DNA from: Trueperaceae bacterium
GTDB lineage: Bacteria > Deinococcota > Deinococci > Deinococcales > Trueperaceae
NCBI GenBank assembly: GCA_003556805.1
Contig: PWQI01000070.1
Coordinates: 1-38,535, forward strand
Length of the DNA: 38,535 nt
Reading direction: 5' to 3'
Below, piece by piece: positions 1-38,535 of this stretch. The notes beneath the pieces were generated by a model. It ran no database searches. It had not been told where the DNA came from and saw only the letters and a program-made list of their open reading frames with translations. The position numbers and the translations under genes were made by a program. The stretch's first letter is position 1, and every line of letters starts with the position of its first letter.

Positions 1-605
1 CGCAGGGCGGCGATGATCGCCAGGCAGTACTCGGGCAGGTCGTCGGGACAGCGGCTCATGATCACGTTGCCGTCCACGACGGCGGCGGCGTCGGTGACCT
101 CGCCGCCGGCGTTGCGCAGGTCGTCGCGGATCATCTCGACACCTGCGACCTTGCGGCCGCGCACGATGTCGGTGCCTTGCGTCGCATCCGTCGAGATCAG
201 CAGTTGCGGGCCGTGGCAGATCGCGGTCACCCACTTCTCGGCGCGATGCATGGCGGCCACGAACTTCAGGGTGGGCTCGTCGACGCGCAGGAAGTCGGGC
301 GCGAAGCCACCGGGTACGACGAGCGCGTCGAAGTCGTCGGGATCGAGGTCGGTGGTCTCCACGTGGCGGTACCGTAGGCCCTCTGCCAGGGCGATGAACG
401 GCACCGTGGAGCCGAACCGGCCGGTGATCGGCTTGGTCGGGTGCAGTGTGCGGGCATGGAAGTGCGCGAAGGCATCCTTCGGCAGGGTGGCGACCGTGAT
501 CATGGCACCGGCTTCGCTGAGCCGGAGCACCGGGTAGAGCACCTCGATGTCTTCGAACTCGTGGGCAGTGACCATCACCACCCGTTTCCCGCTGATGACG
601 GGCAC
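1..605 (-). CDS. DJ-1/PfpI family protein (type 1 glutamine amidotransferase-like), 3' end truncated by window
   Basis: Minus-strand translation from GTG at 605 reads (M)PVISGKRVVMVTAHEFEDIEVLYPVLRLSEAGAMITVAT...DFDALVVPGGFAPDFLR...VTAICHGPQLLIS..., including the nucleophile-elbow motif AICHGP. SD GAGGA lies upstream of the GTG. Not in the ORF track because it runs off the window edge. Confidence 0.85.
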   Translation of the reverse strand, partial: MPVISGKRVVMVTAHEFEDIEVLYPVLRLSEAGAMITVATLPKDAFAHFHARTLHPTKPITGRFGSTVPFIALAEGLRYRHVETTDLDPDDFDALVVPGGFAPDFLRVDEPTLKFVAAMHRAEKWVTAICHGPQLLISTDATQGTDIVRGRKVAGVEMIRDDLRNAGGEVTDAAAVVDGNVIMSRCPDDLPEYCLAIIAAL

Positions 606-718
606 GGTGAATCCTCCTCTGGGTCGCGGTGGGGTGTGCGGCGATCGACGGTGTGCACCTCCAGGTCCGGGATCAAGGGCACCAGGCCGACGCCTCGTTG
701 CCTCGAATCCCACATCAT
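575..718 (-). CDS. putative small ORF (47 aa) at the 5' end of the DJ-1 transcript
   Basis: ATG at 718 preceded by AGGAG; lies just downstream of a good promoter; overlaps the DJ-1 start. MMWDSRQRGVGLVPLIPDLEVHTVDRRTPHRDPEEDS... Confidence 0.35.
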   Translation of the reverse strand: MMWDSRQRGVGLVPLIPDLEVHTVDRRTPHRDPEEDSPCPSSAGNGW

Positions 719-745
719 GGGAGTGACTCCTAAAGGTTTGCTTTC

Positions 746-774
746 ACGATAGTGCGAGGGGCCGCGGGCGTCAA
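746..774 (-). promoter_or_regulatory. sigma70-type promoter for the DJ-1 gene (TTGACG-N17-TATCGT)
   Basis: Minus strand: -35 TTGACG at 774-769, 17-nt spacer, -10 TATCGT at 751-746. Confidence 0.6.
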
Positions 775-811
775 GTCGCCCGCCAACGTGCAGCCGGCGT
801 GGTCCTCTCCG

Positions 812-840
812 TTGACCCATGGCCCCGGCACGCGTACACT
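812..840 (+). promoter_or_regulatory. sigma70-type promoter for the leu operon (TTGACC-N17-TACACT)
   Basis: -35 TTGACC at 812-817, 17-nt spacer, -10 TACACT at 835-840; GTG start codon 7 nt after the -10. Confidence 0.65.
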
Positions 841-847
841 CCAGGAC

Positions 848-946
848 GTGAGCGCGACCGTCCACACCGTGCGACGCATGCGCCGCCGCTTGCGCGTGAT
901 CGCCGCGCGCCAGACCGTCGGCCTACGTGTCGGCCTGGCGCTCTAG
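848..946 (+). CDS. putative leucine/branched-chain leader peptide (32 aa, possibly leaderless; internal ATG at 878)
   Basis: GTG at the predicted TSS: (M)[32 protein letters not shown]-terminus rich in Leu/Val/Ile, with a CTA codon. Located between the leu promoter and leuC and followed by hairpins. Confidence 0.45.
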
Positions 947-986
947 CCGCGGCGGTCCCTGAGGCCGTCGCCTGCTCGCGCTACCA

Positions 987-1042
987 GGCCCCCGGACCCA
1001 TCGTCCCGGGGCCGCGTTCGTACCAAGACGGCCCCGGCCGTC
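987..1042 (+). promoter_or_regulatory. tandem hairpins in the leuC 5' leader (candidate attenuator)
   Basis: GGCCCCCGGA-CCCATCG-TCCCGGGGCC (987-1013, 10-bp stem with one mismatch) followed by GACGGC-CCCG-GCCGTC (1027-1042). Confidence 0.4.
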
Positions 1043-1095
1043 GCCGAGCCAGCCACTGCACACCCCCACGATCGACCACCGAAGGGAACCGTTTG

Positions 1096-2523
1096 ATGCC
1101 TCCCCGCACGCTCTTCGACAAGGTCTGGGACGCGCACACCGTGCGCACCCTCGAGAACGGCCAGACCCAACTCTTCATCGGCACCCACCTGATCCACGAG
1201 GTGACCAGTCCGCAGGCCTTCGGCATGCTCGACGACCTCGGCCTCGCGGTGCGCATGCCCGAGCGGACGTTCGCCACCGTCGATCACATCGTCCCCACCG
1301 ACGTGCGCGAGGAACCGTTCGCCGACGAGCTCGCCGACCAGATGATCAAAGCGCTCCGCGCCAACTGCGAGCGCCACGGCATCACCTACTTCGACCTCCA
1401 CTCGGGGCTGCAGGGGATCGTGCACATGGTCGGTCCCGAGCAGGGCATCACCCAGCCCGGCAGCACCATCGCCTGCGGCGATTCGCACACCAGCACCCAC
1501 GGCGCGTTCGGCGCCATCGCCTTCGGCATCGGCACCAGCCAGGTGCGCGACGTGCTCGCGACGCAGACCCTGGCGATGAGCCGACCGAAGGTGCGTCGGA
1601 TCGAGGTCAACGGCACGCTGCCGCCCGGCGTCTACGCCAAGGACGTCATCTTGCACATCATCCGCACCCTCGGCGTGAACGGCGGGATCGGCTACGCCTA
1701 CGAGTACGCCGGCGACGTGTTCGATCGCATGAGCATGGAGGAGCGGATGACGGTCTGCAACATGTCGATCGAGGGGGGCGCGCGCTGCGGTTACGTCAAC
1801 CCCGACCAGACCACCATCGACTACCTGGAGGGCCGCCCCTACGCCCCGCAGGGCGCCGAGTGGGAGGCCGCCGTGGAGCGCTGGCGCGCCCTCGCGAGCG
1901 ACGACGGCGCGCACTACGACGACGTCACCGTCATCGACGCCGCCGACATCGCCCCGACGGTCACGTGGGGCATCAACCCGGGCCAGGCGATCGCGATCGA
2001 CGAGGACGTCCCGCACCCCGACCGCGTGCGCCCCGAGGAGCGCGCAGGCGTGCTCGAGGCGCTCGCGCACATGAAGCTGCAGGGCGGCGCACCGATCCGC
2101 GGCACCAAGGTCGACGTGGCCTTCCTGGGGTCGTGCACGAACGCCCGCCTCTCGGACTTCCGCGAGGTCGCCGCCGTGCTGCGCGGCCGCCGCGTAGCGC
2201 CGGGGGTACAAGCGATCGCCGTGCCGGGCTCGACGCTCGTCAAGGAGGCGTGCGAGCGCGAGGGCATCGATCGCGTGCTGATCGACGCGGGCTTCGAGTG
2301 GCGCGCCGCCGGCTGCTCGATGTGCCTGGCGATGAACCCCGACAAGCTCGTCGGCGACCAGTTGTGCGCGAGCAGCAGCAACCGCAACTTCAAGGGCCGT
2401 CAGGGCTCCGCGACGGGCCGCACCGTGTTGATGAGCCCGGTGATGGTCGCCGCTGCGGCCGTCGCGGGCGTCGTCGCCGACGCCCGCGAGGTCTTCGGCA
2501 CGGCCGAGGCGGTGAGCGCCTGA
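1096..2523 (+). CDS. leuC: 3-isopropylmalate dehydratase large subunit
   Basis: [16 protein letters not shown]...; aconitase-family motifs [38 protein letters not shown] and [15 protein letters not shown]. Confidence 0.96.
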
Positions 2524-3143
2524 TGGCCGCCATCGCGCCCGTCCGTACGGTCGTCGGCCGCGGTGTCGTCGTCCACGGCGACGACATCGACACCGACCGC
2601 ATCATCCCGGCCCGCTTCTTGCGCTGCGTCACCTTCGACGACCTGGCCGAGGGCCTGTTCGTCGACGTGCGCTTCGACGAGGACGGCCGACAGACAGGGC
2701 ACCCGCTCGACGCGCCCGAGCGCGCCGGCGCAACGGTGATGGTCTCGGGTCGCAACTTCGGCTGCGGCAGCTCGCGTGAGCACGCGCCCCAGGCGCTCGC
2801 CCGGGCGGGCTTCCGCGCCGTGATCGCGGGCAGCTTCGCCGAGATCTTCTTCGGCAACGCCACCACCCTCGGCATGGTCTGCCTCGCGCTCGGCGACGCC
2901 GACCTGGCGGCGGTGCAGGCCGCCGTCGACGCCGACGCCGCGGCCGAGCTCGTGATCGACGTCGACGAGGCGAGCGTCCGGGTCGCCGGCCACACGTACC
3001 GTGGCCACCTGCCCGACACCGCGCGCAGCGCGCTCGTCAAGGGCAGCTACGACCCGCTGGCCGAGCTGCTCGGCGCCGACGCTGCCATCGGCGCCGTGGC
3101 CGACGCGCTCCCCTACGTGCGCGCCGGTGGAGCGGCGCGATGA
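2523..3143 (+). CDS. leuD: 3-isopropylmalate dehydratase small subunit
   Basis: [15 protein letters not shown]..., [23 protein letters not shown] overlap with leuC. Confidence 0.95.
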
Positions 3144-4249
3144 GGGCCGTGACGACGCACCGCATCGCCGTCCTGCCGGGCGACTTCATCGGCCCCGAGG
3201 TCATCGACGCCACCGTGGCGACGCTCGAGGCGCTCGCGTCGCGGGCCGGCATGGTGCTCGAACTCACGCCCCTCCCCTTCGGCGGCGGCGCGTACGACGC
3301 GCACGGCCACCCGCTGCCGGAAGCCACCAAGGCCGCCTGCTCCGCCAGCGACGCCGTGTTGATGGGCTCGGTCGGCGGCCCGGTGGGCGACCACCCCTGG
3401 AACCGCCTGCCCCGCGAGCTGCGCATCGAGAGCGGCATCCTCGGCCTGCGCAAGCACCTGGGCGTGTTCGCGAACCTGCGGCCCGTGACCGTCTTCCCCG
3501 GCCTCGAGCACCTGTCGCCGCTCAAGGCCGAGGTCGCCAGCGGCACCGACATGCTGATCGTGCGTGAGCTGACCGGCGGGATCTACTTCGGCAAGCCGTC
3601 GCAGAACACGCCCGAGCGCGGCGTCTCGACCGACGTCTACGAGCGCTTCGAGGTCGAGCGCATCGCGCGCGTCGCGTTCGAGGCCGCCAGACAGCGCGAC
3701 GGCCGCGTGACCAGCGTCGACAAGGCCAACGTCCTCGACGTTTCGCAGTTCTGGCGCGACGTGGTGATCAAAGTGCACGAGGACGAGTACCCGGACGTCG
3801 CGCTCGACCACCTCTACGTCGACAACGCCGCCATGCAGATCGTGCGCCACCCCGCGAGCTTCGACGTGGTCGTGACCGCGAACCTCTTCGGCGACATCCT
3901 CTCCGACCTCGCGGCCGTCATCCCCGGTTCGCTCGGGCTGCTGCCGTCCGCGAGCCTCGGCGGCGACGTCGGGCTCTTCGAGCCCATCCACGGCAGCGCG
4001 CCGGACATCGCCGGCCAGGGGATCGCGAACCCCGTCGGCACCATGCTCTCCGCCGCCCTGATGCTGCGGCACGGCCTCGGCGAGGGCGCCGCGGCCGACG
4101 CCCTCGAGGCGGCCGTGCGCACCGCCCTGGCGGACGACCCGACCCGCGACCTCGGTGGCAGCCGCGCGACCGCGGCCTTCACGGACGCCGTGATCACAGC
4201 GCTGCCGCGCGAGATCGCAGCCCCGGCGGCCCCGGCCGCCCCGGCCTGA
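3140..4249 (+). CDS. leuB: 3-isopropylmalate dehydrogenase
   Basis: IAVLPGDFIGPEV..., LMGSVGGP, RELTGGIYFGKP, VVTANLFGDILSDLAAVIPGSLGLLPSASLG, FEPIHGSAPDIAGQGIANP; overlaps leuD by 4 nt. Confidence 0.96.
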   Translation: MRAVTTHRIAVLPGDFIGPEVIDATVATLEALASRAGMVLELTPLPFGGGAYDAHGHPLPEATKAACSASDAVLMGSVGGPVGDHPWNRLPRELRIESGILGLRKHLGVFANLRPVTVFPGLEHLSPLKAEVASGTDMLIVRELTGGIYFGKPSQNTPERGVSTDVYERFEVERIARVAFEAARQRDGRVTSVDKANVLDVSQFWRDVVIKVHEDEYPDVALDHLYVDNAAMQIVRHPASFDVVVTANLFGDILSDLAAVIPGSLGLLPSASLGGDVGLFEPIHGSAPDIAGQGIANPVGTMLSAALMLRHGLGEGAAADALEAAVRTALADDPTRDLGGSRATAAFTDAVITALPREIAAPAAPAAPA

Positions 4250-4257
4250 GCCGCGCG

Positions 4258-5445
4258 GTGGCCGCCGCCCTCGACCCCCGCGCCGCCAGCCGCGTGACCG
4301 ACTTCGAGGAGACGGTCTTCGCGACGTACTCGCGGCTCGCGCTCGAGACCGGGGCCGTGAACCTCGGTCAGGGCTTCCCCGACGACCCGCCGGACCCACT
4401 GGTGCAGCGGGCGCTCGCGGCGGCGGTGGCGGGGCCACAGCAGTACGCGCCGCTGCCAGGCGTGCCGGCGCTGAACGAGGCGCTGGCGACGGCCATCGGG
4501 GCGCGCTTGGGTCGCTCGCTCGATCCGGTGCGCGAGGTGCAGGTCACCGTCGGCGCGACCGAGGGGCTGTTCGCCACCATGCAGGCGCTCGTCGACCCCG
4601 GCGACGAGGTCGTGCTCCTGGCGCCCTGGTACGACGCCTACCCCGCCATGGTCACGATGGCCGGCGGCCGCGTGGTCGGCGTCGCCATGCGCGAGGACGC
4701 GGGTGCCTGGCGGCTCGACCGCGCGGCGCTCGCTGCCGCCGTCACGCCGCGCACCAAGGCGATCGTGATCACCACGCCCCACAACCCCACCGGCGCCGTC
4801 ATGGACGAGGCCGACCTCGACGCCGTGATCGCCGTCGCAGCGAGCGTCGACGCCGTGGTGGTGAGTGACGAGGTGTACGAGCACCTGTCGTTCGTCCCGT
4901 TCACCCCCGCCGCCTCGCGCCCCGGAGCGTGGGAGCGGACGCTCACGGTCTCGTCGGTCGGCAAGTCGTACGCGGTCACGGGCTGGAAGGTCGGCTGGGT
5001 GACCGGCCCGACGGAGCTGATCGCGGCCGTGCGCGCCGCCCACCAATGGATCCCCTTCGCGGTGGCGACGCCGCTGCAGCACGCCGTGGCGAGCATCCTG
5101 AGAGGCGACCTGCTCAGCGGCGGCGCGCGTCTCGAGGAGCAGCGCGCTCGCTACCGCTCGCGCCGCGATGCGCTCCACGAGGGCCTCACCGCGGCCGGCT
5201 TCGCGGTGAGCCGCGCCGACGGCGGCTACTTCCTGGTCGCCGACGCGCGCGCGCTCGTCGATGACGACGCCGACGCGCTCGCGCTGCGGCTGCCGCGCGA
5301 GGCGGGCGTGGTCGCGATCCCCATGACGCCGTTCACCGACGCCTCCACCCGCCACGTCGCCGAGGGCCGTCTGCGCTTCGCCTTCTGCAAGGGTGAGGAC
5401 GCGATCGACGAGGCCTGCCGTCGCTTGCGCGCCTGGCGCGGGTAG
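4258..5445 (+). CDS. PLP-dependent class I/II aminotransferase
   Basis: GTG start; [53 protein letters not shown] (PLP Lys). Confidence 0.92.
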
Positions 5446-5522
5446 ACTCGGACGACCAGGACCGGCCCGGTGCCCCGCGGCGCGCCGCGCCCGCGAGACC
5501 ACCGCCGCGTTGGAGTGACCCC

Positions 5523-7214
5523 ATGAGCGACCCCGCCACGCCACCCCTCAACCGTCGCAGCCGCGTCGTCACGCAGGGCGACCAGCGCGCCCCGAACCGC
5601 GCCATGCTGCGCGCCGTCGGCTTCGGCGACGACGACTTCGTCAAGCCCATCGTGGGCGTCGCCGACGGGCACAGCACGATCACGCCCTGCAACAGCGGGC
5701 TGGGCACGCTGTCGGATGCGGCCGAGGAGGCGATCCGCGAGGCCGGCGGGATGCCGCAGCGCTTCGGCACCATCACGATCAGCGACGGCATCTCGATGGG
5801 CACCGAAGGGATGAAGTGCTCGCTGGTGTCGCGCGAGGTGATCGCCGACAGCATCGAGACGGTCTGCCGCGGCCAGAGCATGGACGGCGTGCTGGCCGTG
5901 GGCGGGTGCGACAAGAACATGCCCGGCGCGCTCATCGCCGTCGCCCGGCTCGACATCCCCAGCGTGTTCGTGTACGGCGGCACCATCAAGCCCGGCAAAC
6001 TCGACGGCGAGGACCTCACGATCGTCAGCGTCTTCGAGGCGGTGGGCCAGTACGCCGCCGGACGGATCCCGCTCGAGACGTTCCGCGCGGTCGAGCAGCA
6101 CGCCTGCCCCGGCTCCGGCTCGTGCGGCGGCATGTACACCGCCAACACCATGTCGTCGGCCATCGAGGCGCTCGGCCTGTCGCTGCCCGGTTCGTCGACC
6201 ATGGCCGCGGAGGACGCCGAGAAGCGCGACTCGTCGGCCGCCTCGGGCGCGGCGCTGCTGCGCTGCATCGAGAGCGACCTGCGCCCGTCGGCGATCCTCA
6301 CGCGCGAGGCGTTCGAGAACGCCATCACGACCGTGATGGCGCTGGGCGGCTCCACCAACGCGGTGCTGCACCTGCTCGCGATCGCGCAGGCGGCCGGCGT
6401 GCCGCTGTCGATCGACGACTTCGAGACGATCCGCCGCAAGACCCCGGTCCTGTGCGACCTCAAACCGTCTGGCCGCTACGTTGCGACCGACCTGCACGAC
6501 GTGGGCGGCGTGCCGCTGGTGATGCGGATGCTGCTCGACCACGGGTTGCTGCACGGCGACTGCATGACCGTCACGGGCCGCACCATGGCCGAGAACCTGG
6601 CCGACGTCGACGGCACGCCGCCGGAGCTGCAGAGCGTGGTGCGCCCGTTCGACGCGCCGGTCTACGCACAGGGCCACCTTGCGGTGTTGCGCGGCAACCT
6701 CGCTCCCGAGGGGGGCGTGGCGAAGATCTCGGGCCTGAAGCAGACCAACATCACCGGGCCGGCGCGCTTGTTCGAGTCCGAAGAGGACGCCATGGCGGCC
6801 ATCCTGGCCGACCAGATCAGGCCGGGCGACGTGGTGGTGATCCGCTACGAGGGGCCCAAGGGCGGCCCCGGCATGCGCGAGATGCTGTCGCCCACCAGCG
6901 CCATCATCGGCCGCGGCCTGGCCGACTCCGTCGCCCTGATCACCGACGGCCGCTTCTCGGGCGGCACGTACGGGCTGGTCGTGGGCCACGTGGCCCCCGA
7001 GGCCGCTGTCGGCGGGCCGATCGCTCTGCTGCACGAAGGCGACGTCATCACCATCGACGCGGGGCGCAACCTGATCGAGGTGGCGCTCTCCGACGCCGAG
7101 CTCGACGAGCGGCGCGCCGCCTGGCGGCCGCCAGCGCCGCGCTACACCAGCGGCGTCTTGTGGAAGTACGCGAAGCTGGTGGGCTCGGCCTCCGAGGGCG
7201 CGGTGACCGGCTGA
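5523..7214 (+). CDS. ilvD: dihydroxy-acid dehydratase
   Basis: [81 protein letters not shown]. Confidence 0.96.
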
Positions 7215-7269
7215 TGACGCGACACGCACCGACTCGAGCGCCCGGGCTCAGCCCGCCGCCGCTGCGCCG

Positions 7270-8613
7270 ATGAACGCCTCCGCCACCGGAACCGTACCCG
7301 TGGCGAGCGTCTCGGACACGCTCGCCCTCATCGGCGACGTCATCGTGCCGACCCTCGCGAAGGGTCCCATCATCCGACGTCGCCGGGTCGTCGGCATCGC
7401 CGAGCGTCACGACCTCGTCGGACGGGCCGTGCGGCGCATGCAACGGCTCCATGAGCGCTACGGCGACGGCCCGTTGCTCATGCGGATCCCCGCGCGCAAG
7501 CAGGCGGTGCTCCTGGCGGCCGCCGACGTCCGGCGCGTGTTGGACGAATCACCCGAACCCTTCGCTGCCGACACCAGCGAGAAGCGCGCCGCCCTGTCGC
7601 ACTTCAACCCGGACACGGTGTTGATCTCACGCGGCGAGGATCGAACCGACCGCCGCCGCTTCAACGAGGCGGTGCTCGACACGGGCTGCCCCATGCACCG
7701 GCTCGCGGAGCGCTTCCGCACCGTCGTCGAGGAGGAGGCCGGCGCCGTGCTCGCGCGCGCCCGCCGCGGCAACACGCTCGACTGGGAGGTGTTCGGCGAC
7801 GCCTGGTTCTGCGTGGTCCGCCGCGTCGTGCTCGGCGACGCCGCGCGCGACGACCGGGCCTTCACCCGACTCCACGAGCGCCTACGCGCGTACGCCAACC
7901 TGGCGTTCATGCAGCCGATCCGCCACGAGCTCCGCGATCGCTTCCTGGGGCGCCTGAACCAGTACCTCGACGACCCAGAGCCCGAGAGCCTCGCCGCGAT
8001 CATGGCGCGCACCCCGACCACGCCGCGGACCGCACCCGACCACCAACCGCCGCACTGGATGTTCGCCGCGGACCCGGCGGGCATGACCACGTTCCGGACC
8101 CTCGCGCTGCTCGCGTCGCATCCCGAGCACGAGGAGCGGGCCCGCGCGGAGGCCGCTGGCGGCGACCCGACGCTGCCCTTCCTGCGCCGCTGTGTGCTGG
8201 AGTCCCTCCGCCTGTGGCCGACCACCCCCATGGTGCTGCGGCAGTCTCGCTCCGACACGCAGTGGGACACGGGCGTGCTGCCGGCCGATACGGGCATCCT
8301 CATCTACGCACCGTTCTTCCATCGCGACGACCGCCATCTCCCCTTCGCGCATCGCTTCGCTCCCGAGGTGTGGGAGGCCGGCGGAGCCGCCGAGGTGTGG
8401 CCGTTCGTCCCGTTCAGCGCGGGCCCCGTGCGCTGCCCGGGTGAGGACCTCGTGCTGCTGCTCACGAGCAGCATGTTGGCCGCGCTGCTCCGCGGCGGAC
8501 GCTACCGCGAACAGCAGCCGACGAAGCTCGCAGCCTCGACGCAGATGCCGAGCACCCTCGACAACTACACGCTGCGCTTCTCCGTCGACACGCCATCGCG
8601 CTCCACCGCCTGA
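7270..8613 (+). CDS. cytochrome P450
   Basis: ExxR motif ESLRLWPTTPM; heme-binding FSAGPVRCPGEDL; I-helix region HWMFAADPAGMTTFRTLALLASHPE. Confidence 0.88.
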   Translation: MNASATGTVPVASVSDTLALIGDVIVPTLAKGPIIRRRRVVGIAERHDLVGRAVRRMQRLHERYGDGPLLMRIPARKQAVLLAAADVRRVLDESPEPFAADTSEKRAALSHFNPDTVLISRGEDRTDRRRFNEAVLDTGCPMHRLAERFRTVVEEEAGAVLARARRGNTLDWEVFGDAWFCVVRRVVLGDAARDDRAFTRLHERLRAYANLAFMQPIRHELRDRFLGRLNQYLDDPEPESLAAIMARTPTTPRTAPDHQPPHWMFAADPAGMTTFRTLALLASHPEHEERARAEAAGGDPTLPFLRRCVLESLRLWPTTPMVLRQSRSDTQWDTGVLPADTGILIYAPFFHRDDRHLPFAHRFAPEVWEAGGAAEVWPFVPFSAGPVRCPGEDLVLLLTSSMLAALLRGGRYREQQPTKLAASTQMPSTLDNYTLRFSVDTPSRSTA

Positions 8614-8634
8614 CACTGAGACGCGAGGGACATC

Positions 8635-9495
8635 GTGATCGCGATCGTCAAGGAAACCATCGGCGAGTACGGCAAGGACAACGCACCGCTGCTCGCCGCC
8701 GCGCTGGCCTACTTCAGCGTCTTCTCGCTGGCGCCACTCCTGCTCGTCCTGACCTCGGCCCTGGTCTTCGTGGGCGCCGGCGACGCCCAGACCGCCCTCA
8801 TGGACGAGGTGCGCAACCTGTTCGGGTCGAGCGGCGCGGAGCTGATCGACAGCATGATCGAGGGCCAGGCGGAACGTGGCGGTGGCACCCTGGCGGCCGT
8901 CGTCGGCGGCGTCGCGCTGCTGGTGGCGGCGACGACGCTGTTCGCCCAACTCGAGCGCGTGCTGAACATCATCTGGGGCGTGCAGCCCGAGGCCAGCTCC
9001 ACCCTCGGCAGCGCCAAGCACGTCGTCATGCAACGCGTCCGCTCGCTCGGACTCATCGCGGTGATCGGCCTGCTCATGCTGCTCGCCGTCTTCCTGTCGA
9101 CCTACGTCAGCGCAGCGATCTCGGGGGCGGCGGAACAGCTGTGGGGTGGCGGCGTGGTCCTCGCCTGGCTCAACCGACTCGTCGCCCTCGCTCTGCTGGC
9201 CGTCGTGTTCGCCGTGGTGTTCACGCTGTTGCCGAACGCCACGGTGCCCCGGCGGGCGGTGCTCGTCGGTGCGGCGGTGACCGCCGTGCTGTTCGTGCTC
9301 GGTAGCTGGGCGTTCGGCATCTACGTCACCAACGTCGCGCTCGCGAGCGCGTACGGGGCGGCCGGTTCCCTCGTCGTGTTGCTGCTGTGGGTGTTCATCT
9401 CGGCCCACACGGTGCTGCTCGGTGCCGAGCTCACGAAGGTCGTGGCCCGGCGGCAGGGCGATGAGCACGGCATACGGCAGCACGCCGACGCCTGA
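8635..9495 (+). CDS. YihY/virulence factor BrkB family membrane protein
   Basis: [23 protein letters not shown]...; multi-TM; ...[34 protein letters not shown]...[34 protein letters not shown] start. Confidence 0.88.
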
Positions 9496-9563
9496 CGCGT
9501 CGCGCCTCGCGCCGCGAGCTCGAACGTGAGCGGGGCGTGCGGACCCGCGGTACGCTAGGGGCC

Positions 9564-10316
9564 ATGGAACCACTGCGCGTCACCGTCTGGAACGAGTACC
9601 TGCATGAACTCGAGCACGACGTCGTCGGCACCATCTACCCCGACGGGATCCACGGCGCCCTGGCGGGCGCCGTGGCCGAGCACCACCCCACGGCCGAGGT
9701 CCGCACCGCGACGCTGCGTGCACCCGATCACGGCCTCTCCGACGAGCTCCTCGCGACCACCGACGTGCTGGTGTGGTGGGGTCACATGGCCCACGCCGAG
9801 GTGTCGGACGCCTGGGCCGAGAAGGTCCACCACGCCGTGCTGGCAGGCATGGGGCTGGTCGTGCTGCACTCGGGCCACTTCAGCAAGCCGTTCAAGCGCG
9901 TGCTTGGGACGCACTGCTCGCTGACGTGGCGCGAGGCCGACGAGAAGGAGCGGCTCTGGAACATCCAGCCGGCCCACCCAATCATGGCGGGCATCCCCGA
10001 CATGTTCGAGCTGGCCCAGGAGGAGATGTACGGCGAGCGCTTCGACGTGCCCGAGCCCGACGAGTTGCTGATGCTGTCGTGGTTCCAGGGCGGCGAGGTG
10101 TTCCGCAGCCTGTGCACCTGGCGCCGCGGCGTCGGCCGCGTGGTCTACTTCCGACCCGGCCACGAGACCTACCCCACCTACCATCACCCGCACGTGCGCC
10201 GCATCGTCGCCAACGCCTGCGACTGGGCGCGCCGCCGGGTGACCGTCGACGCCTCCAAGGCGCCGATGGTGGCCGCGCACGAGCCCGTGCCCAACCCGAC
10301 CAAGGAACACGTGTGA
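9564..10316 (+). CDS. ThuA domain-containing protein
   Basis: [11 protein letters not shown]..., [55 protein letters not shown] 7 nt downstream of TACGCT. Confidence 0.85.
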
Positions 10317-11410
10317 GCGACGCGCAACGCTCCGCCGCCGCGACCGCGGCGGCGCTCGCGCACGAGGCGCCCGAGACGGTGCTGCGCGCCGCGATCATCG
10401 GGGTCGGCGGCATCTCCCAGGCCCACCGCGCCGGCTACCTCGCCGCAGGCGCGGAGGTCGTGGCGCTCGTCGATCCGCACCCGCGGGGCCTCGCCGAGCG
10501 CGCGAAGGCGTGGGGCGTGGAGCGCACCTACAGCGACTTCCGAGCGCTCTTCGCCGACGGCGACGTCGACGTCGTGTCGATCTGCGCCCCGACCTCGGTG
10601 CACGCGCCCGCCACGCTGGCGGCCGCGGCGGCCGGCGTCCACGTGCTGTGCGAGAAGCCGTTGGCCCTCGACCTCGACCAGGGACGCACGATGATCGACG
10701 CCTGCCGCGCCGCCGGGGTGGTGCTGATGGTCAACCACCAGCTCCGCTCGCACGGCGCCGTGGCGCTGGCGCAGCGCATCCTCGAGCGCGGCGATCTCGG
10801 CGAGATCACCCACGTGCGTCTGCGGCAAGCGCACGACTGGGCGGGCGCGCACGAGGTGCGCTCATCGTTCGCGACGCGGGCCAGTTCCGGGGGCGGCACG
10901 CTGCTCGACAACGGCTGCCATCTGATGGACCTGGCTCGCTACATCGGCGGGGACGTCGACGAGGTGTACGCCCGGACCGCGACACGCAAGTTCGCGGTCG
11001 AGCTCGAGGACACGGCCCACGTCTCCCTGCGTTTCGTGAGCGGCGCCATCGGCACGGTCGAGGTCGCGTGGACCGCGACCGGTTGGGAGGAGGGCTTCTG
11101 GATCTACGGTACGCAGGGCGCCCTCGAGTACACCAACCGTTCTGGCACGCCGGTGTTGCGCCACGCCTTCCGCGCCTCGCCGGGCACGACATGGGGCGAC
11201 ACCGACGTGAGCGAGCACCGCTTCGCCGGCGACGCGCCGCACGCTCGGCACGTCCGTGCGTTCCTGAGCGCCGTCGCCGGTGAGCGCGCGGTGCTGTGCA
11301 GCGGCGAGGACGGCCTCGAGGCGGTGCGGCTGATCATGGCCGCCTACGAGAGCGCCGAGCGCAACGCCCCCGTAGCGGTGCACGAGGCGCCGACCACGCT
11401 GCCGGTCTGA
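10313..11410 (+). CDS. Gfo/Idh/MocA family oxidoreductase
   Basis: [29 protein letters not shown] (Rossmann), [53 protein letters not shown] start overlaps the upstream ThuA stop by 4 nt. Confidence 0.9.
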
Positions 11411-11420
11411 GGGCACCGCC

Positions 11421-12344
11421 TCACGAACGCTGCGCCAGGCTGGTCACCGCGACCCAGGTGCCCTCGGGGAGGTGCGATCGGAGGCGGTCGGCCAGCGCCG
11501 ACGCCGCCCGGGCGTCGCGCGCCAGCGCGAAGCACGTCGCACCCGATCCGCTCATCGCCACGGGCCCGTCGTGCATCAGGCGCATGCGCTCGAGCAGCGC
11601 GCCGACCAGCGGTACCTGCTCGGCCACGCCCGCCTCGAGGTCGTTCACGATCGCGGGGCCGCGCCACCACGGCGCGGTGCCGCCCACCGGCGACCGCCCA
11701 GGGGACCACCAGCCGTACGCCTCGGCGGCGCTCACGGCCACACCCGGGTTGACGAGCACCACTGGCTGCGCGGGCACGTCGACCGGCTCGAGTCGCTCGC
11801 CGCGGCCACGTGCCCGCGCGGCCACGGCAGCCTGTACGAAGAAGGGCACGTCGCTGCCGAGTCCTGCCGCCAGCGTCGCCAGGTCGCAGCCGGCCGGGTA
11901 GCGTTCGGCCAGCATGCGCAGCACCGTGGCCGCGTCGCTCGAGCCGCCCCCCAGGCCCGCCGCGATGGGCACGCGCTTGGTCAGCCGCCAGCGCAGCGCC
12001 GGCACGCGCACCCCGGCGGCCGCCGCGGCCGCGCGGTACGCCTGCGCCGCCCGCAGCACCAGGTTGCTGCCGTCCACGCTCATGGGCTGCGCGTCGAGCC
12101 ACGGGTCGCCGCCGCTCGCGCCGCGCTCGAGCGTGTCGCCGACGTGCTCGCCCTGGGGCGCGACGGTGCCGGCGCCGGCGGACACCGAGTCGTGTTCGCG
12201 GTACGCCACCTCGTCCGCGAGCGTCAGGCGGGCCATGACGCCGTCGAGTTCGTGGTACCCGTCGGGGCGACGAGCCAGCACGCTCAGCGAGAGGTTGACC
12301 TTGGCCGGGGCCGGTGCGCGCTGGGCCGTGTCGGTGCCGGTCAC
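11421..12344 (-). CDS. ispE: 4-diphosphocytidyl-2-C-methyl-D-erythritol kinase
   Basis: APAKVNLSLSVLARRPDGYHELDGVM, KRVPIAAGLGGGSSDAATVL, GPVAMSGSGATCFAL; GTG start overlaps the ispD stop. Confidence 0.93.
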   Translation of the reverse strand: MTGTDTAQRAPAPAKVNLSLSVLARRPDGYHELDGVMARLTLADEVAYREHDSVSAGAGTVAPQGEHVGDTLERGASGGDPWLDAQPMSVDGSNLVLRAAQAYRAAAAAAGVRVPALRWRLTKRVPIAAGLGGGSSDAATVLRMLAERYPAGCDLATLAAGLGSDVPFFVQAAVAARARGRGERLEPVDVPAQPVVLVNPGVAVSAAEAYGWWSPGRSPVGGTAPWWRGPAIVNDLEAGVAEQVPLVGALLERMRLMHDGPVAMSGSGATCFALARDARAASALADRLRSHLPEGTWVAVTSLAQRS

Positions 12345-13003
12345 GGCAGCGCCGCCAGGAGGCTGCGGGCGTAGGCCTCGGCGAGTCGCAGGTCCGCTGG
12401 GGTCGTGACCTTCATGAGGTGTGCTCCGCCGTCGACCAGCGCGACGTCGACCCCGAGACGGCGAACGAGCGCGGCGTCGTCGGTCGCGGTGACGCCGTCG
12501 GCGCGGGCGGCCGCGTGCGCCTCGAGCAGCAGCGCGCGTTCGAACGCCTGCGGGGTCTGCACCGCGCGCAGGAGCGAGCGGTCGACGCTGCTCCCGTCGC
12601 GGGCGTCGATGAGGCTGTCGGCCACCGGCATCACGACGCTGAGGGCACGTGCCGTCTCCAACGCCGCCGCGACCGCCGCGATCGTGGCCGCGTCGATGAA
12701 CGGTCGAGCGGCGTCGTGCACGAGCACGAACGGCCGCTCGGTGGCTAACAGCAGGCGCTCGACGGTCGCCTGGCGCGTGTCGGCGCCCGCCACGACGCGG
12801 GCGCCCGGCACCAGCGCCGCGGTGCGCTCGACGTCGGCTGCGGGTACGGCGATCACGACCTCCGCGACGTACGGGCGGAGCGCGTCGACCGACCACGCGA
12901 GCAGGGGGCGGCCGGCGAGCGACACGAACGCCTTGGGTCCGCGGCCGAGCCGAACGCCGCCCCCGGCGGCCGGGATCAGCGCCGCCAGGCGGTCGGCCTC
13001 CAC
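12341..13003 (-). CDS. ispD: 2-C-methyl-D-erythritol 4-phosphate cytidylyltransferase
   Basis: ALIPAAGGGVRLGRGPKAFVSLAGRPLL, VLVHDAARPFIDAA, VQTPQAFERALL, TDDAALVRRLG. Confidence 0.93.
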   Translation of the reverse strand: MEADRLAALIPAAGGGVRLGRGPKAFVSLAGRPLLAWSVDALRPYVAEVVIAVPAADVERTAALVPGARVVAGADTRQATVERLLLATERPFVLVHDAARPFIDAATIAAVAAALETARALSVVMPVADSLIDARDGSSVDRSLLRAVQTPQAFERALLLEAHAAARADGVTATDDAALVRRLGVDVALVDGGAHLMKVTTPADLRLAEAYARSLLAALP

Positions 13004-13004
13004 C

Positions 13005-13586
13005 TCAGTCGTCCTTCCAGCGCGGCGCGTGGTCGTTGTCGAGCGCCAGCAGGTCGAGCACCCGAGCGGTCACGCCGCGCAGCAGCGTGGCGACGTCGTC
13101 GGGGCGGGGGTAGAAGCCGGGCGAGGCCGGCATGATCACGGCGCCCGCATCGGAGGCGCTCAGCATGTTCTGCAGCATGGGCCGCGAGTACGGTGCCTCG
13201 CGCACGACCAGCACGAGCGGGCGACGCTCCTTCAAGGTCACGTGGGCCGCCCTGCTCACCAGGTTGTCGGTGAAGCCCAGCGCCACCTTCGCCAGGGTGC
13301 CGGCGGAGCACGGCACGATGACCATCGCGTGGGCACGGAAGCTACCAGACGCGATGCCGGCCCCGAGGTCGGCGTCCTTGTGGACGACGTCGGCGAGCGC
13401 TTCGATGGCCTTGAGGCCAAGGTCGCTCTCGGTCGGGATGACCTGCTTGGCACCGTTCGTCACGATCAGGTGCGTCTCGATCTGCGCTGACACGCTCCCG
13501 AGGTCACGGAGGGCGGTGAGCAGGTCGACCGCGTAGGGGATCCCGCTGCCACCGGAGAGCGCCACGATCACGCGTCGGATCGGCAT
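13005..13586 (-). CDS. ubiX: UbiX family flavin prenyltransferase
   Basis: RRVIVALSGGSGIPYAVDLL, IASGSFRAHAMVIVPCSAGTLAKVALGFTDNLVSRAAHVTLKERRPLVLVVREAPYS. Confidence 0.93.
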   Translation of the reverse strand: MPIRRVIVALSGGSGIPYAVDLLTALRDLGSVSAQIETHLIVTNGAKQVIPTESDLGLKAIEALADVVHKDADLGAGIASGSFRAHAMVIVPCSAGTLAKVALGFTDNLVSRAAHVTLKERRPLVLVVREAPYSRPMLQNMLSASDAGAVIMPASPGFYPRPDDVATLLRGVTARVLDLLALDNDHAPRWKDD

Positions 13587-13681
13587 GGCGTACCCTACCG
13601 CGCCCCGGCGCCAGGACCGTGCCCTAGGCCCAGGCGAGCGCGGCGCCCGTCGCGTACGATGCCTCGACACGAGGAGGGGCC

Positions 13682-14017
13682 ATGCGCCACGAACCATCCG
13701 AGCCGATCGACGTGCTGCGCCACGAGCAACGCCGCGCGCGCCGGCCGCACGGCACCGCCCCGATCGCGCGGCCGCGCGGTGGCTGGCGCATGCTCGCCGG
13801 TGTCGCCGTGGGCATCGCGCGCTTCGTCGGCACCGACGTGCGACTGGTGCGCGTGTTGTGGGTCGTGAGCGTGGTCCCGTCGCTCGGTATCACCGTGCTC
13901 GGCTACCTGGCGCTGTGGCTCCTGCTGCCCCTCGATACGAACGGCGGGGGCGCCGCGCTCGGCGCGGTGCCCCAGCCGCGGACACCAACCGTCGACGGAA
14001 CCGGCCGGGGCGTCTAG
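13682..14017 (+). CDS. PspC domain-containing protein
   Basis: AGVAVGIARFVGTDVRLVRVLWVVSVVPSLGITVLGYLALWLLLP; SD GAGGAGG upstream. Confidence 0.8.
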   Translation: MRHEPSEPIDVLRHEQRRARRPHGTAPIARPRGGWRMLAGVAVGIARFVGTDVRLVRVLWVVSVVPSLGITVLGYLALWLLLPLDTNGGGAALGAVPQPRTPTVDGTGRGV

Positions 14018-15567
14018 ACGACGATCCGCACTGGCGACTCGAGCAGCTCCGCCACGCGCGCCAGGAGCTGGGCGGCGTCGGACCCGTCTGCGCCCTCCCC
14101 CGACATCGTCAGGTAGGCGCGCCTGCCACCGCTGAGGGTGTCGATCAAGATGCGGCCCAGCATGAGCACCGGTGCATCGAGCTGCAGCACGGCATCGTCG
14201 ATGCCGAGCTCCGACAGGTCCGCGACCACCAGGTCGACGGTACCGTCGTCGTCGGAAGCGCCCGCCGCCATCGTCCGCTCCAGCGCCGCTACGGTGGAGG
14301 CGAAGTCGCTGGTCTCGGACACGCGCGCGCGCCGCACGTCGCCTGCGTCGATCGACGCGAGTGCCACGACCCCACCGCGCGTCGCGAGCGCCTTCTGCCC
14401 CGCCCGGAGCAAGAACGCGCCGATGGGAACGGGGGCGTCGCGGCCGAGATCGACGGCCAGGTCGGCCTGTGCGGCGACGAGCGCCGTCAGGTCGACCTGA
14501 CGGCGCCAGACGTGGCGGTGGCGCAGGAGCGGGACATCGCGGCCGATCGTGGCCTGGCCGGCATGGGGTGACGGAACCGCTACGGGCGGTGCGATCGCTC
14601 CGTCGGCCAGGCCGGCATGGAGGCCGACGTCGTCGGGTTCGTGGGTGCGCACGTGCGCGTCGTCGAGCGACGCGGCCAGGTCGGCGGGCACGTCGTCGTC
14701 CACGCCTGCGGACACGTCGCCGGCATCCACGTCGTCGCTGGGCGGCTGGTCGGCGGGCAGCGGGTCGGGGAGCACGCCGTCGCGGGCGGCGGCAGGCTCG
14801 TCGATGCTCGGTACGGCGCCCATCCCGGCGTTCGCGCCCCAGGTCGGTTCGTCATCCGTCTCGTCCCCGAGTTCGGGTCCAGATGCCCACGCGCTCGGCG
14901 CGCCGTACCCCTCGTCGTCGTCATCCGCGAAGAGCGCGGGCGGTTCGTCGCCGTCGGCCTGCCGGCTGGGACCGGCGCCGAACAGGTCGGGGAGCCCGTG
15001 ATCGCTCGCGACGTCGCTGCTCGGCGCGCTCATAGCGGCGCTGCCGACGTCGTCGCTCTCGTCGCTCGGAGCGTCGTCGCGTGGCTCCGGCTCGTCGTCG
15101 CCCTCGACCAGGAGGTCCTCTTCGAGATCGTCCATGTCGACCTCGACGGCCGGCGCTGCCGCTCGGTCGTCGCGGTCGTCCTCGCCGTCGAGCGACCCGG
15201 CATCGCTCCAGAGCAGGCCGTCGTCGTCGGACTCCACCGCGCTCTCGCGGTCGCCGTCGCCGTCGGACGAGCCTTCGTCGAAGAGGAAGATGTCGTCGTC
15301 GATCGTGGACGTGGGTTCGACCTCGTCGCGCGCCACCTCCGCCCGGCCGGCGCGGATGTCGGCGTCGGGCCAGGCCTGCATGCCCTCGGGCACGGGTTCC
15401 GGCGTGGGATCGATCGCCTCATCGCCCGCCATGACGCGCGCCAGGTACTCGAGCACGTCGCGCTCCACGACACGCCCCTCGTCGCCGCTGCCGCGCAGCC
15501 GGCGCCAATCGACGTTGTTCTCCTCGGCCAACCGCCTGGCCAGCGGTGCGATGTTGGGTTGGTCCAC
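14014..15567 (-). CDS. E3-binding (PSBD) domain protein with long acidic linker and degenerate 2-oxoacid dehydrogenase E2 acyltransferase-like C-terminal domain
   Basis: GTG at 15567 with SD AGGAGG. N-term NIAPLARRLAEENNVDWRRLRGSGDEGRVVERDVLEYLARV matches PSBD. Asp/Glu-rich middle. C-term ...LDAPVLMLGRILIDTLSGGRRAYLTMSGEGADGSDAAQLLARVAELLESP resembles the E2 C-terminus but lacks DHRxxDG. Confidence 0.75.
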   Translation of the reverse strand: MDQPNIAPLARRLAEENNVDWRRLRGSGDEGRVVERDVLEYLARVMAGDEAIDPTPEPVPEGMQAWPDADIRAGRAEVARDEVEPTSTIDDDIFLFDEGSSDGDGDRESAVESDDDGLLWSDAGSLDGEDDRDDRAAAPAVEVDMDDLEEDLLVEGDDEPEPRDDAPSDESDDVGSAAMSAPSSDVASDHGLPDLFGAGPSRQADGDEPPALFADDDDEGYGAPSAWASGPELGDETDDEPTWGANAGMGAVPSIDEPAAARDGVLPDPLPADQPPSDDVDAGDVSAGVDDDVPADLAASLDDAHVRTHEPDDVGLHAGLADGAIAPPVAVPSPHAGQATIGRDVPLLRHRHVWRRQVDLTALVAAQADLAVDLGRDAPVPIGAFLLRAGQKALATRGGVVALASIDAGDVRRARVSETSDFASTVAALERTMAAGASDDDGTVDLVVADLSELGIDDAVLQLDAPVLMLGRILIDTLSGGRRAYLTMSGEGADGSDAAQLLARVAELLESPVRIVV

Positions 15568-15686
15568 GCGCAACCTCCTGGTGTCGTGCTCGCTCCGTAC
15601 GTTCGGACAGTCTACGGAAACGGGCGCCGCCGGGGGCGCGAAGGTCCTCACTCCGCAGCCACCCGTGCGTGCTCGTCGGAGTCAGA

Positions 15687-15732
15687 CGCCCCTGACGCGG
15701 GCGGCGCGTCCGCGCCGCAGGCGTCAGGGGCG
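15687..15732. terminator. large near-perfect hairpin at the 3' end of the PASTA gene (possible bidirectional terminator)
   Basis: CGCCCCTGACGC-GG-GCGGCGCG-TC-CGCGCCGC-AG-GCGTCAGGGGCG; outer 12-bp arms and inner 8-bp arms, separated by a mismatched GG/AG. Confidence 0.5.
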
Positions 15733-16980
15733 CCAGGCTTGGAAGAAGCTCCCGTTGATGAAGGTCTGCAGGAGCGGTTCGTCGCCCTCGATGCGGATCG
15801 ACGTCACCACACCCTCGCCGGCCGCCAACTCGCGATCGAGCACGGTTCGCTCCCCGTCAGCGTCGCTGACGACGAGCGTGAGCCGGTACGGTTCGCGCGT
15901 CAGCGACGCGACGCCGACCTGGCTCGGGTCGAAGCGGAACGGTATGAGCCGGCTCCCGTCGGCCTGCATCGTGGTCGTCCCGGGCGCGGGGACGTCGGGT
16001 TCTGCCGGTGGTGCGCTGGTGTCCCCGGGGACGACCCGGTCGAAGGCGAACGGCTCCCGCTCGAGATCCCGTTGGATGACGTCTTGTACGGGTCCGTTGA
16101 CAACCAGGGCCACGGGGCTGCCGACGACGGTATAGCCGGCGGGACGGACCTCGAGCACCCCGGCGGGGCGTGTCGGGTCGTCGACGAGCCGCACCGGACC
16201 GAGCGCGAGCTGGGCCGCCCGGATCGCCAACTGCGCCTGCCACAACGGTTGTCCCTCGACCTGCGGGACGCGGACCACGCGCGTGCCCTCCAGCGCGTAC
16301 ACGAGCGTCACGGGGGTGCTGGGCATCACCTCGGAGCCGGCCACCGGACGTTGATCGGTGACGGTGTTCGGGCGATCGAAGCTCAGGTCGGCGGCCACGG
16401 CGTCGACGCGCCTGACGCCGGCCTCGGTGAGCGCCGCACGCGCCTCTTCGAGGGTCATGCCCCGCACGTCGGGGAGATCGATCGGGTTGCCGTCCATCCC
16501 CCGGCTCACCTCGATCGTGAGCGCCTCGCCCTGATCCAACAGGCTGCCGGCCTCCGGGCGTTGGGCGACCACCAACCCGACCGGTCGGTCGGTGCTGACG
16601 TACACGACCCGCTCCACGCCGATCGCGAGGTCGGCGGCACGCGCCAACGCATCGCGCTCGGGCAGGCCGACCAGCGTCGGGACCTGCCTTGCCTCGGCGC
16701 CGGCGTTCACGCCCAGACTGACGGTCCGGCCGCCGCGCACCACGCTGCCGCTCGGCGGCGTCTGCGACACGACGGTCCCCGGCGCGGCGGCGGCGTCTAG
16801 ATCGGGGTACGTGAGCACGCGCAACCCCTCGGCCCGGAGCCGTTCGGTCGCGTCGGCGTACGGCACGCCACGCACGTCCGGCAGGCGCACGTCGGCGACG
16901 CTGAGGTAGTCGGCCGTGGTGAGCGCGGCTGCGACGACGAGTCCGGCGGCCGCGAACACGAGCACCACGATGCGAATCAT
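15724..16980 (-). CDS. PASTA domain-containing protein (single N-terminal TM, multiple PASTA repeats, no kinase domain)
   Basis: MIRIVVLVFAAAGLVVAAALTTADYLS TM segment; repeated PDVRGVPYADATERLRAEGL..., VPTLVGLPERDALARAADL..., LPDVRGMTLEEARAALTEAGV..., VPQVEGQPLWQAQLAIRAAQL.... Confidence 0.85.
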   Translation of the reverse strand: MIRIVVLVFAAAGLVVAAALTTADYLSVADVRLPDVRGVPYADATERLRAEGLRVLTYPDLDAAAAPGTVVSQTPPSGSVVRGGRTVSLGVNAGAEARQVPTLVGLPERDALARAADLAIGVERVVYVSTDRPVGLVVAQRPEAGSLLDQGEALTIEVSRGMDGNPIDLPDVRGMTLEEARAALTEAGVRRVDAVAADLSFDRPNTVTDQRPVAGSEVMPSTPVTLVYALEGTRVVRVPQVEGQPLWQAQLAIRAAQLALGPVRLVDDPTRPAGVLEVRPAGYTVVGSPVALVVNGPVQDVIQRDLEREPFAFDRVVPGDTSAPPAEPDVPAPGTTTMQADGSRLIPFRFDPSQVGVASLTREPYRLTLVVSDADGERTVLDRELAAGEGVVTSIRIEGDEPLLQTFINGSFFQAWRP

Positions 16981-17069
16981 GCCTGCAACGGTAGCACGCA
17001 CCTCGCCGCAGTCCCGACGTCGAGACAGCACACACACGGCTGATCCGAGTGCCGGTAGCATGCGCGATC

Positions 17070-17690
17070 ATGGCTGCGATCGCCCCCCACCTGGTCTGGC
17101 CCCCCGCATACGAGCCCGATGAGCACAGCGAGATCGCGTGGCTGTTGCGCGCCGAGCGCGCCGGCGTGCCGGTGGCCCCGATGGTGGTGGTGCCGACGGA
17201 CGTCGAGACCGGGTTCTACGCCCTCAACAACCTGCCGGAGCAGTTGCTGCGCCTGTTCGACGGCGTGGCGGGAGACGACCCCGACGAGGACGATCTCGAA
17301 GAGATCGCGCCCCACGCGCGCGAGTTGGTGCGCGGCCGCGCGCTGCTCGACGAGGTGGTCGAGCGCCTCTACGAGGCCTTCGCCACGCTGCCGGAGCACG
17401 TCGTGGTACGCCGCGAGGGCGCGGACGGCGTGGCGACCTGGCGCGGCCGCGACGCCCTCCTGGCACTCAAGCGCATCTGGGCCGACGACTGGGAGGTCGA
17501 CGCGATCGCGACGCGGTTGCGCGCCGGGCACGGCCTGGCGCCCCGCGGCCAGAGCGTGCTGGTCCACGACGCGCTGCTGACACGCTCGCGCGAACCGCTC
17601 GGCTTCGGGCCGGCCGGCGCGGCGGTCGACGCCTGGAGCGATCGGGCGGGGCGACTCGCGCGGCTACGGCTGGTCGACGACGCGCGCTGA
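17070..17690 (+). CDS. conserved-looking hypothetical protein (weak resemblance to the N-terminus of PEP synthase/PPDK-type ATP-grasp proteins)
   Basis: MAAIAPHLVWPPAYEPDEHSEIAWLLRAERAGVPVAPMVVVPTDVETGFYALNNLPEQLLRLFDG...; ATG 8 nt after TAGCAT. Confidence 0.6.
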   Translation: MAAIAPHLVWPPAYEPDEHSEIAWLLRAERAGVPVAPMVVVPTDVETGFYALNNLPEQLLRLFDGVAGDDPDEDDLEEIAPHARELVRGRALLDEVVERLYEAFATLPEHVVVRREGADGVATWRGRDALLALKRIWADDWEVDAIATRLRAGHGLAPRGQSVLVHDALLTRSREPLGFGPAGAAVDAWSDRAGRLARLRLVDDAR

Positions 17691-17704
17691 CCGGCGCGGC
17701 GGCG

Positions 17705-18235
17705 TCATTTGCGCAACTGCGTCGGCGTTGCGAACGTCGCCCGGACCTGGCTGGTGGGCTCGAACGTGATGTACGCGTCCGGGGTGACGCCGCGCACGAT
17801 CTTCAGGACGGCGTCGCTGCGGCGCCGCGGCAGGACCACGAACAGGATCCGCACGTCCCCTCGCATGCCTTGGCCGTTCACGACGGTGACGCCGTAGCCC
17901 GCCTGCCTGAGCAGGTGCTCGCTCGAGGGGGCGTCGACCGGCGTGACGATCCGCATCAGGACGTCACCGGCTGCGATCCAGCGCTCCACCGAGACGCCGA
18001 GCATGGTGCCGGTCGCGTAGCCGGCGGCGTACGCGACGAACTTCACCGGGCTGTCGAGGGTGGAGAGCACCTGCGCGGCCGCGACCAGCCAGATCAGCGA
18101 CTCGAAGAACGACAGCGTGCCGGCGATAGCGCGCTTGCCCCGCACCAAGAAGGTGATACGAAGCGTGCCGATGGAGACGTCGGTGATGCGAAGCGCGAAG
18201 ATGAGCAGCGCGCTCGCCAACAGCGGTAGGTCCAC
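17705..18235 (-). CDS. DUF2179/UPF0316 family membrane protein
   Basis: IFALRITDVSIGTLRITFLVRGKRAIAGTLSFFESLIWLVAAAQVL...FVAYAAGYATGTMLGVSVERWIA. Confidence 0.85.
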   Translation of the reverse strand: MDLPLLASALLIFALRITDVSIGTLRITFLVRGKRAIAGTLSFFESLIWLVAAAQVLSTLDSPVKFVAYAAGYATGTMLGVSVERWIAAGDVLMRIVTPVDAPSSEHLLRQAGYGVTVVNGQGMRGDVRILFVVLPRRRSDAVLKIVRGVTPDAYITFEPTSQVRATFATPTQLRK

Positions 18236-18236
18236 G

Positions 18237-19148
18237 TCAACCCCCTGTGACCGGAGCGGCGGCGGTCTCGACGGCCGCCACGGCGGCGGCGCCGATCACG
18301 CCCGCGTCGTCCCCGAGCTCCGCGACGCGCAGTTCTGGTTGCGGGTACCCGTGGCTCGCCCGCTCGAGCGCCGCACGAACGCGATCGAGGTAGAACGGTC
18401 CGACGCCAGAGACGCCGCCGCCCAGGACGAACCCGTGTGGGTCGATCACCTTGACGATGTTGGCGAGGCCGACGCCGGTGAAGTGCGCGGCGTTGTCGAC
18501 GATCGCGAGGGCCTTGGCGTCGCCGTCGCGGGCGCGCTCGAACAGCTCCGCCGTGCTTACCTCGCGCGAGAAGACGTAGCTGGCATCGCGGGCCATCGAG
18601 CGGCCGGCCGCGAGCGCCTCCCAACTGCCCGAGTGCCCGTCGCCGCCGACGGGGCCGCCCGGGAGCAGGGTCATGTGGCCGATCTCGCCGGCCAACCCGT
18701 GCGCGCCGCGCAACACGCGGTCGCCCACGAACACGCCGCCTCCGATCCCGGTCGAGAGCGTGACGTAGACGCTGGAGACGAGATCGCGCGCCGCTCCGTA
18801 GCGGTGCTCGGCGTACCCGGCGGCGTTGGCGTCGTTCTCCAGGACCACCGGGAGCGCGAGCTGCTCGGTGAGCGCAGCGACGAGCGGGGCGTCCTCCATG
18901 CCCGCGATGTTGGGGGCGAAGCGCACGCGTCCGCGCTCGAAGTCGAGCGGACCCGGACAACCGATCCCGACGGCCTCGGCCTCGGGGTGACGCTCGAGGA
19001 GGGCCGCGGCGGTCTCGACCAGGGCAGCGATCACGTCGGCGGCACCGGTCTGCGGCGTGGCGCGGCGGCGGCGCGCCAGCACCTCGCCGTCGCGCACGAC
19101 GGCGGCGGCGATCTTGGTGCCTCCCAGGTCGAGCCCGAGCGTGATCAC
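18237..19148 (-). CDS. ROK family sugar kinase / glucokinase-like
   Basis: ITLGLDLGGTKIAAAVV, GIGCPGPLDF, VLENDANAAGYAEHRYG, STGIGGGVFVGDRVLRGAHGLAGEIGHMTL, VLGGGVSG. Confidence 0.9.
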   Translation of the reverse strand: MITLGLDLGGTKIAAAVVRDGEVLARRRRATPQTGAADVIAALVETAAALLERHPEAEAVGIGCPGPLDFERGRVRFAPNIAGMEDAPLVAALTEQLALPVVLENDANAAGYAEHRYGAARDLVSSVYVTLSTGIGGGVFVGDRVLRGAHGLAGEIGHMTLLPGGPVGGDGHSGSWEALAAGRSMARDASYVFSREVSTAELFERARDGDAKALAIVDNAAHFTGVGLANIVKVIDPHGFVLGGGVSGVGPFYLDRVRAALERASHGYPQPELRVAELGDDAGVIGAAAVAAVETAAAPVTGG

Positions 19149-20326
19149 GGCGACGCCTCGGGCGCGGCGACCAGCGCTCGGGTGGCGTCTGCGATCACAC
19201 CGTCCTCGTCGGTCGCGACCACCAAGACGGCGACGGTCGCGTCGTCAGGACTGATGCGGGGGCCGTGGCGCGCGTTGCGCGCTTCGTCGATCACGATGCC
19301 GAGCCGCTCGAGGCCAGCGAGGGCTGCGGCACGCGTGGCGGCGTCGTGCTCGCCGATCCCCCCGGTGAACACGATCGCATCGACCCCGCCCATCGCGAAC
19401 ACGCACGATCCCAGGGCCGTGCGCACGCGGTAGGCGAACACGTCGAGCGCCAGCCTGGCCGCCTCGTCGCCGGCGGCCTCCGCGGCGCGCAGGTCGCGCA
19501 CGTCGTTCGACCGCCCGTCCGACAAGCCCTTGAGACCGGACTCGTGGTTCAACACGCGCTCGAGTTCGCTCGGCTCCATGCCGCCCCGCAGCATGTGCAA
19601 CAGCACGCCGGGATCGATCTGACCGGGCCTGGTCCCCATGACGAGGCCGTCGAGCGGCGTGAAGCCCATGCTGGTCTCGACCGAGCGACCGCGGTCGACG
19701 GCGGCGGCGCTGGCGCCGTTGCCGAGGTGCAGCGACACGATCCGAAGCGTGTCGCGCGCGCGCCCGAGCAGCTCGGCGGCGCGCCGCGTCACGCCGTCGT
19801 GCGATGGGCCGTGGAAGCCATAGCGGCGCACGCCGTGCTCGACGTACCACGACTCCGGCACGGCGTAGCGGTAGGACCTGGGGGCGAGCGTCGCGTGGAA
19901 GGCGGTGTCGAAGACCGCCACGTGCGGCACGTCGGGAAGTTGCTCGCGGGCGGCCTCGAGCGCCGCCAGGTTGGCGGGGTTGTGCAGGGGCGCGAGGTGC
20001 ACGAGCGCCCGCACGTCGGCCACCACGGCGTCGTCGATGCGCACCGGCGCCGCGTAGCGCTCGCCGCCGTGGACCACCCGGTGCCCCACGGCGACCACCG
20101 CGGCCAGCGACGCTCGCTCGTCGAGGACCTGCAGAACGGCGCGCAGTGCGCTGGCGTGATCGCGCATCGGCGGCGGTGGCGGGAGATCGGCGTCGCCGCG
20201 CCAGATGGCCGCCGCGCCGATGCGTTCGACGGTCACGGCATGCCCCAGAGGCCTGCGGCTCACCTTGAGGCTGGAGCTCCCTGCGTTGATGACGAGCACG
20301 TCGAGGTCGGGCACGGGGCGTTCCAC
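19145..20326 (-). CDS. ackA: acetate kinase
   Basis: VLVINAGSSSLKVS, GHRVVHGG, FDTAFHATL, RRYGFHGPSHDGV, LHLGNGASAAAV, GFTPLDGLVMGTRPGQIDPGV, FTGGIGEHDA. GTG at 20326 (or TTG at 20329). Confidence 0.94.
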   Translation of the reverse strand: MERPVPDLDVLVINAGSSSLKVSRRPLGHAVTVERIGAAAIWRGDADLPPPPPMRDHASALRAVLQVLDERASLAAVVAVGHRVVHGGERYAAPVRIDDAVVADVRALVHLAPLHNPANLAALEAAREQLPDVPHVAVFDTAFHATLAPRSYRYAVPESWYVEHGVRRYGFHGPSHDGVTRRAAELLGRARDTLRIVSLHLGNGASAAAVDRGRSVETSMGFTPLDGLVMGTRPGQIDPGVLLHMLRGGMEPSELERVLNHESGLKGLSDGRSNDVRDLRAAEAAGDEAARLALDVFAYRVRTALGSCVFAMGGVDAIVFTGGIGEHDAATRAAALAGLERLGIVIDEARNARHGPRISPDDATVAVLVVATDEDGVIADATRALVAAPEASP

Positions 20327-20504
20327 CAAACCAATCTACCAGGGCGGTCGACGCACCACAGGGACGGTCGTCGTGTCGCCGCGACGCCGGTCTCCGAAGC
20401 CGCCCGACATCGATATGAGCCGACCTCGCTCAGGTTTCCGTAGGCATCCTCACACCAGATGGGGTGCTTCGTCGGCTACGATGGCGTGAGAGGAGGGGGT
20501 CACC

Positions 20505-20921
20505 GTGTTCAAACTGTTCACCATCGCGGAAGCCACGCGCCTCCTGCCCGTGATCGAGGGGCACGTGGCCACGCTCCAAGGCGCCAGCCGCGACGCGGAG
20601 AAGCTCAAGCAGCGTCTCGCCGTGATCGACAAGCAGCCGAATGCGGGCCGCACCGCCGGACGCATCGAGTCGCAGAACCTCATGCAGGAGCTCTCGTTCG
20701 TGGCGAGTTGCGCCTTCGACGCGAAGGCCGAACTCGACCGCCTCGGCGTCGAGCTCACCGACCTCGCGGGCGGTGCCGTCGCGATTCCAGCCAGCGTTGC
20801 CGGAGAGGGCGTCGCGCTCACCTGGGCGCGCGGCCAGGACGAGATCACCCACTATCGCCGGCTGACGGGCGACGCCGATCCACACCCGCTGCCGTCGGAC
20901 GTTCGCGTCCAACAGGCCTGA
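20505..20921 (+). CDS. DUF2203 family protein
   Basis: FKLFTIAEATRLLPVIEGHVATLQ...LDRLGVELTDLAGGAVAIPASVAGEGVALTWARGQDEITHYRRL; GTG start with GGAGGGGG SD. Confidence 0.7.
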   Translation: MFKLFTIAEATRLLPVIEGHVATLQGASRDAEKLKQRLAVIDKQPNAGRTAGRIESQNLMQELSFVASCAFDAKAELDRLGVELTDLAGGAVAIPASVAGEGVALTWARGQDEITHYRRLTGDADPHPLPSDVRVQQA

Positions 20922-20928
20922 CGCGGGC

Positions 20929-21615
20929 TCAGGGCAGGATCAGCGCCGGCTCGAAGCGCAACGCGTCGGCCGCCACGAAGCGCACCACCGTGTCCGCGAT
21001 CGTCGGCACGTACACGGGCGCTTCGCCGTGGACGTGGCCGAACACCAGCGCGCGCGGTGCAGCGGCCGTGATCAGGTCGAGCATCTCCGAGGCGTCCCCG
21101 CGCGGGTTCGTGGGCGGGAAGTGCAGCATCACCACCAGCGTCCCGGGGCCGAGCTTCGCCGCGGCGGCGAGCGACAGCTGCAGGCGGTGGAGTTCGCGCC
21201 GGAAGATGCGCTCGTCGTGCGCGTCGCCGCCTGGCGCGCCCGGCACGACCCAACCGCGCGTACCCGCGACGATCACGTCGCCGATGCGCACCGCGTCGTG
21301 TTGGATGGCGTGCATTCCCTCCGGCAGCACTGCCCGGAGCCTGCGCAGCGACGGCCACCAGTAGTCGTGGTTGCCCCGCAGCAGCACAGAGCGGCCGGGG
21401 AGCGCCGCGATGGCCGCGAGGTCGGGGAGGGCGTCCTCCAGCCGCATCGCCCACGAGATGTCGCCGGGTACGAGCACCAGGTCGTCCTCGCGTACGACGC
21501 GACGCCACCCCTCGAAGAAGGCCTCCGGGTGGCCCTGCCACGAAGCGCCGAACACGTCCATCGGTTTGGGATCACGGCTCGACAAGTGCGGGTCGGCGAT
21601 CGCGAAGACGCGCAC
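20929..21615 (-). CDS. metallophosphoesterase
   Basis: MRVFAIADPHLS, VPGDISWAM, LLRGNHDYWW, LHFPPTN, VFGHVHGE. Confidence 0.9.
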   Translation of the reverse strand: MRVFAIADPHLSSRDPKPMDVFGASWQGHPEAFFEGWRRVVREDDLVLVPGDISWAMRLEDALPDLAAIAALPGRSVLLRGNHDYWWPSLRRLRAVLPEGMHAIQHDAVRIGDVIVAGTRGWVVPGAPGGDAHDERIFRRELHRLQLSLAAAAKLGPGTLVVMLHFPPTNPRGDASEMLDLITAAAPRALVFGHVHGEAPVYVPTIADTVVRFVAADALRFEPALILP

Positions 21616-21621
21616 GCTGAC

Positions 21622-22854
21622 CTACGCGCTCCCAGGCACCCGGTGCGGCTTCGAGGCTGCCGCGTCTCCGGCGCCCGCGCCGCTCTGGCCGGCGCCAGCG
21701 CCCGGCACCCAATCCGCCGGGCGCTCACCGAGGCCGAGCCGCCACGCCACACCTGCGACCACGCGCTCACCCGCATGACCGTCGCCGTACGGGTTCGTGG
21801 CGGCCCGCATGGCAGCCAGCGCAGCGGGATCGTCCAGCAGTGCGAGCAGACCCGCCTCGACCCTGGCCGGATCGTTGCCAAGGAGCCGCAACGTGCCCGC
21901 CGTCACACCCTCGGGACGTTCGGTGACGTTGCGCAGCACCGCCACCGGCGTCCCGAGCGCTGCCCCCTCCTCCTGCAGGCCGCCCGAATCGGTGATCACC
22001 AAGCGCGCCGTGCGCACCAGCGCGAGCATCGCCAGGTAGTCCCAATCGTCGTCGAGCACCACATTCGGTAGCCCCTCCAGGACGGGCACCACCGCGCTGC
22101 GCACCGCGGGGTTGCGGTGCATCGGGTACACGAAGACGTGATCCGGGTGCGCCCGCGCCGCCGCCGCCACGGCCGCGGCGAGGCCGCCCAGCACGGGCAG
22201 GTTCTCGCGCCGGTGCATGGTGAGCGCGACGAGCGGGCGGTCGGTCGGGACGTGGGCGGGCAAGACGGCGCGCCGGACGGCCCAACGCACCGCGTCCACC
22301 GCCGTGTTCCCCGTCACCACCATCCGCTCGCCCGTCTTGCCCTCACCCAGCAGATGCTCGCGCGCCAACGGCGTCGGCGGCAGGTCGAGGTCGGTGACGA
22401 CGTCGGTCAGACGCCGGTTGGCCTCCTCGGGAAACGGCTCTCGCAGGTCGAACGAACGCAGGCCGGCCTCGACATGGGCGACCGGAACGCCCTCGAAGAA
22501 CGCAGCGAGCGCGACGGCGACCGTGCTCAGCGTGTCGCCGTGCACGAGCACGTAGTCGGGTGCCTCGGCGCGCAGCGCCTCGGCGGCGGCCGCGACCGTC
22601 CGCCCGAACGCGTCGGCGAGGGTCGCCCCCGGACGCATCAGGGCCAGGTCGACGTCGGGGGTCAGCTCGAAGACCTCCAGCATCCGGTCGAGTTGCTCGC
22701 GGTGCTGACCGGTGACGACGATGCGCGGCTCCAGTCGTGGGTCACGCAGCAACGCGTGCACGACCGGGGCCATCTTCGACGCCTCGGGGCGCGTACCGAA
22801 CGCGACGACGATGCGCGGAGCACCGCTCCGCGCAGCCTGGGGCTTGGTGCTCAC
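21622..22854 (-). CDS. wecB: UDP-N-acetylglucosamine 2-epimerase (non-hydrolysing)
   Basis: VVAFGTRPEASKMAPVVHALL, VTGQHREQLDRMLEVF, VHGDTLSTV, HVEAGLRSFDLREPFPEEANRRLTDV, TMHRREN, ITDSGGLQEEGAALGTPVAVLRNVTERPEGVTAG. Confidence 0.94.
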   Translation of the reverse strand: MSTKPQAARSGAPRIVVAFGTRPEASKMAPVVHALLRDPRLEPRIVVTGQHREQLDRMLEVFELTPDVDLALMRPGATLADAFGRTVAAAAEALRAEAPDYVLVHGDTLSTVAVALAAFFEGVPVAHVEAGLRSFDLREPFPEEANRRLTDVVTDLDLPPTPLAREHLLGEGKTGERMVVTGNTAVDAVRWAVRRAVLPAHVPTDRPLVALTMHRRENLPVLGGLAAAVAAAARAHPDHVFVYPMHRNPAVRSAVVPVLEGLPNVVLDDDWDYLAMLALVRTARLVITDSGGLQEEGAALGTPVAVLRNVTERPEGVTAGTLRLLGNDPARVEAGLLALLDDPAALAAMRAATNPYGDGHAGERVVAGVAWRLGLGERPADWVPGAGAGQSGAGAGDAAASKPHRVPGSA

Positions 22855-23993
22855 CGTGCCCGGAGCTCGTCGGCGGCCAGCGTCGCCAGGCGCCGCCGTT
22901 CCTCGCCGACCTCGCGCAACCGCAGGTAGGAGACCATGCCGATCAGCAGCACCGCCGCGACCACCGTGCCGAGGAGCAGCACCAGCGGCGTCTGCGACAG
23001 CAGCATCCCCAAGGCGCCCAACACCAGCGTGGCACCCCAGAGCACGTACACCGTCACGCGCGGACTGCCTGAGCGGCTGCGCAGGAGGTCGTGCAGGTGG
23101 TCGTTCGCGGCGACCGTCGGGTTCGCGCCGCGGCGCAAGCGCCGCAGCGTCACGTGCGTGATGTTCAGCACCGGCAGCGCCAGGATCAGGACCGGCGCCA
23201 TCACCGTGACGGCAGCTGTCACCTTCAGCGCGCCGAGGACCGAGACGGCGGCCAGCACGTACCCCAACAGGTAGGCGCCGGAGTCGCCCATCGTGATCGT
23301 GGCCGGGTTGAAGTTGTGCCGCAAGAAGCCGAGCGCCGCGCCCGCCAGCGCCGCCAGGATGAGCACCGAGGCGCCCCGATCGGGGAACTGCAGGGCGACG
23401 GCGAAGAGGCTCAGGCTGGCGATCGCGGCGATGCCGGACGACAACCCGTCGACGCCATCGATGAAGTTGAAGGCGTTCGTGAACCCGACGACCCAGAGCA
23501 GCGTGAGCGCGACGGAGAGCACCTCCGGCATGAACACGTAGCCCGAACCCGCGAAGTAGTTGGTGACGAAGTCGATGCGCACGCCGTTGACGACCAGGAT
23601 GCCCGCCGCCAGGAACTGCGACGCGAGGCGCATCGCCGCCGGCACCTCCCAGATGTCGTCGATGAAGCCCACCAGCGCCATCAGCGAGCCGCCCAGCACG
23701 ATCGCGAGCAACTCGACGCGGTAACTCTCGATGGCCGCGGGCGCGATGATGCTGCCGATCAACATCGCCAACAGGAAGCCGGCGAGGATGGCGATGCCGC
23801 CGATGTTGGGGACGGCACCGTCGTGCATGCGACGCCCGTTGCCGTGGCTCGCGCCACCGACCTGCACCGCCTGGACCCGCAGCGCGAAGCGACGGACCCG
23901 TGGCACCAAGACGCCTACCGTGACGAGGGCGACGACGAAGGCGACCAGGAAGAGTGGGGCGTACGCGACCAGCGACAGCGGCACGACGTTCAT
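22851..23993 (-). CDS. undecaprenyl-phosphate GlcNAc-1-phosphate transferase-like (MraY/WecA/TagO family)
   Basis: GAVPNIGGIAILAGFLLAMLIG, GFIDDIWEVPAAMRLASQF, FTNAFNFIDGVDGLSSGIAAIAS, NFNPATITMGDSGAYLLGY, NDHLHDLL. Confidence 0.92.
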   Translation of the reverse strand: MNVVPLSLVAYAPLFLVAFVVALVTVGVLVPRVRRFALRVQAVQVGGASHGNGRRMHDGAVPNIGGIAILAGFLLAMLIGSIIAPAAIESYRVELLAIVLGGSLMALVGFIDDIWEVPAAMRLASQFLAAGILVVNGVRIDFVTNYFAGSGYVFMPEVLSVALTLLWVVGFTNAFNFIDGVDGLSSGIAAIASLSLFAVALQFPDRGASVLILAALAGAALGFLRHNFNPATITMGDSGAYLLGYVLAAVSVLGALKVTAAVTVMAPVLILALPVLNITHVTLRRLRRGANPTVAANDHLHDLLRSRSGSPRVTVYVLWGATLVLGALGMLLSQTPLVLLLGTVVAAVLLIGMVSYLRLREVGEERRRLATLAADELRAR

Positions 23994-24038
23994 GCTAGCA
24001 CTCGACCCTCGCGCGCGTGGGAAGAATTCCGACGTCCC

Positions 24039-24665
<627 letters not shown>

Positions 24666-24724
24666 GACGGGTACCTCCGAGGCGCGCGGAGCGCGGGCCG
24701 GTCGACGCGATCGCGCCAGCAGAA

Positions 24725-24752
24725 CGCCCGGACGATGCGCATCGTCCGGGCG
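24725..24752 (-). terminator. perfect 28-nt palindrome downstream of tRNA-Ser (probable terminator)
   Basis: CGCCCGGACGATGC|GCATCGTCCGGGCG, followed on the minus strand by TTCTGCT. Confidence 0.55.
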
Positions 24753-24758
24753 TGATCG

Positions 24759-24849
<91 letters not shown>

Positions 24850-24982
24850 ATTGGCGCTCCGCGGGACGTCGGCCGCGCCGAGCGCTCAAGGCTACCACGC
24901 GTCGGCGGCCCGTGGTGCGACTGCCGATGCCCGCGCCGCGGTGGTCGACGCACGCGTGAGCGACGCGCCCACCGGGCTGCGC

Positions 24983-25012
24983 TTGACGGACCTCGCCGCG
25001 CGTCGGTACCAT
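24983..25012 (+). promoter_or_regulatory. promoter of first tRNA-Gln (TTGACG-N18-TACCAT)
   Basis: -35 TTGACG at 24983-24988; -10 TACCAT at 25007-25012. Confidence 0.55.
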
Positions 25013-25025
25013 CGTGGACGGCTGA

Positions 25026-25099
25026 TGGCCCGTCGTCTAACGGCAGGACATCCGGTTCTGGTCCGGACGGTCGGGGTTCGAATCCCTGCGGGCCAGCCA
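25026..25099 (+). tRNA. tRNA-Gln (anticodon CTG), CCA encoded
   Basis: TGGCCCGTCGTCTAACGGCAGGACATCCGGTTCTGGTCCGGACGGTCGGGGTTCGAATCCCTGCGGGCCAGCCA; acceptor TGGCCCG/CGGGCCA, anticodon loop TTCTGGT. Confidence 0.95.
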
Positions 25100-25103
25100 T
25101 GAC

Positions 25104-25132
25104 GCACGCCGCGCCCCTCGGGCGCGGCGTGC
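25104..25132 (+). terminator. hairpin after tRNA-Gln(CTG)
   Basis: GCACGCCGCGCC-CCTCG-GGCGCGGCGTGC, 12-bp perfect stem. Confidence 0.7.
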
Positions 25133-25214
25133 TGCTTGACGCCCCACCGGAGCGCTGCGCGTCGGCTCGCGCCGACACAGGGCGCGGTCACGGTGTAGAC
25201 TCCTGGGCGGACGG

Positions 25215-25288
25215 TGGCCCGTCGTCTAATGGCAGGACATCCGGTTTTGGTCCGGACGGTCGGGGTTCGAATCCCTGCGGGCCAGCCA
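25215..25288 (+). tRNA. tRNA-Gln (anticodon TTG), CCA encoded
   Basis: TGGCCCGTCGTCTAATGGCAGGACATCCGGTTTTGGTCCGGACGG...GCGGGCCAGCCA; differs from the 25026 copy at two positions. Confidence 0.95.
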
Positions 25289-25291
25289 ACG

Positions 25292-25323
25292 CGAGTCGCG
25301 CCCCCTCACGGGGGCGCGACTCG
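25292..25323 (+). terminator. hairpin after tRNA-Gln(TTG)
   Basis: CGAGTCGCGCCCC-CTCACG-GGGGCGCGACTCG followed by TTGT; 13-bp perfect stem. Confidence 0.75.
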
Positions 25324-25356
25324 TTGTCTCAGGCGTCGTGTCTCAAGCGCCTTGTT

Positions 25357-26193
25357 TCAGGCGTCGTAGCGATGGAACCCGTGGCCGGTCTTGCGACCCA
25401 GGCGACCGGCCTCGACGCGCTTCCGCAACCCCTGGGGCGCCCGGAAGCGCTCGCCGAGCTGCTCGGTGAGCGCGTCGGCGATGGCCAGCATGACGTCGAG
25501 GCCGACGTAGTCGGCGAGCGCCAGGGGGCCCATCGGGTGGTTGAGACCGAGTTCGACGGCGGTGTCGAGGTCCGCCGCCTCCGCCACGCCCTCTTCGTGC
25601 ATGCGCATCGCCTCGATCAGCAAGGCGGCGAGCGCCCTGGTCGTGACGAAACCCTGCCTATCGGCGACCTCCACCACCGTCTTGCCGCACGCTTCGGCCA
25701 CGGCCCTCACCGCCGTGACCACCTCGTCGTCGACCATGACGGTGCGAACCAGCTCGATCAGCCGCATGCGCTCCGGCGGGTTGAACCAGTGCATGCCGAC
25801 GACGCGTGACGGGCGCGACGTGCCGGCCGCGAGCGCGGTCACCGACAGCTGGCTGGTGTTGGTCGCGAACACGGCTGTCGCCGGCGCCTCGCGGTCCACC
25901 GCCGCGAACACGTCACGCTTGAGGCTCAGGGCCTCGGGCACCGCCTCGATCACCAGGTCGCAGCCGCGGGCGACCTCGGCCAGGTCGTCGGTCACCACCA
26001 GGTCGGCCGCCGCGGCGCGCTTGCGGACGCGCGCCTCGGCGCGTTCCAGCGCAGCTCGTGAGGGGTCGAACAACCGGACGGCGAAGCCGTGCTGGGCCAG
26101 GACCGTGGCGATGCCGCCACCCATGGTGCCGGCGCCGATGACGGCGACGCGGCGCGGCAGGGTCGGGGCCGGGTCCGGGGTGGGTTCGTGCAT
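25357..26193 (-). CDS. 3-hydroxyacyl-CoA / 3-hydroxybutyryl-CoA dehydrogenase
   Basis: RVAVIGAGTMGGGIATVLAQHGF, VIEAVPEALSLKRDVF, FATNTSQLSVTALA, GMHWFNPPERMRLIELV, GFVTTRALAALLIEA, NHPMGPLALADYVGLDV; SD GGAGG. Confidence 0.92.
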   Translation of the reverse strand: MHEPTPDPAPTLPRRVAVIGAGTMGGGIATVLAQHGFAVRLFDPSRAALERAEARVRKRAAAADLVVTDDLAEVARGCDLVIEAVPEALSLKRDVFAAVDREAPATAVFATNTSQLSVTALAAGTSRPSRVVGMHWFNPPERMRLIELVRTVMVDDEVVTAVRAVAEACGKTVVEVADRQGFVTTRALAALLIEAMRMHEEGVAEAADLDTAVELGLNHPMGPLALADYVGLDVMLAIADALTEQLGERFRAPQGLRKRVEAGRLGRKTGHGFHRYDA

Positions 26194-26230
26194 GCGCACC
26201 TCCTGCGCCGCCTGTGGCGCTCGGGCGAGT

Positions 26231-27028
26231 CTACGTTGGCGCGGCGGCGCCCCCAGAATAGAGGTCGTAGCGCGTGGTCCGCCCCACCAGGCTGCCCGAC
26301 GGCTCGACGCCCGCCAGGAAAGGGTCGGCGCGGGCCCGTTTGACCACGACGCGGCGCAGCGCGCACGCGCGCGCCGCTGCCAGCAGCCTGCCATCGTCCG
26401 CGAGGTCGCCCTCGTCGGCGAGCGACCAGGCCGCCACGGCGCGCAGCCAGCGTAGCGACACGGCGCTCGTCGCGCGCGTCTCACGGCCGGGGAAGAGCGG
26501 ATCGAGGTAGACGACGTCGTGGTGCGGCAGCGCCGAGAGCAACGCCGTCGCCTCACCCTCGCGCAGCGTGAGGCGCGCCGCCGCCGGATGCGCGCTGGCG
26601 CGCCAGCGCGCCACGGCCGCTTCGAGGAGCAGCGCCATGGCGGGCGAGCGCTCCAGCATCGTCACGTGCGCCCCGGCGGACGCGAGCACGCCGGCGTCGA
26701 CGCCCCAGCCTGCGGTGGCATCGACCACACGCAGCTGCGCGGGCGGACGACCCAGGGCGCGGACGAGCGGGTCGCGGCCGGGGCGCGACACCGGCGGGGC
26801 CGGCGGGCGCCGCACCGCGGCGTTCGCCGGCGGTCCGCGCAGGCCCGGCCCCTCTGCGTCGCACCACACGACGACCGGGGTCGGGTCGGCCGCCTCCCAG
26901 GTGTCGCGCGTCAGGAGCGCCGCCTCGAGGCGCAGCGCGTAAGCGCGCGCGAGCGCCTCGCTGGCGTCGTCGCCCACGACGACGATGGGGCCGTCGGACG
27001 CCAGCTCGGAGCGGCGCTCGGCGCTCAT
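26231..27028 (-). CDS. RsmJ-like 16S rRNA m2G methyltransferase (class I SAM-dependent)
   Basis: RVVDATAGWGVDAGVLASAGAHVTMLERSPAMALLLEAA, HHDVVYLDPLFPGRE, RRVVVKRARADPFL. Confidence 0.8.
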   Translation of the reverse strand: MSAERRSELASDGPIVVVGDDASEALARAYALRLEAALLTRDTWEAADPTPVVVWCDAEGPGLRGPPANAAVRRPPAPPVSRPGRDPLVRALGRPPAQLRVVDATAGWGVDAGVLASAGAHVTMLERSPAMALLLEAAVARWRASAHPAAARLTLREGEATALLSALPHHDVVYLDPLFPGRETRATSAVSLRWLRAVAAWSLADEGDLADDGRLLAAARACALRRVVVKRARADPFLAGVEPSGSLVGRTTRYDLYSGGAAAPT

Positions 27029-27156
27029 GTCCGAGCGCCGTGTGGCGGAATGGCTTGCGAATCGACGGCCCTGCATCGCATGATGTTTCGTATCGTAAGG
27101 CTCAAGCGCCGCTGGGGTTCGTACCGAACGCTGCGGGCCGGCCCCGAGGAGGCACC

Positions 27157-28470
27157 ATGAGCAACCGATCGATCGCAGAGCGCCGCGAGGCCTCCGTCAC
27201 GCGCGCCGCCGCCAGCGTCCATCCGATCTCCCCCGTCAAGGGCCTCGGCAGCTACGTCTGGGACGCCGACGGCACGCGCTACCTCGACTGGACCGTCGGC
27301 ATCGCCGTGATGAACATCGGCCACTCGCACCCGCGCGTCGTCGACGCCGTCCAGCGGCAGGTGGCCGAGTTCCAACACCTGTGCTTCGCGGTCGGCATGC
27401 ACGAGAGCTACGTGGCGGTGGCCGAGCGGCTCGCTTCGATCGCGCCCGGGCCGTCGCCCAAACGCGCGTTCCTCGTCAACTCCGGCGCCGAGGCGGTCGA
27501 GAACACCGTCAAGATCGCCCGCGTCGCCACCGGTCGTCAGGGCATCGTGGCGTTCACGCACGCGTTCCACGGCCGGACCCACATGGGGCTCTCGCTGACG
27601 GGCAAGGCCGACCCCTACAAGGCGGGCTTCGCTCCGCGGGCGGCCGAGGTGTACCGCGCCGCCTACCCGTACGTGTACCGCAACCCCTACGGCCTCCATG
27701 GCGACGCCGCCGCCGACGCCTACCTGGCACAACTCCAGGACCTCGTGAAGACGACGATCGGCGAGAGCGAGGTCGCCGCGTTCCTGCTCGAGCCGGTGGC
27801 CGGCGAGGGCGGCTTCATCCCTGCACCGGAACGCTTCTTGCGGGGGCTGCGCGCGTACGCCGACCGGATCGGTGCGCTCTGGATCGACGACGAGGTCCAG
27901 TCCGGCATGGGCCGCACCGGGCGCTGGTGGGCGGTCGACCACTACGACCTGGAACCCGACCTGGTCGCGACGGCGAAGGCGCTCGCGAGCGGCTTCCCAC
28001 TCGGCGCCGTCGTCGGGCGCGAGTCGGTGATGAACGCGCTCGAGCCGGCGATGTTGGGGTCGACGTTCGGAGGCAACCCGACCGCCTGCGCGGCGGCGCT
28101 CGCCACGATGGACGTGATCGAAGACGAAGGCCTGTTGGCGCGCGCCCAGACGATCGGTGCCGTGCTGCGCGAGCGGTTAGAGACGCTGCAGGCCCGCACG
28201 CCGCGGCTCGGCGACGTGCGCGGCCTGGGTGCGATGGTCGGCCTGGAGTTCGTGGCCGAGGATGGCCACAGCCCGGACCCAGCGCTCGTGCAGCGCATCG
28301 TCGAAGACTGCCGCGAGCGGGGGCTGCTGATCCTGCCGACGGGCACGTACGGCAACGTGATCCGGTTGCTGCCACCGATCCGCATGAGCGACGCTGAGCT
28401 CGCCGAAGGCATGGCGACGCTGGAAGCGGCGATCGCAGCCGCGCTGCGCGAGGCGCCCGTCCCGGCCTGA
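27157..28470 (+). CDS. class III (4-aminobutyrate/acetylornithine-type) aminotransferase
   Basis: GSYVWDADGTRYLDWTVGIAVMNIGHSHPRVV, FLVNSGAEAVENTVKIAR, AFHGRTHMGLSLT, LLEPVAGEGGFIPAP, LWIDDEVQSGMGRTGRWWA, ATAKALASGFPLGAVVG; SD GAGGAGG. Confidence 0.9.
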   Translation: MSNRSIAERREASVTRAAASVHPISPVKGLGSYVWDADGTRYLDWTVGIAVMNIGHSHPRVVDAVQRQVAEFQHLCFAVGMHESYVAVAERLASIAPGPSPKRAFLVNSGAEAVENTVKIARVATGRQGIVAFTHAFHGRTHMGLSLTGKADPYKAGFAPRAAEVYRAAYPYVYRNPYGLHGDAAADAYLAQLQDLVKTTIGESEVAAFLLEPVAGEGGFIPAPERFLRGLRAYADRIGALWIDDEVQSGMGRTGRWWAVDHYDLEPDLVATAKALASGFPLGAVVGRESVMNALEPAMLGSTFGGNPTACAAALATMDVIEDEGLLARAQTIGAVLRERLETLQARTPRLGDVRGLGAMVGLEFVAEDGHSPDPALVQRIVEDCRERGLLILPTGTYGNVIRLLPPIRMSDAELAEGMATLEAAIAAALREAPVPA

Positions 28471-28487
28471 GACCCGGGGCTCGGCGC

Positions 28488-29342
28488 TCAGCCGCGTTCG
28501 ATGGGGACGCCGACCATGTTGCCCCACTCGGTCCACGAGCCGTCGTAGTTGCGCACGTCCGGGTAGCCGAGGAGTTCGTGCAGCACGAACCAGGTGTGGC
28601 TGCTGCGCTCGGCGATGCGGCAGTACGTGATCACCGGGGCGTCCGGACTCACACCGGCCTCCGCGTAGAGGGCGCGGAGTTCGTCGCGGGAGCGGAACGT
28701 GCCGTCGGCGCGCACGGCCATGGCCCACGGCACGTTGGCCGCGCCTGGGATGTGGCCGCCACGCTGGGCGCCCTCCTGCGGGTACTCCGGCATGTGCAGC
28801 TTCTCGCCCGAGAACTCCTGCGGGCTCCGCACGTCGACCAGCGAGCCGCGCCCGTCCTTGACCGCCAGAAGGTGCTGCATCACGTCGCCCGCGAAGGCGC
28901 GGATGGACGCGTCGCGGTAGGGGACGCGGTACTGCACCGGTGTCACCGCCGGCGCCGTGGCCTCCAGCGCTCTCCCCTCCGCGACCCACTTCTGGCGCCC
29001 GCCGTCCATCAGGCGTACGTCGTCGTGCCCGTTGTACCTGAAGAACCAGTACGCGTAGGCGGCCCACCAGTTCGACTTGTCGCCGTAGAGGACCACGGTG
29101 TGATCAACGCCGATGCCTTTTGCGCCCATGAGCTTCGCGAAGCCGTCGGCGTCGACGAAGTCGCGCACGTCGGGCCGCTGGAGCTCGGTGAGCCAGTCGA
29201 GCGTGACGGCGCCAGGGATGTGGCCCTGCGCGTACAAGAGCACGTCCTCATCGACCTCGACCAGCCGGACGGTGGGGTCGTCGAGGTGATCGTTCACCCA
29301 ATCCGTGCTGACGAGGACGTCGCGCCTCAGGTGGTCATGCAT
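28488..29342 (-). CDS. sulfurtransferase (thiosulfate sulfurtransferase, two rhodanese domains)
   Basis: [23 protein letters not shown]..., [24 protein letters not shown], active-site [26 protein letters not shown]. Confidence 0.92.
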
Positions 29343-29472
29343 GCTGTACTCCTTCGGTTCCCCCGGGGATCATCAGCCTACGCGACGGAGCGGCCCGGGC
29401 CGACGTCCGAGGCGACCGCGCGCAGTGCGAACGCCGAACGTGCCCGCCGAGAGCGCGTGCTACGCTCGCGCC

Positions 29473-30135
29473 GTGTCAGAGACGATCATCGCTCCATCCG
29501 TCCTGGCCGCCGATCTGGGTCGATTGGCGGAGCAGGTGGCCGCCGTGGAAGAGGCTGGCGCGACCTGGCTCCACGTCGACGTCATGGACGGCCACTTCGT
29601 GCCCAACCTCAGCTTCGGCGCCCCCGTGGTCGCGGCCGTCCGGCGTGCGACACGCTGCTTCGTCGACGTGCATCTCATGATCGAGGCGCCCGAGCGCTGG
29701 GTCGAGACCTTCGTCGCTGCGGGCGCCGACCTGGTGAGCGTCCACGCCGAGGCCACGCCGAACGTCCATCGGGCGTTGGCGGCGATTCGCTCGGCGGGCG
29801 CCAAAGTGGGCTTGGCCGTGAACCCGCTCACGCCGCTGGCGATTTTCGAGGAGGCGCTGGGCGAGATCGACCTCGCGCTGGTGATGTCGGTCGACCCGGG
29901 ATTCGGCGGGCAGCGCTACCTACCCGGCGCGAACGTGCGCCTGGAGCGCCTGCGTCACCTGCGCGACGCGAAAGCGCCGCACGTGTTGCTGCAGGTCGAC
30001 GGCGGCATCGACGAGAGCACCATCGGAGCCGCACGCCGGGCCGGTGCCGACGTGCTCGTTGCAGGCAGCGCCGTGTTCGGGTCCGACGACCCCGGTGCGG
30101 CGTTCGCACGACTCGGGAGCGCGGCACGCTCCTGA
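29473..30135 (+). CDS. rpe: ribulose-phosphate 3-epimerase
   Basis: IIAPSVLAADLGRLAEQV, HVDVMDGHFVPNLSFGAPVV, VDVHLMIEAPERW, MSVDPGFGGQRY, QVDGGIDEST, VLVAGSAVFG; GTG start 6 nt after TACGCT. Confidence 0.94.
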   Translation: MSETIIAPSVLAADLGRLAEQVAAVEEAGATWLHVDVMDGHFVPNLSFGAPVVAAVRRATRCFVDVHLMIEAPERWVETFVAAGADLVSVHAEATPNVHRALAAIRSAGAKVGLAVNPLTPLAIFEEALGEIDLALVMSVDPGFGGQRYLPGANVRLERLRHLRDAKAPHVLLQVDGGIDESTIGAARRAGADVLVAGSAVFGSDDPGAAFARLGSAARS

Positions 30136-30138
30136 GGC

Positions 30139-31092
30139 TCAGGCTGCGTCGAGGAAGCGTCCCATGCGGCGGAACCGCTCCCGCCGCTCGCGGATGAGGT
30201 CGTCGGGTGCGCGCGAACGGAGCTCGGCAAACGCCCGCTCGATGGTGACGCGAACGGTCTCGATCGCCGCGCCCGGGTCCTTGTGCGCGCCACCGATCGG
30301 CTCTTCGATCACCTCGTCGACGACGCCCTGCTCGAGCAGGTCGTAGGCGGTGAGCTTGAGCGCTTCGGCCGCGCTGGGTGCCTCGGCTGCATCGCGCCAG
30401 CGGATCGCGGCGCACGACTCGGGGCTGATCACCGAGTAGATGGCGTGCTCCAAGATGAACACCCGGTTGGCGACGCCGATCGCCAGCGCGCCGCCCGAAC
30501 CGCCCTCGCCGATCACGACGCTCACGGCTGGCACGCGCAACCGACTCATGCGCTGGATGCTGGCCGCGATCACCCAGGCCTGCCCCTGCTCCTCGGCGGC
30601 GATGCCGGGGTACGCGCCCGGCGTGTCGATCAGGGTCACCACGGGCAGGTTGAACTTGTCGGCCAGGTCGAACAGCCGCATGGCCTTGCGGTACCCGCTC
30701 GGGTGCGCCATGCCGAAGTTGCGGTGGATGTTCTCCTTGGTGTCGCGCCCCTTCTGCTGGGCGAGCACCACGACCCCGGTGTCGCCGAGGCGCGCGAGGC
30801 CACCGACCAGTGCCGTGTCGTCACCCATCGTGCGGTCGCCGTGCAGCTCGGTGAAGTCGTCGACGACCCGCGTGAGGTAGTCGAGCGCGGTCGGTCGACC
30901 CGGCGCGCGCGCGACCTGGACGCGCTGCCAGCGGCTGAGGTTGGCGAAGGTGTCGCGCGTGAGCGTCACCAGGCGCTGCTCGAGCGCACTGATCTCGCCC
31001 GACAGGTCGACGTCTTGCTCCTGAGCGAAGGAGCGCATGTCGCGGATGCGGGCCTCGAGCTCGTCGATCGATTTCTCAAACGGCAGGGGCAC
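30139..31092 (-). CDS. accA: acetyl-CoA carboxylase carboxyltransferase subunit alpha
   Basis: [108 protein letters not shown]. Confidence 0.95.
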
Positions 31093-32056
31093 GGACGGCC
31101 GCCTCCTCGTCCTCGTCGTGACCTATTGCTTCGTCCGGTTCCTCGGCGACGTCGTCTGGCTCGGTCGACGCGGCCTCCGGGAGGGCCGCCGGGACCACGC
31201 CCGCCGTACCGATGCCGGCGAGCAGCAGCCGGGTGAACGCAGCGATGCGGGCCTTGAGCTCGGAGCGCGGGATGACGTCGTCGAGCATGCCCTTGCGCAG
31301 CAAGAACTCGGAGCGTTGGAAGCCCTCGGGCAGGTCTTGCTTGATCGTCTGCTGGATGACCCGAGGTCCGGCGAAGCAGATCAACGCGCCGGGCTCGGCG
31401 ACCACGAGGTCGCCCAAGGTCGCGAAGCTGGCGGTCACGCCCCCGGTGGTGGGATCGCTCAGCACGCTCACGAACGGTAGACGCCGCTCCGACAGCGCCT
31501 CGAGCGCCACCGTCGTCTTCGCCATCTGCATCAGCGACAGCGCGCCCTCTTGCATGCGAGCACCGCCGGACGCCGAGACGCTGATCAGCGCCCGGCCCTC
31601 GTCGGCAGCGCGCTCGGCGGCGCGTGCGATCTCCTCGCCGACCACCGACCCCATCGACCCGCCCAGGAACGAGAAGTCCATCACGGCCAGCGTGACCGGG
31701 ATGCCGTGGAGCGTGGCCGCGCCCGTGACGATGGCATCGGGGCGTTGCGAGCGCTGCTGCACCGACGTCAGGCGCTCCCGATAGGGTTCGGTGTCGACGA
31801 AGCCGAGGGCGTCGACGGGCTCGACCGCACCCGACCAGCGCTCGAAGCTGCCCTCGTCGGCCAGCATCTCGACGCGCGCGTCGACAGGCATGCGCTCGTG
31901 ATGAGCGCACTCCGGACAGACGTACAGATTGGCCGCCAGGTCCTTACGATAGATCTGCGCGTGACAACCCGAGCACTTCAGCCACAACCCAGCCGGGCTG
32001 GCGTCGTCGTCGCCGCGGGTCGGCCGCTTGCGGCGGAACCAGCGTTCAAGCGCCAT
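31076..32056 (-). CDS. accD: acetyl-CoA carboxylase carboxyltransferase subunit beta
   Basis: Zn ribbon [94 protein letters not shown]. Confidence 0.95.
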
Positions 32057-32122
32057 GCGTCCTCCTCGCCGGGGCTGGCCACGACCAGCACGCGCCATGA
32101 TACACGCGCGGGCCGGCTCGCC

Positions 32123-32677
32123 TCACACGCTCCCCGGTCGCGTCGCATCGCCGGCGGTCGCGCTGCCGTCGTCGTCGGCACTGCGTTCGGCAGCGGCACC
32201 GTCGGAGTCGTTGCCGCCGCCGGCGTCAGCGCCCGCGGCGAGCGCCGCGCCGCTCGGTGCGGCGCTCGGTGCGCCGAGCTGCGGCGGACCATCCGGCAGC
32301 GCCATCTCGGAGCGCCCGACGAACGTCGCGCCATCCTCGATGTCGAGCGCGCCCGCGCGCACGTCGCCTTCGAGCACGCCACCCTTCCAGACCTCGACCT
32401 TGCCGCTCACGCGCACGGCGCCACGGACGCGACCGAGCACGACGAGCGCTGCCGCGACGATCGACGCTCCGTCGACGACGCCGTCCTTGGCGACCTCGAG
32501 CAACCCGTCGACCTCGACGTCGCCGTGGACGGCGCCGTGCAGACGCACACGCCCGCTCGCCTTCACGTCGCCGGTGATGGTGGTGCCGTGGTGGACGTAG
32601 GTGAAGCGCTCGTGCGCCTTCTCGCTCGTCGGTTCGTCGTTGACCGGGGGGCGATCGCGTTGGCTGCGTCGGAACAC
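32123..32677 (-). CDS. bactofilin / polymer-forming cytoskeletal protein
   Basis: GTG at 32677 with SD GGAGG; beta-helix repeat THHGTTITGDVKASGRVRLHGAVHGDVEVDGLLEVAKDGVVDGASIVAAALVVLGRVRGAVRVSGKVEVWKGGVLEGDVRAGALDIEDGATFVG. Confidence 0.85.
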   Translation of the reverse strand: MFRRSQRDRPPVNDEPTSEKAHERFTYVHHGTTITGDVKASGRVRLHGAVHGDVEVDGLLEVAKDGVVDGASIVAAALVVLGRVRGAVRVSGKVEVWKGGVLEGDVRAGALDIEDGATFVGRSEMALPDGPPQLGAPSAAPSGAALAAGADAGGGNDSDGAAAERSADDDGSATAGDATRPGSV

Positions 32678-32812
32678 GGGGTCCTCCAAGCGCGGGCGGA
32701 CTTGTCGCCGGCGGCGGCTCGCAGGCGGCCAGCGGCGAGGCTGGTTGTACCACGCGCACGCTGGGGCGGGCCGTCGCGTGCCGTCCGGGCGCGGCCGCCC
32801 GGCACGCGCGCC

Positions 32813-32841
32813 TTGTGGGGTGCGGCGGCCCGTCGTATCGT
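32813..32841 (+). promoter_or_regulatory. promoter of the SDR-like gene (TTGTGG-N17-TATCGT), leaderless start 7 nt downstream
   Basis: -35 TTGTGG 32813-32818; -10 TATCGT 32836-32841; ATG 32849. Confidence 0.6.
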
Positions 32842-32848
32842 GGGCTGC

Positions 32849-33844
32849 ATGAAGAGCGCAAGGGTCGTCCTGGTCACGAACGTCGGCCAGGGCTTCGGTC
32901 GCGCCGTGGCGCTGTCGTTTGGACACGCCGGATACGACGTCGTGTGCGCCGATCCCGACGTCGATTTGGCGTCGAAGACCGCCGCGGAGGTCGAAGAGGT
33001 CGGAGGTCAGTCGATCCCCGTGCAGGTCGACATGACGTCGCTGCTCGAGGTCCGCTCGGCGTTCGCCAAGGTCTTCGAGATCTTCGGCGTCCTCGGGGGG
33101 GTCGTCCACGTCGCGAACCAGACCAGCCACGCGCGCTTCGACGATCTGTCCGAGAGCGAGTTCGCCGAGCTCTTGCGCGAAGACGTCACGAGCACGTTCT
33201 TGCTGCTGCGAACCGCGAACCGGCTGCTGCGTTCGGGCTGGGTGGTGATCGTCACGCCCCCCGGGACGCCCGAGCACCCGCAGATGGCGGGCATCCAGGG
33301 GGCGATCAACGGCCTCGCCACGGCCATCGCGCTCGCTCCTGAGCGAGCCCCCGTGGCCGTGCGCGCGAGCGATGCCTACGGCTTCGAGACCGAGCCCGGC
33401 TCGGTCCGGCCACGCATCAACCTGGTCGTGCCGTCGCGGGCGGCGTCCGACCCTCGCAGCGACGCGCCGCTCGTGCACGCCGTGCGCTTCCTCGGCTCCG
33501 CTGCGGCCAGCGGCATGCAAGGCGCCGTGTTGCCCGTCGAGCTCCCTCCCCCACCGAAGGTGGTGGAGACGCTCCTCCCAGAGGTGCAGGCGGCCCTCGA
33601 CGACACCGTGCGACAGGGCGACCTCGACGAGGACGACGGGCTCCCCGACGTCTTCGACGACGCGGAGTTGCGCGACGAGATCACGGCGGCCGGTCTCGAC
33701 GACAGCTCGCTCGAGGGCGCCGATGCGACGCTGGAGCGCCTCGAGGAGGCCGCCGAGCAGGCCGACAGGCAGCGCGGGACCGCCGAGGAGACCGCTGCCA
33801 GGCTGCGCTGGGAGGCCGCCGACCTGGGCGGGTGGCAGCGTTGA
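32849..33844 (+). CDS. SDR-fold (short-chain dehydrogenase-like) protein with degenerate active site and acidic C-terminal tail
   Basis: MKSARVVLVTNVGQGFGRAVALSFGHAGYDVV resembles the SDR cofactor motif; region WVVIVTPPGTPEHPQMAGIQGAINGLATAIA occupies the YxxxK position without Tyr/Lys; acidic tail from ~33590. Confidence 0.7.
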   Translation: MKSARVVLVTNVGQGFGRAVALSFGHAGYDVVCADPDVDLASKTAAEVEEVGGQSIPVQVDMTSLLEVRSAFAKVFEIFGVLGGVVHVANQTSHARFDDLSESEFAELLREDVTSTFLLLRTANRLLRSGWVVIVTPPGTPEHPQMAGIQGAINGLATAIALAPERAPVAVRASDAYGFETEPGSVRPRINLVVPSRAASDPRSDAPLVHAVRFLGSAAASGMQGAVLPVELPPPPKVVETLLPEVQAALDDTVRQGDLDEDDGLPDVFDDAELRDEITAAGLDDSSLEGADATLERLEEAAEQADRQRGTAEETAARLRWEAADLGGWQR

Positions 33845-34344
33845 AGTGCCCGTTCTGTTCGTCGGACGACACCCGTGTCGTCAACTCGCGCCCCTCGGAC
33901 GAGGGCGCCGCCATCCGACGGCGACGCGAGTGCAACGTCTGCCATCTCCGCTTCACCACCTACGAGCGCGCGCAGTTCGAGGCGCTGATGGTGCGCAAGC
34001 GCTCGGGACGGCGCGAGGTGTTCGATCCCGACAAACTCCTGGCGAAGCTGGCGATCGCGTGCAACAAGCGACCCATCACCGACAAGCAGCTGCGAGGCTT
34101 CGCATACGGCTTCGAGGACGACGTGTCCACGCCCGAGATCGACAGCGAGGAGATCGGTCGCCGTACGCTGGCGTTCCTGAAGGTGCTCGACGACGTCGCC
34201 TACATCCGCTTCCTGTCGGTGTATCGCGACTTCGACTCGGTCGACCGTTTCATCGAGGAGATCCGGCAACTCGGCAGCAATCGCGGCGAGACCACGCAAC
34301 CCACGCTGGAGCAACTGGCCGAGGAGAGCGCGCGCGACACCTGA
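33841..34344 (+). CDS. nrdR: transcriptional repressor NrdR
   Basis: [72 protein letters not shown]; likely TTG start at 33841 (or GTG at 33832), overlapping the upstream stop. Confidence 0.93.
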
Positions 34345-34357
34345 TGCCCCCGGCGCC

Positions 34358-34386
34358 TTGCCGTTGAGGGCGAGCCGTGCTAGCAT
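34358..34386 (+). promoter_or_regulatory. promoter of rplM-rpsI (TTGCCG-N17-TAGCAT)
   Basis: -35 TTGCCG 34358-34363; -10 TAGCAT 34381-34386; ~88-nt 5' UTR before ATG 34481. Confidence 0.6.
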
Positions 34387-34480
34387 CGCGTTTGGTCTCG
34401 CGTCCGTCGGCCAGGCGTCACCACCGCCGCCCCCCGATCGTCCCGACGGCGACACCACCTCCGAAAGGTGCGTCGAAAGC

Positions 34481-34906
34481 ATGAGCACGTACTTCCCGAA
34501 GGAGTCCCAGAACGACTGGGTGTTGGTCGACGCCACGGGCCAGACCGTGGGCCGGCTCGCCACCCAGATCGCCAGTGTGCTCCGTGGCAAACACAAGCCC
34601 GACTTCACCCCCAACCAGGCCGGTGGCGATTTCGTCGTCGTCGTGAACGCCGAGAAGGTCGTCTTCACCGGCAACAAGCTCGAGCAGAAGGTGTACACCC
34701 GCTACACCGGCTACCCTGGCGGCCTCAAGCTGACCACGGCCGGCGAGATGCTCGAGAAGCACCCAGAGCGCGTGCTCGAGAAGGCGGTCTGGGGCATGTT
34801 GCCCAAGAACCGCCTGGGCCGCAAACTGATCCGGCGCCTGAAGGTCTACGCCGGCGAGGCGCACCCGCACGCCGCGCAGCAGCCCGCGCAGATGGAGCTC
34901 CGTTGA
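34481..34906 (+). CDS. rplM: 50S ribosomal protein L13
   Basis: [71 protein letters not shown]. Confidence 0.97.
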
Positions 34907-35292
34907 TGGAACAGTATTACGGCACCGGACGTCGCAAGGCGGCTGTCGCGCGGGTCTTCCTGCGCCCCGGCAACGGCCGCATCACCGTGAACGGCAAGGA
35001 GTTCCAGGACTACTTCCGCGGCATCCTCGTGGGCGTCCAGGCACTCGAACCTCTCAAGGTGACGAACACCGCCGGGCGCTACGACGCGCTGATCACCGTC
35101 GCCGGCGGTGGCCCCAGCGGCCAGGCCGACGCGATCAAGCTCGGCGTCGCGCGTGCGCTCCTGAAGGTCGACCCGAACTTCCGCCCCGCCCTCAAGACCG
35201 GCGGCTACCTCACGCGCGATGCACGCATCGTCGAGAGCAAGAAGTACGGTCTCAAGAAGGCGCGCCGCGCCCCGCAGTTCAGCAAGCGCTGA
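34906..35292 (+). CDS. rpsI: 30S ribosomal protein S9
   Basis: [28 protein letters not shown]...[17 protein letters not shown]. Confidence 0.97.
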
Positions 35293-35317
35293 GCCACACC
35301 GCCCTGATGGGCGTTCG

Positions 35318-35350
35318 CGCTGGCCCGGCGACCTCGGTCCCGGGCCAGCG
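35318..35350 (+). terminator. hairpin downstream of rpsI
   Basis: CGCTGGCCCGG-(11 nt)-CCGGGCCAGCG followed by TTCGT. Confidence 0.6.
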
Positions 35351-35414
35351 TTCGTGAGCATCGCGGCGCAGGCGGCAGCCCGTGCCGCCTGCGCCGAGCC
35401 GGGAGCCGCCGCGC

Positions 35415-36215
35415 ATGGACGCGTTACAAGCCACCATCCTGGGCGTCGTGCAGGGCCTCACCGAGTTCCTGCCCGTCTCGAGCTCCGGCCACTTGGCGCT
35501 CGCCACCTACCATCTCGGTTGGGGCGACGGGTTGCCGCTGTGGGTCGGGGTCGCGACGAACACCGGCACGCTGCTGGCGGTGCTCGTCTACCTCCGCAGC
35601 GACGTCGCCACCGCTGCGAGTGGCTTCCTGCGCGGCCTCGTGTCGAGCGCCGCGCGGCGCGAGGAGGGTTGGCGCCTGGCCCTGCTGGTGCTGGTGGGAT
35701 CGATCCCCACGGTGGTCATCGGTCTCGCGCTGCGGCCCGTGTTCGAGCAGTTGGGCCAGCCCGTGCCCGTCGCCATCGCCCTGACCGTGACCGGCCTGGT
35801 GCTGTGGACCGCCCCGCGGGGCGGCGCCAAGGACGGCCCGCCCAGACTGACGTTCGTCGATGCGCTGCTCGCCGGCGTCGCGCAGGGCATGGCCGTCGTC
35901 CCGGGCATCTCGCGCTCGGGCGCGACCATCGCCACGCTGCTGTGGCGTGGCGCCTCGGCCGACATGGCCCCCCGCCTGTCGTTCCTGATGTACCTGGTGG
36001 TGTCGTTCGGCGTCGCCATCCTCGAGGCCGATACGGTGCTGGGCGAACAGGTGGCGTGGGGGTCGCTGGCCGCGATGACGGTCGCCAGCTTCGTGGTCGG
36101 GTACGTCGCGCTGCACCTGCTGTTCGCGCTCCTGCGGCGCGGTCGCTTCCGCGTGTTCGCCCCCTACCTGTGGGCGCTCGCGGCGTTCACCCTGGTTCGC
36201 GTCGCGCTCGCCTGA
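35415..36215 (+). CDS. uppP: undecaprenyl-diphosphate phosphatase
   Basis: MDALQATILGVVQGLTEFLPVSSSGHL, GMAVVPGISRSGATIATLLWRG. Confidence 0.94.
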   Translation: MDALQATILGVVQGLTEFLPVSSSGHLALATYHLGWGDGLPLWVGVATNTGTLLAVLVYLRSDVATAASGFLRGLVSSAARREEGWRLALLVLVGSIPTVVIGLALRPVFEQLGQPVPVAIALTVTGLVLWTAPRGGAKDGPPRLTFVDALLAGVAQGMAVVPGISRSGATIATLLWRGASADMAPRLSFLMYLVVSFGVAILEADTVLGEQVAWGSLAAMTVASFVVGYVALHLLFALLRRGRFRVFAPYLWALAAFTLVRVALA

Positions 36216-36267
36216 GGCGCGCGCCGGGACCGGGGCTATGATGCTCTGATGATGTGAAGGAGGACGT

Positions 36268-37824
36268 ATGCCAGTCGTGACACGCATCGCCCCATCGCCC
36301 ACCGGCGCCCCGCACGTCGGGACGGCGTACGTCGGCCTGTTCAACTACGCGCTCGCGCGCCGCCACGGTGGCCGTTTCGTGCTGCGGCTCGAGGACACCG
36401 ACCGCCAGCGCTACCAAGTCGAGGCCGAGGAGCGGATCCTGGCGATGTTCGACTGGCTCGGCCTGCGCCCGGACGAGGGTCCGGGCATCGGCGGCGAGCA
36501 CGGACCCTACCGGCAGAGCGAACGCCTGGCGCACTACCAGGCCGCTGCCCAGCGCCTGATCGACGACGGCCACGCGTACCGCGCGTTCGAGACCCCGGAG
36601 GAGCTCGAGGCGATGCGGCTCGAGCAGCGCCGCCTCGGTCACGACCCGGGCTACGACGGGCGGGGCCGCCTGGTGGCGCCGGAGGACCAGGCACGGCGCG
36701 CCGCTGACGGCGAACCGCACGTGGTGCGGCTGCGCACGCCCGACACGGGCGACACGGGCTTCACCGACCTGTTGCGCGGTGAGGTACGCATCCCCAACGC
36801 CGAGATCCGCGACACCGTGCTGCTCAAGTCCGACGGCTTCCCCACCTATCACCTGGCGGTGGTGGTCGACGACCACCTGATGGGTGTGACGCACGTGATG
36901 CGCGCCGAGGAGTGGGTGACCTCCACGCCGATCCACGTGCTCCTCTACCGCGCCCTCGGCTGGGAGTTGCCGACCTTCGTGCACCTGCCGCTGCTGCGTA
37001 ACCCCGACGCGAACAAGACGAAGATCTCGAAGCGCAAGATGGACACGTCGGTGGAGAGCTACCGCCAACAGGGCATCCTGCCCGAGGCGCTCCTGAACTT
37101 CCTTGGCACGATGGGCTGGAGCATGCCCGACGGCCGCGAGGTCTTCTCGCTCGACGACCTGGTCGCGGCCTTCGACCCGGCGCGCATCTCGCTCGGCGGA
37201 CCCGTGTTCGACCTCAAGCGCTTGCGCAGTCTCAACGCGCGCTACCTGCGCGACGTGCTGAGCATCGAGGCGCTCGGCGAGCGCGTCCGCCCCTGGCTGC
37301 TGGAGCGCGGCATCACGGTCGACGACGAGGACTACCTCCTCGACGCGCTCGACGTCCTGCGGCCCCGGGCCGAGACGCTGCTGGAGCTCACCGATCAGCT
37401 CGTCCCCTTCTTCGAGAGCCGGCTGCGGTACGACGTCGACGCCCGGCGGCGCCTGGCGGCGGGCCAGAGCTACCTCGAGGACCTCGAGCGCGCCTTCGCG
37501 GCGCTCGAGTGGTTCGACGACGACGACGTCGACGAGTTGCTGCGCGGCTACGTCCAGCGCCAGGCGGTGCCGATGGGCAAGGTGATGATGCCGTTGCGCG
37601 TGGCGCTGACCGGCACGACGCAGGCGCCCGGCGTGGTCGACCTGGTCGTGATCATGGGCAAGGAGCGGACCATGGAGCGCATCGGTCAGGCGCTCCAGGC
37701 GATCAGCGAGGGCCTGCCGGACGACGATCCGGAGCGCCTCAAGGCGGAGGCCGAGGCGGCGGCCAAGGAGGCCGAGCGTGCCAAGCGTGGCCGGCGGCCG
37801 CTCACGGCCGCGGAGCGTGGCTGA
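36268..37824 (+). CDS. gltX: glutamate--tRNA ligase
   Basis: TRIAPSPTGAPHVGTAYVGLFNYALARRHGGRFVLRLEDTDRQR; KISKRKMD; SD AAGGAGG. Confidence 0.96.
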   Translation: MPVVTRIAPSPTGAPHVGTAYVGLFNYALARRHGGRFVLRLEDTDRQRYQVEAEERILAMFDWLGLRPDEGPGIGGEHGPYRQSERLAHYQAAAQRLIDDGHAYRAFETPEELEAMRLEQRRLGHDPGYDGRGRLVAPEDQARRAADGEPHVVRLRTPDTGDTGFTDLLRGEVRIPNAEIRDTVLLKSDGFPTYHLAVVVDDHLMGVTHVMRAEEWVTSTPIHVLLYRALGWELPTFVHLPLLRNPDANKTKISKRKMDTSVESYRQQGILPEALLNFLGTMGWSMPDGREVFSLDDLVAAFDPARISLGGPVFDLKRLRSLNARYLRDVLSIEALGERVRPWLLERGITVDDEDYLLDALDVLRPRAETLLELTDQLVPFFESRLRYDVDARRRLAAGQSYLEDLERAFAALEWFDDDDVDELLRGYVQRQAVPMGKVMMPLRVALTGTTQAPGVVDLVVIMGKERTMERIGQALQAISEGLPDDDPERLKAEAEAAAKEAERAKRGRRPLTAAERG

Positions 37825-37826
37825 GC

Positions 37827-38535
37827 GTGGCGTGGTTCGACCGGCTGCGTGCCGGCCTCAGCAAGACCCGCTCGGCGATCCTCGGTGAAGCCGAGACCGT
37901 GGCCGCTCCCGGCGACACCCGCGCTCCCGCCCCACCGCCGCGCGACTGGGCGATGGACTGGGACGACCTCGAGTTCGCGCTGATCGGCGCGGACGTCGGG
38001 GCGACGATCGCTGCTGAGGTGGTACGCGAAGCGCGCGCGGAGCGCGAGCGCGGCGCGACCTTCCGGGACGCGCTGGAGCGGGCGTTGCTCGACCAACTCG
38101 AGGGCGACCGCATGCGCCAGAAGCTGCGCCGCGTGGGTTTCGACCTCGACGTCACGCGCTCCGTGGTGGAGCCGGCCGGCAAGGTGCTCATGGTGGTCGG
38201 CGTGAACGGCGTCGGCAAGACCACCACGATCGCGAAGCTCGGCCGCTACTGGCAGGAGCACGGCAAGCGCGTGATGTTCTGCGCCGGCGACACCTTCCGC
38301 GCGGCCGGGAGCGAGCAGCTCGCCGTGTGGGGCGAACGGCTGGGGATCCCGACCGTGACCGGCGAGAGCGGCAGCGACACGGCCGCGCTGGCGTTCGACG
38401 CCGCGCAGCGCCGAATCGCCCGCGGCGCCGACCTGCTCATCGTCGACACGGCGGGGCGGCTGCACACCAAGCACAACCTGATGGAGGAACTCAAGAAGGT
38501 GAAGCGCGTGATCGCCAAGGCCGACCCGGGCGAAC
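37827..38535 (+). CDS. ftsY: signal recognition particle receptor FtsY (3' truncated by window)
   Basis: GTG start; MAWFDRLRAGLSKTRSAILG...VLMVVGVNGVGKTTTIAKLGRYWQEHGKRVMFCAGDTFRAAGSEQLAVWGERLG...DLLIVDTAGRLHTKHNLMEELKKVKRVI. Confidence 0.93.
   Translation, partial: MAWFDRLRAGLSKTRSAILGEAETVAAPGDTRAPAPPPRDWAMDWDDLEFALIGADVGATIAAEVVREARAERERGATFRDALERALLDQLEGDRMRQKLRRVGFDLDVTRSVVEPAGKVLMVVGVNGVGKTTTIAKLGRYWQEHGKRVMFCAGDTFRAAGSEQLAVWGERLGIPTVTGESGSDTAALAFDAAQRRIARGADLLIVDTAGRLHTKHNLMEELKKVKRVIAKADPGE

Follow-up and report, generated by a model that had tools for sequence, protein, structure and literature searches.

Within the window, i.e., the whole stretch of 38,535 nucleotides of Trueperaceae DNA that was analysed (contig PWQI01000070.1), a gene located at 14014-15567 had been singled out by a first-pass annotation, which gave its coordinates correctly and left its strand, the minus strand, unstated. 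The gene and the features that could be assigned to it and to its upstream flank are the following:

14014..15567, minus strand: gene of the family described here, 517 aa, GTG start (open frame and translation; orthologues across the phylum)
14017..14511, minus strand: E2-like domain without catalytic motif, residues 353-517 (AlphaFold, Foldseek, hhalign)
14083..14103, minus strand: site of the lost DHRxxDG motif, here SGEGADG, residues 489-495 (alignment to the phylum's E2s)
14512..15363, minus strand: acidic low-complexity linker, residues 69-352 (translation; composition, shuffled controls; dN/dS 0.50-0.75)
15364..15450, minus strand: conserved residues 40-68, ARVMAGDE...PTPEPVPEGMQAWP, which extend PSBD helix 2 and include a Pro-rich stretch (alignment)
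15451..15552, minus strand: PSBD (E3-binding domain), residues 6-39 (Pfam PF02817; the genome search gives the same place)
15574..15579, minus strand: ribosome-binding site AGGAGG, 6 nt ahead of the GTG (read in the sequence)
15689..15730, no strand assigned: long inverted repeat, rich in G+C, where the upstream PASTA gene ends (read in the sequence)

An alternative start further upstream in the same open frame would give a product of 545 aa, but the 517 aa start is preferred because AGGAGG precedes the GTG at 15567 by 6 nt and because homology begins at this GTG. The product of the neighbouring gene (15724-16980, minus strand) has three PASTA domains and lacks a kinase domain, and the inverted repeat at the end of this gene possibly functions as a terminator. 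Divergent from the PASTA gene, an uncharacterised conserved gene follows (17049-17690, plus strand), the product of which gave a sub-threshold match to PPDK_N (E 4.8e-4).

The N-terminal E3-binding domain, proposed earlier by inspection of the translation, was identified by the Pfam model E3_binding (PF02817) with E=2.7e-11 and 43.9 bits, as compared to a curated cut-off of 23.7. In the stretch that follows the domain (residues 40-68 of the window protein), one M and one G are invariant in the alignment of relatives. Within the head itself E139, N141, W145 and E159 were found to be invariant among 72 distinct family sequences, whereby the numbering is taken to be that of the B. stearothermophilus PSBD, to which the heads were aligned; the phylum's E2s mostly possess R, L/H, I/L/P and V/K/A at these positions. 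As a further difference, the net charge of helix 1 averages 0.0 in the family versus +1.6 in the phylum's E2s, meaning that the basic patch is neutralised, and the net charge of the entire PSBD averages -1.3 versus +1.2. Charged helix-1 residues were described to form an electrostatic zipper with E3 (PMC9974300; PMC6270654), and an Arg beside the loop glycine was reported to be universally preserved among the eukaryotic PSBDs compared (PMC10156792). This Arg is present in 21/58 family heads as compared to 23/23 E2s. R135/R136 are found in most family members according to the alignment, the window copy itself retains both the RR pair and the loop Arg, and in the Deinococcus ficus homologue the basic residues R135, R136 and R156 have been lost.

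Helix 2 carries a pattern of its own: 57/58 heads possess Leu at Asp+2, and 58/58 have a hydrophobic residue at Asp+5 as well as Gly at Asp+11. This pattern is rare in the phylum's E2s (2/17, 6/12 and 1/9, respectively). In animals and fungi, helix-2 Leu/hydrophobic/Gly motifs were reported as distinguishing E3BP from E2, and the offsets found here are those given for animals (PMC10156792); the Ile of the published GxI is absent after the helix-2 Gly of the family. As human E2b possesses part of this pattern, too, the likeness to E3BP is suggestive only. The human E2b head, carrying M at position 139 and N at position 141, is at the same time the nearest PDB match to the family head, and its structure (3rnm) is deposited as a complex with E3. 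In a PSBD tree the family groups together with no E2 inside, the support being just 0.40. Judged by these residue and charge patterns, the family PSBD is different from ordinary E2 heads.

The C-terminal domain, comprising the last ~165 residues, has no match in Pfam or NCBIfam, and a PF00198 profile search of the own genome retrieved other E2 genes only and missed the family protein. A PDB sequence-profile search with the domain returned only a mitochondrial ribosomal protein at chance level, which was rejected as a candidate. The AlphaFold model, built on an alignment of 39 relatives, reached a pLDDT of 90.4 and a pTM of 0.85, and its Foldseek matches are headed by E2 catalytic cores (best 4.9e-10, TM about 0.7); lower down come the human E3BP model and chloramphenicol acetyltransferase, an enzyme which also has the E2 acyltransferase fold. 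Alignment of the C-domain profile with the phylum's true E2s by hhalign gave 6.9e-8, as compared to 0.014 for the best of 60 column-shuffled controls and 0.63 for the reversed control, so the E2 acyltransferase-like fold claimed in the first-pass annotation lies far outside the shuffled range. The Thermus version of the domain is more diverged, with E2 cores still being its top match (2.6e-5). About 30 residues at the start of the E2 core are missing from the family C-domain, and as a consequence it is uncertain whether the domain forms the trimers known from E2 cores.

The motif DHRxxDG is missing in every family C-domain aligned, the respective segment consisting of SG and variable residues and being shorter than in E2s, while it is kept in 24/24 full-length non-family PSBD proteins (true E2s) of nine genomes. 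The true-E2 set was itself selected by the DHRxxDG pattern and was checked against the PSBD-protein list of the same nine genomes, whereby a 66-residue fragment (L153) was the only non-family PSBD protein missed by the selection. Loss of the catalytic motif, first noticed in the window copy, holds true for all lineages aligned. A lipoyl domain, already reported as lacking, was found in the window protein by neither Pfam nor NCBIfam, and there is no room for it N-terminal to the PSBD. On the basis of model and alignments, the C-domain is best described as an E2 fold lacking the catalytic motif, the loss appearing general in the sampled lineages. The three points on which the first-pass annotation had staked its reading came out in its favour: the C-domain matches the fold, the PSBD match is significant and the catalytic motif is not retained in aligned orthologues.

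The two folded domains are connected by the linker, which was correctly recognised as Asp/Glu-rich and of low complexity; its family-wide composition is E 14.9%, A 14.6%, P 11.8% and D 11.3%. Relatives differ widely in linker length (about 97 to 1194 residues), and a very long acidic linker accounts for the 1435 residues of one family member (L066, 4741-9045). The window linker contains short acidic-hydrophobic patches (DDDIFLFD, VEVDMDDLEEDLLVEG), and such patches were identified in 33/49 linkers, whereas 300 shuffles gave 9 on average and 16 at most. The strict motif FELDLDDL occurs in only 13/59 linkers, the looser alternating patterns being the enriched ones. This suggests short binding motifs within the linker and argues against a pure entropic spacer, one of the two roles the first-pass annotation had considered; for the other, a DNA mimic, nothing was found in support.

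Selection acts differently on the three parts. In the head, dN/dS amounts to 0.09-0.18 when compared to three more distant relatives, and the closest relative has an identical head at the protein level. For the linker, the three distant comparisons gave 0.57-0.75 and the closest one 0.50; for the C-domain, the corresponding values are 0.38-0.65 and 0.19. Constraint is highest on the head, where purifying selection is strongest. In Truepera-type members the head is retained and the E2-like domain is exchanged for coiled-coil-like sequence, as would be expected if the C-domain only oligomerises. Examples of this stretch, ending in RPRWKFWG or KRPWWLVRS, were found in L040 (3001-4035, minus strand) and L065 (8863-9819).

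The family head was found in 99/111 Deinococcota genomes and the C-domain in 97/111, whereby some of the misses come from fragmented assemblies that do contain the other half. The genus Deinococcus is represented only by a plasmid copy, that of D. ficus, no chromosome of the genus being identified among the genomes covered. When 84,980 species were scanned, strong family matches were confined to Deinococcota, bar two metagenome bins. These are contigs labelled Roseiflexus and Bipolaricaulota (L073, L084) with Thermaceae-type copies, which probably are misbinned metagenome contigs, and the weaker matches in other phyla probably are ordinary E2s. A literature search, which covered few subscription papers, retrieved no account of any such protein from Deinococcota. 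The proposal of a conserved but undescribed non-catalytic E2 derivative is supported.

As had been stated, E2 and E3 genes are not found nearby: both full-length E2 genes of the own genome, as well as its four genes of E3 type (Pyr_redox_dim), reside on contigs other than that of the window (C45). In the genomes checked, two or three true E2s exist beside the family member. The PASTA gene adjoins the family gene in all Trueperaceae loci with enough flank, and PASTA, UbiX and IspD are its neighbours in this family of bacteria. In Thermus an aminopeptidase-like gene and uvrB, and in some Deinococcales an initiation-factor-3-like gene, take these places (names read by eye from the sequences). Operon logic was considered as a clue to the role of the protein and abandoned, as the gene neighbourhood changes from family to family and points to no pathway; since the PASTA/UbiX/IspD synteny is confined to Trueperaceae, the neighbours say little about the family as a whole. 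Likewise, co-loss with dehydrogenase complexes was considered and no dependence was seen, because genomes lacking a family match still have PSBD genes, nearly all of which encode the catalytic motif.

A number of related proteins were encountered. Three Deinococcales genomes (L021, 454-1731; L022, 905-2185; L023, 444-1850) encode a second protein with an inactive E2-like C-domain and without PSBD, which possesses its own conserved N-terminus (DFLDPDHFESEV...FLNW) and could co-oligomerise with the family. In a genome of the Trueperaceae genus g7 without family match, a 379-residue protein (L174, 922-2058, minus strand) combines a lipoyl domain (ETDKAVMEIEAP) with a PSBD in which Ala takes the place of the loop Arg; its short tail is only weakly E2-like and lacks DHRxxDG, and the layout resembles that of E3BP. 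In another g7 genome a diverged PSBD frame (L188, 1402-3090, minus strand) appears to follow directly upon a PASTA gene, the syntenic place of the family. Finally, contig C260 of the own genome holds a short frame with IDHDVVDG (L046, 1432-1749, minus strand), which aligns with the final portion of the E2 catalytic model (E 7e-5) and is not a normal E2.

Among known systems, inactive E2 paralogues are familiar from eukaryotes. The family shares with E2 (PF00198, PF02817 and lipoyl domain) the order of a PSBD followed by a domain of E2 fold and differs from it by the lack of lipoyl domain and DHRxxDG and by being invisible to PF00198. The eukaryotic E3BP, also termed PDHX or protein X, likewise combines PSBD, linker and inactive E2-like domain; it possesses a lipoyl domain and the domain topology of E2 and was described as a eukaryotic gene (PMC10156792), whereas the family is bacterial, has a truncated E2 fold and a long acidic linker, and possesses neither a lipoyl domain nor, in many members, the Arg next to the loop glycine. 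The layout of the family is E3BP-like, but the missing lipoyl domain sets it apart from both E2 and E3BP, and the missing catalytic motif from E2. A further analogue is MRPS36/KGD4 of the eukaryotic oxoglutarate dehydrogenase, also a proposed non-catalytic adaptor linked to PSBD function, which replaces the PSBD and was reported to be without prokaryotic orthologues (PMC9974300); unlike MRPS36, the family retains the PSBD itself. The D. ficus homologue (WP_027462895.1), which belongs to the family by sequence and by its ending, is annotated in RefSeq as 'E3 binding domain-containing protein', a name that covers the PSBD only and leaves the E2-like domain unrecognised.

Considering these data, the family is suggested to be a non-catalytic adaptor, i.e., a phylum-specific paralogue of the 2-oxoacid dehydrogenase E2 with a mostly non-standard partner interface, a reading to which we assign a probability of roughly 0.55. 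A structural adaptor rather than an enzyme is most likely because both the catalytic site and the lipoyl arm were lost, while a docking head on an acidic tether was kept. Here, the C-domain would serve only to oligomerise the protein, thereby presenting several PSBD heads on long tethers, each head would bind one conserved partner via a surface unlike the basic patch that E2 uses for E3/E1, and the acidic-hydrophobic patches of the linker may recruit a second partner. The specific work would most likely be done by the head, with the C-domain holding the copies together. Going further, the E2 chassis may have been recruited outside the 2-oxoacid dehydrogenases, with a PSBD re-tooled to a new conserved partner and a linker carrying recruitment motifs, hence forming a phylum-wide scaffold; this extended version is tentative and we would put it at somewhat below even odds.

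The first-pass annotation had left the choice between a scaffold or regulator that could dock E3 or an E2 core and a repurposed PSBD with another partner. Of the former, the non-catalytic E2 derivative stands, and standard E3 docking is weakened by the helix-1 charge, the loop Arg (21/58) and the D. ficus losses, so that, from the residues, docking of E3 in the standard mode is probably not to be expected. A repurposed PSBD fits better, with the E3BP-like helix-2 pattern keeping E3 in play as a partner; E3 binding also retains some probability, as R135/R136 are mostly kept and the human E2b head is the nearest PDB match.

A bacterial counterpart of E3BP, in which the inactive E2-like domain either joins the E2 core or decorates it, with E3 being recruited by the PSBD, has to be weighed as the strongest rival, and is regarded as unlikely. 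It would account for PSBD, linker and inactive E2 domain occurring in the same order, for the helix-2 pattern in 57-58/58 heads that is rare in the phylum's E2s, and for R135/R136 in most members, but it meets with the absent lipoyl domain, the reportedly universal loop-glycine Arg in only 21/58 heads, the neutralised helix-1 charge, the loss of R135, R136 and R156 in the D. ficus copy, the Truepera-type coiled coil in place of a core-joining domain, and E2s that persist in genomes without family match. Far less probable is a PSBD fold that has acquired a nucleic-acid-binding or regulatory role, in which case the linker would act as DNA mimic or autoinhibitor: PSBD-like folds are known in DNA-binding proteins such as Lsr2 and the linker is strongly acidic, but the head is net negative (mean -1.3), Pfam and NCBIfam gave no DNA-binding family match and E2 heads are the nearest structures. 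A decaying E2 pseudogene without present function, which would explain the joint loss of lipoyl domain and catalytic motif, can practically be dismissed, being contradicted by phylum-wide conservation, by purifying selection on both folded domains and by family matches free of internal stops.

If the adaptor reading of the family holds true, inactive, lipoyl-less E2 derivatives occurring phylum-wide in bacteria would mean that the E2 chassis became a scaffold independently. Thermus and Deinococcus would be tractable systems for PSBD partners other than E1 and E3, and Thermus PSBDs are already represented in the PDB by experimental structures (2eq7, 2eq8, 2eq9).
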